From: Clostridiaceae bacterium
GTDB lineage: Bacteria; Bacillota; Clostridia; Lachnospirales; Lachnospiraceae
NCBI GenBank assembly: GCA_910574345.1
Contig: CAJSZV010000030.1
Span: 1 to 56,752 of the forward strand
Direction: 5' to 3'
DNA: 56,752 nucleotides
Under the pieces are notes generated by a model, which had not been told where the DNA came from, searched no databases, and worked only from the letters and a program-made list of their open reading frames with translations. The position numbers and the translations under genes are program-made. Below, in pieces: positions 1-56,752 of the stretch; position 1 is the stretch's first letter, and each line of letters starts with the position of its first letter.

Positions 1-34
1 CTGACTGTCACTAATAGGTCGAGGGCTTGACCAA
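1..34 (+). rRNA. 23S rRNA, 3' end (partial)
   Basis: The first bases contain the conserved 3' terminus of bacterial 23S rRNA (the ACTAATAGGTCGAGGGCTTGACC end). The rest of the operon lies to the left of the window. No 5S rRNA follows in the 95 bases before the tRNA-Gly. The exact 3' end is placed by similarity to other Clostridia. Confidence 0.85.
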
Positions 35-128
35 GGAAGAGGGAAGGCGTGTTGAAGGGTAAGAAGGATGAAGGAGATATAGTGCAGTATGTGGTTTTGA
101 GGGTACGGGCGGAAGAAGAGAGAAAGAT

Positions 129-200
129 GCGCGAGTGGCTCAGTGGTGGAGTATCGCCTTGCCAAGGCGAGGGTCGCGGGTTCGAATCCCGTCTCGCGCT
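129..200 (+). tRNA. tRNA-Gly (GCC)
   Basis: The cloverleaf folds completely: acceptor stem 129-135 with 193-199 (GCGCGAG/CTCGCGC), anticodon loop with GCC, and a T arm containing GGTTCGAATCC. CCA is not encoded. It lies directly downstream of the 23S rRNA end and is probably co-transcribed with the rRNA operon, as a terminator follows at 214-250. Confidence 0.95.
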
Positions 201-213
201 TAGTGGAAACAGT

Positions 214-250
214 GGGAAGTCCCGAAAAATCAGGGACTTCCCGATTTTTA
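214..250 (+). terminator. Rho-independent terminator of the rRNA/tRNA-Gly unit
   Basis: A 10-bp perfect stem, 214-223 (GGGAAGTCCC) with 233-242 (GGGACTTCCC), is followed by GATTTTTA. Confidence 0.9.
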
Positions 251-297
251 TATCCTGAATTTTGTAATGACATGTGTGGATATTAAAGAGGAATTTC

Positions 298-744
298 ATG
301 AAGAATAGAAGAATTTTGACGATTATTACTATTTTATATACAGGGTTTATATTCTGCAACTCCATGATGCCCGCTCTGGAATCTTCCAAGCAAAGCGGAC
401 ATGTGCTGGCAGCGGTTTTGGGAATCATTGACCATATAGGATGGAACGGAGGCTGGATTACCGAGTATTTGATACGGAAGGCTGCCCACTATACAGAGTA
501 TACGGTATTAGGGATTTTGCTGGCTGCGGCTGTGAGATCATATTCTTTTGAAACATCTTTCAGAAGGATACTTCAGTGTTTTTTGGGACTTCTGATTCCT
601 TTCGCGGATGAGACAATTCAATTATTTGTGGAAGGCCGTTCAGGGCAGATCAGTGATGTATGGCTGGATATGGCAGGGGTATTTACGGGGTACTTGCTGA
701 TAGGGATTATTCTGAGGATGAAAAAGGCAGGGAAAAAGAATTGA
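298..744 (+). CDS. VanZ-like family membrane protein
   Basis: A 148-residue integral membrane protein of the VanZ-like family. Typical motifs are RKAAHYTEY (about residues 60-68) and the DETIQLFVEGRSGQISDVWLD-type segment (about 104-124). About four hydrophobic segments are visible. The family is named after the teicoplanin-resistance accessory VanZ, but most chromosomal members have no established function, so resistance should not be assumed. I chose the ATG at 298 because an AAAGAGG ribosome binding site lies 6-7 bases upstream; an in-frame GTG at 274 has no such site. The gene ends three bases before the truA start, so the two are probably translationally coupled. Confidence 0.85.
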   Translation: MKNRRILTIITILYTGFIFCNSMMPALESSKQSGHVLAAVLGIIDHIGWNGGWITEYLIRKAAHYTEYTVLGILLAAAVRSYSFETSFRRILQCFLGLLIPFADETIQLFVEGRSGQISDVWLDMAGVFTGYLLIGIILRMKKAGKKN

Positions 745-746
745 TC

Positions 747-1514
747 ATGAGAAAAAATATAGCGCTGTTGTTGGAATATGACGGGAGCCGTTATGAAGGC
801 TGGCAGAGACAAGGGAATACGGACCATACCATCCAAGGGAAACTGGAACAGGTTCTGGAGAAAATGACAGGAGCATTTAAAGAGGTCCATGGGTCGGGAA
901 GAACCGATGCCGGGGTTCACGCTTTAGGCCAGGTGGCCAATGTTCATCTGGATACGTCAATGTCAGAAAATGAGATTCAGGATTATTTAAATCAATATCT
1001 GCCGGAGGATATTCGGGCATTGGAAATTAAAAGCGTTCCGGAGCGGTTTCACAGCAGACTTTGGGCCAGGGAGAAATTATATACATATTGGATTGATATG
1101 GATGAAAAAAGCTCTGTATTTCAACGAAAGTATATATATACACTGGGACAAAAGCTGAATATAGAACTTATGAGACAGTCGGCGGAATATTTGTGCGGCA
1201 CTCATGATTTTTCCGGTTTTTGTACAGGCGGGAATAAGAAAAAGTCTACAGTGAGAACGTTAAAGTCCGTGGAAATGGTATCTCACGAAAGTCAGCTGGA
1301 AATCCGTATGGCAGGAGACGGATTTCTCTACAACATGGTAAGGATTATTACAGGTACATTGATTGAGACGGGGCAGGGAAGACGGAAACCGGAATCGGTT
1401 GTGGAGATACTGGAAAGGGGAGACAGAAAACTGGCCGGATTTACGGCTCCGGCCAAAGGGCTCTTTTTGACCTCCGTGGTCTACGATACCCCAATTTTTC
1501 GTAAAAACAGATAA
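747..1514 (+). CDS. truA: tRNA pseudouridine synthase A
   Basis: TruA isomerises uridines 38-40 of tRNA anticodon stems to pseudouridine in the cytoplasm. The 255-residue length is normal for the family. The catalytic motif GRTDAGVHA is at residues 51-59, with the nucleophilic aspartate at 54, and the N-terminal LEYDGSRYEGWQRQ block and the C-terminal FLYNMVRIITG block are intact. The open frame extends upstream to 660, but the ATG at 747, two bases after the preceding stop codon, gives the canonical N-terminus. It is likely co-transcribed with the VanZ-like gene and the cation transporter gene 25 bases downstream. Confidence 0.96.
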   Translation: MRKNIALLLEYDGSRYEGWQRQGNTDHTIQGKLEQVLEKMTGAFKEVHGSGRTDAGVHALGQVANVHLDTSMSENEIQDYLNQYLPEDIRALEIKSVPERFHSRLWAREKLYTYWIDMDEKSSVFQRKYIYTLGQKLNIELMRQSAEYLCGTHDFSGFCTGGNKKKSTVRTLKSVEMVSHESQLEIRMAGDGFLYNMVRIITGTLIETGQGRRKPESVVEILERGDRKLAGFTAPAKGLFLTSVVYDTPIFRKNR

Positions 1515-1539
1515 GGTAAAAAGTCAGAGGAGGGGATAG

Positions 1540-2730
1540 ATGACACAGCGGCTTGTAAAATGGTTTGTAAAGGATTATGAGAAAACAGAAGACATTAATG
1601 TGAGGGTATCTTATGGAGTGCTTGCCAGCATGGTAGGAATCTGCTGCAATCTGTTGCTGTTTATGGTTAAGCTCTTTCTTGGAATTCTGGTTCACAGTAT
1701 TTCTGTTATGGCGGATGCCTTCAACAATCTGTCCGATGCCGCTTCCTCGATTATCGGATTCATAGGGGTAAAGATGGCCCAGAAGCCGGCAGACGGCGAT
1801 CACCCGTTTGGTCATGGGCGGATTGAATATATCTCTGCGTTTATTGTAGCTTTTTTGGTGATCCAAGTGGGATTTTCGCTGTTTAAGAGTTCTGTTGGAA
1901 AGATACGGGAGCCCCAGGAGATGGTGTTTCATCTTATATCTGTGGCGATTTTATTATTGTCTGTAGGCGTAAAACTGTGGCTTGGGATATTTAATCGTTC
2001 TCTGGGAAAAAGGATTCAGTCTACGGTAATGATGGCTACGGCTGCAGATTCTCTGGGAGATGTGGCGACTACTCTGGCAACCATTGTATCTCTTGTGATA
2101 TTTGGAATATTCGGTGTTAATATTGACGGGATTGTAGGACTTGTTGTCTCAATTGCCGTTATGATTGCAGGCGTCAATATTGCGAAGGACACTCTGGCGC
2201 CCCTGATTGGCGAGGCCATTGATCCAAAGGTTTATAAGGAAATCAAAGAATTTGTGGAGAAATATGACGGGATTGTAGGGACCCATGATTTGATTGTTCA
2301 TAATTATGGACCATCCAGAAGTATGGCATCCATTCATGCAGAAGTACCCAGTGATGAAAATATAGAGGTGAGCCATGAGATTGTGGATTTGATTGAGAGG
2401 GAGTGCTTTAAGCAGCTGGGAATTTTTCTGGTGATTCATATGGATCCGGTGGAGACTCATAACGGGCGGGTAATTGAGATTAGAGACCAGATAGATAAAG
2501 TTCTTTCCGGTTTGGATTCCAGACTGGAATTTCATGATTTGAGAGTGGTGGACGGAAGTCAGAGGGTGAATCTGATTTTTGATGTTGTGATTCCAAGAGA
2601 TTATAATGAGGTCATGCGGGATACACTAAGAAACAGGATTTCGGAGGAGATGCAGAAGCAGGATTCCAGATATTGCTGTGTGATGACCCTGGAAAACAGT
2701 TTTTGTGCAGAGAATCCGGATTCAATTTGA
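1540..2730 (+). CDS. Cation diffusion facilitator (CDF) family transporter
   Basis: A 396-residue inner-membrane divalent cation/proton antiporter of the CDF family, usually exporting Zn, Mn, Fe or Co. The transmembrane metal-site motif MADAFNNLSD is at about residues 57-66 (Asp59) and the second motif DHPFGHGRIEY at about 87-97. The C-terminal cytoplasmic part (from about residue 210) contains the HNYGPSRSMASIHAEVP segment typical of the dimerisation domain and is longer than in minimal CDF proteins. The ribosome binding site GGAGGGG sits just before the ATG. Metal specificity cannot be read from the sequence. Confidence 0.93.
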   Translation: MTQRLVKWFVKDYEKTEDINVRVSYGVLASMVGICCNLLLFMVKLFLGILVHSISVMADAFNNLSDAASSIIGFIGVKMAQKPADGDHPFGHGRIEYISAFIVAFLVIQVGFSLFKSSVGKIREPQEMVFHLISVAILLLSVGVKLWLGIFNRSLGKRIQSTVMMATAADSLGDVATTLATIVSLVIFGIFGVNIDGIVGLVVSIAVMIAGVNIAKDTLAPLIGEAIDPKVYKEIKEFVEKYDGIVGTHDLIVHNYGPSRSMASIHAEVPSDENIEVSHEIVDLIERECFKQLGIFLVIHMDPVETHNGRVIEIRDQIDKVLSGLDSRLEFHDLRVVDGSQRVNLIFDVVIPRDYNEVMRDTLRNRISEEMQKQDSRYCCVMTLENSFCAENPDSI

Positions 2731-2748
2731 TGATTGGTGAGGAACGGC

Positions 2749-3342
2749 ATGAGACAAGCTGCGGAAAATGGCGAACATGAGAAAGGCCGGTCAGAGGAAG
2801 ACCGGCTTTTGCTGCTTATGAAGACCGGAGATCAGGAGGCATTTCGAAGACTCTATGAATTGACGGCCAAAGGGATATACAGTTATGCTTTATCTATCTT
2901 AAAGCATCCTCAGGATGCGGAAGAGGTGATGCAGGATACGTATCTGGCAGCATGGAACCAGGCCGGACAATACAGGACAGAGGGAAAACCCATGGCATGG
3001 CTTTTGACCATAGCCAGGAATCTCTGTTATATGAGGCTGAGGACCCAGAGAGAACATCCCCAGGTTAGCTATGAAGAACTGGAACAAGAAGCGCCGGGAG
3101 AATTGTGTGCTCAGATAGAATCAGCGCCGGAAAAACAGATGCTTTTGGAAGCCCTGGCCTCCCTTTCAGAGGAAGACAGAAAGATTGTGCTGCTTCATGA
3201 TGCAGGAGAGATGAAACACAGGGAGATCGCGCAGTATTTGGACTGTCCTCTGTCTACGGTTTTATCGAAATATCGGAGGGCGCTGAAAAAGCTGCAGGTA
3301 TTAGTTGACAAAATGGAGCTGGAGGAGAATAATATTCCTTAG
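2749..3342 (+). CDS. RNA polymerase sigma factor, ECF subfamily
   Basis: A 197-residue sigma-70 family protein of ECF type. Region 2 spans about residues 20-95 (DQEAFRRLYELTAKGIYSYAL, DAEEVMQDTYLAAW) and region 4 about 130-190 (LSEEDRKIVLLHD, GEMKHREIAQYL, STVLSKYRRALKKL). The frame is open back to a TTG at 2734, but the ATG at 2749 follows a GAGGAA ribosome binding site. No anti-sigma factor is encoded beside it; the next gene is an amidohydrolase. The regulon and activating signal are therefore unknown. Confidence 0.9.
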   Translation: MRQAAENGEHEKGRSEEDRLLLLMKTGDQEAFRRLYELTAKGIYSYALSILKHPQDAEEVMQDTYLAAWNQAGQYRTEGKPMAWLLTIARNLCYMRLRTQREHPQVSYEELEQEAPGELCAQIESAPEKQMLLEALASLSEEDRKIVLLHDAGEMKHREIAQYLDCPLSTVLSKYRRALKKLQVLVDKMELEENNIP

Positions 3343-3409
3343 TATACTTTGCTTTCCGGGGACCGGGACTTGTCTCTTTGTCCTCGGAGGGCGCGAAAGG
3401 ACCGGAGGA

Positions 3410-4858
3410 ATGAAATCAGAATTACTAACATGGATTGAAAAGGCGGTAAAGGAAAGAGAGGCGGAGATTTTAGAAGCCAATGATAAGATATGGGGATATG
3501 CGGAATTGCCCTATGAGGAAGAAAAGTCATCGGCTCTGCTCTGCGGGATGCTGAGGAAAGAAGGGTTTGAGGTGGAGGAAGGGGCAGCCGGGATTCCTAC
3601 CTCCTTTGTGGCAAGAGCGAAAGCGGGAGATGGAAAACCGGTGGTGGGAATTCTGGGAGAGTTTGACGCACTGTCAGGCTTAAGCCAAAAAGCGGGATGT
3701 ACTGCCAAAGCACCCATTGTAAACGGTGCTCCCGGCCATGGGTGCGGCCATTGCTGTCTGGGAACAGGTGCGCTGGCTGCAGCACTGGTCATAAGGGATT
3801 ATCTTGTAGAAAATGGGAAATCCGGCACTGTCATTTACTATGGGTGCGCGGCGGAAGAAGGGGCAGGAGCCAAACAGTTTATGGCCAGGGCGGGTCTTTT
3901 TCAGGATGTAGATTTTGTGTATACATGGCACCCTTCTTCCCGCAATGAAGTGCAGAATCACTGCAGTGTAGCGATTATGGGGGCAAATTTTGAATTTTTT
4001 GGAAGAGCAGCCCATGCCGGAGGCAGCCCTCATCTGGGTAGAAGCGCTCTGGATGCGGCGGAACTCATGAGTGTGGGAGTCAATTATCTGAGGGAACATA
4101 TGATTGACAAAGCCAGGATCCACTATGCCTATGTGGATGCGGGAGGTACATCTCCCAATGTAGTCCAGGATCACAGCAAAGTGAAATACGAGGTCAGGGC
4201 ACCAAAAGTGTCTCAGATGAAGGAACTGTTTGAGCGTGTGGTAAAAGTGGCAAAGGGAGCGGCAATGATGACCGAGACTGAGATGAAGTATGAGATCACC
4301 ATGGCCTTTTCTGATTATGTGCCCAATGATACTTTGGCAAAGCTTGCGGCAGAATGCATGGCGGAAGTGGGCGCTCCCTCTTGGGATGAAAGGGATTATG
4401 AGCTGGCAAGAGGATTCCTGAATTCCTATGATCCGGCGACTCTGGAGACGATCAAAGAGGGAATCGCAGAGACTTATGGGGCAAACCGGCTGGAAGAAAT
4501 TATGGAGAGGCCTTTGGATGATCAGGTTCATCCCTACATAGAAGGTGTTCATGAGTATGAATCCGGTTCTACGGATGTGGGGGATGTGGGATATGCAGTT
4601 CCGACTTTGAATGTGAATGTAGCTTCCTGCTGTATCGGCAATGTGGGACATACTTGGCAGATGACAGCCCAGGCAGGGAGCAGTCTGGGGCATAAGGGAC
4701 TATTGACGGCAGCCAAGGCATTGGCTCTGTCTGCTATCAGAACCATGGAGTCGCCCAAGACCATAAAGAAGGCCAGAGAGGAGTTTGTGAGGAGGACAGG
4801 AGGAGTGTATCATTGTCCGTTGCCGGAGGAAGTGAAGCCGCCGGTGGGGAGATATTAA
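3410..4858 (+). CDS. M20-family amidohydrolase, AbgB-like
   Basis: A 482-residue cytoplasmic metal-dependent amidohydrolase of peptidase family M20, most similar in layout to AbgB (p-aminobenzoyl-glutamate hydrolase subunit B) and related aminoacylases. Visible hallmarks are GEFDALSG, PGHGCGHCCLG (metal-binding histidines), the AAEEGAGAK segment around the catalytic glutamate, a dimerisation domain starting near GANFEFFGRAAHAGG, and a C-terminal VGHTWQMTAQAG segment. There is no signal peptide from the chosen start. The ATG at 3410 gives the normal N-terminus; the open frame runs upstream into the sigma-factor gene. The true amide substrate is not determinable here. Confidence 0.85.
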   Translation: MKSELLTWIEKAVKEREAEILEANDKIWGYAELPYEEEKSSALLCGMLRKEGFEVEEGAAGIPTSFVARAKAGDGKPVVGILGEFDALSGLSQKAGCTAKAPIVNGAPGHGCGHCCLGTGALAAALVIRDYLVENGKSGTVIYYGCAAEEGAGAKQFMARAGLFQDVDFVYTWHPSSRNEVQNHCSVAIMGANFEFFGRAAHAGGSPHLGRSALDAAELMSVGVNYLREHMIDKARIHYAYVDAGGTSPNVVQDHSKVKYEVRAPKVSQMKELFERVVKVAKGAAMMTETEMKYEITMAFSDYVPNDTLAKLAAECMAEVGAPSWDERDYELARGFLNSYDPATLETIKEGIAETYGANRLEEIMERPLDDQVHPYIEGVHEYESGSTDVGDVGYAVPTLNVNVASCCIGNVGHTWQMTAQAGSSLGHKGLLTAAKALALSAIRTMESPKTIKKAREEFVRRTGGVYHCPLPEEVKPPVGRY

Positions 4859-4930
4859 GCATATGTCCGTTAAGGGCAGGCAAGAAGGTGCCATGTTTAT
4901 GATTTATGTGAAAGAAAAATAAAAAAGGGA

Positions 4931-4959
4931 TTGACAAACGACAAGGATTAGATTAAAAT
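4931..4959 (+). promoter_or_regulatory. Sigma-A promoter of tRNA-Arg
   Basis: TTGACA at 4931-4936, a 17-base spacer, and TAAAAT at 4954-4959, ending 44 bases before the tRNA. Confidence 0.8.
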
Positions 4960-5003
4960 ATATATCGTTGCAGAGATGATGAATCTTGCGCAGCAGGATA
5001 CGT

Positions 5004-5075
5004 GTGCGTAGCTCAGCTGGATAGAGCACTTGGCTACGGACCAAGGTGTCGGGAGTTCGAATCTTCTCGCGCACG
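5004..5075 (+). tRNA. tRNA-Arg (ACG)
   Basis: The cloverleaf has an anticodon stem CTTGG/CCAAG with loop CTACGGA (anticodon ACG, read as ICG after deamination) and a T-loop TTCGAAT. The acceptor stem GTGCGTA pairs with CGCGCAC with one wobble and one A-C mismatch at its base. CCA is not encoded. Confidence 0.92.
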
Positions 5076-5080
5076 TGAAG

Positions 5081-5117
5081 CCCTGGGAATCCATATTCCT
5101 GGGGTTTATTTATTTTT
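5081..5117 (+). terminator. Rho-independent terminator of tRNA-Arg
   Basis: Stem 5081-5090 (CCCTGGGAAT) with 5095-5104 (ATTCCTGGGG), allowing G-U pairs, followed by TTTATTTATTTTT. Confidence 0.8.
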
Positions 5118-5304
5118 GCGAAGGCGACGTGCCAAGGCCCAGCTGGTTCGACTTCGGCGGAACTGTACACCAGCGACGCTTACGGAGCAGGACGGAAGAA
5201 GCGAAGCGCAGACCTGCCTGGGGGATTGACTTTAAACGGGGGTGACATAAAGCTCTTCTGTCAAATATGTCAAAAAAATACTGATAATTTGGAAGAAATA
5301 CATA
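5118..5304. other. Intergenic stretch, nothing recognised
   Basis: Between the tRNA-Arg terminator and the kduI promoter. Open frames running through the tRNA are not coding, and I recognise no RNA family or repeat here. Confidence 0.5.
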
Positions 5305-5333
5305 TTGCGGCGGCGGGATAAAGAGGGTATAAT
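5305..5333 (+). promoter_or_regulatory. Sigma-A promoter of kduI
   Basis: TTGCGG at 5305-5310, a 17-base spacer and a perfect TATAAT at 5328-5333. The palindrome at 5346-5366 overlaps the expected transcription start and initially transcribed region. Confidence 0.8.
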
Positions 5334-5345
5334 ACAGATGTAGAA

Positions 5346-5366
5346 TTTGTATACAAAGTATACAAA
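5346..5366. promoter_or_regulatory. Palindromic operator, probably for the GntR/FCD regulator
   Basis: A perfect inverted repeat TTTGTATAC-AAA-GTATACAAA lies just downstream of the -10 box. TTGTATAC-type half-sites are typical of FadR/GntR-FCD regulators, and such a regulator is encoded two positions downstream at 6268. Repression of kduI by this protein is an inference from position and motif. Confidence 0.7.
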
Positions 5367-5387
5367 ACCAGATCAGGAGGAAAGATA

Positions 5388-6230
5388 ATGGATGTTCGCT
5401 ATTCTGCAAACCAAAAAGATGTAAAGCGCTACACGACAGAAGAGTTAAGAAACGAGTTTTTAATTCAGGATTTATATGCGCCTGATGAGGTTCATGCCGT
5501 GTATTCTCATGTGGACCGTATGGTAACTTTGGGATGTATGCCTGTTAAGGAACAGGTGTCCATCGACAAGGGCATTGACTGCTGGAAGAATTTCGGCACC
5601 GATTATTTTCTTGAGCGCCGGGAGATCGGCATCTTCAATATCGGAGGTCCGGGAAAGATCGTGGCGGATGATGAGACGTTTTCTTTAGGATATAAGGACT
5701 GCCTGTATATTACAAAGGGGACAAAAAAAGTTCTGTTCTCCAGCGACGACGAGGCGAATCCGGCCAAGTTCTACATGGTGAGCGCGCCGGCCCACACATC
5801 CTATAAGACTACCTTTATCTCCATTAAGGATGCTGCCAAGAGAAATCTGGGAGATCAGAAGACCTGCAACAAGAGGACCATCAACCAGTTTATTCATCCC
5901 GATGTTTTAGAGACCTGCCAACTGTCCATGGGCATGACGGTTCTGGAAGAGGGGAGCATCTGGAATACCATGCCATGCCATACCCATGAGCGCCGTATGG
6001 AAGTATACATGTATTTTGAGGTTCCGGAGAACAATGTAGTATTTCATCTTATGGGAGAGCCCTCCGAGACCAGACATATCGTCATGAAGAACGAGGAGGC
6101 AGTGATCAGCCCATCCTGGAGTATCCACTCAGGGGCGGGCACGTCCAACTATACTTTTATCTGGGCCATGGGCGGAGAGAACCAGGCATTTGATGACATG
6201 GATAACCTGGAAGCAGTTGATTTAAAATAA
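5388..6230 (+). CDS. kduI: 5-dehydro-4-deoxy-D-glucuronate isomerase
   Basis: KduI converts 5-keto-4-deoxyuronate, released from pectin or glycosaminoglycan lyase products, to 3-deoxy-D-glycero-2,5-hexodiulosonate in the cytoplasm. The 280-residue length matches the family. The cupin metal ligands are visible: His198, His200 and Glu205 in CHTHERRMEVYMYF, and His247 in SWSIHSG. The ribosome binding site AGGAGGAAAG precedes the ATG. The next enzymes of the pathway (KduD, KdgK, KdgA) are not in the window, so the gene stands alone with its regulator. Confidence 0.96.
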   Translation: MDVRYSANQKDVKRYTTEELRNEFLIQDLYAPDEVHAVYSHVDRMVTLGCMPVKEQVSIDKGIDCWKNFGTDYFLERREIGIFNIGGPGKIVADDETFSLGYKDCLYITKGTKKVLFSSDDEANPAKFYMVSAPAHTSYKTTFISIKDAAKRNLGDQKTCNKRTINQFIHPDVLETCQLSMGMTVLEEGSIWNTMPCHTHERRMEVYMYFEVPENNVVFHLMGEPSETRHIVMKNEEAVISPSWSIHSGAGTSNYTFIWAMGGENQAFDDMDNLEAVDLK

Positions 6231-6267
6231 AAAACAGTAAAACCAGCAGAATGGAAAAGGTGGCAGC

Positions 6268-6975
6268 ATGGAGGAAGTAACCTATAAGAATCGGGAAGAG
6301 ATGGTTTATCGGGTACTGAAGGAAGAAATATTAAATCTGGAGTTAAAGCCGGGTCAGGTGATCAAAGAGAATGAGATTTGCGAACGTTTTTCAGTATCCA
6401 GAACTCCGGTGCGGGATGCGCTGCGCCTTTTGCAGGAGCAGGGATTTGTGGTTACGGTTCCTTACAGGGGGATTTTTGTAACGCTTTTAAGTCTCAGCAA
6501 TATTAAACAGATGATCTATATGAGGGTGGCGGTGGAGACCATGGTGATGAGGGATTTTTCTCAGATCGTCACCCCTCTTCTCATGGAAGATGTCTATTAT
6601 ATGCTGAGAAAGCAGAAAGCCCTTGTGCAGACAGGGAATTTTAAGCCTGAACAATTTTATCGTCTGGATGCTCAGATGCATAGTTTCTGGTTTGAGGCCA
6701 CAAAGAAAAGCTGGCTGTGGAAACTGTTGCAGGAACAGCAGCTTCATTACACCAGGTTCCGCATGCTGGACTTTGTGACCGAGACGGATTTTGACAGAAT
6801 TATTCACGAACATGAACAGCTCATCGGCTTTCTTGAGAAAAAGGATATTGCCGGCATGGAGGAAGCGCTGAAGAATCATCTGTATTTCAGCATGAAGCGG
6901 ATGCGGTATCAGATTGATGTGGAGTACCGGGAATATTTTGAAGAAGAAGACGAAGAAGGAAAGTTTGATATTTAG
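6268..6975 (+). CDS. GntR-family transcriptional regulator (FCD domain)
   Basis: A 235-residue regulator. A winged helix-turn-helix occupies about residues 1-75 (ENEICERFSVSRTP, VRDALRLLQEQGFV), followed by an all-helical FCD effector domain (about 85-220). It lies 37 bases after kduI and is probably in the same transcript. It most likely controls kduI and itself through the palindrome at 5346-5366. In related systems the effector is a uronate or keto-deoxy sugar acid, which is inference here. A terminator follows at 7017-7061. Confidence 0.9.
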   Translation: MEEVTYKNREEMVYRVLKEEILNLELKPGQVIKENEICERFSVSRTPVRDALRLLQEQGFVVTVPYRGIFVTLLSLSNIKQMIYMRVAVETMVMRDFSQIVTPLLMEDVYYMLRKQKALVQTGNFKPEQFYRLDAQMHSFWFEATKKSWLWKLLQEQQLHYTRFRMLDFVTETDFDRIIHEHEQLIGFLEKKDIAGMEEALKNHLYFSMKRMRYQIDVEYREYFEEEDEEGKFDI

Positions 6976-7016
6976 GTTGAGAGACAGGGAAAGTTGTGTT
7001 AAGATTGTAGATAAGC

Positions 7017-7061
7017 AGCCGCAGTTCCTAAAGGGGTCAGCTCTTGGAACTGCGGCTTTTT
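7017..7061 (+). terminator. Rho-independent terminator after the kduI-gntR unit
   Basis: A 12-bp perfect stem, AGCCGCAGTTCC (7017-7028) with GGAACTGCGGCT (7046-7057), followed by TTTTTAT. Confidence 0.9.
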
Positions 7062-7099
7062 ATAAACCGACTCATGAAAGCAATGGGAGGAGAGAATAT

Positions 7100-7843
7100 A
7101 TGGAACCGAGAAAACGAAGGACGGGGGTGCGTTTTTGGGGAATACTGGGAGCCCTGTGCCTGGTTATAGGGTGTGTGGCAGGATGTAAAACAGCATCGGA
7201 TCCCGGATTATGGCAGCCCGCAGAGACTACGGCCGTTCAGGAAACAGCAAAAGCGGAAACAGCACCGGAAACTTCAGGCGTCGAGGAAGCCGCAGATGCA
7301 AAGGAGCCGGGAGAGGCGCTGAAGGCCGCAGATTCGAAAGAGCCGGGAGAGGCGCCGAAGGCTGCAGATGCGAAAGAGCCGGGAGAGACGCCGAAAGCCG
7401 CAGGGGCGTCAGAGCCTTCAGAGATGTGGGAATCAGTCGAAGCAGCGGACAATCTGCGGGAAAGCCGGGAGACAGATACAAAGCCGCAGCTGTCTGTAGA
7501 AGAATCGGGGCTATACAGCAGTAAAGATGAGGTAGCTCTCTATATTCATCTCTATGGCCATCTTCCTGACAATTATATAACAAAAAAGGAAGCGGAAAAC
7601 CTGGGATGGAACAGCAAAGAGGGGAATCTATGGCAGGTTGCCCCTGACATGAGCATTGGCGGAAGTCGTTTCGGCAATTATGAAGGGGCTCTTCCCGATA
7701 AAAAGGGACGGAAATATTATGAATGTGATATTGACTTTGACGGGGGATACCGGGGCTCCAAAAGGATTATCTATTCTGATGACGGATTGATTTTCTATAC
7801 GGAAGACCATTATAAGACATTTGAACAATTATATGGTGATTAG
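7100..7843 (+). CDS. Lipoprotein-anchored barnase-type ribonuclease
   Basis: A 247-residue exported lipoprotein with three parts. The N-terminus is a signal peptide ending in the lipobox VAGC (Cys29). Residues about 30-135 form a low-complexity, Ala/Glu/Pro-rich linker with three 12-residue repeats of the ADAKEPGEALKA type. Residues about 138-247 are a full ribonuclease domain of the barnase (N1/T1) superfamily. LPDNYITKKEAENLGW, VAPDMSIGG and EDHYKTF align with barnase, and the catalytic residues corresponding to Glu73, Arg83, Arg87 and His102 of barnase are present as Glu208, Arg218, Arg222 and His237. The ATG at 7100 has a GGGAGG site; the upstream open frame belongs to another region. The barstar gene follows 14 bases later. 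Confidence 0.92.
   Translation: MEPRKRRTGVRFWGILGALCLVIGCVAGCKTASDPGLWQPAETTAVQETAKAETAPETSGVEEAADAKEPGEALKAADSKEPGEAPKAADAKEPGETPKAAGASEPSEMWESVEAADNLRESRETDTKPQLSVEESGLYSSKDEVALYIHLYGHLPDNYITKKEAENLGWNSKEGNLWQVAPDMSIGGSRFGNYEGALPDKKGRKYYECDIDFDGGYRGSKRIIYSDDGLIFYTEDHYKTFEQLYGD
7292..7399 (+). repeat. Three tandem 36-bp repeats in the barnase linker
   Basis: In-frame units encode ADAKEPGEALKA, ADSKEPGEAPKA and ADAKEPGETPKA. A degenerate fourth unit (AGASEPSE) follows. Unit number is likely to vary between strains. Confidence 0.85.
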
Positions 7844-7857
7844 CGGAGGCTGCGTTT

Positions 7858-8160
7858 ATGAGAAAAGTACTGCTGGATCTGAATCCGGCCCGTTCAGTGG
7901 AGTGGATTCATGATTATCTGAAATTTGAATTGGAGTTTGGGGATCACTATGGGTGTAATCTGGATGCTTTGTATGATGAACTGAGCACGATAACAGAGGA
8001 CATCTGTGCAGGCTTTTTCTGCCCGCCTAAGGGAGAAGATCACCTGTCCGTATATTTGGAGAGGGTGAAAAAGGTTATGAAGGACGCTGAGAGGGACAAT
8101 CCTCATCTCTGCGTTATATTTGGAGACATGGAAGACAACTATGAAGAAGATATCATATGA
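7858..8160 (+). CDS. Barstar-family ribonuclease inhibitor
   Basis: A 100-residue cytoplasmic inhibitor of the barstar family. The diagnostic HYGCNLDALYDEL segment (residues about 32-44) corresponds to the barnase-binding YYGENLDALWD helix of barstar. It directly follows the barnase-type ribonuclease gene and would protect the producer from the enzyme before export. There is no signal peptide. The 3' end overlaps the start of the metallopeptidase gene by 20 bases. Family and pairing are clear; the binding itself is inferred. Confidence 0.92.
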   Translation: MRKVLLDLNPARSVEWIHDYLKFELEFGDHYGCNLDALYDELSTITEDICAGFFCPPKGEDHLSVYLERVKKVMKDAERDNPHLCVIFGDMEDNYEEDII

Positions 8161-8695
8161 GATTGTTCACTCCCGGAGAAAGACTATGGCTCTTCAGGTG
8201 AAAAGAGACGGAAGGGTGGTGGTGAGATGCCCTTTGTGGGTGTCTGATGAGGAGGCGGAGAGATTTGCCGGGGAGCACAGAGAATGGATAGACCGGCATC
8301 TTGAAGAGGTGCTGAGAAAAAAGGAAGAGCAGACGGTCTATACACAAGAACAGGTAAAGGAATACCGCCGGCATGCCGGATGGATGCTGGCCCAGAAGAC
8401 CTGGCAGTGGGCCCGGAAGATGGATGTGACTTACGGGAAGATTACCATTCGTCAGCAGGCAACCAGATGGGGGAGCTGCAGCGGCAAAGGCAATCTGAAT
8501 TATAACTGGAAACTGGTGCTCCTACCGGAAGAACTGGCAGACTATGTGGTGGTTCATGAACTGGCCCATCGCCGGGAGATGAACCATTCACCCAGATTCT
8601 GGAAGATCGTGGAGGAACAGCTGCCCGATTACAGGGAGCGGAGAAAACTTTTGAGAAATTACGAGACAGAGATAAAAATTATAGGGGAAAACTGA
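8141..8695 (+). CDS. YgjP-like zinc metallopeptidase domain protein
   Basis: A 184-residue cytoplasmic protein of the YgjP/M48-like metallopeptidase domain family (DUF45). The zinc motif HELAH is at residues 139-143, followed by NHSPRFW, and RWGSCS (about 109-114) is the other conserved block. I chose the ATG at 8141; a TTG at 8120 in the same frame is possible. The gene overlaps barstar by 20 bases and ends three bases before recJ, so the genes from 7100 onward may form one transcript. The physiological substrate of this family is not established. Confidence 0.88.
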   Translation: MKKISYEIVHSRRKTMALQVKRDGRVVVRCPLWVSDEEAERFAGEHREWIDRHLEEVLRKKEEQTVYTQEQVKEYRRHAGWMLAQKTWQWARKMDVTYGKITIRQQATRWGSCSGKGNLNYNWKLVLLPEELADYVVVHELAHRREMNHSPRFWKIVEEQLPDYRERRKLLRNYETEIKIIGEN

Positions 8696-8698
8696 CAA

Positions 8699-10420
8699 AT
8701 GACGACAAAATGGATGGTATATGCCAAGAAAGGGGACTTTGACGGAATTGCACAGGAATTCCATATCAGTCCGGTGACAGCCAGGGTTATGAGGAACAGA
8801 GAAATACGGGAGCAGGAAGAGATACGAAAATATTTGTACGGCACAAGAAAAGATTTATATTCCCCTTATATGCTTAAAGATATAGAAAAGGCGGCGGACA
8901 TTCTTCGGGAGAAAACCGATCAGGGAAGGCGGATTCGGATTGTCGGAGATTATGATATAGACGGTGTGTGTGCCACCTATCTGCTTTTTCAGGCATTGAA
9001 ACGAATCGGTGCCAAGGCGGATTATGAGATTCCGGATCGAATCAAGGATGGGTACGGAATTAATGAGCAGATCATAGAGGCGGCGGCAGGGGACGGAGTA
9101 GATACCATACTGACCTGCGACAATGGAATCTCGGCTGTGGCGCAGATGGAAAGGGCGAAAGAGCTGGGGATGACCGTTATTATTACCGATCACCATGATA
9201 TTGCCGCTGAGGACGGAAAAGATATCCTGCCCCGGGCGGATGCCATTGTCAATCCCAAACAGAGGGACTGCGCCTATCCATGGAAAGAGATCTGCGGCAC
9301 AGTGGTGGCCTATAAGCTGATTCAGGTTCTCTATGAAAGATATCATATCCCTGTCAGGGAATGGGAGGACATGATTGAGTTTGCGGCCATTGCCACAGTG
9401 GGCGACGTAATGCGGCTTCAGGATGAGAACAGGATATTGGTTAAAGAAGGCCTGAACCGGATGCCTGATACTAAAAGCCTGGGCCTCCGGAAACTAGTGG
9501 AGAAGAACAACCTGGATATCCGCCATCTCAGTGCATTTCATATCGGTTTTGTCATAGGGCCCTGTCTCAATGCAGGAGGCAGGCTGCAGACAGCCAAGAC
9601 AGCCCTTGAGCTGCTTCTGTGCCAGGATGAGGAAGAGGCGGATCGTCTGGCGGAAGAATTGAAAGAACTGAACGATCAGAGAAAGGACATGACAAGTAAA
9701 GGAGCAGAGGAGGCCATTGCCCAGGTGGAGGAACACTATATGGGGGATAAGGTTTTGGTGGCGTATCTGCCCCAGTGCCATGAGTCTCTGGCAGGGATTA
9801 TTGCAGGGAGACTGCGGGAGCGGTATCATAAACCATCCTTTGTTCTCACGAAAGGAGAATCCGGAGTAAAGGGTTCCGGGCGTTCCATTGAGAGTTATCA
9901 CATGTTTGAGGCTCTGGTGGAGGTGAAAGAACTGCTGACAAAATTCGGAGGCCATCCCATGGCTGCCGGACTTTCTCTGCCGGAGGAAAATGTGGAGAGC
10001 TTCCGCAGGGCTCTCAACGAGAAAGCCATGCTGACGGAGGAAGATTTTATTCCTAAGATCTGGATTGATGTCGCCATGCCCATGGAGTATGTATCGGAAC
10101 CTTTGATTCGCGAGCTGGAGATGCTGGAACCTTTTGGGCAGGGCAATGAAAAGCCCCAGTTTGCCCAGAAGGGAATCCATATCCGCAGCGCCAGAGTCCT
10201 TGGAAAAAACCGGAACGCAGTAAAATTATCCATGGTAACTCCCAAGGGCGCGTCTGTGGACGGAATTCTGTTTACAGAAGGCGACGCATTTATGGAGGAG
10301 ATGGGAAGCTGCCGGGATATGGATGTAATCTATTATCCGGGAATCAATGAATACAACGGAAACCGTACCATCCAGATGGTGATTAAGGAATACCGGTTCT
10401 GCCGGAATCATGCCGGTTAG
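8699..10420 (+). CDS. recJ: Single-stranded-DNA-specific exonuclease RecJ
   Basis: RecJ is a 5'-3' single-strand exonuclease in recombination and mismatch or base-excision repair. The 573-residue protein has the DHH-family motifs DYDIDG (84-89), the CDNGIS segment and TDHHD (around 163-167). The DHHA1 block with KGSGRSIESYH and FGGHPMAAG follows, and a C-terminal OB-like domain ends near the stop. The length is normal for clostridial RecJ, which lacks longer C-terminal extensions. It starts three bases after the preceding stop. Confidence 0.95.
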   Translation: MTTKWMVYAKKGDFDGIAQEFHISPVTARVMRNREIREQEEIRKYLYGTRKDLYSPYMLKDIEKAADILREKTDQGRRIRIVGDYDIDGVCATYLLFQALKRIGAKADYEIPDRIKDGYGINEQIIEAAAGDGVDTILTCDNGISAVAQMERAKELGMTVIITDHHDIAAEDGKDILPRADAIVNPKQRDCAYPWKEICGTVVAYKLIQVLYERYHIPVREWEDMIEFAAIATVGDVMRLQDENRILVKEGLNRMPDTKSLGLRKLVEKNNLDIRHLSAFHIGFVIGPCLNAGGRLQTAKTALELLLCQDEEEADRLAEELKELNDQRKDMTSKGAEEAIAQVEEHYMGDKVLVAYLPQCHESLAGIIAGRLRERYHKPSFVLTKGESGVKGSGRSIESYHMFEALVEVKELLTKFGGHPMAAGLSLPEENVESFRRALNEKAMLTEEDFIPKIWIDVAMPMEYVSEPLIRELEMLEPFGQGNEKPQFAQKGIHIRSARVLGKNRNAVKLSMVTPKGASVDGILFTEGDAFMEEMGSCRDMDVIYYPGINEYNGNRTIQMVIKEYRFCRNHAG

Positions 10421-10435
10421 GCTGCCGGAGGCTTC

Positions 10436-10464
10436 TTGACATCATTTGCAGAAAACAATATAAT
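10436..10464 (+). promoter_or_regulatory. Sigma-A promoter of glyA
   Basis: TTGACA at 10436-10441, a 17-base spacer and TATAAT at 10459-10464: a full consensus promoter in the recJ-glyA gap. Confidence 0.88.
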
Positions 10465-10508
10465 AAGTTCAATTTATACCGCAGGGTAATGGGAAAGGAG
10501 AAACAGTT

Positions 10509-11753
10509 ATGGTAAATGAAGTCATGAAATTTATTACGGAGTCTGACCCGGAAGTGGGTCAGGCCATTGAATCGGAAGCTGCCCGCCAGAGGAGGAACTT
10601 AGAGCTCATCGCTTCCGAGAATATCGTGTCGGAGGCGGTTATGATGGCTATGGGCACTGTGCTGACCAACAAATATGCGGAAGGTTATTCCGGCAAACGG
10701 TATTACGGCGGCTGCCAGTGCGTGGATGTGGTGGAGACTCTGGCCATAGAGAGGGCCAGGAAGCTGTTTGGCTGTGATTACGCCAATGTACAGCCTCATT
10801 CCGGGGCTCAGGCTAATATGGCGGTTTTTGTAGCCATGTTAAAGCCGGGTGATACGGTTATGGGCATGAACTTAGATCACGGCGGACATTTAACTCATGG
10901 AAGCCCGGTGAACTTTTCCGGCCTTTATTTTAATATTGTGCCTTATGGCGTCAATGACCAGGGATATATTGACTATGATGAACTGGAAAGAATTGCAGTG
11001 GAGGCAAGGCCGAAGCTGATCGTGGCAGGAGCCAGCGCCTATGCAAGAACCATTGATTTCAAGCGCTTCAGGGAAGTGGCGGACAAGGTGGGAGCATATC
11101 TTATGGTGGATATGGCCCATATTGCAGGTCTGGTGGCGGCAGGGCTTCATCCAAGCCCCATTCCCTATGCAGACGTGGTGACCACAACGACCCACAAGAC
11201 GTTAAGAGGGCCAAGGGGTGGAATGATACTGGCAAACAAGGAAGCGGCGGAGAAGTTTAATTTCAACAAGGCTATTTTCCCGGGAACCCAGGGTGGTCCC
11301 CTGGAGCATGTCATCGCTGCCAAGGCAGTATGTTTTGGAGAAGCGTTAAAACCGGAGTTTAAAGTTTATCAGGAGCAGGTAGTGAAGAACGCCAAAGCCC
11401 TGGCATCCGCCCTGGAGAATCAGGGATTTAAGATCCTGACAGGCGGTACGGACAATCATCTGATGTTAGTGGATCTTCGCGGCATGGATATCTCCGGAAA
11501 GGAACTGCAGAACAGATGTGATGAGGTGTACATTACCCTAAATAAGAATACGGTTCCCAATGATCCCAGAAGCCCCTTTGTGACTTCCGGCGTGAGAATC
11601 GGCACTCCGGCTGTAACTTCCAGAGGGTTAAAGGAAGAGGATATGGAAAAGATCGCAGAGTGCATCTGGCTTGCCGCCACGGATTTTGAGAACAAGGCCG
11701 ACTATATAAGAGAAGAAGTGACTAAGATTTGTGAGGCATATCCGATTTATTAG
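10509..11753 (+). CDS. glyA: Serine hydroxymethyltransferase
   Basis: GlyA interconverts serine and glycine with transfer of a one-carbon unit to tetrahydrofolate in the cytoplasm. The 414-residue length is typical. The PLP-binding lysine lies in [14 protein letters not shown] (Lys230), and other conserved blocks include [33 protein letters not shown] and [11 protein letters not shown] consensus promoter precedes it and a GGAGAAAC ribosome binding site sits before the ATG. No riboswitch-like leader is visible in the short 5' region. Confidence 0.97.
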
Positions 11754-11788
11754 TCAAATGTCCCGCCAATACCAGTAAAAGGAGAGAG

Positions 11789-12712
11789 ATGGAGAGAGAT
11801 ATCAGGCTTTTGGAGAGGCTGAAAAGGCCGAAGGACAGAGTGGATGTTGTTCTGGATACAGATACGTACAATGAGATTGATGATCAGTATGCTCTGGCAT
11901 ATCTTCTGCAGTCAGGGGACAAGCTGAATGTAAAGGCAATTTACGCCGCCCCCTTTGACAATCATAAGTCAAAAGGTCCTGCTGACGGGATGGAGAAAAG
12001 CTACAACGAGATAAAAAATATTTTGAAACTTATGGGACGGGAAGAACTGACAGACATCACATACAAAGGTTCAGGGAAGTATCTTCCCGATGAATCTACG
12101 CCAGTTCTTTCGGATGCAGCCATGGATCTGGCAGAGAGAGCCATGACATACAGCTGTGATCAGCCCCTGTATGTCATAGCCGTGGGCGCTGTTACCAATA
12201 TTGCATCGGCCCTTCTGCTGAATCCGGATATCGAAGATCGGATCGTTCTCATATGGCTGGGAGGACATGCCCTTGACTGGCCGGACAACAGAGAGTTTAA
12301 TCTGTATCAGGATGTGGCAGGAGCCAGAGTGGTGTTTGGACGCCCCATAGCCATGGTCCATCTTCCCTGCAAGGGAGTCGTGTCGGCCTTTACCGTCAGC
12401 GGCCCGGAACTGGAGTACTATCTCAGAGGTAAAAATCAGCTGTGTGACTATCTGACAGATGTGACAGAAAGAGAAGCCGCTGCATGTGGAGCCCGGATGG
12501 GATGGACAAGGCCCATATGGGATGTGACAGCGGTGGCATGGCTGTTAAGCGACGAGTTTATGAGAGATCGGATAGAACATGCTCCCATGCCGGAGTATGA
12601 TGACAGATATTCCCGCTTAACCGACAGCCATTTGTACCGGTATGTGTACTATATTAACCGGGACAGGTTACTGGAGGATTTGATTCAAAAGCTGACCAAA
12701 CCGTCAGCTTAA
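11789..12712 (+). CDS. Inosine/uridine-preferring nucleoside hydrolase family protein
   Basis: A 307-residue protein of the nucleoside N-ribohydrolase family, which splits ribonucleosides into base and ribose. The N-terminal calcium-binding signature DTDTYNEIDD (about residues 23-32) is present. The conserved VGAVTNIASAL and WDVTAVAWLL blocks are also visible, but the active-site histidine region is divergent, so the substrate may differ. It lies 35 bases after glyA and 19 bases before the lacI-type gene, and probably belongs with the regulator and the operon beyond it. Confidence 0.85.
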   Translation: MERDIRLLERLKRPKDRVDVVLDTDTYNEIDDQYALAYLLQSGDKLNVKAIYAAPFDNHKSKGPADGMEKSYNEIKNILKLMGREELTDITYKGSGKYLPDESTPVLSDAAMDLAERAMTYSCDQPLYVIAVGAVTNIASALLLNPDIEDRIVLIWLGGHALDWPDNREFNLYQDVAGARVVFGRPIAMVHLPCKGVVSAFTVSGPELEYYLRGKNQLCDYLTDVTEREAAACGARMGWTRPIWDVTAVAWLLSDEFMRDRIEHAPMPEYDDRYSRLTDSHLYRYVYYINRDRLLEDLIQKLTKPSA

Positions 12713-12731
12713 GGGAACGGAGTTTGATTTT

Positions 12732-13820
12732 ATGGCGAAAAAAAAGCCGACTTCCAGCGATGTGGCAAGGCTGGCCGGAGTATCACAGCCAACGGTTTCC
12801 ATGATTTTAAATAACTATGAGCATATCCGGTTTTCGCCGGAGACGGTCAGAAAAGTCATGGATGCCTGTACGGAGTTGAATTACCGTACTCCGTCTGCAA
12901 GAAGAGGAGGCTGGGAGACAGGAGAATGCAGATGTCTTATGGCTATGTGCCCGTCCCTCACCAACCTTTATTATATTAACCTTTTGGAAGCCATGTGTAA
13001 CCAGGCCCAGGAACGGGGGTATACGGTAACTGTGTTTGCCAGCAAGAGAGACAGGAAACTGGAAGCCCAGTTTGCCGGCCTGGCCCGTCAGCAGGGGGCA
13101 GCAGGAGTGATCCTTCTGTATAAACCGGTGAACGAGGAGATACTCAAACAGCTGGTTGCAGATGTGCCTACAGTAGCCATCTGCGACAAGACGGAAGTGG
13201 CCAACATGGACATTATTGAGCTGGACAGCGAAAAGCTGGGAACCATAGTGGCAGAGCATCTTCTTGCTCTGGGTCATAAGAAAATAGCTTACATCTCCAC
13301 AGAATTGTCGGAGCGGCACCCGGCCCGCCTTCTGCGGCTTAGCGGTATGAGAAATGCTTTTGCCAAAGCAAAAGTCAGCCCTTATAATATTCTGGTTTGT
13401 ACCATGGAAAGCGAAAAGATTGACTGTACGCCGGATATTACTCCTTATGAGACCGGATATTGTCTGGGAAAGCGGGTGGTGGAAAAATACCCGGATATAA
13501 CGGCCCTGGTCGGAATGAATGATATGGTGGCCATCGGCATAATGGATGCATTGGCAGATAAGAAATACAAGATTCCTTACGATTATTCCGTCTGCGGCTG
13601 CGACAATACGATGATCTCTCAGTACCGCACGATCTCCATGACTTCTGTAGAACACTTTGATGCCAACAGGGGAAGGGAAGCCGTGGATGTGCTGATTCGA
13701 AAGATTGAAGAAGGAAACAGCAAGGAGGAGTTATGGCCTACCAGCGCTGTGAGAGTGGAATTCGCTCCCAAGCTTGTAGCCAGAAGTTCAACGGGACCCT
13801 GTAAGAGAAAAAAATCATAA
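12732..13820 (+). CDS. LacI-family transcriptional regulator
   Basis: A 362-residue repressor-type regulator. The DNA-binding helix-turn-helix and hinge lie at about residues 6-55 (TSSDVARLAGVSQP, TVSMILNNYEHIRFSPETV), and a periplasmic-binding-protein-like effector domain follows from about 65. It is encoded immediately upstream of the ten-gene catabolic operon at 14083-26785. Three CTAAT-N(3-4)-ATTAG palindromes lie between it and that operon, one just downstream of the operon's promoter. It probably represses the operon and is relieved by a sugar, polyol or phosphate derivative. The effector is unknown. Confidence 0.92.
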   Translation: MAKKKPTSSDVARLAGVSQPTVSMILNNYEHIRFSPETVRKVMDACTELNYRTPSARRGGWETGECRCLMAMCPSLTNLYYINLLEAMCNQAQERGYTVTVFASKRDRKLEAQFAGLARQQGAAGVILLYKPVNEEILKQLVADVPTVAICDKTEVANMDIIELDSEKLGTIVAEHLLALGHKKIAYISTELSERHPARLLRLSGMRNAFAKAKVSPYNILVCTMESEKIDCTPDITPYETGYCLGKRVVEKYPDITALVGMNDMVAIGIMDALADKKYKIPYDYSVCGCDNTMISQYRTISMTSVEHFDANRGREAVDVLIRKIEEGNSKEELWPTSAVRVEFAPKLVARSSTGPCKRKKS

Positions 13821-13829
13821 AATTTATTA

Positions 13830-13842
13830 CTAATAAAATTAG
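13830..13842. promoter_or_regulatory. Palindrome CTAAT-AAA-ATTAG, candidate LacI-type operator 1
   Basis: A perfect inverted repeat ten bases after the lacI stop. It matches the sites at 13917 and 14053. Confidence 0.5.
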
Positions 13843-13904
13843 GTAATTCGCGTATTGTATATTATTTGCAAAAAGTGACTGTTTTCAGTAAAAAACGTCT
13901 CATA

Positions 13905-13958
13905 AGAGCAGGCGTGCTAATAATATTAGCTATATTATTAGCACACCTGCTCTTTTTT
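13905..13958 (+). terminator. Rho-independent terminator after the LacI gene
   Basis: A very long stem (AGAGCAGGCGTGCTAATAAT with ATTATTAGCACACCTGCTCT) followed by TTTTTTT. Its upper part contains the palindrome CTAAT-AAT-ATTAG (13917-13929), the same motif as the two flanking candidate operators. Confidence 0.85.
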
Positions 13959-13994
13959 TGTGTCCCTCACTAATTTTTGAGCATAATGTATGAG

Positions 13995-14025
13995 TTGACA
14001 AAGAATAATAAAGATTTATTATAAA
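13995..14025 (+). promoter_or_regulatory. Promoter of the 14083-26785 catabolic operon
   Basis: TTGACA at 13995-14000 with TTATAA/TATAAA at about 14019-14025, spacing 18-19. The candidate operator at 14053-14066 lies downstream of the expected transcription start. Confidence 0.7.
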
Positions 14026-14052
14026 ATATATACAAAAGATATTCAGGAAAGA

Positions 14053-14066
14053 CTAATAATAATTAG
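14053..14066. promoter_or_regulatory. Palindrome CTAAT-AATA-ATTAG, candidate LacI-type operator 3
   Basis: An inverted repeat between the promoter and the ribosome binding site of the first operon gene, a position suited to roadblock repression by the adjacent LacI-family protein. Confidence 0.55.
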
Positions 14067-14082
14067 ATGGGAGACCTGTAAG

Positions 14083-15456
14083 ATGAAGTTAATGCCTGAA
14101 AGTTTTTCAATTCATAACTATTTACATCATTCTTTTGAATGCTCCTGCGGACGGGAGCACCATACAGATGTAGAGAAGATTATCATAGCTCAGGGGGCGA
14201 GAAGACAGGTTCCTGAACTGGTAAAAGAGATGGGATACACCCATGTTTTTATGATTTCAGATACCAATACCTATCCGGCGGCCGCAAGGGAGCTGGAGGA
14301 GATTCTAAAGGAAGCCAAAGTGGCATGTACATCTTATATGATACCTCAGAATCCGGTGGTTCCTGATGAATATACCATGGGAGAACTGCTGATCCATTTT
14401 GATCATACAAGTGATCTGATCATAGGAGTAGGTACGGGAACCATCAATGATATGTGCAAGTTCATGAGCAGCCAGATGGGAATGGAGTATTTTATCTTTG
14501 CAACGGCGCCGTCCATGGACGGCTTTGCCTCTGTAGGTGCCCCTCTCATCAGCGGGAATCTGAAAATCACCTATGATGCCCATGTTCCCCGGGCTATTAT
14601 CGGGGATGTGGATATTCTGGCACAGGCTCCCATGAATATGATTGCCGCGGGAGTGGCGGATGTCCTTGGGAAATACACCTGCCTGTGCGACTGGCATATG
14701 TCCCATATCATTAACGGCGAATATTTTTGTCCGGTGATTGAAGAGATGGTTCGTCTTGCACTGGCAAAGATGATGGGGCAGGTAAAGAACATAAAAGAGA
14801 GGGACCCTGATACCATAAAAACCATTATGGAGGCTTTGGTTTTAACAGGAATAGCCATGAGTTTTGTGGGAAATTCCAGACCTGCCTCCGGCTGCGAGCA
14901 CCATATGTCCCATTACTGGGAGATGATGTTTTTGTTTCAGGGGAGACCGGCGGTTCTTCATGGGACGAAGGTAGGCGTGGGAACGGCTGTGGCAGTCCGG
15001 CTTTATAAAGAACTGGCGGCAAGGCAGATGGACTATGAAAGAGCCAGAGAAAAAGCAGAAAACTATGACGTTCACTGGTGGGAAGAGAATATGAGAAGAA
15101 CCTATGGCATAGCGGCGGAAGGTGTCATAGACCTTGAAAAGACCGAGGGGAAAAATGACCCGGAACAGGTAGAAAAGCGTCTGGAAATTATAGAGGAGCA
15201 CGAAGATGAGATCAGGAAAACCATAGAGGAACTGGTTCCTTCTCTGGATCTGGTTCAGAAGGTGCTAACGGATCTGGAAGCACCTGTGAATCCCTTGGAA
15301 CTTGGAATTGACCGGGATATGGTGGCAGACAGCATCATGGTAGCCAAAGAGGTGAGGAACCGTTATACACTATTGCAGCTTTTATGGGATTTGGGACTTT
15401 TGGAAGAGATGGCTCAGAAGACAGCGGATTATTTTGAAGCAGCATATAGAGGATAA
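14083..15456 (+). CDS. sn-glycerol-1-phosphate dehydrogenase-like protein (AraM/EgsA family), copy 1
   Basis: A 457-residue NAD(P)-dependent, metal-containing dehydrogenase of the AraM/EgsA branch of the iron-alcohol-dehydrogenase superfamily. The nucleotide-binding GVGTGTIND is at 115-123 and APSMDG at 142-147. Metal-site regions are GVADVLGK (Asp193) and RPASGCEHHMSH (about 266-277). Characterised members reduce dihydroxyacetone phosphate to glycerol-1-phosphate; this protein is longer than B. subtilis AraM. Together with the FGGY kinase, epimerase and transketolase in the same operon, a polyol phosphate such as ribitol- or arabinitol-phosphate is a plausible substrate, but this is inference. 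A second copy lies at 23430. Confidence 0.85.
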   Translation: MKLMPESFSIHNYLHHSFECSCGREHHTDVEKIIIAQGARRQVPELVKEMGYTHVFMISDTNTYPAAARELEEILKEAKVACTSYMIPQNPVVPDEYTMGELLIHFDHTSDLIIGVGTGTINDMCKFMSSQMGMEYFIFATAPSMDGFASVGAPLISGNLKITYDAHVPRAIIGDVDILAQAPMNMIAAGVADVLGKYTCLCDWHMSHIINGEYFCPVIEEMVRLALAKMMGQVKNIKERDPDTIKTIMEALVLTGIAMSFVGNSRPASGCEHHMSHYWEMMFLFQGRPAVLHGTKVGVGTAVAVRLYKELAARQMDYERAREKAENYDVHWWEENMRRTYGIAAEGVIDLEKTEGKNDPEQVEKRLEIIEEHEDEIRKTIEELVPSLDLVQKVLTDLEAPVNPLELGIDRDMVADSIMVAKEVRNRYTLLQLLWDLGLLEEMAQKTADYFEAAYRG

Positions 15457-15459
15457 AGG

Positions 15460-17109
15460 ATGAAAAAACAATATTCGATAGGATTGGATTATGGGACCCT
15501 TTCCGTAAGGGGAGTGCTTCTGGATATAGATACAGGAGAAGAGGCGGCAGTAGAGTCTTATGAATATCCCCATGGCGTCTTAAGCCGGTGCCTGCCTGAT
15601 GACAATAAGACAAGAATTCCAAGTGAGTATGCCCTGGCCGTTCCCCAGGATTATCTGGAGGGGTTGGGAGTGGTAGTAAGGAATCTGCTGAAAAACCATG
15701 GCGTAAAGCCGGAGCAGATTAAAGGAATCGGAATGGACGTCACATCGGCTACAGTCATACCTGTGGACAAACATGGGACTGCCTTATCCATGATTCCCGG
15801 TTTTGAAAGCCGCCCTCACAGTTATATCAAGCTCTGGAAACATCATGGGGCAAAGGAATATGCCGAAAGGATGGAGCAGACGGCGGGGAGCCGCGGCGAG
15901 GACTGGCTTTCCCTGGTAGGAGGAAAGATCAGCTGTGAAATGTTTATTCCCAAAACTCTGGAGACACAGGAACAGGATCCGGAGGTATACAGGAGATGCC
16001 ACACGTTTCTGGAAGTGGGAGACTGGCTTACCTGGTATATGACGGGAGAATGCACGAGAAGCGCCTCTATGGCGGGATGCAACAGTTATTACCGAAGAAG
16101 TGTAGGCTATCCGGCGGACGAGTATTTTCAGGCCATGAATCCGGCTTTGGAGCCGGTGACAAGGAAGTATAAAGGCACATTTGTGGCCCTTGGAAAACGG
16201 GCCGGATATCTGACTCGGGAAGCGGCAGTCATAATGGGTCTGAATCCCGGAGTTCCCGTGGCCTCCCCCATGGTGGACAGTCATGCGTCCGTTGTGGGAG
16301 CCGGGGCGGATCAGGTGGGTGATATGACGGCGGTTATGGGAACCAGCGCCTGTTATCTCATGAATTCCCATACAGGGGAAGGCATACCGGGAATATACAG
16401 CAGCGTATACGAGGCCCATATTCCGGATATGTTCGGATATGAAGGCGGGCAGTCATGTGTGGGAGAGTGTCTGGACTGGTATGTAAAAAACTGTATGCCG
16501 GCAGCTTATGAAAAGGCGGCCAGGGAAGAGGGAGTAAATATCCATACGTATCTGCAGAATAAAGTGAAGGATATTCCCCTTAAGGAGTGGAAACTGTTAG
16601 CGCTGGATTGGTGGAACGGAGTTAGAAGTCCTCTCATGAGACCGGAACTTACAGGAGTGATAACCGGATTTACCATTCACACCAGACCGGAGGAAATCTA
16701 CGGAGCCCTTTTGGAGAGCCTGTGCTTTGGAGCCAGAGTGATTATTGATACATTCTATGAAGCCGGACATCCGGTGGAACGACTCTTTGCAACAGGAGGA
16801 ATCTCAGGAAAGAGCCCTCTGATGATGCAGATGCTGGCGGATATATGCGGAGTGGAAATTCGTGTATGCCAAAGCCGTCTGGCCAGTGCCAGGGGAGGCG
16901 CTATTATGGGAGCTGCCGTATCTGACAGGACAGAGCAGAATTCCAGGGCCCTGAAGGATTGGATCCATAAGCTGGGTTCGCCTGTGGAGGCTGTTTATTA
17001 CCCTGATTATCAAAAGAGAGATATTTATGAGGAAAGGTACAGAAAGTACCGGAGACTGACAGAGATATTCGGAAGCGCTGTCTCAGGGATACAGGAGGAG
17101 AAGGGATAA
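15460..17109 (+). CDS. FGGY-family carbohydrate kinase, ribulokinase-like
   Basis: A 549-residue cytoplasmic sugar kinase of the FGGY family, closest in layout and length to ribulokinase (AraB). The N-terminal phosphate-binding loop GLDYGTLSVRG is at about residues 8-18, and GMDVTSATVIP and the C-terminal ATGGISGKSPLMMQM nucleotide-binding segment are conserved. No L-arabinose isomerase or ribulose-4-epimerase is encoded nearby, which argues against ordinary L-arabinose catabolism. The substrate may be a pentulose or a pentitol. It starts three bases after the dehydrogenase and its stop overlaps the next start. Confidence 0.85.
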   Translation: MKKQYSIGLDYGTLSVRGVLLDIDTGEEAAVESYEYPHGVLSRCLPDDNKTRIPSEYALAVPQDYLEGLGVVVRNLLKNHGVKPEQIKGIGMDVTSATVIPVDKHGTALSMIPGFESRPHSYIKLWKHHGAKEYAERMEQTAGSRGEDWLSLVGGKISCEMFIPKTLETQEQDPEVYRRCHTFLEVGDWLTWYMTGECTRSASMAGCNSYYRRSVGYPADEYFQAMNPALEPVTRKYKGTFVALGKRAGYLTREAAVIMGLNPGVPVASPMVDSHASVVGAGADQVGDMTAVMGTSACYLMNSHTGEGIPGIYSSVYEAHIPDMFGYEGGQSCVGECLDWYVKNCMPAAYEKAAREEGVNIHTYLQNKVKDIPLKEWKLLALDWWNGVRSPLMRPELTGVITGFTIHTRPEEIYGALLESLCFGARVIIDTFYEAGHPVERLFATGGISGKSPLMMQMLADICGVEIRVCQSRLASARGGAIMGAAVSDRTEQNSRALKDWIHKLGSPVEAVYYPDYQKRDIYEERYRKYRRLTEIFGSAVSGIQEEKG

Positions 17110-18416
17110 TGGAGCGGAAAAGGAAATTAATTGTTTTTTCAGCTGACGCTATGGTGTGGGAGGATGTGGAATATTTTAAGACCCTTCCTAATTATAAAAA
17201 ATATCTTGCTGGCGGATGTATGATTGAAAAGGTGGAATCCGTATACCCGACCATTACATATCCATGCCATACGACCATGGCTACGGGAGTGTGGCCCGAT
17301 AAGCATAAGGTTCCGGGAAATTATCAGTTTAAGCCCGGCATGTCTCCCCTGCCCTGGAGATGGGATTATGACTTTGTGGAGTGGAAAGAAGATATTTTTA
17401 CTGCAGCGAAAAAGGCAGGGTATACCACGGCGGCCATTTTCTGGCCTGTGACCGGCAATCATCCGTATATTGATTATCTCATAGACGAGTATTGGACCCA
17501 GGGGCCGGAGGATACGCCCAGACAGGCATGGAAAAGGATGGGCTCCAGTGAGGAGATGCTGGATATTGTAGAGCGCCATATCGGTGAGAACAAGATCCGC
17601 ATTCATCCCCCTACGGAACGATTTATTATCAGCTGTACCTGCGATATCATACGCCAGTACAATCCCGATGTCATCTTTCTCCATCCGGCCAATATTGACG
17701 CGTACCGCCATGACACAGGACTTTTTAATGACAAGGTTTTAGTGGGTGTGGAGGAGACAGACCAGTGGATCGGGGAGATCATGAAGGCTGTGGAGGATGC
17801 AGGGGAGCTTGAGAATACCAATCTGGTACTTACCAGCGATCATGGTCAGATGGAGATTAAGAGAGTGATCAATCCCAACGTGATATTGGCGGATCACGGG
17901 CTGATCAGAAAGAATGAGGACGGTACATTAAAAGACTGGGACGTATGGTGCGTGTCCGGCGGAATGTCGGCTCTTGTCTATTTAAAGGATCCTGACAACA
18001 GACGGATATATGAAAAGACTTATAAAATCCTTTCTGATATGGCGGAGGAGGGTATCTATGGCATCAGCAAAGTATTTACAAAAGAGGAAGCAGGCGCTCA
18101 CCATCTGGACGGAACTTTCTCCTTTGTCCTGGAGACAGACGACTATACTTCTTTCGGCGATAAGATAAACCGGCCTCTGGTAACCAATTATGATTCTGCG
18201 GATTACCGCTATGGAAGGGCTACTCACGGATATCTTCCCCACAAAGGCCCTCAGCCCATCTTTATGGCAAAAGGCCCGGATTTCAGAGAAGGCGTGGTGC
18301 TGGAAAGAGGACGTTTGATTGACCAGGCGCCTACCTATGCAAAGATTTTGGGAACAGAACTTCCTAATGCAGACGGCAGGGTCATAGAAAGCTTTATTCG
18401 TAAAGTACAGGAATAG
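17109..18416 (+). CDS. Alkaline phosphatase-superfamily phosphodiesterase (NPP-like)
   Basis: A 435-residue protein of the type I phosphodiesterase/nucleotide pyrophosphatase family. FSADAMVWEDV near the N-terminus carries a metal-binding aspartate. The nucleophile region is PTITYPCHTTMATGVWPDKH, and LTSDHGQ and ATHGYLPH supply further metal ligands. There is no signal peptide, so it acts in the cytoplasm after import. Family members cleave phosphodiesters such as nucleotide pyrophosphates or glycerophosphodiesters. In this operon it suggests the imported compound carries a phosphodiester, for example a polyol-phosphate conjugate. The exact reaction is unknown. Confidence 0.82.
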   Translation: MERKRKLIVFSADAMVWEDVEYFKTLPNYKKYLAGGCMIEKVESVYPTITYPCHTTMATGVWPDKHKVPGNYQFKPGMSPLPWRWDYDFVEWKEDIFTAAKKAGYTTAAIFWPVTGNHPYIDYLIDEYWTQGPEDTPRQAWKRMGSSEEMLDIVERHIGENKIRIHPPTERFIISCTCDIIRQYNPDVIFLHPANIDAYRHDTGLFNDKVLVGVEETDQWIGEIMKAVEDAGELENTNLVLTSDHGQMEIKRVINPNVILADHGLIRKNEDGTLKDWDVWCVSGGMSALVYLKDPDNRRIYEKTYKILSDMAEEGIYGISKVFTKEEAGAHHLDGTFSFVLETDDYTSFGDKINRPLVTNYDSADYRYGRATHGYLPHKGPQPIFMAKGPDFREGVVLERGRLIDQAPTYAKILGTELPNADGRVIESFIRKVQE

Positions 18417-18452
18417 AACAGACAGTAAACAAATGGTGAAAGGGGTACGTAG

Positions 18453-19505
18453 ATGGCAGCCATAGAATTTAAGAACGTAACAAAAAAGTTTGGCAATCAT
18501 GTGGTGATTGAGAACATTAATCTGAAGATTAAAGACGGTTCCTTTACGGTTTTGGTAGGACCTTCGGGATGCGGAAAGACCACTCTTCTCAGGATGATTG
18601 CAGGTATCGGCCCTCAGACCTCAGGCCAGGTTCTCATTGACGGAAATGATGTGACTGAGATAGCGCCTGGAAAGAGAGGCGTGGCTATGGTGTTTCAGAA
18701 CTATGCGATTTATCCTACCATGAATGTGAGAGACAACATTGAATTTGGCCTGAAGAATAACAAGATTCCTAAAGAAGAAAGGGATATTCTGGTGAAGGAA
18801 GCCAGTGAGAAGGTGGGCCTTGAGGAATATCTGGACCGGAAGCCAAGTACGCTTTCAGGCGGCCAGCGGCAGAGAGTGGCTCTGGCCAGGGCTATGGTGA
18901 AAAAACCCTCCGTATTTCTTATGGACGAGCCCCTTTCCAACCTGGATGCCAAGCTGCGGGTGCAGATGAGGGTAGAACTTATAGAGCTGCACAAAAAGCT
19001 GCAGACCACGTTTGTGTATGTAACCCATGACCAGGTGGAGGCCATGAGTATGGCGGATACGGTCATTCTCATGAACAACGGATTTATCCAGCAGATCGCC
19101 GCGCCTGAAGAGATCTACAGAAATCCGGCCAATTTATTTACAGCCAGATTTATCGGTTCTCCGGCCATGAATATTGTGGAACTGAATGACGGGATTCGTC
19201 TGGGATTCAGGCCTGAGAGGGGGATACTGTCGGATGAGGCCGACCCCAAGGCTGATTTCTCTGTGGAGGGACAGGTTGTAACCAGAGAAATGCTGGGACG
19301 TGAGACAACATACTCTGTCAGGGACCCACAGGGCAGAACCTATATGGTTACAGGTCTTGATGATCCATACAAAGTAGATGACAAGGTATATTTGAATGTA
19401 AGCCTGAAACATATCTACTTTTTCGGGAAGGACGAGCAGAGAATTTATGAGGAGGATGCACAGCAGTATCAGGCATGCCTGGAAGCGTTAAGGAGGGGCC
19501 TATGA
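18453..19505 (+). CDS. ABC transporter ATP-binding protein (UgpC/MsmK type)
   Basis: A 350-residue ATPase of the carbohydrate-uptake-1 family. Walker A GPSGCGKTT is at 36-44, the signature LSGGQ at 134-138 and Walker B VFLMDEP at 154-160. A C-terminal TOBE-type regulatory domain follows (about 235-350). It energises the importer whose permeases and binding protein follow, and may also serve the ATPase-less importer at 41007-44112. The start codon of the next permease overlaps its stop. Confidence 0.93.
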   Translation: MAAIEFKNVTKKFGNHVVIENINLKIKDGSFTVLVGPSGCGKTTLLRMIAGIGPQTSGQVLIDGNDVTEIAPGKRGVAMVFQNYAIYPTMNVRDNIEFGLKNNKIPKEERDILVKEASEKVGLEEYLDRKPSTLSGGQRQRVALARAMVKKPSVFLMDEPLSNLDAKLRVQMRVELIELHKKLQTTFVYVTHDQVEAMSMADTVILMNNGFIQQIAAPEEIYRNPANLFTARFIGSPAMNIVELNDGIRLGFRPERGILSDEADPKADFSVEGQVVTREMLGRETTYSVRDPQGRTYMVTGLDDPYKVDDKVYLNVSLKHIYFFGKDEQRIYEEDAQQYQACLEALRRGL

Positions 19506-20395
19506 AGAATGTAAAAGACAGGTTTTGGGAGAAGATCGGTCCTTATCTGCTGGTGGCTCCCGCTATGACCGGAATTGCCTTGTTTGTGATCTATCCCATT
19601 ATTAAGCTGATTTCCATGAGTTTTTATAAAGTCAATCAGCTGAATCCGGATAAGACAAAGTTTGTGGGATTTAGTAATTACCAGAAGATGTTTAAGACAG
19701 CGGAGTTTCAGAAGGCATTGGTGAATACCGGATATTATGCCCTGTTCATGATTTTGATCGTACTCGGATGTTCCCTTATTCTGGCCGTATGGCTGGGCTC
19801 TAAGAAATCCAGGGTTAATTCCGCGGCACAGGCGTCGGCATTTCTGCCCCATATTATATCCATGGTTTCCGTAGGATTGATCTTCCAGCAGATGATGGAT
19901 CCGGATTACGGCATATTCAATGCTCTTCTTGGGGCCATGGGACTGCAAAAGAGTCAGTTCCTCAGGAGCTCTGATTCAGCCATGAACTCGGTAATTTTTA
20001 CCTCGGCGTGGAAAAGTATCGGCTACTATACATTGATTTTGATTGCGGCGCTCCAAAGCATTCCGGAAAGTATCTATGAGGCGGCGGATCTGGACAATGC
20101 GGGAAGTGTAAGGACCTTTTTCAAGATTACCCTTCCCATGATCTCTCCCCAGATATTCTTTGTGCTGATCGTTATGACCATCGGCAATTTCAAAGTGTTT
20201 GAGACCATCAGGGTTATGACCTCAGGCGGACCAAACAATGCGACTACATCTCTGGTTTACTATATTTACAATAAGGTATTTATGGATTTCGACGTGGGAC
20301 GGGCGGCAGCCGGCGGAGTGATTCTGCTTATTATCGTAGGAATTATGACAGTCCTTTATTTTGTAAGCTTGTCCAAGAAGGTACATTATCAATAA
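19502..20395 (+). CDS. ABC sugar transporter permease (UgpA/MalF type)
   Basis: A 297-residue inner-membrane permease with about six transmembrane segments. The coupling loop EAADLDNAGSVRTFFKITLPM matches the EAA motif of binding-protein-dependent importers. I start it at the ATG at 19502, which overlaps the ATPase stop (ATGA) and has AGGAGGGG upstream. It pairs with the following permease. Confidence 0.93.
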   Translation: MKNVKDRFWEKIGPYLLVAPAMTGIALFVIYPIIKLISMSFYKVNQLNPDKTKFVGFSNYQKMFKTAEFQKALVNTGYYALFMILIVLGCSLILAVWLGSKKSRVNSAAQASAFLPHIISMVSVGLIFQQMMDPDYGIFNALLGAMGLQKSQFLRSSDSAMNSVIFTSAWKSIGYYTLILIAALQSIPESIYEAADLDNAGSVRTFFKITLPMISPQIFFVLIVMTIGNFKVFETIRVMTSGGPNNATTSLVYYIYNKVFMDFDVGRAAAGGVILLIIVGIMTVLYFVSLSKKVHYQ

Positions 20396-20410
20396 GAAAG
20401 GGGAAGAGAC

Positions 20411-21241
20411 ATGTATAAATTAAGTCAGAAAGTGTGGGCGGTAGCCGGAACCATACTAAAGGCAATTTTGATTTTTGTGTTTGTATTTCCGTTCTTATGG
20501 ATGGTATCCGTTTCCCTTCAGACAGATATGGAGATTTCATCTTCCCCCATTACATTGATTCCTGCTGTGCCGCAGTGGATCAACTTTGCAGCAGCATGGA
20601 GCAAGGGTCCTTTTCTTCTTTATCTGAAGAACTCCCTGACCATTATCGTATCGGTTATCGCCATGCAGATGGTGATTATGGTCCCGGCGGCTTACGCCTT
20701 TGCCAAATGTGATTTTAAGGGGAAGAACCTGATGTTCGGCCTGGTGCTTATTGCTTTCATGACTCCCGGACAGATTACGTTCCTTCCCATCTATCAGATG
20801 ATGTCGGAATGGGAAGTGATGGATACGCTGCTTCCCCAGATTGTTCCTTTTATGACCAATGCTTTTGGCATCTTCCTTCTGAGGCAGTATTTTATGCAGG
20901 TGCCGGATGAGCTGATCGAGGCGGCGAAGCTTGACAACGCGGGGTCATTAAAGATTGTGTATAAGCTTATGCTTCCTATGGCGAAACCGGCCATGAGCAC
21001 AGTCGTTTTATTTAGCTTTGTAAGCCACTGGAATGATTACTTCTGGCCCCTGGTTATGACTCAGACTACCAATGTGCGGACGCTTCCCATAGGAATTGCC
21101 ATGCTGAAGAACACGGAGGGAATTACCAACTGGAATATTATTATGGCCGGCAATATGATTCTTGTTATGCCTATTTTAGTTGTGTATGTATTTTGTTCCA
21201 AATCCATTATCAGATCCTTTGCCTATTCAGGCATTAAATAA
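20411..21241 (+). CDS. ABC sugar transporter permease (UgpE/MalG type)
   Basis: A 276-residue inner-membrane permease with about six transmembrane segments. The EAA loop is EAAKLDNAGSLKIVYKLMLPM. It completes the transmembrane part of the importer with the gene 15 bases upstream; a ribosome binding site (AAAGGGG) precedes the ATG. Confidence 0.93.
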   Translation: MYKLSQKVWAVAGTILKAILIFVFVFPFLWMVSVSLQTDMEISSSPITLIPAVPQWINFAAAWSKGPFLLYLKNSLTIIVSVIAMQMVIMVPAAYAFAKCDFKGKNLMFGLVLIAFMTPGQITFLPIYQMMSEWEVMDTLLPQIVPFMTNAFGIFLLRQYFMQVPDELIEAAKLDNAGSLKIVYKLMLPMAKPAMSTVVLFSFVSHWNDYFWPLVMTQTTNVRTLPIGIAMLKNTEGITNWNIIMAGNMILVMPILVVYVFCSKSIIRSFAYSGIK

Positions 21242-21281
21242 AGGGTAACAGTTAAAACATTTTAAAAGAGGAGGATTTACA

Positions 21282-22664
21282 ATGAAAAGAACAATGAAGA
21301 GAATGACCGCATGGGTTATGGCTTCCGCTATGATGCTGGGACTTGCTGCCTGCGGTGGAAGCAGCAGTTCAGGCGAAGCTCAGACGCCGGCGGCTACGGA
21401 AGCGGCTAAAACCGAGGCGGCAAAGGCGGAAACAACAGCACCGGCGGCCGAAGCGCCTGCCAGCGGTGAGAAGACGAAAGTAAACTTCTGGCATTCCATG
21501 AGCGGAAGCAACGGAGAACTTCTCCAGTCCATCGTAGATGATTATAATGCATCTCAGGACAAAGTAGAAGTGGTTGCGGAGTTTCAGGGTGACTATTATG
21601 CAGCTATCGCAAAAGCGCAGACAGCCATTGCTGCAGGCAACGGACCGGATATTCTTCAGACAGGTTCCGGCCAGGTATCCATTTTAGCCAAGGAAGAGGG
21701 CGTTTTGGAGAATCTGGTACCGTGGATGGATAAATCGGGAATGGAATTCTCTGACTTTGATCCTACATTTATCACTGGTATGAGCCTGGATCCCAACAAC
21801 ACGGAATCCCTGGTGGCCTTCCCCATGGGCTGTTCCACACCTGTTATGTACTGCAACATGGATATCCTTAAGGAAGCAGGGGCAGAAGTTCCTACCAGCT
21901 GGGAAGAGATGAGCGAGCTTAGCAAGAAACTGATCGCGGACGGAAAGATAGAGTACGGATTTTCTCTTATTCATGACTGCTGGTATTTCTGGATGTTCGT
22001 TGCTCAGAATGACACCACTGTATTCAGTGAGGACGGAATGAAATTCCAGTGCGTTGACGACGGAACCGGTATTGAGGCCATGCAGGTTGTTCAGGATATG
22101 TGTAAAGACAAAGTAATGTACTTCGGACCGGCTCAGGATTCTGCAGCAGCCTGCCGCGGTATGTTCTTAGACGGCAAATGTGCATTTTATATTAACTCCT
22201 GCGCGGACCTTAAGAGTGTGGAAAGCAATGCCACTTTCGATTATTCCGTACAGTATATTCCGAAGATGAAAGTCAATGCAGTTCCCAGCGGCGGCAACAC
22301 CCTTACTATGCTGGCATCTGCAGCCAACAAAGAAGCAGCCTGGGATTTCATGCACTGGCTGTACACAGACAACGGCGGCGTGGCTACTTTCGCAGCAAAT
22401 ACAGGTTACCTTCCCTGCTCCAAGACTATTGCCGAGCAGCCTATTATCAAGGAAAAGAGAGCTACCAATCCCAACTATGAAGTCGCTTACAACCAGCTTG
22501 AGTACGGCAACAATTCCCACATGGTAATGCAGCCCAACAATGGTGATGTGGCCAACAGCATTACTGCTATGATGGAAGCATGCTTCTATGACTTTGAAGA
22601 CGTAGAGGAGAGAATGAAGGTTGTAAAGGAAGAGGCTGAGGATATCCTTATTGATCTTCAATAA
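21282..22664 (+). CDS. Extracellular solute-binding lipoprotein (family 1)
   Basis: A 460-residue substrate-binding lipoprotein. The signal peptide ends in the lipobox LAAC (Cys24) and is followed by a Ser/Gly, then Ala/Thr/Glu-rich linker (about 25-68). The family 1 binding-protein fold follows, with KVNFWHSMSG near its start. It delivers an oligosaccharide, polyol or glycerophosphodiester-like compound to the permeases at 19502 and 20411. UgpB-type proteins of this family bind glycerol-3-phosphate, which fits the phosphodiesterase in the operon, but the ligand cannot be read from the sequence. Confidence 0.92.
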   Translation: MKRTMKRMTAWVMASAMMLGLAACGGSSSSGEAQTPAATEAAKTEAAKAETTAPAAEAPASGEKTKVNFWHSMSGSNGELLQSIVDDYNASQDKVEVVAEFQGDYYAAIAKAQTAIAAGNGPDILQTGSGQVSILAKEEGVLENLVPWMDKSGMEFSDFDPTFITGMSLDPNNTESLVAFPMGCSTPVMYCNMDILKEAGAEVPTSWEEMSELSKKLIADGKIEYGFSLIHDCWYFWMFVAQNDTTVFSEDGMKFQCVDDGTGIEAMQVVQDMCKDKVMYFGPAQDSAAACRGMFLDGKCAFYINSCADLKSVESNATFDYSVQYIPKMKVNAVPSGGNTLTMLASAANKEAAWDFMHWLYTDNGGVATFAANTGYLPCSKTIAEQPIIKEKRATNPNYEVAYNQLEYGNNSHMVMQPNNGDVANSITAMMEACFYDFEDVEERMKVVKEEAEDILIDLQ

Positions 22665-22688
22665 ACGGGCATACCCAGGAGGAACAGG

Positions 22689-23360
22689 ATGCAGCCATGT
22701 ATCTCGGCATCTATTATGTGTGCGGATCTAATGAACATGGAGTATCATCTGAAAGAACTGGAAAGGTGTGGCTGTGAATATATCCATGTGGATATTATGG
22801 ACGGTGTGTTTGTCCCCAATTATACATTGGGGACAGACTTTATCCGCCAGCTGCATCAGACCACTAAGATTCCTCTGGACCTCCATCTCATGGTGGAGGC
22901 GCCGGAGGATAAACTGGATTATTTTGAATTATTTCCGGAGGATGTGGTCAGTATCCATGTGGAATCCACAAGGCATCTTCAGAAGGCGTTGTCGAAGATC
23001 AGGAAGAGAGGCGCAAAGGCCTCGGCTGCCCTGAACCCGGCAACTCCTGTTTGTTATCTGGACTATCTGTATGATGACTTGGACATGGTTCTGGTGATGA
23101 CAGTCAATCCGGGATTTGCAGGACAGAAGATGATACCGTCAACTTTGGAAAAGATCACCCAGATAAAGAAACGGCTGACAGAACGGGGCCGAAGGGATGT
23201 CCCCGTAGAAGCAGACGGCAATGTGAGTTTCGAAAATGCAGTTAAGATGGCAAAGGCCGGCGCCGATATATTTGTAGCAGGAACAAGCAGTATATATCGG
23301 CAGGAGCTCCCATTTGAAGATTGTGTAAAAGAATTTCGAAAGGCGATCCTGGCCGTATAA
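22689..23360 (+). CDS. rpe: Ribulose-phosphate 3-epimerase family protein
   Basis: A 223-residue TIM-barrel epimerase interconverting ribulose-5-phosphate and xylulose-5-phosphate (or a related ketohexose phosphate). Conserved active-site blocks are HVDIMDGVFVPN, DLHLMV, TVNPGFAGQK and EADGNVSFENA. The last block replaces the usual EVDGGV, so it may be specialised. An AGGAGG site lies 6 bases before the ATG. Its place between the importer and transketolase genes suggests that the operon's product enters the pentose phosphate pathway at this step. Confidence 0.88.
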   Translation: MQPCISASIMCADLMNMEYHLKELERCGCEYIHVDIMDGVFVPNYTLGTDFIRQLHQTTKIPLDLHLMVEAPEDKLDYFELFPEDVVSIHVESTRHLQKALSKIRKRGAKASAALNPATPVCYLDYLYDDLDMVLVMTVNPGFAGQKMIPSTLEKITQIKKRLTERGRRDVPVEADGNVSFENAVKMAKAGADIFVAGTSSIYRQELPFEDCVKEFRKAILAV

Positions 23361-23429
23361 ATCATGGCGGAAAGGATGGTGTGCTGTCCGGTTCAAGGCG
23401 GCCGGCGTATCCAGGTAAGGAAGGTGTAT

Positions 23430-24779
23430 ATGGAAAGACAGGAACTTAGTTTATTGCCATTGGAAGAATTGCTGAAGAAAGAGGGAATCCTCTGCTCTTG
23501 TGGTAAATGTCACAAGTCACCTGTAGATCAGGTGGAACTGGGCAGGGATAATCTGCAAAGAATTGTGTCTATGGCAGAGGAATGCAACATGAAACATCCG
23601 GTAATCATAGCAGACAGGAACACGAAAGAGATCGGAGAAAAGGCAGGAAAGTTTCTGAGGGAAGGCGGGATTGCTCCTGTATTTCACCTTTTGGATACGG
23701 ACAGACCGGAACCGGACGAGTACTGGGTGGGTTCTGTGTCCCTGTATTATGAAAGGGAATGGGACGGAATCATCGCAGTGGGTTCGGGAACCATTAATGA
23801 CATCTGCAAGATTATTTCGTCTATGACAAAACTCCCTTATATATTGGTGGGAACGGCTCCTTCCATGGACGGATATGCTTCCAATACGTCTTCTATGGTC
23901 AGGGACGGCTTAAAGGTGTCAATTCCGTCTGCCTGTCCGTCAAAAATTCTTCTGGACACCCGGATTCTGGCTAAGGCGCCTATGCGGATGATTCAGGCGG
24001 GTTTGGGAGATATGGCGGCGAAGTACGTAAGCCTGTGTGAATGGAAGATTTCCCATCTTCTTACGGGAGAATACTATTGCCGGGAGATCGCCGATCTGGT
24101 AAAGAAATCTCTGGATACTTGTATGGAATCCTGTGAAGGTCTGGCGAAGCGGGATGAGGAAGCGGCAGGCAATGTGGCCTATGGGCTGGTGCTGTCAGGA
24201 ATCGCCATGAGCTTTGCGGGAATTTCCCGTCCCGCATCAGGAATGGAGCACTATTTTTCCCATATATGGGAGATGAATGCCTTGGAACACCATCAGGCAC
24301 ACGATCTTCACGGAATTCAGGTGGGAGTGGGAACTCTGCTCAGCATTCCTGTGATAAAGGCCATAGGGAAGATGGAGCCTGACAGAGAGAAGGCCCTGGC
24401 CTATGTGAACACTTTTGATATGGAAGAATGGAAAGGGTTTGCCAAAAAAGTCTTCGGGGCTGCCTCCCCCAGCATCATAAAGAGGGAAGAGGAAGAGCAG
24501 AAGTATAACAAACAATTCCATAAAAAGAGATTGGAGATCATTCTTTCCAAATGGGAAGAGATTCAGAAGATCATTGATGAACTGCCGGAGGAAACATGGC
24601 TGAGGGAAAAGCTTAAAGAGACGGGAGCGCCGCTGACACCTGAGGAACTGGGGATTTCCCGTGAGATGGTACATGATTCCTTTATAGCTACAAAGGATAT
24701 ACGGGATAAATATATTTCCACACGGCTTCTTTGGGATCTGGGAATGCTGGAGGAGACGGCGGACAGGTTTTTCAGATAA
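23430..24779 (+). CDS. sn-glycerol-1-phosphate dehydrogenase-like protein (AraM/EgsA family), copy 2
   Basis: A 449-residue paralogue of the protein at 14083. Matching blocks are AVGSGTINDICK, TAPSMDGYASN, GLGDMAAKYVSLCEW and RPASGMEHYFSHIWEM. An early CSCGKC motif parallels CSCGRE of copy 1. Two divergent copies in one operon suggest two different polyol-phosphate substrates, stereoisomers or a heterodimer. I chose the ATG at 23430 with AAGGAAGG upstream; the frame is open back to 23364. Confidence 0.83.
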   Translation: MERQELSLLPLEELLKKEGILCSCGKCHKSPVDQVELGRDNLQRIVSMAEECNMKHPVIIADRNTKEIGEKAGKFLREGGIAPVFHLLDTDRPEPDEYWVGSVSLYYEREWDGIIAVGSGTINDICKIISSMTKLPYILVGTAPSMDGYASNTSSMVRDGLKVSIPSACPSKILLDTRILAKAPMRMIQAGLGDMAAKYVSLCEWKISHLLTGEYYCREIADLVKKSLDTCMESCEGLAKRDEEAAGNVAYGLVLSGIAMSFAGISRPASGMEHYFSHIWEMNALEHHQAHDLHGIQVGVGTLLSIPVIKAIGKMEPDREKALAYVNTFDMEEWKGFAKKVFGAASPSIIKREEEEQKYNKQFHKKRLEIILSKWEEIQKIIDELPEETWLREKLKETGAPLTPEELGISREMVHDSFIATKDIRDKYISTRLLWDLGMLEETADRFFR

Positions 24780-24799
24780 GGATATTTGAGGAGAGAAAA

Positions 24800-26785
24800 A
24801 TGACTTTTAGAGAAGATATGGCCGTGAATGCTATACGAATTCTGTCAGCGGATATGGTGGAACATGCAGGATCCGGACATCCGGGGATGCCTTTGGGGGC
24901 GGCGGGGACTGCCTATGAACTGTGGGCTCATGAGATGAAGCATAATCCCGGACATCCAAGGTGGGCGGACAGGGACAGGTTTGTACTGTCATCGGGCCAC
25001 GGGTGTGCGCTGCTCTATTCCCTGCTTCATCTGTTTGGATATGGTTTGACTGCAGAGGATTTGACGCAGTTTAGAAAATTCGGGTCTCTGACTCCGGGAC
25101 ATCCGGAGTACGGCCATACAGTGGGTGTGGAAGCGACTACAGGGCCCCTGGGGGCGGGAGTTGCCATGGCTGTAGGTATGGCCATGGCCGAGGCCCATCT
25201 GTCGGCGGTGTTTAACCGGGACGGATATCCGGTTGTCGACCATTATACCTATGCTCTCTGCGGAGACGGGTGCATGATGGAAGGAATCAGCACGGAGGCA
25301 TTCTCTCTGGCAGGAACCTTGGGGCTGGGGAAACTTATCGTGTTGTATGACAGCAATGGGATTACCATTGAGGGTTCCACTGATTTGGCATTTACGGAGA
25401 ATGTGGAAGAGAAAATGAAAGCCCTGGGTTTCCAGACGATTATGGTGGAGGACGGCAATGATCTGGAAGCTATAGGGAAAGCTGTGAAAGCGGCAAAGGC
25501 CCATAGGGAGAGACCGTCATTTATAACGGTTAAGACAAAGATCGGCTATGGCTGTCCGGCCAAGGAGGGAAAGGCAAGCTGCCACGGGGAACCTTTGGGG
25601 GCGGAGAATGTGGCTGCCATGAGGAAGAACCTTGGCTGGCCGGAAGCGGAGCCTTTCAAGATTCCTGAGGAAGTCTATGGGTGGTATAAGGAGCTGGCAC
25701 AAAGGGGAGCCGAAGAAGAGCGTCGGTGGAATCAGATGTTTGAGAAATACTGTGAGATGTATCCGGATATGGCAAAGCTGTGGGAGCAGTATTTTGGCTG
25801 CGGTCAGGCCGGGGTTCTTCTGGAAGATAAGGAGTTCTGGGCCTTTGAGGACAAACCTAACTCAACCAGGAATCTGTCAGGGATCATGATTAACCGCCTG
25901 AAAGAAAAGCTGCCCAATCTTATAGGCGGGTCTGCTGATCTGGCTCCGTCTACGAAAACCTGCATGAAGGATGCAGGAGATTTTTCCAGGGAGAATTATA
26001 AAGGGAGAAATATACATTTCGGTATTCGGGAAGGCGCTATGGCGGCCATAGGCAATGGCATGGCCCTGCACGGCGGATTAAGGCCCTATGTCTCCACTTT
26101 TTTGGTATTTGGTGACTATCTGAAACCTATGGCCAGGCTGTCCGCCCTTATGAAGCTGCCAGTAACCTATGTTCTTACCCATGACAGTATCGGAGTGGGG
26201 GAGGACGGGCCGACCCATGAGCCTGTCGAGCAGGTGACTATGCTTAGGGCTATGCCGGGGATGATGGTTTTCCGTCCTGCAGACGCTGCGGAGACAGCTG
26301 CTGCCTGGTATTATGCCGTGACAGCCCAGGCTCATCCTGTAGCTATGGCTTTAAGCCGGCAGAACCTGCCTCAGATTTCGGGAACAGGAAAAGGGGCGTT
26401 AAAAGGCGGATATATTGTAAAAGATTGTGAAGGCATGCCTGAGGCTATTGTGATGGCCACGGGATCGGAACTTAAGCTGGCGGTAAAGGCGGCGGAGATT
26501 CTTCGGCAGGAAGGAAGACGGGTGAGGGTGGTGTCCATGCCCTGTATGGAACTTTTTGAGCAGCAGGATGAGGAATACAGAGAGTCCGTCCTTCCGAGAG
26601 AAATTCGGGCCAGAGTGGCCGTGGAAGCTCAGCGCGGCTTAGAGTGGGGACGATATGTGGGACTGGACGGAATATGTATCTGTATGGACGGGTTTGGAGC
26701 CAGCGGTCCGGCAAAGACTTTGTTTGAGCATTTCGGATTCACGGCGGAGCGGGTGGCGGAAGCGGTGAGGAGTGTGTGTAATTAA
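24800..26785 (+). CDS. tkt: Transketolase
   Basis: A 661-residue thiamine-diphosphate enzyme that transfers two-carbon units between ketose and aldose phosphates. Conserved blocks are HAGSGHPGMPLGAA near residues 20-35, the ThDP/Mg motif GDGCMMEG with LIVLYDSNGITIEG, and the GVGEDGPTHEPVEQ segment. The ATG at 24800 follows GAGGAGAG; upstream frame is shadow coding from the dehydrogenase. It is the last gene of the operon and delivers carbon into glycolysis. A genuine housekeeping copy probably exists elsewhere. Confidence 0.94.
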   Translation: MTFREDMAVNAIRILSADMVEHAGSGHPGMPLGAAGTAYELWAHEMKHNPGHPRWADRDRFVLSSGHGCALLYSLLHLFGYGLTAEDLTQFRKFGSLTPGHPEYGHTVGVEATTGPLGAGVAMAVGMAMAEAHLSAVFNRDGYPVVDHYTYALCGDGCMMEGISTEAFSLAGTLGLGKLIVLYDSNGITIEGSTDLAFTENVEEKMKALGFQTIMVEDGNDLEAIGKAVKAAKAHRERPSFITVKTKIGYGCPAKEGKASCHGEPLGAENVAAMRKNLGWPEAEPFKIPEEVYGWYKELAQRGAEEERRWNQMFEKYCEMYPDMAKLWEQYFGCGQAGVLLEDKEFWAFEDKPNSTRNLSGIMINRLKEKLPNLIGGSADLAPSTKTCMKDAGDFSRENYKGRNIHFGIREGAMAAIGNGMALHGGLRPYVSTFLVFGDYLKPMARLSALMKLPVTYVLTHDSIGVGEDGPTHEPVEQVTMLRAMPGMMVFRPADAAETAAAWYYAVTAQAHPVAMALSRQNLPQISGTGKGALKGGYIVKDCEGMPEAIVMATGSELKLAVKAAEILRQEGRRVRVVSMPCMELFEQQDEEYRESVLPREIRARVAVEAQRGLEWGRYVGLDGICICMDGFGASGPAKTLFEHFGFTAERVAEAVRSVCN

Positions 26786-26791
26786 GAGATA

Positions 26792-26822
26792 AAGGGGAGT
26801 TTGCGTTATGCAAACTCCCCTT
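26792..26822. terminator. Shared hairpin between the convergent tkt and activase genes
   Basis: A 13-bp stem AAGGGGAGTTTGC / GCAAACTCCCCTT with loop GTTAT. T-tracts are weak on both sides, so it may act as a bidirectional terminator or mRNA 3'-end stabiliser. Confidence 0.65.
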
Positions 26823-26835
26823 GTGCTGTATATGC

Positions 26836-29800
26836 TTATGACAAAAGATTCTTCTGAGCCGTAGCCAGCATCAGCTTAATCCTGTTTAACTGATTCACTT
26901 CGCTGGCTCCCGGATCATAGTCCACGGCGATAATATTGGAACCGGGATAAGCTTTCCGGAGTTCTTTGATCACGCCTTTTCCCACAATATGGTTGGGCAG
27001 GCATCCAAAGGGCTGGGTACAGACGATATTATTCACACCGCTGTGAATGAGCTCCAGCATTTCGCCGGTGAGGAACCATCCTTCTCCGGTCTGGTTGCCC
27101 AAGGAGACGAAATCTTTGGCCATACCGGCCAGTTCCTGGATCCGGGCAGGAGCCGTAAAATGCCTGCTGGCCAGGAATCCTTTTCTGGCGGCTTTGCGCA
27201 TGTACTCCAGAAGGGAAATGCCTGCGTTGCACAGCCGGGCAGTGGACATCTTGCCTCCTAAGTATTCCGCTTTAAAATTCGTGTTGTAAAAACAGTACAG
27301 CAGAAAGTCCATGAGATCGGGCATGACTGCCTCCGCCCCTTCCGATTCCAGGAGCTCCACAATATGGTTGTTGGCCAGAGGCGAGAATTTCACCAAAATC
27401 TCCCCTACAATTCCTACACGGGGCTTTTTCACATCCACTCTTGGCAGGTTGTCAAAATCCCGGATGATTCCCTTAATATTTCGATAAAACTCCATCATGG
27501 AGGGGGAACGCTTGGAAAGAGAAACGATGCACTTCTTTTTCCATGCCCTGTGAAGCCGGTTGGCGGCGCCGGGTTCTTTTTCATATGGTCTTGTGGCATA
27601 GACCACCCGCATAAAGATATCGCCGTAAACCACTGCCTGCATGCACTTGATCAACAGAGGGATAGTAATCTGAAATCCCGGATTCGTCTCCATGCCGTTG
27701 GCATTAATGGAGATCACAGGGATTTGGGCCATGCCCGCTTTTTCCAATGCCCGGCGGACAAAGCCGATATAGTTGGAAGCCCGGCAGCCTCCTCCTGTCT
27801 GGCTCATGAGTACAGCCGTGTGGTCAAGGTCATATTTGCCGGATAACAGGGCCTCCATAACCTGGCCGATCACGATAAGAGAAGGATAACAGGCATCATT
27901 ATTTACATATTGAAGTCCTACATCAATGGCGGAGCGGTCGTTATTCTTAAGGATCTCGATCTGATATCCAAAGGAGCGGATGGCGGGTTCCAGAAGATCA
28001 AAATGGATAGGGGACATCTGAGGGCACAAAAGGGTGTAGGTCTTTTTCATCTCCTTTGTAAACAATACCCGGTTGTAAGCACTGGATATCATCTTTCGCT
28101 CAAAATGATTCTTATCCCGGACTTTCAGAGCGGCAATAAGGGAACGGACACGGATACGGGCGGCTCCCAGATTATTGACCTCATCAATTTTTAAAACCGT
28201 ATAAATCTTGCCGGCAGCGGAGAGAATATCATGTACCTGATCTGTAGTGACCGCATCCAGGCCACAGCCAAAGGAGTTCAGCTGAATCAAATCCAGATTG
28301 TCGCTTGTCTTTACATAGGAAGCAGCAGCATACAGTCTGGAATGATACACCCACTGATCCGTGACAATAAGGGGACGCTCCACCTGGCCTAAGTGGGAGA
28401 CGGAATCCTCTGTCAGTACAGCCATTCCGTAAGAAGTGATCATCTCAGGAATGCCGTGGTGGATCTCCGGGTCAATGTGGTAAGGCCGGCCAGCCAGCAC
28501 GATACCATGGCGGTTGTTCTCTTTCAGCCAGGCCACGGTCTCTTCCCCTTTCTTCTGCAGATCCCTTCGGGCCTGCATTAACTCCAGCCATCCTTTGTGG
28601 GCGGCAGAGCGGATATCCCTTTCGGGAATAGAGAATTCTCTGGAAAACTCTGGGACCAGCTGGCCGGCCAGAATTTCTTCACTGGTAAATGCCATAAAGG
28701 GATTCAAAAACCGGACATGCTGTTCCTTAAGCTCCTCCACATTATTCTTGATATTCTCGGCATAGGAGGTGACCATAGGACAGTTGTAGTGATTGCCGGC
28801 TCCGGGCTCTTCCTTCCGCTCATAAGGGATGCAGGGATAGAAAATAGTCTTGATTCCCTGGGCGATGAGCCAGGACACATGTCCGTGAGCAATCTTGGCC
28901 GGGTAGCATTCCGATTCGCTGGGAATGGATTCAATGCCTAATTCGTAAATCTTTCTGGTAGACTGAGGAGAAAGGACGACACGGAATCCGAGTTCTCTGA
29001 AAAATACAGCCCAGAAAGGATAGTTCTCGTAAAAATTCAGGACCCTTGGAATGCCTATGGTGCCCCGCGGCGCCACGTCAGGCGTTAAGGATTCATAGTC
29101 AAACATGCGGTGATACTTGTAGTCAAAAAGGTTAGGAATTTCCTTTTTGATCTTTTCCCTTCCCAGTCCTCTCTCACAGCGGTTGCCGCTGATGAACTGG
29201 CGGCCTCCTTCAAAGCGGTTGACTGTCAGGACGCACCGGTTGGTGCAGCCTTTGCACCTGGCCATGGAAGTGTCGTATTTCAAGCCGATGATCTTGTCAA
29301 GGGGCAGCATGGAGGTCTTACGGCCTTCTTCATACCTTTCCCTGGCAATAAGGGCAGCGCCGAAAGCTCCCATTATACCTGCAATATCAGGACGAATGGC
29401 CTCACAGCCAGATATTTTTTCAAAACTGCGCAGGACCGCGTCATTATAGAAGGTGCCGCCCTGAACTACCACATGGGAACCTAGATCTGCAGGGCCCGTA
29501 ATCTTGATAACTTTGTAGAGGGCATTTTTAATGACGGAGTAAGCCAGTCCGGCGGAGATGTCCGCTACGCTTGCTCCTTCCTTCTGTGCCTGCTTCACAT
29601 TGGAGTTCATAAATACGGTGCAGCGGGTGCCAAGATCCGTGGGATTCCTGGCAAACAAGGCTTCCTTTGCAAAATCCTCCACAGAATAGTTGAGTGATTT
29701 GGCAAAGGTTTCGATAAAGGAGCCGCAGCCGGAGGAGCAGGCTTCATTGAGCTGGACGCTGTCCACAGTATTGTCGCGGATCTTGATACATTTCATATCC

Positions 29801-31068
29801 TGACCGCCGATGTCCAGAATGCAGTCTACCTGAGGGTCAAAGAATGCGGCGGCATAGTAGTGGGAGATGGTCTCCACTTCCCCTTCGTCAAGCATAAGGG
29901 CAGCTTTTAAAAGAGCTTCGCCGTACCCTGTGGAACAGGACCAGGCGATATGAGCGGATGCAGGCAGCAGTGCCCGGATCTCACGGACAGAGCGGATGGC
30001 TGTGGCCAGAGGGCTTCCGTTGTTGTTGCTGTAAAAATGATAGAGAAGGGAGCCGTCTTCTCCTACTAAAGCCACTTTGGTCGTGGTGGAGCCGGCGTCA
30101 ATTCCCAGAAAACACCGGCCTTTGTAGGAAGAGAGTGGGGACTTTCCCACGGTATGGTGATTATGCCTTTCGGTGAAACGGTCATAGTCTTCTCTGTCGG
30201 CAAAAAGAGGTTCCATCCTCTTCACTTCAAAGTCCATCTTAATGCCCTGGGTCAGCGTAAGGATCATGTCGTCTAAGGACACCTGGGATTCTTCTTTGCT
30301 GTTCATGGCAGCGCCAATGGCGGCAAAAAGGTGGGAATGGTCAGGGGCAATGATCTGCTCACCGGATAGATTCAGGGTACGGATAAATGCCCGGCGCAGT
30401 TCCGGCAGAAAGTGGAGGGGGCCTCCTAAAAAGGCCACATTACCCCGGATCGGTTTTCCGCAGGCCAGGCCGCTGATTGTCTGATTGACTACAGCCTGAA
30501 AAATAGAGGCGGCCAGATCTTCTCTGGTAGCGCCTTCATTGATTAAAGGCTGGATATCTGACTTGGCAAATACGCCGCAGCGGGCGGCGATGGGATAAAT
30601 CATCCGGTAATTCTTTGCGTATTCATTAAGCCCTGAGGCGTCGGTCTGAAGCAGGGAGGCCATCTGGTCAATGAAAGAGCCGGTGCCGCCTGCGCAGATA
30701 CCGTTCATCCGCTGGTCAATACCGCCGGAGAAGTAGATGATCTTGGCATCCTCCCCCCCAAGTTCAATGGCCACATCTGTCTGAGGCGCCTCTGCCTGAA
30801 GAGCGGCGGCCACTGCCACGACCTCCTGGACAAAGGGAACATTCAGATGAGCAGACAGGGTGAGTCCGCCGGAACCAGTAATGATAGGGGAAAGCATGAG
30901 AGACCCCAGCTTTTCATGAGCCCTCTTAAGAAGGGAAGCCAGGGTTTCCTGAATATTGGCATAATGCCGTTCATAGTCAGCGAACAAGATGTCTGTGCCG
31001 CCGTCGGTAACAGCTATTTTTACAGTAGTGGAACCGATATCAATTCCTAAAGAAAAAACGTTCTTCAT
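26836..31068 (-). CDS. 2-hydroxyacyl-CoA dehydratase activase-like fusion protein
   Basis: A 1410-residue protein fusing two BcrAD/BadFG/HgdC-type ASKHA ATPase domains (about 1-290 and 320-575) to a C-terminal region of the DUF2229/HgdB-like type. ATP-binding motifs occur in each half: [13 protein letters not shown] with [11 protein letters not shown], and [15 protein letters not shown] with GGQDMKCI. The cluster cysteines lie in [14 protein letters not shown] and [16 protein letters not shown], and a further CKGCTNRC-type motif with GNRCERG follows at about 605-640. Such proteins use ATP and a [4Fe-4S] cluster to reduce a partner, as in radical 2-hydroxyacyl-CoA dehydratases, but this large class has no assigned partner. 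Downstream and upstream genes give no substrate clue. Confidence 0.85.
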
Positions 31069-31226
31069 ATTTTGCGGGGGTAATCCCCTGCCTCCTTTGC
31101 ATAAAAGTATTGCTCATCAGAGAATACCCTAGCTAGTTTAACATAAATCAAAAAAGAAAACAATTGGGGGTGACTGTTAAAAAATTGTTAACAGACCATA
31201 AAGATATGGTGAAAATGCTGATTTAT

Positions 31227-31255
31227 TTGACAAACCAGTAGTCAGAAACTATAAT
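31227..31255 (+). promoter_or_regulatory. Sigma-A promoter of the CorA-like gene
   Basis: TTGACA at 31227-31232, a 17-base spacer and TATAAT at 31250-31255: full consensus. Confidence 0.85.
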
Positions 31256-31308
31256 GGTAAGGTCAAAAGTACATTGGAAGTATATGGATATAGGAAAAGG
31301 GTGAGATT

Positions 31309-32244
31309 ATGATTCAGATCTTTTTGACAGAGGATGGGATGATCCATCAGAAGGACGAACTGCAAAACGGCGCATGGATGGCTCTTACAGACCCTACGGC
31401 AACAGAGATTCTGGAGATTTCCGAAGCCTATGGCATCGACCCGGATCATCTGAGGGCGCCTCTGGATGAGGAGGAGCGCTCCCGTATCGAGACGGAGGAT
31501 GACTATACCCTGATTCTGGTGGATATTCCTACTATGGAGGAGAGAGACGGCAAGGACTGGTATGTGACCATCCCCCTGGGCATTATTATGACAGATCAGA
31601 TCATGATTACCGTGTGCCTGGAGGAGACGCCTATTCTTACGGCTTTTATGGACGGCAGGGTGAAAGAATTCTATACCTATATGAAGACAAGATTTATTCT
31701 GCAGATATTATATAAGAACGCATCCATGTACCTGCAGTACTTAAGAATCATTGACAAGAAAAGCGACGTGGTGGAGCGCAAGCTTCACAAAGCCCAGAAG
31801 AACCGGGAACTTATGGAACTTCTCCAGCTGGAGAAGAGCCTCCTTTATTTTTCCACATCCCTTCGTTCCAATGAAGTGGTGCTGGAAAAGCTGATGAAGA
31901 GTGAGCGGATCAAAAAATATCCGGAGGATACGGAGCTTTTGGAGGACGTTATCATTGAGAACAAGCAGGCTATCGAGATGGCCAACATCTACAGCGGCAA
32001 TCTGAATGTGACAACGGAAGCCGTAGCCTCGGTGATCTCCAACAATCTGAACATTGTCATGAAACTTTTGACTACCATAACCCTGGTTATGTCTATACCT
32101 ACCATGATAGCCAGTTTTTACGGCATGAATGTTCTGGGGATACCCTTTGCCATGCATCCCCAGGGATTTTGGATTGTCATTGGATTCACGGCTGTGCTGT
32201 CATTGGTGCTGACACTGATTTTTTCAAAAAAGGACCTGTTTTAA
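31309..32244 (+). CDS. corA: CorA-family divalent cation transporter
   Basis: A 311-residue CorA/2-TM-GxN family channel for magnesium or related divalent cations. The cytoplasmic N-terminal domain runs to about residue 245. Two C-terminal transmembrane helices flank the selectivity motif YGMN (in SFYGMNVLGIPF), and the protein ends in the usual basic tail (FSKKDLF). A ribosome binding site AGGGTGAG precedes the ATG. No M-box riboswitch is visible in the short leader. Transport of other metals (Co, Ni) is possible within the family. Confidence 0.93.
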   Translation: MIQIFLTEDGMIHQKDELQNGAWMALTDPTATEILEISEAYGIDPDHLRAPLDEEERSRIETEDDYTLILVDIPTMEERDGKDWYVTIPLGIIMTDQIMITVCLEETPILTAFMDGRVKEFYTYMKTRFILQILYKNASMYLQYLRIIDKKSDVVERKLHKAQKNRELMELLQLEKSLLYFSTSLRSNEVVLEKLMKSERIKKYPEDTELLEDVIIENKQAIEMANIYSGNLNVTTEAVASVISNNLNIVMKLLTTITLVMSIPTMIASFYGMNVLGIPFAMHPQGFWIVIGFTAVLSLVLTLIFSKKDLF

Positions 32245-32267
32245 AATGTTGAGAAAAGGATGAGAGA

Positions 32268-33125
32268 ATGAAATTTTTTCACAAAATGGAATCAAAATAC
32301 GGAAAATATGCGATTCATAATCTGATGTATTACATTGTGATTCTCTATGGCATGGGCTTGGTGCTGTATCTCTTTGATCCCATGTTTTACTGGATGTATC
32401 TGTCCCTGGACATGGGAGCGATCTTTCACGGGCAGCTCTGGCGTCTTGTCACATTCCTCGTATATCCGCCGGCTTTGGGCAGCTGGGTGTTAAGCGATAT
32501 TTTCTTTGGGATCCTGGCCCTGTTTATGTACCACAGCCTGGGAATCACTTTGGAGCGGGTATGGGGATCTTTTCGGTTTAACGTGTTTTTCTTTATGGGC
32601 GTTATAGGGCAGATTCTTGCGGCATTCGTAGGATATGTGGTATTTCACCAGAGTTATTATATTACCACGGGATTTTTGAATTTTTCCATATTCCTTGCTT
32701 TTGCCATCTGTTTTCCGGATATACAGTTTCTCTTGTTTCTGGTGATTCCGGTAAAGGCCAAATGGCTGGCTATTGCAGAGACGGCAGTGTATGCCTACAG
32801 TTTTATCAGGGGCAATGCCAGTATCCGGTGCGAGATCATACTGTCGCTGATCAATGTGCTTCTCTTTGTGGCCATGACCAGGAACTACCAAAGGTATTCT
32901 CCTAAGGAGATAAAGAGAAAGCATGAATTTAAGGCTAAGATGAAAGTCATGCCTAAAGGGCGGACCATTCACAAGTGTGCTGTCTGCGGCAGGACGGAGG
33001 CAGATCATCCGGAACTGGAATTCAGATATTGTTCCAAATGCGCAGGGGGCCTGGAATACTGCCAGGACCATCTATATACCCATCAGCATGTGACAGAAGA
33101 TATTGTTCAGATAAAAGACCAATAA
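32268..33125 (+). CDS. Rhomboid-like membrane protein with C-terminal zinc ribbon
   Basis: A 285-residue protein with about six transmembrane segments (residues about 20-205). The GQLWRLVTFLVYP loop resembles the L1 region of rhomboid proteins, but no GxSG serine motif or catalytic histidine is visible, so it looks like an inactive rhomboid fold (derlin/pseudoprotease type). The cytosolic C-terminus carries CAVCG, CSKC and a Cys/His-rich stretch (CQDHLYTHQH) that could bind zinc. It sits 23 bases after corA and 15 bases before pyk. Function is not known. Confidence 0.7.
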   Translation: MKFFHKMESKYGKYAIHNLMYYIVILYGMGLVLYLFDPMFYWMYLSLDMGAIFHGQLWRLVTFLVYPPALGSWVLSDIFFGILALFMYHSLGITLERVWGSFRFNVFFFMGVIGQILAAFVGYVVFHQSYYITTGFLNFSIFLAFAICFPDIQFLLFLVIPVKAKWLAIAETAVYAYSFIRGNASIRCEIILSLINVLLFVAMTRNYQRYSPKEIKRKHEFKAKMKVMPKGRTIHKCAVCGRTEADHPELEFRYCSKCAGGLEYCQDHLYTHQHVTEDIVQIKDQ

Positions 33126-33140
33126 TTACGGAGGGATGAT

Positions 33141-34577
33141 ATGAAAAAGACAAAGATTATATGTACTATGGGACCCAATTCCGACGATCGACAGGTAATG
33201 ACGGAGCTGGCCTTAAACGGAATGGATATTGCAAGATTTAACTTTTCCCATGGAGACCATGCAGAACAGAAAGCCAGGTTAGATCAGCTCAAAAGCGTGA
33301 GGGATGAGCTGGGGCTTCCCATTGCCGCCCTTCTTGACACCAAGGGACCGGAGATCCGCACGGGACTGCTGAAAGAGGGGAAAAAGGTAACGCTGACGGA
33401 AGGGCAGACATTTACCCTGACCACAAGAAAGGTGGAGGGGGATGAAAGCATCTGCCATATTAATTACAGCGGCCTCAATGAAGATGTGGCTCCCGGCAAC
33501 CGGATTCTTATTGATGACGGTTTGATCGAGCTGAGAGTGGAGAATGTGGAAGGAAGCGAGATTCACTGCAGGGTGGTCAACGGCGGAGAACTGGGACAGC
33601 AGAAAGGTGTGAACGTGCCCAATGTGAAGGTAAAGCTTCCGGCCCTTACGGAGAAAGACAAGGAGGACATCTGGTTCGGGATTGAGGAGGGCTTTGACTT
33701 TATCGCAGCTTCTTTTGTGCGCAATGCAGACGCCATTATTGAGATCAAGCAGATGCTGGATGTGGCAGGAGCCGGCATAAAGGTGATTGCCAAGATTGAG
33801 AACGCAGAGGGGATTGACAACATTGACTCCATTATCGCGGCCAGCGACGGAATCATGGTGGCCAGAGGGGATATGGGTGTGGAGATCCCGGCGGAGCGAG
33901 TTCCCTATATCCAGAAAGAGATTATCCGCAAGTGCAATGAAGCCAGCAAGCCGGTTATCACCGCAACCCAGATGCTGGATTCCATGATTCGCAATCCCCG
34001 TCCCACGAGAGCGGAGGTAACGGACGTGGCCAATGCGGTTTATGACGGAACAGATGCGGTTATGCTGTCAGGTGAGACGGCTATGGGTAAATATCCGGTG
34101 GAAGCCTTGAAGATGATGGCTCAGATTGCAGAGGAGACGGAGTCTCACTTAGATTACAATGCGTACCGCAGGCGCAGCGTTTCGGCGGAGAATCTCCGCA
34201 AGATCTCCAATGCCGTGTGCTTTTCTTCCGTGTCCACAGCCCACGACCTGGATGCAAAGGCCATTGTAGCCCCCAGTATCAGCGGATTTACAGCCGGGCT
34301 TTTGTCAAAATACCGTCCCGGCGCCAGGATTATCGGCCTTTCGCCCAGCGCCAGTGCTGTGAGACAGATGCAGATCTTGTGGGGCGTCACCCCGTTTTTG
34401 GCAAAGCGTGCGGATTCTACGGATATTCTTATCGCTTCTTCCGTAGATCTGCTGAAGGGAAAGGGCATTCTTGAATCCGGCGATGTGGTGGTAGTGACTG
34501 CGGGAGTAGTCAGCCATGAGCGCCGCCACGAACCGGCTCAGGATACCAATATTATGCGTGTGGTGAATATATTATAA
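33141..34577 (+). CDS. pyk: Pyruvate kinase
   Basis: Pyruvate kinase transfers phosphate from phosphoenolpyruvate to ADP in glycolysis. The 478-residue length corresponds to the short form without a C-terminal PEP-utiliser-like domain. Conserved features are MGPNSDD at the N-terminus, FNFSHGDH, DTKGPEIRTG, the active-site KIENAEG block and MVARGDMGVEIP, plus ATQMLDSMI. An AGGGATG ribosome binding site precedes the ATG. Confidence 0.97.
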   Translation: MKKTKIICTMGPNSDDRQVMTELALNGMDIARFNFSHGDHAEQKARLDQLKSVRDELGLPIAALLDTKGPEIRTGLLKEGKKVTLTEGQTFTLTTRKVEGDESICHINYSGLNEDVAPGNRILIDDGLIELRVENVEGSEIHCRVVNGGELGQQKGVNVPNVKVKLPALTEKDKEDIWFGIEEGFDFIAASFVRNADAIIEIKQMLDVAGAGIKVIAKIENAEGIDNIDSIIAASDGIMVARGDMGVEIPAERVPYIQKEIIRKCNEASKPVITATQMLDSMIRNPRPTRAEVTDVANAVYDGTDAVMLSGETAMGKYPVEALKMMAQIAEETESHLDYNAYRRRSVSAENLRKISNAVCFSSVSTAHDLDAKAIVAPSISGFTAGLLSKYRPGARIIGLSPSASAVRQMQILWGVTPFLAKRADSTDILIASSVDLLKGKGILESGDVVVVTAGVVSHERRHEPAQDTNIMRVVNIL

Positions 34578-34636
34578 AAATTATTGGGCACAGGCTTAAC
34601 ATGGAAGTGCTCTTGAACAAAAAATAAAGAAAGTAC

Positions 34637-34666
34637 TGGACAAAGAAGTCTGCTATCGGGTACAAT
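34637..34666 (+). promoter_or_regulatory. Probable lysA promoter
   Basis: TGGACA at 34637-34642, an 18-base spacer and TACAAT at 34661-34666. It overlaps the hairpin at 34644-34697. Confidence 0.5.
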
Positions 34667-34697
34667 GTGACATCATTGCATTGTCTTAAAGCAGACT
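34644..34697 (+). terminator. Nested hairpin between pyk and lysA, possible pyk terminator
   Basis: Outer stem AAGTCTGCT (34646-34654 region) with AGCAGACTT, inner stem ACAATG/CATTGT, then TTTTTG. The long loop makes termination only plausible. Confidence 0.5.
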
Positions 34698-34747
34698 TTT
34701 TGATTTGCGGCATTTTAAAATTTACAAGACTAAGGGAGGAACACTAT

Positions 34748-36016
34748 ATGGAAAAGAAACCGTTTGTGACGCTGGAACAGCTTAAGGAGATTACCAAAGA
34801 GTATCCGACTCCATTCCATCTCTATGACGAGAAGGGGATCCGGGAGAACGCAGAGAGGCTGAAAGAGGCATTTGCCTGGAATAAAGGGTTTAAAGAGTAT
34901 TTTGCGGTGAAGGCCACACCCAATCCGTTTATTTTAAAGATTCTGAAAGAGCATGGGTGCGGCACGGACTGCTCGTCCATGACAGAGCTTATGATGTCTC
35001 ATGCCTGCGGATTTAAGGAACATGAGATCATGTTTTCGTCCAATGACACGCCGGCGGAAGAGTTTCGGTTTGCCAATGACCTGGGCGCTGTCATTAATCT
35101 GGACGATTTTACCCATATCCAATATCTGGAGGATGCCATAGGAGGAATTCCGGAGACCATTAGCTGCCGGTATAATCCGGGCGGGCTGTTTAAGATCAGC
35201 AATGACATCATGGATAATCCGGGGGATGCAAAATATGGCATGACCACGGAGCAGATTTTTGATGCCTTTAAGATTTTAAAGGAAAAAGGCGCAAAGTATT
35301 TCGGGATTCATGCATTTCTTGCAAGCAATACGGTGACCAATGAATATTATCCCATGCTTGCAAAGGTACTCTTTGAGGTGGCGGTTCGTCTTCATAAGGA
35401 GACGGGGGCCAATATCCGGTTTATTAATCTTTCCGGCGGCATCGGGATTCCCTACAGCCCTGATCAGGAGCCCAATGACATTAAGGTGATCGGGGAAGGC
35501 GTGAGAAAGGTTTACGAGGAGGTGCTGGTTCCTGCCGGTATGGGGGATGTGGCATTGTATACGGAACTGGGGCGTTTTATGCTGGGGCCCTACGGATGTC
35601 TGGTGACAAAAGCCATTCATGAGAAGCATACCTACAAGGAGTACGTGGGAGTGGATGCATGTGCGGTGAACCTTATGCGTCCGGCGGTCTACGGCGCTTA
35701 TCATCATATTACAGTGGCGGGAAAGGAAGGCATGGCCTGTGACCATACCTATGACGTAGTAGGGTCTCTGTGCGAAAACTGTGATAAGTTTGCCATTGAC
35801 AGGAGCCTGCCGGAGATTGAAAAGGGAGATCTCCTGGTGATTCACGACACGGGAGCCCACGGGTTCTCCATGGGATACAACTATAACGGTAAATTAAAGT
35901 CTGCCGAACTTCTCCTGAAGGAGGACGGTTCCGTAGAGATGATCCGCCGGGCAGAGACAGCCAAAGATTATTTTGCTACCTTTGATTTCTGTGAGGTGAT
36001 GAAGGATTACAGTTAG
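34748..36016 (+). CDS. lysA: Diaminopimelate decarboxylase family protein
   Basis: A 422-residue PLP enzyme of the diaminopimelate/ornithine/arginine decarboxylase fold-III family; LysA makes lysine from meso-diaminopimelate. PLP-binding Lys55 lies in YFAVKATPNP, and SLCENCDKF resembles the conserved cysteine block of LysA. The frame is open to 34667, but GGGAGGA lies 8 bases before the ATG at 34748. Other fold-III decarboxylase activities (for example carboxynorspermidine) are less likely by length and motifs. Confidence 0.9.
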   Translation: MEKKPFVTLEQLKEITKEYPTPFHLYDEKGIRENAERLKEAFAWNKGFKEYFAVKATPNPFILKILKEHGCGTDCSSMTELMMSHACGFKEHEIMFSSNDTPAEEFRFANDLGAVINLDDFTHIQYLEDAIGGIPETISCRYNPGGLFKISNDIMDNPGDAKYGMTTEQIFDAFKILKEKGAKYFGIHAFLASNTVTNEYYPMLAKVLFEVAVRLHKETGANIRFINLSGGIGIPYSPDQEPNDIKVIGEGVRKVYEEVLVPAGMGDVALYTELGRFMLGPYGCLVTKAIHEKHTYKEYVGVDACAVNLMRPAVYGAYHHITVAGKEGMACDHTYDVVGSLCENCDKFAIDRSLPEIEKGDLLVIHDTGAHGFSMGYNYNGKLKSAELLLKEDGSVEMIRRAETAKDYFATFDFCEVMKDYS

Positions 36017-36082
36017 ATGAGGGGGTAATGTGAGGAATTTGTAAGAAAACCGAAAGACCGGCTTACGAAAAATGGACAGAAT

Positions 36083-36113
36083 GAGAAGGCTTAAATTCAG
36101 GCCTTCTCTTTTT
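36083..36113 (+). terminator. Rho-independent terminator of lysA
   Basis: Stem GAGAAGGC (36083-36090) with GCCTTCTC (36101-36108), followed by TTTTT. Confidence 0.85.
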
Positions 36114-36127
36114 GGGAGAAAAAGAAA

Positions 36128-36168
36128 AATCCCCACATCCTGGTGATGTGGGGGATTACTTTTTCTTT
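36128..36168 (+). terminator. Second terminator hairpin
   Basis: Stem AATCCCCACATC (36128-36139) with GATGTGGGGGATT (one bulged G), followed by ACTTTTTC. About 190 bases without a gene follow before the subtilisin. Confidence 0.75.
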
Positions 36169-36358
36169 AGGATTAGGATTAAAAGGATTAAGGATTAAAG
36201 TTTGTGCATTTCTTATGGTCTTAGTATAACACATGGATTCAAAAAATGTTTGTAGAATGTTTGAATAGATTATGAAGAAATTCTTAAGGTTGCCAAAATG
36301 AAACCAATGACAGGGTTTTGGAATATTGTAAAGAAAAAGATAATATAAGGAAAGAACT

Positions 36359-37261
36359 GTGAATCGGGCAAAGCAGGTGATTCATTGGGGGATAGAGGCT
36401 AACCAGGGGCTGACCGGCAATGGAGTAGGCGTGGCGGTTCTGGATACCGGCATCTATCCCCATATAGATTTTGGGCAGCGGATTGCTGCGTTTTATGATG
36501 TGATAAGGAAAAGAAGGGAACCCTATGATGACAACGGCCACGGTACTCATATCTCGGCAATTATCGGCGGGAGCGGGGAGGCGTCGGACGGACGGTACTG
36601 CGGGGTAGCTCCCGGCTGCCATATCATCAGCGTAAAGGTGCTGGACTCCAAGGGAGGAGGGTATGCCTCTGATGTGCTTATGGGATTGAGATGGATTCGG
36701 GAACACAAGGAAATGCTTGGCATCCGTGTGGTGAATATCTCCGTAGGCTCATATTCCAGAAGAAATATGAGCGAGAATTCAGCCTTGGTAAGAGGTGTGG
36801 ATGCGGCGTGGGATGATGGGTTGGTGGTGGTGGTGGCAGCAGGCAATAACGGGCCCGGCCGTATGACGGTGACAACACCGGGGATCAGCAGGAAGGTGAT
36901 TACCGTAGGGTGTTCCGATGATGATAAAGAGGTTAATGTTATGGGGACAAAGATGGTGGATTATTCCGGAAGAGGCCCTACGGGAGCCTGTGTGTGCAAG
37001 CCGGAAATTCTTGCTCCCGGAGCCTCTATTATCAGCTGCTGCAATGAACTGTGCCGGTATTCTGTGAAAAGCGGAACCTCTATGTCCACTCCTATTGTAG
37101 CGGGGGCCATAGCCCTTCTTTTGGAAAAGTACCCGACCATGAGCAACCGGGATGTGAAACTGCGGCTGAGAGAGAGGGCAGTGGACTTAGGGCTTCCCAG
37201 GAACCGGCAGGGGTGGGGACTTTTGGATGTGGAAAGGCTTTTGGCGGATGAAGTTCTGTAA
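36359..37261 (+). CDS. S8-family subtilisin-like serine protease
   Basis: A 300-residue subtilase with an intact catalytic triad: Asp29 (VLDTG), His61 (NGHGTH) and Ser241 (GTSMSTP), with the oxyanion Asn163 in AAGNNGPG. It has no signal peptide and essentially no propeptide, which resembles intracellular subtilisins. The start is a GTG at 36359 with AAGG about 9 bases upstream. An incomplete, mutated copy of its middle part lies 300 bases downstream (37554-37705). Substrate unknown. Confidence 0.92.
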   Translation: MNRAKQVIHWGIEANQGLTGNGVGVAVLDTGIYPHIDFGQRIAAFYDVIRKRREPYDDNGHGTHISAIIGGSGEASDGRYCGVAPGCHIISVKVLDSKGGGYASDVLMGLRWIREHKEMLGIRVVNISVGSYSRRNMSENSALVRGVDAAWDDGLVVVVAAGNNGPGRMTVTTPGISRKVITVGCSDDDKEVNVMGTKMVDYSGRGPTGACVCKPEILAPGASIISCCNELCRYSVKSGTSMSTPIVAGAIALLLEKYPTMSNRDVKLRLRERAVDLGLPRNRQGWGLLDVERLLADEVL

Positions 37262-37315
37262 GTGAAGTCGCGTCTATGATGCATGATGCGATAAAGGAAA
37301 CGGTAGGTAACGAGA

Positions 37316-37444
37316 ATGGAGAGTAAGTATCAGGTTATCGTATCCGAACAGGCGAAACAGATGCTTGCAGGCCATGCGGCATTCTTAGCGCAGGTTAGTC
37401 CGGAAGCAGCGGAATACCTGGCTGCTTCCTTGACAATTAAATAA
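37316..37444 (+). pseudogene. RelE/ParE-type toxin, N-terminal fragment
   Basis: A 42-codon frame beginning ESKYQVIVSEQAKQML and ending after LTIK. The sequence up to LAQVSPEAAEYL resembles the N-terminus of RelE/ParE-family toxins, which are normally about 90-110 residues. No antitoxin gene accompanies it. I read it as a truncated remnant; it could still be expressed as a short peptide. Confidence 0.5.
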
Positions 37445-37450
37445 CTTTAT

Positions 37451-37488
37451 GAAAATCGCCATTTTGTCTAAATATGGCGATTTTTCTA
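37451..37488 (+). terminator. Rho-independent terminator
   Basis: Stem AAAATCGCCAT with ATGGCGATTTTT, T-run included. Confidence 0.75.
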
Positions 37489-37541
37489 CCTAAAAAAGCC
37501 CTGTTTTGGAAGCATATTTATGAAAAATTTCAAGAAACCAC

Positions 37542-37757
37542 TTGACAGTTTCGGGCATCTATCTTCATATAGATTTTGGACAGCGTATTGCTGCATTTTA
37601 TGATGTTGTGAGAAGACGGGGGGAGCCCTATGACGAGAATAGCCATGGGAACCATATCTCAGCCATTATCGGCGGGAGCGGGGAGGCGTCTGAAGGCAGG
37701 TATCAGGGTTCTGAGGGGAGTGCCCGGCGCCCCTTCAGTGGGGAGATCAGGTGGTAG
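37542..37757 (+). pseudogene. Partial duplicate of the subtilisin gene
   Basis: From about 37554 to 37705 the translation (GIYLHIDFGQRIAAFYDVVR onward) matches residues about 31-80 of the intact protease at 36359. The catalytic block has changed from HGTH to HGNH, there is no Asp region, and the match ends abruptly in unrelated sequence. It is a dead fragment left by a partial duplication or recombination. Confidence 0.85.
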
Positions 37758-37842
37758 CCATTATGGAAGCACGGGACGGTTTGAAAAAGATGTGAAATAC
37801 TATGTCAAGAAAAAAGGATTCCCTGCATACATTCCCTCCTGA
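37752..37842 (+). pseudogene. Frameshifted toxin-like fragment
   Basis: Reading from the ATG at about 37760 gives MEARDG; a +1 shift near 37778 then continues as FEKDVKYYVKKKGF. Joined, this resembles the start of RelE/HigB-type toxins. One missing base would explain it. Weakly supported. Confidence 0.35.
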
Positions 37843-37914
37843 GTGACAAGTTTTGTTAGTTCACTTGTCTGCCCAGAAGGGAGCATGTCAGATGGTTAAA
37901 CATTTATCTTTGAT

Positions 37915-39078
37915 TTATTTGATTGCAGATGAAGGTTTATGAGAATGACCAAACATTCGGTATCTGGACGGTGACATACCGGTGATTTTTTTAAATGCCC
38001 GATTGAAATGTGCCGCATCCTGATATCCGCTTTCAAAGGCGATATCCTGAATTTTTTTTTCTGGATTTTGAAGAAGTATTTTTGCTTTTTCAATCCGTTC
38101 TTGTACGATATAATCTCGAATGCATATGCCCGTGAAATTTTTAAACAGGGTACTAAAATAGTATGGAGATAGTTGAAATTGTGCCGAAATATCTGTTATG
38201 GTGAGAGAGTCAGAAATATGTGCTTTTATATAGTCTTGTGCCTTTCGAACCATATGGTGATTTCTCTCGTTTTGAATTGCTGTAAGTTTATTAATATATA
38301 GAAGAATATCTTCTTTAAATAGTTCCTTTAGCTGGCTGCAGCAAGGAACGTTTTTGATATGATTGGAGATGTCATACCTGGTAAGTTTATGTTCTACAAT
38401 AATTTGAATCATACTGCTGTTGTGTTCCATCAAAGAATATACAAAAGACATGAGACATTCCCGGAATTGTTCATGAGTCAGTTCTTTTTCAGAAAGGTCC
38501 GAAAATATGGTCTCAATCATGTCTGTACAGGCGGAGATATTCATATCACAAACAGATAGACGGAGTAGTTCCAGTTCTTTTTTTAGGTCATCCTCGGTCT
38601 TTGGATTTCTAGATAGAGGGATGTCAAAATAGTCCATTTGGTCTTTTTCCTCTTCTGCTCCTATATGGAAGCACAGAGGAAGACAGGACGGTATGTTATT
38701 TTTTAAGTCAGGAATCAGGTGTTCTATCATATTGACAAGTTGTCTGATATTGACAGGTTTTAAAAGGTAATCATAGGCTCCGGTCTTTAATGCATTTCGT
38801 ATATAAGAATAGTCGTCAAAACCGCTTAAAATAATGACACAGCTGCTGATATCATACTTTTTTAGAATTCTCAGAAGAGAAAGCCCATCAAGTTTGGGCA
38901 TTTTATTATCAGAAATGATCAGATGATAATATTCCGTTTGCATTTGTTTGATGGCCTCTTCTCCATTGGTTGCTGTGACACATCGAAATTCATCAGAAAA
39001 ATGGTTTTGCATGACTACTTTGAGACCATCCAATATGGTTTCATCATCATCAATCAATAGTATCTGATACATATCCAT
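37915..39078 (-). CDS. AraC-type response regulator (YesN-like)
   Basis: A 387-residue two-component response regulator. The N-terminal receiver domain (about 1-120) has acidic residues DDDE, phosphoacceptor Asp57 (ISDNKMPKLDG) and conserved LKPV. The middle region has no known domain. The C-terminal AraC-type double helix-turn-helix (about 285-380) includes ITDISAQFQLSPYYFSTLFK and IQDIAFESGYQDAAHFNRAFKK. The histidine kinase gene lies 12 bases upstream in the same transcript. It likely activates the divergent transporter-esterase operon at 41007. Confidence 0.93.
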   Translation of the reverse strand: MDMYQILLIDDDETILDGLKVVMQNHFSDEFRCVTATNGEEAIKQMQTEYYHLIISDNKMPKLDGLSLLRILKKYDISSCVIILSGFDDYSYIRNALKTGAYDYLLKPVNIRQLVNMIEHLIPDLKNNIPSCLPLCFHIGAEEEKDQMDYFDIPLSRNPKTEDDLKKELELLRLSVCDMNISACTDMIETIFSDLSEKELTHEQFRECLMSFVYSLMEHNSSMIQIIVEHKLTRYDISNHIKNVPCCSQLKELFKEDILLYINKLTAIQNERNHHMVRKAQDYIKAHISDSLTITDISAQFQLSPYYFSTLFKNFTGICIRDYIVQERIEKAKILLQNPEKKIQDIAFESGYQDAAHFNRAFKKITGMSPSRYRMFGHSHKPSSAIK

Positions 39079-39090
39079 ATCCCCTTTCTC

Positions 39091-40845
39091 CTATTGTTGA
39101 GAGAAGTTAAAAGGTAAGCAGGGCAATGTGACAATTACCGTGCTTCCCTGGCCTTCTATGCTATCGATGGACAATCCATACTCTGATCCGTAAGTTAGCT
39201 GAATCCTTCGTGAAACATTACGGATACCAATGGATTGGCTGGCAGGGTTCAGGAGTTCCTGCTGTACTTTCTTCAGCTCTTGAGGCGGCATACCGCATCC
39301 ATTATCTGATACACATAAAATCATTTGAGAATCCTTTTTATATCCCAGTATATCGATAATCATATGCTGTTTGGTATTGTCAAAACCATGGAGAATAGAA
39401 TTTTCAACCATAGGCTGAAAAATTAGTTTTATGGTGCGGCAGTCCAACAGCTCTGGTGATAAAACCTTGTTGAAAAGGATCCGGTCTTTATACTGGTGGG
39501 AGAGAATTGACAGATATACATCTAACTGCTCTAATTCTTCTCTAAGAGTTACTTCTTTTGTTGTGCCACGAAGACCATATTGTAGATTTTTCCCCAGAAG
39601 TTCTGCCATTTCAGCCACATGGAAATCCCCGTTTTTATAGGCAGCCAAATGGATGACTTCTAATGTATTATAAAGATAATGAGGATTGATCTGGGTTCTT
39701 AAAAGTTGGAGTTCTGTCTCCTGCTTTTCTAAATCCTTCATCAATATTTCGTGAATTAATGTATTAATTCTGTCAGACATATGGTTAAAGGACAGAAATA
39801 CTTCATTAAATTCAAGAGGGAGAGGTAAAGAGGGAAGAGCAGGTACATAGTCGGTTTCAAAAGCATTGCAGGTTGTTACCAGGGCCTTCAGGGGAGTTTG
39901 AATATTGCGAATAACCCGGAACATGGTCAGTGAAATCAAAACCAGGATTCCGGCCCAAGCTGCAATTACCAGAATACGGGCTGGTATAAGCTGGCGAAAT
40001 ATGGAGGCAAAAGGGGTCTGGATTACAATAGCGGTATTTTTTCCATGAAAAAGGCTATGTTCAAGCCCTGGTTTTTTAATATCTAAGCGGATTTGCCCTT
40101 CTGGTTTTTCATGATAAGCAGGCATGGAAGGTGCCTCCATATTGGTAAGCAGTAATTTCCCGTCATAGTAAATGGCATACTCTTGTGCGGGAAGACTGTG
40201 TTCGAAAGAGATACCTTGAATAATACTGCTTACATCTCTGCCGGCTACACATAATCCAATAGTCCGGTAATGGTAAGGGTCTACAAGGTTTCGTACAACA
40301 CAGACGCTGATTTTATCCTTTTCCGCTATGCCTGAATGGATAAATTCATCTGGTTTTAAAATCGAAGCGGCCCCCAAAGGCCCATTGAGCAGGGATTCGT
40401 ACCAGTCCGCATTTTGTCGGATTGTACAACTGCGATAAGCAGAGTCTTTTTTTGTCAGGTAGACCCCATTGCCTTCCATGTCATAGATGGCAATAAAATC
40501 TATGGGTGAATTGTTCATCTGGGTTTGAGCCTGGTTATAAAAGGTAAACCCAAAGGTATGGTTTTCCAGAATGGGGCCTTTGCGAAGAAAGGAACAAAGA
40601 GTATCATCATGAGCAAACAGGGCCTGGTTGGTAGGAAATAAGGTAGTTCGTGATAAAACAGCCAGGTCATTTTCCAACTGCGTCAATATCTTTTCACCAT
40701 TTTGATATGACTGGGAAGCGGTATTATTTATTAACATCATGGCTTCTGATATGGTCAGATACAGCCAGAAGATTACGACCAGGACACATTGCAGCAAGGC
40801 GATCAGGCATAGCCGGGATTTGATGGAATTACCATTTTTATTCAT
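39091..40845 (-). CDS. Sensor histidine kinase (YesM-like)
   Basis: A 584-residue membrane sensor kinase. The first transmembrane helix is at about 11-33, a large extracellular sensor domain runs to about 290, then a second helix (about 293-313) and a HAMP-like linker. The His-kinase domain has QINPHYLYNTLE as the phosphoacceptor region, with N-box VENSILHGF and G-box DNGCGMPP. This architecture matches YesM/LytS-type sensors of extracellular carbohydrate, often through the adjacent binding protein. A consensus-like minus-strand promoter lies at 40878-40905. Confidence 0.93.
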   Translation of the reverse strand: MNKNGNSIKSRLCLIALLQCVLVVIFWLYLTISEAMMLINNTASQSYQNGEKILTQLENDLAVLSRTTLFPTNQALFAHDDTLCSFLRKGPILENHTFGFTFYNQAQTQMNNSPIDFIAIYDMEGNGVYLTKKDSAYRSCTIRQNADWYESLLNGPLGAASILKPDEFIHSGIAEKDKISVCVVRNLVDPYHYRTIGLCVAGRDVSSIIQGISFEHSLPAQEYAIYYDGKLLLTNMEAPSMPAYHEKPEGQIRLDIKKPGLEHSLFHGKNTAIVIQTPFASIFRQLIPARILVIAAWAGILVLISLTMFRVIRNIQTPLKALVTTCNAFETDYVPALPSLPLPLEFNEVFLSFNHMSDRINTLIHEILMKDLEKQETELQLLRTQINPHYLYNTLEVIHLAAYKNGDFHVAEMAELLGKNLQYGLRGTTKEVTLREELEQLDVYLSILSHQYKDRILFNKVLSPELLDCRTIKLIFQPMVENSILHGFDNTKQHMIIDILGYKKDSQMILCVSDNGCGMPPQELKKVQQELLNPASQSIGIRNVSRRIQLTYGSEYGLSIDSIEGQGSTVIVTLPCLPFNFSQQ

Positions 40846-40877
40846 TGGTTACCTCTCTGTAAGGACTTTATGGTTAT

Positions 40878-40905
40878 ATTATATAATAATCCTTAAAAAT
40901 GGCAA
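40878..40905 (-). promoter_or_regulatory. Promoter of the YesMN operon
   Basis: On the minus strand TTGCCA (40900-40905), a 16-base spacer and TATAAT (40878-40883). Confidence 0.65.
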
Positions 40906-40924
40906 GAAAAAATTAATCAAGATA

Positions 40925-40953
40925 TTCAACTTAATTATTTCTTTTATTATAAT
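40925..40953 (+). promoter_or_regulatory. Promoter of the transporter-esterase operon
   Basis: TTCAAC at 40925-40930, a 17-base spacer and TATAAT at 40948-40953. The weak -35 box fits a promoter that needs an activator, here probably the YesN-like regulator. Confidence 0.6.
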
Positions 40954-41006
40954 CAAGATACTAATAAAACAGGCCTGTATTTAGAGTAAAAGAGAGGGAG
41001 ATTACT

Positions 41007-42320
41007 ATGAGGAAAAGATGGTTAGCAGTCAGTTTGGCTGTTATTACAGCCTTAGGAAGTTTGACAGCCTGCAGTAAAAGCGATGATACAACGGTGGAAA
41101 CGACAGCAGAGTCTACAGCCAGCGGAGATAAGGACGTTGTTGAAAGCAGCACTTCTTCTGCTGAGAGTGTAGAGGTTGAGTTCTTGTCACAAAAAAGGGA
41201 AGATGTTGATCTGTTTGATGAAATCCTGGCAGATTTTATGGAGAAAAATCCAGGTATTCAGATTTCACAGACGACCACAACCGGTTCTGTCAGCTTCTCT
41301 TCCAGGGTGGCTTCCAATGACGTACCGGAATTAGGGCATGTGTATGCAAGTACTGCTTACCGGACTATGGCAGAAGAAGGATTATTTTTGGATTTAAATG
41401 GACAGGACTTTCTGGACAGGATTCCAAAGGAGTATATAGATTTGTTTACATTGGAAGATGGCAGTGTGTTTGCGGTTCCTGTTAATGTAAATGCATTTGG
41501 CCTTTATGTCAATATGGACATTTATGAGGAACAGGGGTTGGAGTTGCCGAAAACTTACGATGAACTGATTGCTAACTGTGAAAAACTGAAAGCTGCAGGA
41601 ATTACTCCGTTTGCATTTCAGTTTAAAGACGCTGGAGCACTTCGGCAATGTTTTGAGCGATATATGTCAGGGGTTGTGGATCATGATTTCTTAAAGATTT
41701 GTGAAGAAGTTGGGCTTGAGGGAAAGTCTTTTGGGGACTATTCAAGTATGGTAGAAGGTTTGGAGAAGTTTATCGCTCTTTTGGATTATGCAGATACAGA
41801 CCCCCTTGGGATGGATACCAATGACCTGGCAGATTCCTTTGCTAATGGGAAATGTGCTATGGTTATGAACGGAAACTGGGGAGCTTCTCAGTACCTGGGA
41901 TTGAACCCTGATTTGAACATGAAGGTCATTTTGTTCCCGTCTGTGACTGGGATTGACAGCACTACCGTAGGGACTCCTGATATGTGTCTGGCTGTTTCAG
42001 CTGCAGCCTCTGCAGAGCAGCAGGAAGCTTGCCTTGCTTTCATTCGGTATTTTCTGGAGCCAGAGACGATTGAGTGGTTTGCCAAGGAAGACAAAGTTCC
42101 CAGCATTGTAGAAGGAGTTGTCTATCGCAACGAGGAATTAAAGGATATCTCAGATGCCATTGAAAACGGTCAATTTACAAAATCGCCTACTTTGGGTTGG
42201 GCCAATGGGTATCAGAGCACCATTCAAGGAGAGCTTCAGTCTTTGATTGTTGACAGAGATGTAAAAGCTTTTATTGAGACTTGGGATCAGTTTACAAAAG
42301 ATGTCTATGCACAGCAATAG
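41007..42320 (+). CDS. Extracellular solute-binding lipoprotein
   Basis: A 437-residue family 1 binding lipoprotein. The signal peptide ends in the lipobox LTAC (Cys22), followed by a Ser/Thr/Glu-rich linker to about residue 50 and the binding domain. It is the receptor of the importer formed with the next two permeases. The adjacent sensor kinase and esterases suggest an acylated or esterified oligosaccharide as ligand, which is inference. Confidence 0.93.
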   Translation: MRKRWLAVSLAVITALGSLTACSKSDDTTVETTAESTASGDKDVVESSTSSAESVEVEFLSQKREDVDLFDEILADFMEKNPGIQISQTTTTGSVSFSSRVASNDVPELGHVYASTAYRTMAEEGLFLDLNGQDFLDRIPKEYIDLFTLEDGSVFAVPVNVNAFGLYVNMDIYEEQGLELPKTYDELIANCEKLKAAGITPFAFQFKDAGALRQCFERYMSGVVDHDFLKICEEVGLEGKSFGDYSSMVEGLEKFIALLDYADTDPLGMDTNDLADSFANGKCAMVMNGNWGASQYLGLNPDLNMKVILFPSVTGIDSTTVGTPDMCLAVSAAASAEQQEACLAFIRYFLEPETIEWFAKEDKVPSIVEGVVYRNEELKDISDAIENGQFTKSPTLGWANGYQSTIQGELQSLIVDRDVKAFIETWDQFTKDVYAQQ

Positions 42321-42400
42321 GTTTTGAATCGGGCAGGATCTGACAGGTTCAGACCCTGCCTATCGTATAAGTATTTCCATGAAGGAGGGAGTTCAATAAG

Positions 42401-43285
42401 ATGAAAAAGATTCATAAAAATCAGGAACGAAATCTTACCCATGCTCTTTTCGTCCTTCCCAGTGTAAGCTTATATACAATATTCTCCATCTTTCCTATCT
42501 TTCTGGGGATTTATTATAGCTTTACTGATTGGGATGGAATTAAAAAGAATTATTCGTTCATTGGCTTTAGGAATTACATAAGAATGTTCAGCGATAAGCG
42601 TTTCTGGCATTCGGTTTCTTTTAATCTGCGGTATACTATTTTTCTGGTTCTGGGAGTTACTTTGCTTAGTATTGGAATTGGTCTGTTGTTGAATCAAAAA
42701 GTCAGAGGAAAGATGTTTTTTCGAGCCGCTTATTTTTTCCCTGCAGTGATTTCTGCTTTGACAGGCGGTTTAATCTTTAATCAGATTTATGGCAAAGGGA
42801 TTCCCTTTATTGGAGAATTATTGGGAATCGGCCTGCTTCAGAAAAATATTCTTACAAGCAAGGTTGGGGCACAGTTTGGTATCCTGTTTGTTAACTTATG
42901 GCAGGGAGTGGCAATTCCTACTGTTTTAGTGTTGTCTGCCTTGCAGACAATACCTCAGGAACTAATCGAATCAGCGTCTTTAGATGGAGCAGACAGCAGG
43001 CAGCTATTCCGATATTTGATTTTCCCTTTTTTGCTTCCTACGATCAGTATCATTATTATATTGAATTTAAAATCGGGGCTTATGCTTTATGATTACGTGA
43101 TGGCATTAACTACCGGAGGACCGGCCAGAGCGACGGAGAGTTTAACTATGCTCATCTATGCCCAGGCCTTTGATGAGATGAAATTCGGCTATGCAATAGC
43201 AGAATCCATTGTAGTTTCTGTTGTTATTATTGCTGTTTCTGTTCTGCAGATTCACAGTACGAACCGAAAGAAGGTGTATGAATGA
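42401..43285 (+). CDS. ABC sugar transporter permease (MalF/UgpA type)
   Basis: A 294-residue permease with six predicted transmembrane segments and the EAA-type loop ESASLDGADSRQLFRYLIFP. Its stop overlaps the ATG of the second permease. An AGGAGG site precedes the start. Confidence 0.93.
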   Translation: MKKIHKNQERNLTHALFVLPSVSLYTIFSIFPIFLGIYYSFTDWDGIKKNYSFIGFRNYIRMFSDKRFWHSVSFNLRYTIFLVLGVTLLSIGIGLLLNQKVRGKMFFRAAYFFPAVISALTGGLIFNQIYGKGIPFIGELLGIGLLQKNILTSKVGAQFGILFVNLWQGVAIPTVLVLSALQTIPQELIESASLDGADSRQLFRYLIFPFLLPTISIIIILNLKSGLMLYDYVMALTTGGPARATESLTMLIYAQAFDEMKFGYAIAESIVVSVVIIAVSVLQIHSTNRKKVYE

Positions 43286-44112
43286 CCCGAAAACGAATTA
43301 GAACGATTGGCGTGTATACCGCATTAATTATCGGACTTTTTATCATTGCGATTCCGTTTTATTTGTCCTTGGTGTCATCTGTTAAGACACAGTCAGAGTT
43401 GAGCCGGAATTTTTTTGGATTGCCGGTAAAGGCTACTTTGGAGAATTATTTTACGATCATGCAGAAGGGAGATTTCCTTCCTGCCCTTAGCAATTCTTTT
43501 GTGATTACGGTTGTCAGTCTGGCTGGATTTGCCATACTTCTTCCTATGGCTTCCTATCCGATATCCCGTCGGATGGGTACAAGCAGAATTTATATGATGT
43601 TATATTATTATATGCTTGCAAGTATTTTTATTCCCTTTCAGGTGAAGATGATTCCTATTGTTAAGCTGATGAATACGTTAAATATTGCCAATCGGTGGGG
43701 ATTGATTCTTCTTTATCTGGCGGGAAGTACCGGAGAAGGGATGTTTTTGATGACAGGCTATCTGTCTACGATCCCTACGGATATGGAGGAGGCTGCCTAT
43801 ATTGACGGGGCCAGTACATGGCAGGTTTTTACACAGATCATAGCGCCGGTTATGAGGCCCATCACTGCTACGGTTTTGATTAAAAACTGTTTATGGGTAT
43901 GGAATGATTTTATGATGCCCAGTATGGTATTGCGGCTGAGAGAGGATAGAACGCTGCCGTTGTTTCAGTATGCTTTTCAGGGAGAGTATGCCACCAATTA
44001 TCCTTTAGTTTTTGCAGCGTTTGTGATGGCTATGATCCCCATTATGATTTTCTATTGTATCATGCAGAAAAATATTATTGAAGGCATGATGAGTGGTGCT
44101 GTGAAAGGGTAA
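43282..44112 (+). CDS. ABC sugar transporter permease (MalG/UgpE type)
   Basis: A 276-residue permease with six predicted transmembrane segments and the EAA loop EEAAYIDGASTWQVFTQIIAP. It starts inside the end of the first permease (ATGA overlap). No ATPase gene is present in this operon, so a shared MsmK/UgpC-type ATPase, such as the one at 18453, is likely used. Confidence 0.93.
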   Translation: MTRKRIRTIGVYTALIIGLFIIAIPFYLSLVSSVKTQSELSRNFFGLPVKATLENYFTIMQKGDFLPALSNSFVITVVSLAGFAILLPMASYPISRRMGTSRIYMMLYYYMLASIFIPFQVKMIPIVKLMNTLNIANRWGLILLYLAGSTGEGMFLMTGYLSTIPTDMEEAAYIDGASTWQVFTQIIAPVMRPITATVLIKNCLWVWNDFMMPSMVLRLREDRTLPLFQYAFQGEYATNYPLVFAAFVMAMIPIMIFYCIMQKNIIEGMMSGAVKG

Positions 44113-44120
44113 GAGAAGCT

Positions 44121-44930
44121 ATGTCTTTATGTGAAATGACTTTTTATTCTGAAATACTTAAGATGGATACACAGGTTACGGTTATTCTCCCTGAAAAGGA
44201 GCAGGGGATAGGGATGGAAGGCTATAGCGCCGGTAAAACAGACGTTTGCCCCGTACTGTGGCTTCTTCATGGACGCAGCGATGATCATACGATTTGGATG
44301 AGAAGAACTTCCATTGAACGATATGCGGTTCCTTTGGGATTGGCTGTGGTGATGCCGGAAGTAAGTTACAGCCGGTATCTGAATATGGCTTATGGACCGG
44401 CCTATTATGATTATATGACCCAGGAACTTCCCGGGCTGTGCCGCCAGATTTTTCCTGCTTTTAGTTCCAGAAGAGAGGATAATTTTATTGCGGGTTTATC
44501 TATGGGTGGCGGCGGAGCCGTGTATATTGGCCTGAAACAACCGGAAAATTATAGTCATATTGGTATATTTTCCACTGGCGGCGCAGTTCCGCTGGAACCA
44601 TTGTGGCGGTCTGAGGCTTCGGGCGGCAGACTTTTGAAAGATATTTATGGAACCACAGATATTGGATCCCTGGAGGGTGGTCCCTATGACCTTTTTATTC
44701 TTGCGAAGAAGGCATTGGAGAGAGAGGTGGCTCTTCCAGCTATTTATCATACAATGGGTACGGAGGACCCACGTTATCCGGCGGCCATGGCTGTGAAAAA
44801 TTTTTTTGAGAATCTATCTGGCAATCCATTTCGTTATGAATATCATGAAGGACCGGGAAGCCACGAATGGGCGTTTTGGGATCAGTGGATTCAGGGATTT
44901 TTAGACAGCCTGAATATTGGAGAGGGGTGA
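44121..44930 (+). CDS. Esterase of the FrmB/tributyrin esterase (esterase D) family
   Basis: A 269-residue alpha/beta-hydrolase of the S-formylglutathione hydrolase/feruloyl esterase-like family. The nucleophile elbow GLSMGG places Ser127, with Asp216 (TEDPRYP) and His248 (GSHEW) completing a credible triad; LLHGRSDDHTIW is the oxyanion region. It lacks a signal peptide and would remove acetyl or acyl groups from the imported sugar in the cytoplasm. It follows the permeases by 8 bases and overlaps the region containing the next gene's start. Confidence 0.9.
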   Translation: MSLCEMTFYSEILKMDTQVTVILPEKEQGIGMEGYSAGKTDVCPVLWLLHGRSDDHTIWMRRTSIERYAVPLGLAVVMPEVSYSRYLNMAYGPAYYDYMTQELPGLCRQIFPAFSSRREDNFIAGLSMGGGGAVYIGLKQPENYSHIGIFSTGGAVPLEPLWRSEASGGRLLKDIYGTTDIGSLEGGPYDLFILAKKALEREVALPAIYHTMGTEDPRYPAAMAVKNFFENLSGNPFRYEYHEGPGSHEWAFWDQWIQGFLDSLNIGEG

Positions 44931-44934
44931 TGAA

Positions 44935-45624
44935 GTGGTTACACTTACCATACATTTTTATTCTTCTGCATTAACGGAGTGCAATTCCATGGAGATTGTG
45001 CTGCCCTCTGGGGATGGTCCATGGCCTGTGCTGTGGCTCCTTCCGCCTATGGGGTGTAACCATACTCGTTGGAGTACTTATACAGATATACCATCTTTGG
45101 CTGAGAGGAAACAGAGAATGGTGGTCATGCCTGATTTGAAACTGAGCTGCGGCCTTGATATGGTTCACGGTCTTCGATTTCATACTATGCTTGTAACAGA
45201 GCTGCCATTGTTTTTGAAAGCACATTTTTCAGTGGATCTTACATCTCAGGTGATTGCCGGTGCAAAAGAGGGTGCTTATGCCGCTTTATACGCCGCTGCC
45301 CATGGAAAGCAAAACTATGAACAGGTGATTGCCTTGTCAGGAGGGGATCTGACGGAGGAGGGGAGTCTTATTGATTCAGACTTGAGGTTTTATCATGCTT
45401 TTGGGGAAAAGGTATCTGCTCTTAAAGGGAGCGGTTATGATATTGGGATTCGGATTCAGGAAATTCAGGAACGTTCTAAACTTTACGCGGCTTATGGGAT
45501 GGAAGACGGCTATTGTCATTGTGCTGCTGGCTTGGGGAGGAAATTACCATCGCAGCAGGTTGATATTTTAGAGGGAACCCTTGACTGGGATGAGTGGTAC
45601 CATATTTTACAAAAGAGAATTTGA
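44935..45624 (+). CDS. Esterase-fold paralogue lacking catalytic residues (pseudoenzyme)
   Basis: A 229-residue protein related to its neighbour at 44121: VLWLLPPMGCNHTRW matches VLWLLHGRSDDHTIW, and LRFHTMLVTELP matches the PAYYDYMTQELP region. The nucleophile elbow is GAKEG instead of GLSMGG, so the serine is replaced by lysine (Lys111). The C-terminal GSHEW is replaced by GTLDWDEW, so the histidine is missing as well. I chose a GTG start at 44935 with GAGAGGGG 7 bases upstream. It may act as a regulatory or binding partner of the active esterase. Confidence 0.8.
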   Translation: MVTLTIHFYSSALTECNSMEIVLPSGDGPWPVLWLLPPMGCNHTRWSTYTDIPSLAERKQRMVVMPDLKLSCGLDMVHGLRFHTMLVTELPLFLKAHFSVDLTSQVIAGAKEGAYAALYAAAHGKQNYEQVIALSGGDLTEEGSLIDSDLRFYHAFGEKVSALKGSGYDIGIRIQEIQERSKLYAAYGMEDGYCHCAAGLGRKLPSQQVDILEGTLDWDEWYHILQKRI

Positions 45625-45636
45625 CAGAAATAAAGG

Positions 45637-45674
45637 AAACCATATCTATTGATTTTATGATGGATGTGGTTTTT
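45637..45674 (+). terminator. Rho-independent terminator of the esterase operon
   Basis: Stem AAACCATATC (45637-45646) with GATGTGGTTT (45663-45672), one wobble pair, followed by T residues. Confidence 0.7.
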
Positions 45675-45870
45675 GGTGTTTATAAGTATTAAAAAAGGTA
45701 GATGAGTGTCTAATATGCTTTGAGTAAGCATAAACGGATAAATGTTAAATAAGAAAAGTAAAAAAATTAAATAATTTTCGATTATTTCTTTAAAAACGCC
45801 TGTCTTCCATATGAAAGGGAGAATCAGGCGTTTCTTACTATGGCTGTCAGGCAGAGGGGAGGTGATTCCC

Positions 45871-46281
45871 TTGAAGCTGACCAGTCAGGAACAGGAGATT
45901 GTATGGAAGAAATTCTGCAGCTACTGTATAAAAGTTATTGACGGAGAGATATTGAACTATCTTGATGAACTAAAGAAACAACAGGAACATGAAGTTTGCT
46001 TTTCAGACCTTACCAAAGAACAGCAGAATCAACTATATACCTATGATGAAATTCTGAAAGGCACCCATTTTCAGGTAATGGACATGGAAGTGGAGGTAAA
46101 CGATGATCAAATCAGCGAAGCGCTTGGCCGCTTATCGGAGAAAAGGCGGATGATTATACTTATGGCCTATTTTCTGGACATGAAAGAGGCTGAGATCGCC
46201 CAGTGTATGGAACTTGTACAAAGCACCATACATTACCACAAGGCCGAGTCCTTGCGGCTGCTGAAGGAGTTTTTAGAGTAA
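45871..46281 (+). CDS. Sigma-70 region 4-like protein of a conjugative or mobilizable element
   Basis: A 136-residue protein whose second half resembles sigma region 4: EALGRLSEKRRMIILMAYF, EAEIAQCMELVQSTIHYH. Such genes occur paired with a small HTH gene in Tn916- and Tn1549-like elements, and the same pair recurs at 50259-50940. The frame opens at 45811, but the strongest ribosome binding site (GGGGAGGTGAT, 45857-45867) precedes a TTG at 45871. It marks the left part of the first mobile element. Confidence 0.75.
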   Translation: MKLTSQEQEIVWKKFCSYCIKVIDGEILNYLDELKKQQEHEVCFSDLTKEQQNQLYTYDEILKGTHFQVMDMEVEVNDDQISEALGRLSEKRRMIILMAYFLDMKEAEIAQCMELVQSTIHYHKAESLRLLKEFLE

Positions 46282-46296
46282 GGGTAAACGAAATAC

Positions 46297-46536
46297 ATGG
46301 GAGAAAAGCGGTATGGGGAGCCGGTTGCATTTGAAACCGTGCGGGCGGCGATTCAGGGGGATGTGGATTCTATTAATCAGATTATTGCCTACTTTCAGCC
46401 ATACATCAATGCCAGGAGCCGGAGAAAGTTTATTAATGAGTTCGGCGTGACAGAGTTTGTGACAGACGAGTATATGAAAAGGCGGGTGGAGACAAAGCTG
46501 ATAACAAAAATTTTGGATTTTAAGATTCAAGTGTGA
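46297..46536 (+). CDS. Helix-turn-helix domain protein of the mobile element
   Basis: A 79-residue protein (FETVRAAIQGDVDSINQII pattern) belonging to the small HTH family that accompanies the sigma-like gene in Firmicutes conjugative elements. Paralogues in this window are at 50259-50525 and 55376-55627. It starts 15 bases after the sigma-like gene. Confidence 0.75.
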   Translation: MGEKRYGEPVAFETVRAAIQGDVDSINQIIAYFQPYINARSRRKFINEFGVTEFVTDEYMKRRVETKLITKILDFKIQV

Positions 46537-47150
46537 TGATTTTTCGCGGAGAGCATCCCTTTCTGCTCTCTAAAAAGGAAACGGATAGGCGTACCTTGAC
46601 AAGTGAATATGGAAATCCTGTAGGAAATAGGAAACGGCGGAGCTGTATAATCGATACGCCAGGACTGCCTGTCTCTTAAACTTTATGACATGAGGATTGC
46701 GGGAGCACAAAGTGCGGAGCAATCCGGTATCAAAGGGGGCAAAAGACCTTTTGCCCCCAACATCATGACATAGTGTTTATGATATGGTGCCATAAAGCTT
46801 GGGGATTGAAAACGATGAAATGTTGTTTAGGGCATTGAAGTAAAGGCACGAGCGAAAATTATCTGGTTGTGGGCAAGGAAATGGGAACTTTGCGGCCATG
46901 ATACCGTTTCTGATAATGCTGCCTGATAAAGAGGGCATGTTATACTTCCGGAGATAAGCTGCTTTGGTGGAGGCTGTTTCCCGACAGCCGCCTGCAGGAT
47001 ATAAAGAAACAAAGAAGGTAAGAAGCAATGATTTCAACACGCTCAAAAAGAGGCGGGAAATGCCGCCTAGTGGTTATAGGACAACGGGATGGAAAAATAA
47101 AGTAAAAGAAAGAGAAAATCATTCTGCATTTTTGGAAAGAGAGGGGAAAC
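46537..47150. other. Gene-poor stretch of the first mobile element
   Basis: No convincing gene. It holds hairpins at 46549-46570 (GAGAGCA/TGCTCTC) and 46735-46758 (GGGGGCAAAAGACCTTTTGCCCCC, a perfect 10-bp stem), and a small one at about 47051-47069 (AGGCGG/CCGCCT). A -10-like TATAAT occurs near 46646. It may contain a transfer origin or leader RNA. Confidence 0.5.
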
Positions 47151-47420
47151 ATGGGGCTGACAAGGGAACGCCTTATGGAGATGGCGGCTGTGGATATACG
47201 GACGGTTGATATTTCCACACTGACAGATTTAAGAGATGTGGAGATTGATACGTCCAAGCCGGTAAGGAAAAAACTGGAGGATTTTGCCAGGCAGGTGAAT
47301 AATGTCTATGTCAATCGGATAGGGGATTACATCGTAAAAGTCCGGTTCCAGGAACAAGGGGCAACCATTGATGACAAGATGGAGGAATATTTGCGCAGGC
47401 TGGCAGAGGTACATATCTAA
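47151..47420 (+). CDS. DUF6870-like small mobile-element protein
   Basis: An 89-residue protein of the family that usually precedes serine recombinases in clostridial integrative elements. GLTRERLMEMAAVDIRTVD and VNRIGDYIVKVRF are recognisable. Function unknown. GAGAGGGG lies 4-11 bases before the ATG. It is followed without a gap by a short Cys-motif frame. Confidence 0.7.
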   Translation: MGLTRERLMEMAAVDIRTVDISTLTDLRDVEIDTSKPVRKKLEDFARQVNNVYVNRIGDYIVKVRFQEQGATIDDKMEEYLRRLAEVHI

Positions 47421-47579
47421 GTGGAGTGGAAGTGCAAAAACTGTAAAAAAGTATTGAAAAAGGGTAAAAGTTATGTTAATCTGTCATCAGGACAAATCAG
47501 CAGGACTCCTGATTCTGAAAGGCAGAAAAAAGCCAACGGCTTTATCCTGACTAGGAAAAGAACAGGAGTGATATCATGA
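47421..47579 (+). CDS. Small Cys-motif protein, 52 residues
   Basis: A GTG-started frame directly after the preceding stop codon. It encodes 52 residues beginning VEWKCKNCKKVLKKGKSYV, with a CxxC motif that resembles half of a Com-type zinc ribbon. Its stop overlaps the start of the recombinase gene (ATGA at 47576), a sign of translational coupling. Weak support from codon content, but the overlap and the Cys motif argue for reality. Confidence 0.6.
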   Translation: MEWKCKNCKKVLKKGKSYVNLSSGQISRTPDSERQKKANGFILTRKRTGVIS

Positions 47580-47788
47580 AAAATCAAACACATTTCTATG
47601 TTGCCATGTATCTCCGCCTTTCCAGGGATGACGGAGACAGAGATGGCACATCCAGGCTTGAGAGCAACAGCATAGGGAGCCAGAGGGAGATGATCCGTTC
47701 TTTTTTAAGAGAGCAGGAGGATATGGAACTCTATGATTCCTATGTAGATGACGGATTCTCAGGCGGTAATTTTGTTGAGGTAAGATAA
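47576..47788 (+). pseudogene. Serine recombinase of the first element, truncated by an insertion
   Basis: Only the N-terminal 65 or so residues of a large serine recombinase remain: the catalytic Ser16 in YLRLSRDDGD, SIGSQREMIRSFLREQ, and YVDDGFSGGNF. Normal proteins continue with a DRPGF-like segment, but here the frame runs into VEVR and stops. The break coincides with the left end of the second element, whose own recombinase lies head-on at 47837. The missing remainder should lie at the far right end of the second element, outside the window. Confidence 0.85.
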
Positions 47789-47829
47789 CGATACCTTTTT
47801 TGCAGAGGGTGTTATCTTACCTCTTTTTG
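47777..47829 (+). terminator. Hairpin at the left end of the second mobile element
   Basis: A 13-bp perfect stem GAGGTAAGATAAC (47777-47789) with GTTATCTTACCTC (47811-47823), then TTTTT on the plus strand. It lies between the broken recombinase and the intact, convergent recombinase. The element boundary is close to its left arm, near the GA at 47777-47778. Confidence 0.75.
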
Positions 47830-47836
47830 ATGTATG

Positions 47837-49558
<1,722 letters not shown>

Positions 49559-49613
49559 CTATATTATACCACATACCGCTGCCTGTGTCATGTATAAAAT
49601 GTGAAGAAACGCC

Positions 49614-49781
49614 CTATTTCCGGGCGTTTGCGGGGTTCAGTTCCATGTCTTTGCGAATGAGTTTTTTTATCTTTTTATCCAGTGTGTCCGTTGCGCGTTC
49701 ACTTGCGGACGAACATACAAGGTAAGTAACTTTTCCTATTTTATGCTCCGTTGTGGTAACGGGCGTTTGGTTTTGCGTCAA
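49614..49781 (-). CDS. TnpW-like small transposon protein
   Basis: A 55-residue protein with the conserved HKIGKVTYLVCSSASERATD segment of the TnpW family, which sits beside TnpX-type recombinases. Function not established. I chose a TTG start at 49781 with AGGGGGA six bases upstream rather than the longer frame. Confidence 0.8.
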   Translation of the reverse strand: MTQNQTPVTTTEHKIGKVTYLVCSSASERATDTLDKKIKKLIRKDMELNPANARK

Positions 49782-49841
49782 AGAAAATCCCCCTTTCTTT
49801 CGCAAACATATAATATAGTCTATGAATAGCAGCAAGTCCAC

Positions 49842-50258
49842 TATTCAATAAAACAAAGGCTTTAATCGGACGGTTATTAGCATAACCTCATGGGAATTTC
49901 ACCCCGGCATGGTTCTCATGCCGCCCTACCCATTGCCTGCGACGCTCTTAACGCTCGGACTGTGGCTGTAAGGAAGTATCATTGTATATTCTGCGTGTCG
50001 TCGCCCGCAAGCCGCTACACTTGCTTTCCGGCGCGGTGTTGGTCGCTCGGCTGTCCGGGCGGGGATAACCTCACCCGGATAGCGTCATGGCGCACCCGCC
50101 GTATGGCTCGGCGCAAAAGGAACGTATCCGATTTGCCCTATGCTGCGCCGCCGTTATCTTGCGCCGCTTTCTTTGTCAAGGTTCAGAATGGCTTTGCTGC
50201 CGCGTCAGCAGCGGAACGGAAAAGGGGGAGAGAGAAAGCGTCCCGCCGCCGCTGCGGT
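49842..50258 (-). ncRNA. Gene-free stretch with candidate structured RNA
   Basis: No convincing protein gene; the plus-strand frame over it is a shadow. Read on the minus strand it contains hairpins in close succession: TCCGGGT/GCCCGGA, GCAAG/CTTGC, CGGCATG/CATGCCG and GGTTAT/ATAACC. A TTGACA occurs at about 50174-50179 on the same strand. The density of stems suggests a structured RNA or a transfer-related site. I do not recognise the family. Confidence 0.4.
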
Positions 50259-50525
50259 TTATTCCTCTGCCTTAAAGGTGAGGACAGCCATCATCAGTTT
50301 TGCTTGCAGCCGTTCCCGAATGTCGTGGTCTACGCCAAAATAGACGTTCCCGCGCTCGTCGTACAGCTTCCGCATGGAGAGGCGGGCTATGTAGCCGCTG
50401 AAATGCTGCAAGACAATCTTCATGGCGTCCGGGTCGCCCTTTGTCGCTGCCACAATGACAGGATAAGGAACAAGGGCATTTTCCGGGTAGCCGGGTTCGT
50501 TACCATTCGTCCCATTCATCAGCAT
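50259..50525 (-). CDS. Helix-turn-helix domain protein of the second element
   Basis: An 88-residue protein of the same small HTH family as 46297-46536. Conserved features are VIVAATKGDPDAMKIVLQHF and DIRERLQAKLMMAVLTF. Its start lies within the end of the sigma-like gene, so the two are translationally coupled. Alternative internal ATG starts exist near 50519. Confidence 0.8.
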   Translation of the reverse strand: MLMNGTNGNEPGYPENALVPYPVIVAATKGDPDAMKIVLQHFSGYIARLSMRKLYDERGNVYFGVDHDIRERLQAKLMMAVLTFKAEE

Positions 50526-50940
50526 TTTCCTCCAGATATTTTCTTAATTTCTCAAAAGAGCTTGTCCGCCTGTACTGTATCGTGCTTCTCGACGTGTTGA
50601 ACAGCTCCGCAATCTCGGTATCGTTCATTCCCTCGAAGTAATACAGCAATATGGCTTTGCGCTTTTCTTCCGGCAAAGTACGGATTGCTTCAAGAAGCAG
50701 CTTTGGCGTGATTTTCTTCCCGGCTTTCTCAAAGACGGTTTCGGCGGCTTCACGTTTGAAATATTCATCAAACGTATGAAGCTGCCGCGCTTCGTCTAAG
50801 GTCATGTCGGAAAAGGTCACTTCCTTTGCCTTGTGTCTGCGAAGTTCTCTATGGGTGTCGCAAGCTTCATTGTGCAATACCGTATTACAAAACTTCTGAA
50901 AAGCACACTGTTTGTAAAACTCCCTGCTATTAGGTTCCAC
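50500..50940 (-). CDS. Sigma-70 region 4-like protein of the second element
   Basis: A 146-residue protein parallel to that at 45871. The C-terminal part has IRTLPEEKRKAILLYYF and DTEIAELFNTSRSTIQYRR, a sigma region 4-type HTH. The GTG at 50940 is preceded by AAGGAGGTGAGAAT; the upstream extension to 51045 is unlikely. It probably controls transfer gene expression of the element. Confidence 0.82.
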   Translation of the reverse strand: MEPNSREFYKQCAFQKFCNTVLHNEACDTHRELRRHKAKEVTFSDMTLDEARQLHTFDEYFKREAAETVFEKAGKKITPKLLLEAIRTLPEEKRKAILLYYFEGMNDTEIAELFNTSRSTIQYRRTSSFEKLRKYLEENADEWDEW

Positions 50941-51041
50941 ATTCTCACCTCCTTTCTCGTTGGAAAGTTGGTGGTGCTTCCCCCCTTTTCGCGGGGCAAT
51001 ACGGCGTTTTTCAAAAACGCCGAAGATTTTTTGAAATTTCT

Positions 51042-51227
51042 TCAAAAATTTTTTGAACGTACAAAATGCGCCCGTCCGAAAAGCCCGGACGGGCGCATAG
51101 GCATTGTAAGCAGTATCCAGATGATTAGACAGTTCATATATATAAGCGTAGTTTCCCCCGGTGGTGGGCGGGCTTTTTTTGATAAGTCAATAACTGTCGG
51201 ATTTTGTCGATATGCTTTTTGCTTCAT
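51042..51227 (-). CDS. Small hypothetical protein with hairpin-presented ribosome binding site
   Basis: A 61-residue frame starting MKQKAYRQNPTVIDLSKK. No known family. It has an excellent ribosome binding site (AAAGGAGG, 8 bases before ATG) that forms the loop of a 7-bp hairpin (51228-51250). Its 3' part overlaps a strong 12-bp hairpin (51067-51097), so it may be a leader peptide rather than a functional protein. It lies upstream of the sigma/HTH pair. Confidence 0.5.
   Translation of the reverse strand: MKQKAYRQNPTVIDLSKKARPPPGETTLIYMNCLIIWILLTMPMRPSGLFGRAHFVRSKNF
51067..51097 (-). terminator. 12-bp hairpin upstream of the sigma-like gene
   Basis: TGCGCCCGTCCG (51067-51078) pairs perfectly with CGGACGGGCGCA (51086-51097). 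On the minus strand it is followed by TTTTGT, so it resembles an attenuator or terminator before the sigma/HTH genes. Confidence 0.6.
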
Positions 51228-51250
51228 GGCGGCTACCTCCTTTAGCCGCC
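51228..51250 (-). promoter_or_regulatory. Ribosome binding site in a hairpin loop
   Basis: On the minus strand GGCGGCT-AAAGGAGGT-AGCCGCC directly abuts the ATG of the small gene at 51227. The Shine-Dalgarno sequence is exposed in the loop of a perfect 7-bp stem. Confidence 0.7.
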
Positions 51251-51399
51251 GATTTCAACAGTGATACCGCGTCATTTCATTAGAAGATAAAAAGAAACGG
51301 CGGCTTTGATTTTTCAAAGCTGCTGCGGAAATCAAAGAACGACAAGCAACAGTTCTGATTTTGCTCCAATATGGTTATTAGGGGCACAAATTAAAATCA

Positions 51400-51446
51400 A
51401 AAAAGAGCCGATAACAGCAGTATTTCAAACTGCATATTATCGGCTC
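51400..51446 (-). terminator. Rho-independent terminator of the methylase gene
   Basis: On the minus strand AGAGCCGATAA...TTATCGGCTCT (extended by CAG/CTG) is followed by TTTTTT. Confidence 0.85.
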
Positions 51447-51477
51447 TGCGTCTGTGCGTCTGGCTCTTTTAATTAAA

Positions 51478-52467
51478 TTATTTCTGTTGTTTTTTGGCTT
51501 TATTATATGTATTAGCTAACTGTCCACAAGCTGCTTTAATCTCTCTACCATGAGAAACTCTCATGGTAACTTCAAGTCCTGTTTGCTCTAATTGATGTTT
51601 GAACGCAACCATTTCTTGTTTTTGTGGTGCTCTAATTTTTGAATTACTCGTCGGGTTGTATTGCAGCACGTTAATCATAACATTTTTGCCCTTAAACCAT
51701 TTTGCAAGTTGCCTTATATCTGAGGAACGGTCATTTATACCTGGTAAAAGCAAATACGCAAATACCACTTTTCGATTATGCCTTTGAGAATAGGACAATG
51801 CTTGCTTAACAACATCTTCAATAGCGTACATGTGCATATGAGGAATGATACAGTTTCTCGCAGCCTGTGTTGCTGCATGTAAAGATATTGTCAACTGAAT
51901 TTTTAGATGTTCTTCGCGCAATTTTTTTAATTGATTAACTGGACCAACTGTTGATACGGTAATGCCGTCGGTTGGAAAGTTAAGTCCATTTCTATCTCGA
52001 AGAATATGGATTGCTGCAATCAAGTTGTCGTAATTGAATAAAGGTTCTCCCATTCCCATAAAAACGATACGATTTACTTTTTGACGTATCAATACAACCT
52101 GCTGCACAATTTCAGACGGTGTTAGATTACGAACAAAACCATTGCGTCCGGACTCACAAAAAATACAGCCAACAGAACAACCAACTTGCGTACTTACGCA
52201 AACAGTCCCACCATCTCGCCGTTTAATAAAAACCGTTTCAATATACCTGTTATCTTTCAATTCATAAACATACTTTTCAGTATCGCTACTTTTATAGACT
52301 TTTTTTGTTGATATTGATAGATTTTCTTTGTGAAATGGCTGTTTATACAATTCCGTATATAAGGCTCTTGCTTTATCCTCTCCAATTACTTCCGACATTT
52401 CTTTGTAAGTAAATCCGTATGGGTCATTCAATATTTCCGTAGGTGTACTTTTAGGTAAGTGTTTCAT
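51478..52467 (-). CDS. RlmN/Cfr-family radical SAM 23S rRNA methyltransferase, candidate resistance gene
   Basis: A 329-residue radical SAM enzyme of the family that methylates A2503 of 23S rRNA. The [4Fe-4S] cysteines are Cys97, Cys101 and Cys104 (GCSVGCIFC). The methyl-carrying catalytic cysteines correspond to Cys90 (VCVSTQVGC) and Cys314 (AACGQL). VFMGMGEPL and ISLHAATQ are conserved. It is shorter at the N-terminus than housekeeping RlmN and Cfr. Motifs after the cluster (GFVRNL) are RlmN-like, so C2 versus C8 methylation cannot be decided. Its AT-rich composition against GC-richer neighbours, position in a mobile element and attenuator suggest a ribosome-targeting antibiotic resistance role. 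Confidence 0.78.
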   Translation of the reverse strand: MKHLPKSTPTEILNDPYGFTYKEMSEVIGEDKARALYTELYKQPFHKENLSISTKKVYKSSDTEKYVYELKDNRYIETVFIKRRDGGTVCVSTQVGCSVGCIFCESGRNGFVRNLTPSEIVQQVVLIRQKVNRIVFMGMGEPLFNYDNLIAAIHILRDRNGLNFPTDGITVSTVGPVNQLKKLREEHLKIQLTISLHAATQAARNCIIPHMHMYAIEDVVKQALSYSQRHNRKVVFAYLLLPGINDRSSDIRQLAKWFKGKNVMINVLQYNPTSNSKIRAPQKQEMVAFKHQLEQTGLEVTMRVSHGREIKAACGQLANTYNKAKKQQK

Positions 52468-52490
52468 TTAAATATCCTTCCTTTTCAAAA

Positions 52491-52670
52491 TTAAAAAGTT
52501 TGTTTTTCAGAGTTTTTGATTATGATTTCTAGTTTTTCAACATCAACGATATGCGTTAATTTACATTTAGGGCAGAAAAGAGGAAAATTTCTTAATACCG
52601 TATTATAAAATACTTGAACCCTCGTCTTTCCGTTACAAATTGGACATTTTATCCAATATTTTTCAAGCAT
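52491..52670 (-). CDS. Cysteine-rich KTR domain protein
   Basis: A 59-residue protein with two CxxC motifs (CPICNGKTRVQV and CPKCK), the hallmark of the cysteine-rich KTR family found beside resistance genes in Firmicutes transposons. Function unknown; a zinc ribbon is likely. I start it at 52670, after the AAAGGAG site, because a terminator hairpin occupies 52690-52731 and excludes the longer frame. Confidence 0.85.
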   Translation of the reverse strand: MLEKYWIKCPICNGKTRVQVFYNTVLRNFPLFCPKCKLTHIVDVEKLEIIIKNSEKQTF

Positions 52671-52689
52671 AATATTTCTCCTTTTGCGC

Positions 52690-52731
52690 AAAAAAATGCA
52701 GGTCAATTCTCAACATGAGCATTGACCTGCA
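52690..52731 (-). terminator. Leader terminator (attenuator) upstream of the KTR-methylase operon
   Basis: On the minus strand TGCAGGTCAAT (52721-52731) pairs with ATTGACCTGCA (52697-52707) and is followed by seven T residues, 20 bases before the KTR gene. As it lies between promoter and structural genes it must be read through for expression. Confidence 0.85.
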
Positions 52732-52930
52732 TTTATACATATAATACTACAACAAAATTAAGGCATAGTTTTTATACTATGTCTATACGTCGTTAGTTTT
52801 GTTGTATAGCATACGCAAAATAAGCATGACAAAAAAGCCCATATTGAAAATGGGAAAAATCTTTTTTGATTTCAATGCTTATCGAATACGCATGCTATGT
52901 AACATAAACATTCCCCCCCTTTTATATAAT
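52732..52930 (-). promoter_or_regulatory. Attenuator leader with alternative hairpins
   Basis: Minus-strand leader RNA containing mutually overlapping pairings. The leader-peptide segment (52877-52897) can pair with 52804-52825, while TACAACAAAA in the same downstream segment can instead pair with TTTTGTTGTA (about 52745-52760). A CATAGT/ACTATG hairpin lies between. This arrangement resembles ribosome-stalling attenuators of resistance genes. Confidence 0.6.
52879..52905 (-). CDS. Leader peptide MLHSMRIR
   Basis: An 8-codon frame, ATG at 52905 and stop TAA, placed shortly after the promoter. The G-rich sequence AGGGGGGAATGTTT gives a ribosome binding site 7 bases before the ATG. An in-frame ATG two codons upstream lies too close to the site. 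Stalling here would change leader folding and permit read-through of the terminator at 52690-52731. Confidence 0.65.
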   Translation of the reverse strand: MLHSMRIR

Positions 52931-52958
52931 ATTATATACAAAAGCAGCTTGTTGTCAA
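52931..52958 (-). promoter_or_regulatory. Promoter of the KTR-methylase operon
   Basis: On the minus strand TTGACA (52953-52958), a 16-base spacer and TATAAT (52931-52936). Confidence 0.8.
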
Positions 52959-53054
52959 CATATATATATATGAATTATTTTGGCTAACTGATAGAACTAC
53001 GTAGACATATCCAAGAAGAAAGGGGAACAGTAAAATGTAATAGGGTGAATAACT

Positions 53055-53408
53055 ATGGCAAAAAGACCAGTACCACGATACGACTTTAAGGCTTTTGGGG
53101 CAGCGATAAAGGCAGCGCGTGAGGGATGCAAGGAGAGCCGCAAGAAAGTAGGCGACGAAATGTTTATCTCGCCGCGCTACCTTGCGAACATTGAGAACAA
53201 GGGGCAGCACCCAAGTTTACAGATATTCTTTGAGCTGATACAGCGTTACCATATATCCGTAGACCAATTCCTTTTAGAAACGCCGCCGGAGAAGAACACG
53301 CAGCGGCGGCAGCTTGACGCGCTTCTTGACGGTATGAGCGATACAGGCATACGGATTGTAACCGCAACGGCAAAGGAGATTTCCGAAGTCGAAAAAGAGG
53401 GCGAATAG
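53055..53408 (+). CDS. XRE-type helix-turn-helix regulator
   Basis: A 117-residue regulator with an N-terminal lambda-repressor-like HTH (about residues 12-70: FGAAIKAAREGCKESRKKVGD, YLANIENKGQHPSLQIFFEL) and a short C-terminal tail. It likely represses transfer or recombination genes of the element. A gap of 265 bases to mobC follows. Confidence 0.88.
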   Translation: MAKRPVPRYDFKAFGAAIKAAREGCKESRKKVGDEMFISPRYLANIENKGQHPSLQIFFELIQRYHISVDQFLLETPPEKNTQRRQLDALLDGMSDTGIRIVTATAKEISEVEKEGE

Positions 53409-53675
53409 GAATGTCCGACTTAAAACTGAACAGGATTTAGAAAGCGTTGTAATCTTTTTTGAGGTTGCAGCGTTTTTCTTTTGCGTAAGTTTGGCAAAAT
53501 CGCTTTTTCTCCGTAGTAGGTGATAAGAGCCTAAAGGATAAAAACATTCGTAGCAAGCATAGGAAGCGGGTACCACTTCCGTATTTTCGCCCTCCCGCGC
53601 TGCGGCGCGTCGGTTGAAAATTGCTTGTTGGGAAGTGTCCCAAACCCTCGGAACGGAAAGGAAAGGAGCGAACAC
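53409..53675 (+). other. Candidate origin of transfer upstream of mobC
   Basis: A non-coding stretch with inverted repeats: GGAAG-CGGGTACCA-CTTCC (about 53560-53578) and TTGGGA-AGTG-TCCCAA (about 53628-53643). Position directly before mobC and the relaxase gene matches where oriT usually lies. No known nic site was recognised. Confidence 0.45.
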
Positions 53676-54005
53676 ATGGACGGACGCAAAAGGACAGTGC
53701 AAATCAAATTCAGAGTGACGGAAGCGGAACGGGATTTAATACTGGAAAAAATGAAGCTCGTACCCACCCGGAACATGGCGGCGTATCTGCGGAAGATTGC
53801 CATTGACGGGTATATCATTCAGATAGACCACGCCGATATAAAGGCTATGACCGCAGAGATACAGAAAATCGGTGTCAACGTCAACCAGATAGCACGCCGC
53901 GTAAACGCGACGGGGAACGCATACCAAGAGGACATAGAGGAAATAAAGGGGGTGCTTGCGGAGATATGGCGGTTACAAAGATTAAGCCTATTAAAAGCAC
54001 TCTAA
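53676..54005 (+). CDS. mobC: MobC-family mobilisation protein
   Basis: A 109-residue relaxosome accessory protein that helps the relaxase bind and melt oriT. A ribbon-helix-helix-like N-terminus (QIKFRVTEAERDLILEKM) and the conserved IGVNVNQIARRVN segment are visible. I start it at 53676 after AAGGAG; the open frame begins at 53625. The relaxase gene overlaps its 3' end by 40 bases. Confidence 0.88.
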   Translation: MDGRKRTVQIKFRVTEAERDLILEKMKLVPTRNMAAYLRKIAIDGYIIQIDHADIKAMTAEIQKIGVNVNQIARRVNATGNAYQEDIEEIKGVLAEIWRLQRLSLLKAL

Positions 54006-55312
54006 GCAAAGCCCTTGACTATATCGAAAACCCGGACAAGACGGACGGGAAAATGCTTGTGTCCTCTTTCGGTTGCTCCTATGAAACGGCAGATATTGAG
54101 TTTGAATATACCCTGTCGCAAGCACTCCAAAAGGGGAACAATTTAGCCTTTCATCTGATACAGTCCTTTGAGCCGGGGGAAGTCGATTATCAGAAAGCCC
54201 ATGAAATCGGAAAGCAGCTTGCCGACGCGGTAACAAAGGGGCAGCATGAGTATGTACTCACGACGCACATTGACAAAGGACACGTCCATAACCATATCAT
54301 TTTTTGCGCGGTGAACTTTGTAGACCACCATAAATACAATTCCAACAAAAGGAGCTATTACGGCATACGGAACATGAGCGACAAGCTGTGCCGGGAAAAT
54401 GGCTTGTCCGTTGTCGTCCCCGGCAAGGGCAGCAAGGGAAAGAGCTATGCGGAGTACCAGGCAGAAAAGACGGGTACAAGTTGGAAAGGCAAGCTGAAAA
54501 CCACTGTTGACGCGCTTATCCCCCAAGTTTCCAGTTTTGAGGAATTGCTAACGCGGTTACAGGCGGCGGGCTATGAGATAAAGCCGGGGAAATATGTATC
54601 ATGCCGCGCCCCCGGACAGGAACGCTTCACCCGCCTTAAAACCCTCGGCGCAGACTATACAGAGGAAGCCGTAAGGGAACGGATAGCGGGCAGACGGACA
54701 AAGGTGGCGAAAGCTCCCAGAGAGCAGCGCGGCGTGTCGCTGCTTATCGACATTGAGAACAGTATCAAGGCAGCGCAGAGTAAGGGCTATGAACAGTGGG
54801 CGAAAATCCACAATCTGAAACAGGCAGCTAAAACAATGAATTTCTTGACGGAACATAAGATTGAGCAGTACGCGGATTTAGTCAGCCGGATTGAGGAAAT
54901 GGCAGCGGAAAGCGGACAGGCGGCAGACGCATTGAAGAACGCCGAAAAGCGGCTTGCGGAAATGGCGGTGCTTATCAAGAATGTTTCCACCTATCAAAAG
55001 ACAAAGCCTGTCTATGACGCATACCGCAAGGCAAGGAACAGGGAGAAGTACCGCGCCGGACAGGAACAGGCAATTATCCTCCATGAAGCCGCCGTAAGGT
55101 CACTGAAAGCGGCGGGCATTGCGAAGCTCCCGAACCTCGCCGCGCTGCAATCGGAGTATGAAGCCCTCCAAGCGCAGAAAGAAGCCCTTTACGCCGACTA
55201 TGGAAAATTGAAAAAGAAAGTCCGGGAATATGATATTATCAAGCAGAACATTGACAGCATTTTACAGGCAGACAGACAGCCGGAACGGGAAAAGGAAACA
55301 GAACGCGGATAA
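53966..55312 (+). CDS. MobA/VirD2-family relaxase
   Basis: A 448-residue conjugative relaxase. The N-terminal catalytic domain has the histidine triad HVHNHIIF (His106, His108, His110), a further His101 and the early AVTKIKPIKSTLSKALDYI block. The C-terminal half is helical and charged. It nicks oriT and leads the strand into the recipient. With MobC it makes the element mobilizable, as no coupling protein or mating-pair genes are visible in the window. Confidence 0.93.
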   Translation: MAVTKIKPIKSTLSKALDYIENPDKTDGKMLVSSFGCSYETADIEFEYTLSQALQKGNNLAFHLIQSFEPGEVDYQKAHEIGKQLADAVTKGQHEYVLTTHIDKGHVHNHIIFCAVNFVDHHKYNSNKRSYYGIRNMSDKLCRENGLSVVVPGKGSKGKSYAEYQAEKTGTSWKGKLKTTVDALIPQVSSFEELLTRLQAAGYEIKPGKYVSCRAPGQERFTRLKTLGADYTEEAVRERIAGRRTKVAKAPREQRGVSLLIDIENSIKAAQSKGYEQWAKIHNLKQAAKTMNFLTEHKIEQYADLVSRIEEMAAESGQAADALKNAEKRLAEMAVLIKNVSTYQKTKPVYDAYRKARNREKYRAGQEQAIILHEAAVRSLKAAGIAKLPNLAALQSEYEALQAQKEALYADYGKLKKKVREYDIIKQNIDSILQADRQPEREKETERG

Positions 55313-55375
55313 GGATAGCAAAATCCCCGCCGCTGTGCTATGATAGGGCTATCAAAAAGCAGAGGAGCGTTGAGC

Positions 55376-55627
55376 ATGGAAAACCAGAAAATGCCGGAAT
55401 ATGAAACCATACGCGCCGCCGTTGCCGGGGAGAAATGGGCGGTGGAGAAAGTCGTGGATTGCTACAAGGACGAAATCGACAGGCTATCGACGGTAGCGGT
55501 CAGACAGCCAGACGGAAGCACGAAACAGGAAATCAACGAAGATATGCGCCAGTCTATCACAAAGAAGCTGATAGAAGCCCTCCCGCAGTTCCCGCTTGAA
55601 GAAATGGAAAAGGGAAATGTCAGATAG
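55376..55627 (+). CDS. Helix-turn-helix domain protein, third paralogue
   Basis: An 83-residue member of the same small HTH family as 46297 and 50259 (YETIRAAVAGEKWAVEKVVD and MRQSITKKLIEAL). The ATG at 55376 has GAGGAGC upstream; the longer frame to 55340 is unlikely. A strong terminator follows. Confidence 0.8.
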   Translation: MENQKMPEYETIRAAVAGEKWAVEKVVDCYKDEIDRLSTVAVRQPDGSTKQEINEDMRQSITKKLIEALPQFPLEEMEKGNVR

Positions 55628-55638
55628 GCAAAAAAAGA

Positions 55639-55684
55639 ACAGGGCGCGGAAGCCAGTATATGACTTCCGCGCCCTGTCTTTTTA
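55639..55684 (+). terminator. Rho-independent terminator of the mobilisation operon
   Basis: A 14-bp perfect stem ACAGGGCGCGGAAG (55639-55652) with CTTCCGCGCCCTGT (55664-55677), followed by CTTTTTA. Confidence 0.92.
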
Positions 55685-55804
55685 TGGGTGCTGTTTTCGT
55701 GAATGTTACGCAGTAGAACGCCATTTTCGGGGGTAAAGGTATAAAGTATCGCCTATCCGATTTTCACGCCCGGAAAGCCCTGTAAATCAAGGGATTTTCC
55801 GCAC

Positions 55805-56170
55805 CTACTGCGTAACAGGGGTGCGTCTTTTCCTCATGCGCTCGGCAGCTTGTCTGCGGGTGATACGCTTCCGGCAGACGGGGCAGTATTTGACACTGTT
55901 AGAGGTTGACGCAAAGAACGCGCCGCACTCGGTACACTTCTTCTTGTCCCCTGTCTGGTAAAGCTCCGCATAGAGTAGCCTGTCGGCGGGAAGCACCGCA
56001 GCCCGGAACCACTTGCAGAGAAGCGAATAGGAAATGAGCTGCGGACAAACGCACTCGTCCCCGTCGTCCAGTAAGATACAGTTCCCGTTATCATAATTGC
56101 AGCACGTCCGGCGCACAAGGGCGTTGACTTTCCGGCTCTGGGGCGGCGTCAGCCGCTTAACCCCGTTCAT
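55805..56170 (-). CDS. Cysteine-rich VLP-type protein
   Basis: A 121-residue protein with two Cys-rich segments (RTCCNYDNGNCILLDDGDEC near the N-terminus and CTECGAFF with CPVCRKR) that match cysteine-rich VLP-domain proteins of integrative elements. Zinc binding is likely; function unknown. Its ATG overlaps the stop of the upstream gene (ATGA). Confidence 0.8.
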   Translation of the reverse strand: MNGVKRLTPPQSRKVNALVRRTCCNYDNGNCILLDDGDECVCPQLISYSLLCKWFRAAVLPADRLLYAELYQTGDKKKCTECGAFFASTSNSVKYCPVCRKRITRRQAAERMRKRRTPVTQ

Positions 56171-56373
56171 ACTTCATCAGCGGCGTAAATGGGAAGCTCT
56201 GCAAATTCCGCTTCGGTCAAAGCGTCCACTTTGGAAAGGGTGCGCTTTGCAAGCTCCCGCATATCCGCGTCCATGTAGGGCAGCGCGGCGTTGACATTCT
56301 CAATCAAAGCCCGCTTGCCGCCCTCGTTGTAAATGCTCAAAAGGTTTGTTTCTTCAACAGTCAGTCTAATCAT
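56167..56373 (-). CDS. Transposon-transfer-assisting-type small protein
   Basis: A 68-residue protein (IRLTVEETNLLSIYN, ADMRELAKRTLSKVD) of a small family common in Tn1549-like elements. Role not established. The ATG at 56373 has GGAGG at a good distance; the ATG at 56379 overlaps that site. It overlaps neighbours on both sides. Confidence 0.72.
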   Translation of the reverse strand: MIRLTVEETNLLSIYNEGGKRALIENVNAALPYMDADMRELAKRTLSKVDALTEAEFAELPIYAADEV

Positions 56374-56375
56374 GC

Positions 56376-56640
56376 TCATACCTCCATATCGTGATTTTTT
56401 GTTTTTGCCGCCGCCTTTTTCGGGGCGGTCTTTGCCTTGTCTGCTTTAAGCTGCGCCCGGATAGAGGGGCGGGGCTTCCTTATCTTCCTGTCCCGGTTCT
56501 CCCCCTTGTCAATCAGCGCATACGTCCCATGTCTGCCCTCGATTTTGGAAAAGGCAAGGGTCTTGTAGGGCAGCATGGAGAAAAGGCGGTCAGTGTCCTT
56601 TGTGGCTGCAAGCTGCATGAACGCCGGGGAAAGCTCTACT
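56376..56640 (-). pseudogene. DUF4316-type protein, 3' fragment cut by an insertion
   Basis: The frame is open from 56640 down to the stop at 56376 and encodes about 87 residues ending in a basic Lys/Ala-rich tail. VELSPAFMQLAATKDTDRLF precedes IEGRHGTYALIDKGENRDRK. Such sequence forms the C-terminus of large YodL/DUF4316 proteins. At about 56640 the coding sequence gives way to a repeat-bearing sequence, so the 5' part is separated or lost. A start at the internal ATG (56618) is possible but unlikely to be native. Confidence 0.65.
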
Positions 56641-56752
56641 GATTATTCTAAAGCTTGGGAGCCACTAATTTAAAGCTTGAGAGCCACCCGAATCCAGTGT
56701 ATTTAAAAGCTTGAGAGCCACCACTATATATTGTGGTCAGCCAAATATATTG
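56640..56752. mobile_element. Probable end of an inserted element (IS21-like)
   Basis: This terminal stretch is AT-rich and carries three direct repeats of AAAGCTTGAGAGCCAC. Multiple subterminal repeats next to a TG terminus are typical of IS21-family elements. No transposase is within the window, so the family assignment is tentative. Confidence 0.45.
56650..56721 (+). repeat. Three direct repeats AAAGCTTGAGAGCCAC
   Basis: Copies at 56650-56665 (one mismatch, GGGAG), 56672-56687 and 56706-56721, spaced 22 and 34 bases start to start. A near-palindrome CCACTATATATTGTGG follows at about 56719-56736. Confidence 0.85.

What the first reader, a model, noticed from the sequence alone, without database searches (positions are those of the whole stretch)
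51478..52958. Leader-peptide attenuator controlling an RlmN/Cfr-family methylase on a mobilizable element
Promoter (52931-52958), 8-codon leader MLHSMRIR, alternative hairpins and a strong terminator (52690-52731) precede a KTR protein and an rRNA methylase with both catalytic cysteines. This is the usual design of ribosome-antibiotic-induced resistance genes. The enzyme is shorter than known Cfr and carries RlmN-like motifs, so it may be a distinct clade.
Basis: partly seen in the sequence, partly recalled or inferred. Interest (0 to 1): 0.75.

Follow-up and report, generated by a model that had tools for sequence, protein, structure and literature searches.

The report
Likely macrolide-induced mobile rRNA methylase
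A bacterium carries, on a mobile element, a close relative of the recently described macrolide-resistance enzyme MrmA behind an RNA switch of the kind that macrolide antibiotics turn on, which suggests that this new type of resistance is inducible and shared among related bacteria.

Summary
In detail: a perfect promoter, the 8-codon leader MLHSMRIR, hairpins, a strong terminator, a KTR ORF and a 329-aa RlmN/Cfr-type radical-SAM methylase with both catalytic cysteines, on a mobile element. The methylase is neither Cfr nor the host's RlmN. It lies in a separate clade and is 85% identical to an ORF whose two ends match exactly the published cloning primers of MrmA. In E. coli, MrmA raised the erythromycin MIC from 2 to 512-1024 and affected streptogramin B, but not phenicols, lincosamides, oxazolidinones, pleuromutilins or tylosin (PMC11983580). 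The leader is of the mef(A)/erm(D) kind: Rfam RF02862, which it passes narrowly, hit 13 of 150 family genomes, 10 times before mrmA and 3 times before mef(A). Best reading: a macrolide-induced transcription attenuator controlling a mobile mrmA. Induction is inferred: an antiterminator pairing exists, but in folding it does not dissolve the terminator, as it does in two of three mef leaders. Leader control of mrmA was not found in the papers searched.

The parts
52931..52958 (-). sigma-70 type promoter TTGACA-16-TATAAT
   Evidence: 12 of 12 consensus match
52879..52905 (-). leader ORF, 8 codons, MLHSMRIR, ending in the R-x-R macrolide/ketolide arrest motif
   Evidence: resembles Mef(E)L MTASMRLR and the erm(K)/erm(D) leader MTHSMRLR (PMC4335068, passages)
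52803..52904 (-). R1/R2 long hairpin that pairs the leader ORF with downstream sequence
   Evidence: fold; consensus fold
52837..52851 (-). candidate antiterminator segment ATTTTCAATATGGGC in the R1/R2 loop, 15 contiguous pairs (with G-U) with 52706-52720
   Evidence: alternative fold; the duplex of this 60-nt region with the terminator's loop and 3' arm is matched by 9 of 1000 dinucleotide shuffles
52749..52793 (-). R3/R4 hairpin
   Evidence: fold
52687..52734 (-). intrinsic terminator of the attenuator
   Evidence: arms 52694-52712/52716-52734, -23.7 kcal/mol
52689..52900 (-). whole leader, Rfam RF02862 (sRNA_1300), in these genomes the leader of mef(A) or mrmA
   Evidence: 50.1 bits vs 48.8; the same family scores 209.2 and 203.5 bits before two mef(A) genes
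52491..52670 (-). KTR ORF, 59 aa (PF14205), between attenuator and methylase
   Evidence: dN/dS 0.12 against the 85% group
51478..52467 (-). mrmA-type radical-SAM RlmN/Cfr-family methylase, 329 aa
51399..51446 (-). hairpin with T run after the methylase, probable operon terminator
   Evidence: read, not tested
50500..50967 (-). sigma-70 family factor of the element
50259..50525 (-). HTH_16 protein of the element
   Evidence: PF12645
49614..49841 (-). TnpW-type small protein
   Evidence: PF14202
47837..49513 (-). large serine recombinase of the element
   Evidence: PF00239, PF07508, PF13408, PF14287
53055..53408 (+). HTH regulator, divergent
   Evidence: PF01381
53685..54005 (+). MobC/NikA-type mobilization protein
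   Evidence: PF21983, PF05713
53966..55312 (+). relaxase
   Evidence: PF03432

Best explanation
The locus is a mobile, macrolide-inducible resistance operon of the MrmA kind. Without drug, ribosomes translate MLHSMRIR to its end, the long R1/R2 hairpin reforms, the terminator at 52687-52734 folds, and transcription stops before the KTR and methylase genes. With a macrolide in the exit tunnel, the ribosome stalls at the R-I-R codons and holds the 5' arm of R1/R2. The freed R1/R2 loop can then pair with the loop and 3' arm of the terminator, so polymerase reads through and MrmA is made. MrmA methylates 23S rRNA by radical-SAM chemistry so that 14- and 15-membered macrolides bind poorly, which should also shut the switch off again. 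Shown here: the parts, their conservation, the relation to mef(A) leaders, the separate clade and its relation to the tested MrmA. Inferred: stalling, read-through, the drug spectrum of this allele, the feedback. The methylated nucleotide is unknown.
For: Leader family: RF02862 matched 13 of 150 family genomes at E <= 0.001, 10 before an mrmA gene and 3 before a mef(A)-type gene; none of the 14 control genomes matched. All 3 mef genes pass NCBIfam Mef(A) (828.6, 871.4 and 690.4 bits, cut-off 675). The leader kind is known to be macrolide-induced: mef(E) has MTASMRLR, a terminator and an antiterminator tested by mutation (PMC4335068: abstract, passages, sections 16 and 19), and RLR in ErmDL is an arrest site with erythromycin and telithromycin (PMC8298421, passages). 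Relatives: MLHSIRIRK before a 73%-identical gene and MLHSIRIWK before a 76%-identical one (read). In 22 mrmA places the leader is present in 20 and the terminator in 18; a 23rd, seen later, has both (L201). Enzyme: clade of 13 rows, support 99, apart from Cfr A/C/D and from host RlmN. 85% identity (279/327) to an ORF bounded by the published MrmA primers. MrmA in E. coli delta-tolC: erythromycin MIC 2 to 512-1024. In C. difficile, azithromycin and clarithromycin resistance models pointed to a region of Tn6110 next to a 23S rRNA methyltransferase (PMC5037627, passages). Neighbours of two deeper relatives are also macrolide-related: Mef-like MFS and HflX on a Paraclostridium plasmid, an RlmA-type rRNA methylase in G005. 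Mobility: 8,872 bp are 100% identical in a genome of another genus.
Against: Folding does not reproduce the switch: when the leader is masked, two of three mef leaders (L103, L102) have no terminator in the best fold (cost of losing it 0.0, but only 1.2 and 3.4 even when free), whereas the window's keeps it (cost 15.5 free, 9.7 and 8.2 masked). The third mef leader (L111) keeps it too (23.4 free, 6.6 and 6.2 masked), so this test does not decide. Co-transcriptional kinetics were not modelled. The Rfam match is marginal (50.1 vs 48.8). Covariation is weak (2 of 70 pairs). Four of 22 mrmA places lack the terminator, so control is not universal. The R-x-R motif itself is dispensable for erythromycin arrest of ErmDL. 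MrmA's own sequence was not fetched; its identity rests on primer matches, and 4 of 13 loci with the forward primer lack the exact reverse one. Inducibility and resistance of the window's allele are untested, and the host phenotype is unknown.
Confidence: 0.78

Rival explanations
1. [quoted passage not shown]
For: Same superfamily, both catalytic cysteines; RlmN E278 is Ala in 12 of 13 clade rows and in 3 of 3 Cfr rows.
Against: 197.5 bits against a Cfr cut-off of 530, and 191.1 against 550; Cfr A, C and D branch elsewhere with support 100; 28-31% identity to them; MrmA, 85% identical, left clindamycin, tiamulin, chloramphenicol and linezolid MICs without a rise.
Confidence: 0.07
2. A mobile spare copy of RlmN that makes m2A2503 (and m2A37 in tRNA) and only tunes translation or leader-peptide sensing, without resistance.
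Against: Below the RlmN cut-off of 290; the host has its own RlmN above it (435.7 bits); no RxxQ in 12 of 13 clade rows, present in 46 of 48 other rows (the one clade match is probably chance); macrolide-type leader; MrmA resistance data.
Confidence: 0.08
3. The leader responds to a different or broader set of ribosome inhibitors (ketolides, lincosamides, phenicols) rather than chiefly macrolides.
For: The R-x-R motif is critical for ketolide (telithromycin) arrest of ErmDL but dispensable for erythromycin arrest (PMC8298421, passages). One relative leader reads R-I-W-K (read).
Against: The closest leaders control mef, msr and erm genes, induced by 14- and 15-membered macrolides (PMC4335068, passages), and the enzyme's tested relative acts on erythromycin.
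Confidence: 0.15
4. The hairpins are decorative: the gene is expressed constitutively, or is regulated only with the element's transfer genes.
For: The terminator stays in the masked fold; 4 of 22 places lack it.
Against: Leader peptide and terminator conserved in 20 and 18 of 22 places, and a like leader and terminator in relatives at 73-76% identity; antiterminator complementarity beyond most shuffles in the three mrmA-type leaders tested (9, 3 and 0 of 1000).
Confidence: 0.08

Closest known systems
MrmA, macrolide resistance methyltransferase A (WP_002584956.1, Tn6105 in Tn6110/Tn7806, C. difficile RT176; PMC11983580)
   Same: RlmN-like radical-SAM methylase on a mobile element, separate from RlmN and Cfr; 85% amino-acid identity to the ORF that the MrmA primers delimit
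   Different: Another allele and host; here preceded by an attenuator that the main text of the MrmA paper does not mention ('leader' 0, 'attenuat' 0; 'KTR' 0; 'regulat' 0). Of the 8 places of the 85% group read here, all 8 have the leader peptide and 7 the terminator
mef(A)/mef(E)-msr(D) attenuator, leader MTASMRLR (PMC4335068; Rfam RF02862)
   Same: Leader ORF in R1/R2, R3/R4, terminator R5/R6, distal pairing that can undo the terminator
   Different: Different leader sequence (MLHSMRIR), predicted switch less clear, controls KTR and a methylase instead of an efflux/ABC-F operon
erm(D)/erm(K) leader (ErmDL MTHSMRLRFPTLNQ; PMC8298421, PMC10314930, PMC4335068, passages)
   Same: xxHSMR-x-R peptide; erm(K) is controlled by transcription attenuation
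   Different: Erm is a different, not radical-SAM, methylase of A2058 (recalled for the chemistry)
Cfr (A, C, D)
   Same: Superfamily, cysteines, mobile resistance role
   Different: Far lineage, 28-31% identity, below the three Cfr cut-offs, other drug spectrum in the near relative
RlmN (housekeeping)
   Different: Second copy beside the host's RlmN; shorter N-terminus without RxxQ; mobile context

Membership tests
MrmA | RlmN/Cfr-family protein in a lineage separate from both | tested here: met
   13-row clade, SH-aLRT 99; Cfr and host RlmN elsewhere
MrmA | close sequence identity to the tested MrmA | tested here: met
   85% (279/327) to the ORF matched exactly at both ends by the published primers; the MrmA record itself was not fetched
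MrmA | resistance to 14-membered macrolides and streptogramin B only | not testable with these tools
   needs MICs; reported for MrmA
Cfr | score above curated Cfr models | tested here: not met
   197.5 of 530, 194.4 of 468 and 191.1 of 550 bits
Cfr | groups with Cfr in a tree | tested here: not met
   (Cfr A, C, D only; B and E were not obtained)
Cfr | m8A2503 and PhLOPSA resistance | not testable with these tools
   needs rRNA mapping and MICs
RlmN (housekeeping) | score above TIGR00048 | tested here: not met
   270.3 of 290 bits; host RlmN scores 435.7
RlmN (housekeeping) | N-terminal RxxQ signature | tested here: not met
   absent in the window's protein and in 12 of 13 clade rows, present in 46 of 48 others and 3 of 3 Cfr
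RlmN/Cfr superfamily | CX3CX2C cluster motif and both catalytic cysteines | tested here: met
mef/erm(D)-type macrolide attenuator | short leader peptide with R/K-x-R/K | tested here: met
   MLHSMRIR
mef/erm(D)-type macrolide attenuator | intrinsic terminator between leader and gene | tested here: met
mef/erm(D)-type macrolide attenuator | sequence-structure homology to the mef leader family | tested here: met
   RF02862 50.1 vs 48.8 bits, marginal
mef/erm(D)-type macrolide attenuator | terminator dissolves when the leader is occupied | tested here: inconclusive
   15-pair alternative exists, but the terminator stays in the best fold; it also stays in one of three mef leaders
mef/erm(D)-type macrolide attenuator | induction by macrolides | not testable with these tools
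   needs reporter or Term-seq

The most novel reading that the evidence does not exclude
The mrmA clade is a third functional type of the RlmN/Cfr superfamily: a radical-SAM methylase that has lost the usual N-terminal RxxQ signature and methylates a carbon of a nucleotide other than A2503 in the macrolide site of 23S rRNA. It is switched on by macrolide stalling on MLHSMRIR and switches itself off as the modified ribosomes stop binding the drug, and leader and enzyme spread together on mobile elements among Clostridia.
Probability: 0.45. Interest if true: 0.8.

Novelty: new member of a known kind. Interest (0 to 1): 0.55.

Why it matters
MrmA was reported in 2025 as an unexpected macrolide-resistance enzyme with an unknown target (PMC11983580). 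These data suggest that it is drug-inducible, so tests or expression studies without an inducer could miss it. They show copies at 98-100% amino-acid identity in six genus groups of the window's family and in two genomes of another family of the order, and they point to a shortened N-terminus as a clue to the target. They also give Rfam sRNA_1300 a likely meaning as the mef/mrmA macrolide attenuator.

Tried and rejected
Tn916 tet(M) leader: my first guess, from the KTR gene and the look of the leader; dropped when, in the 150 genomes searched, the RF02862 matches without mrmA stood before mef(A). Nucleotide similarity of the leader and KTR region in plasmids found only 2 records. Cfr profile TIGR04432 at E <= 1e-100 in 398 phylum genomes: 0 hits, uninformative because nothing rang in the controls either. 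Cfr(B) and Cfr(E) were not obtained, so the tree holds Cfr A, C and D only. Covariation from four leaders was too thin to prove the structure. Masked folding did not separate switch from no switch: one of three mef leaders behaved like the window. The tree rows are biased towards the query's best matches and were built with the quick method. Paper searches: KTR with Cfr gave one paper, not opened; Cfr-like with RlmN, leader peptide and gut gave none; of the 9 papers with Tn6110 and macrolide, three were opened. The last 115 bases of the window (56638-56752) are not shared with the other copies compared, so the right end of the element could not be set. A plain PDB fold search was not run because the machine was busy; only the second-look alignment was obtained.

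Full report
What is there. On the minus strand the window holds, in order, a perfect sigma-70 promoter (52958-52931), the leader ORF MLHSMRIR (52905-52879), a long hairpin that includes the leader ORF (R1/R2, 52904-52803), a small hairpin (R3/R4, 52793-52749), a strong terminator (52734-52687, -23.7 kcal/mol), a 59-aa KTR ORF (52670-52491; PF14205) and a 329-aa radical-SAM methylase (52467-51478). The element also has a large serine recombinase, a TnpW-type protein, HTH proteins, a sigma factor, MobC and a relaxase. Similarity to six other copies stops at 47741-47769 on the left. On the right, other copies go on beyond the contig end. Against one genome of another genus group, 8,872 bp are 100% identical. 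The window is one of 106 contigs of a genome scored 97% complete and 3.3% contaminated.

MrmA. PMC11983580 (Results section and passages read) describes MrmA, an RlmN-type methylase on Tn6105/Tn6110 in C. difficile. Expressed in E. coli delta-tolC it raised the erythromycin MIC from 2 to 512-1024 and pristinamycin IA from 64-128 to 1024. Tylosin, pristinamycin IIA, clindamycin, tiamulin, chloramphenicol and linezolid did not rise. The authors suggest another target than A2503. The two cloning primers printed there match both ends of the ORF of the 85%-identity group exactly in 9 loci; 4 more loci match the forward primer only. The window's protein is 85% identical to that ORF (279/327), with dN/dS 0.16. 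Earlier k-mer studies tied Tn6110 to macrolide resistance in C. difficile (azithromycin and clarithromycin in PMC5037627, azithromycin in PMC6211763; passages).

What the switch is. The leader matches Rfam RF02862 'Enterococcus sRNA 1300' narrowly (50.1 vs 48.8 bits). In 150 genomes drawn from the family that RNA family hit 13 at E <= 0.001: 10 before mrmA and 3 before genes that pass NCBIfam Mef(A); 10 of the 13 pass the family's own cut-off. None of the 14 control genomes matched. The mef leaders read here encode MTASMRLR, MTASIRLR and MLYSRLR. For mef(E), macrolide induction, the terminator and the antiterminator were tested by mutation (PMC4335068, abstract, passages and sections 16 and 19). 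R-x-R is a known arrest motif, critical for telithromycin but dispensable for erythromycin arrest of ErmDL (PMC8298421, passages). Leaders of relatives at 73% and 76% gene identity read MLHSIRIRK and MLHSIRIWK (read; that gene has an internal stop).

How the switch may work. The R1/R2 loop segment 52851-52837 can form 15 contiguous pairs with the terminator loop and 3' arm (52720-52706). The duplex is stronger than in most shuffles: 9, 3 and 0 of 1000 shuffles do as well for the window, L106 and L005, and 29 and 0 of 1000 for two mef leaders. Masking the leader leaves no terminator in the best fold of two mef leaders (L103, L102), where it was hardly favoured even unmasked. In the window masking only lowers the cost of losing it from 15.5 to 9.7 or 8.2 kcal/mol, and in the third mef leader (L111) from 23.4 to 6.6 or 6.2. 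So the switch is plausible but not proven by folding.

Distribution and natural variants. At the stated E cut-offs, 11 of 150 family genomes, 4 of 295 order genomes and 3 of 398 phylum genomes carry the gene or a near relative, the window's own genome included each time. In 22 mrmA places (14 of the window's type, 8 of the 85% type; some may be the same strain in two collections) the leader peptide is present in 20 and the terminator in 18. The pattern for the terminator was faulty and found it only in L005; the corrected one is. The four without a terminator have an 80-bp gap (L197), an insertion in its place (L184) or a different upstream region (L194, L182). These copies are not expected to be under this attenuator. 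The KTR start is absent in three of the four, and in L202 the attenuator stands directly before the methylase without a KTR ORF (read), so KTR is not a constant part.

Neighbours. Deeper relatives stand beside a Mef-like MFS (42.6% identity to a mef(A) product; 350.7 bits to Mef(A), below its cut-off of 675) and HflX on a Paraclostridium plasmid, and beside an RlmA-family rRNA guanine methylase in G005 (156.6 bits, below that model's cut-off of 303). The Rhodobacter relative lies with floR and tet(G) between IS1247 copies. In L185, L188 and L006 no such neighbour was evident from the ORF lists, and no leader of this type was seen upstream of the genes in L006, L092, L101, L185 and L188.

Verdict. 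An MrmA-type macrolide-resistance methylase, very probably under a mef/erm(D)-type macrolide attenuator, on a mobile element. The enzyme type is known since 2025. I found no report of its leader control: MLHSMRIR gave 0 papers; mrmA with macrolide and RlmN gave one paper, in whose main text 'leader' and 'attenuat' do not occur. The library holds open-licence PMC papers only, and supplements were not read.

Noticed in passing
L197 (G148:C9), L184, L194 (G104 second copy), L182: Four of 22 mrmA places lack the attenuator terminator, by an 80-bp gap, an insertion with palindromic stretches, or a different upstream region. In L182 the join is with a truncated ORF that I read from its motifs (recalled, not scanned) as class A beta-lactamase-like.
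   Followed up: partly
L187 (Paraclostridium bifermentans plasmid pHD0315_2-5, 479-4330): A Mef-like MFS, an HflX and a 63%-identical MrmA relative in a row, upstream of tetB(P) and tetA(P).
   Followed up: partly
L101 and L189 (Rhodobacter xanthinilyticus pEJ02, pEJ03): A 47%-identical clade member between IS1247 copies with floR and tet(G).
   Followed up: no
L190 6526-8727 (G005:C37): A 64%-identical MrmA relative followed by an RlmA-family 23S rRNA guanine methylase.
   Followed up: partly
window 49888-49985 (-): pemK RNA motif RF02913 (62.9 bits) between the recombinase side and the HTH_16 gene; also present in L182 and L184.
   Followed up: no
window 47576-47788 (+): Short ORF that reads like the N-terminal piece of another serine recombinase (read, not scanned) at the element's left edge.
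   Followed up: no
Rfam RF02862 (sRNA_1300): The family called Enterococcus sRNA 1300 is, in the 13 genomes where it was found, the leader of mef(A) or mrmA rather than a free-standing sRNA.
   Followed up: partly
G000:C6:115799-115957: Another KTR gene in the same genome; KTR genes occur in 45 of 150 family genomes and are far commoner than mrmA, and what they stand beside was not examined.
   Followed up: no
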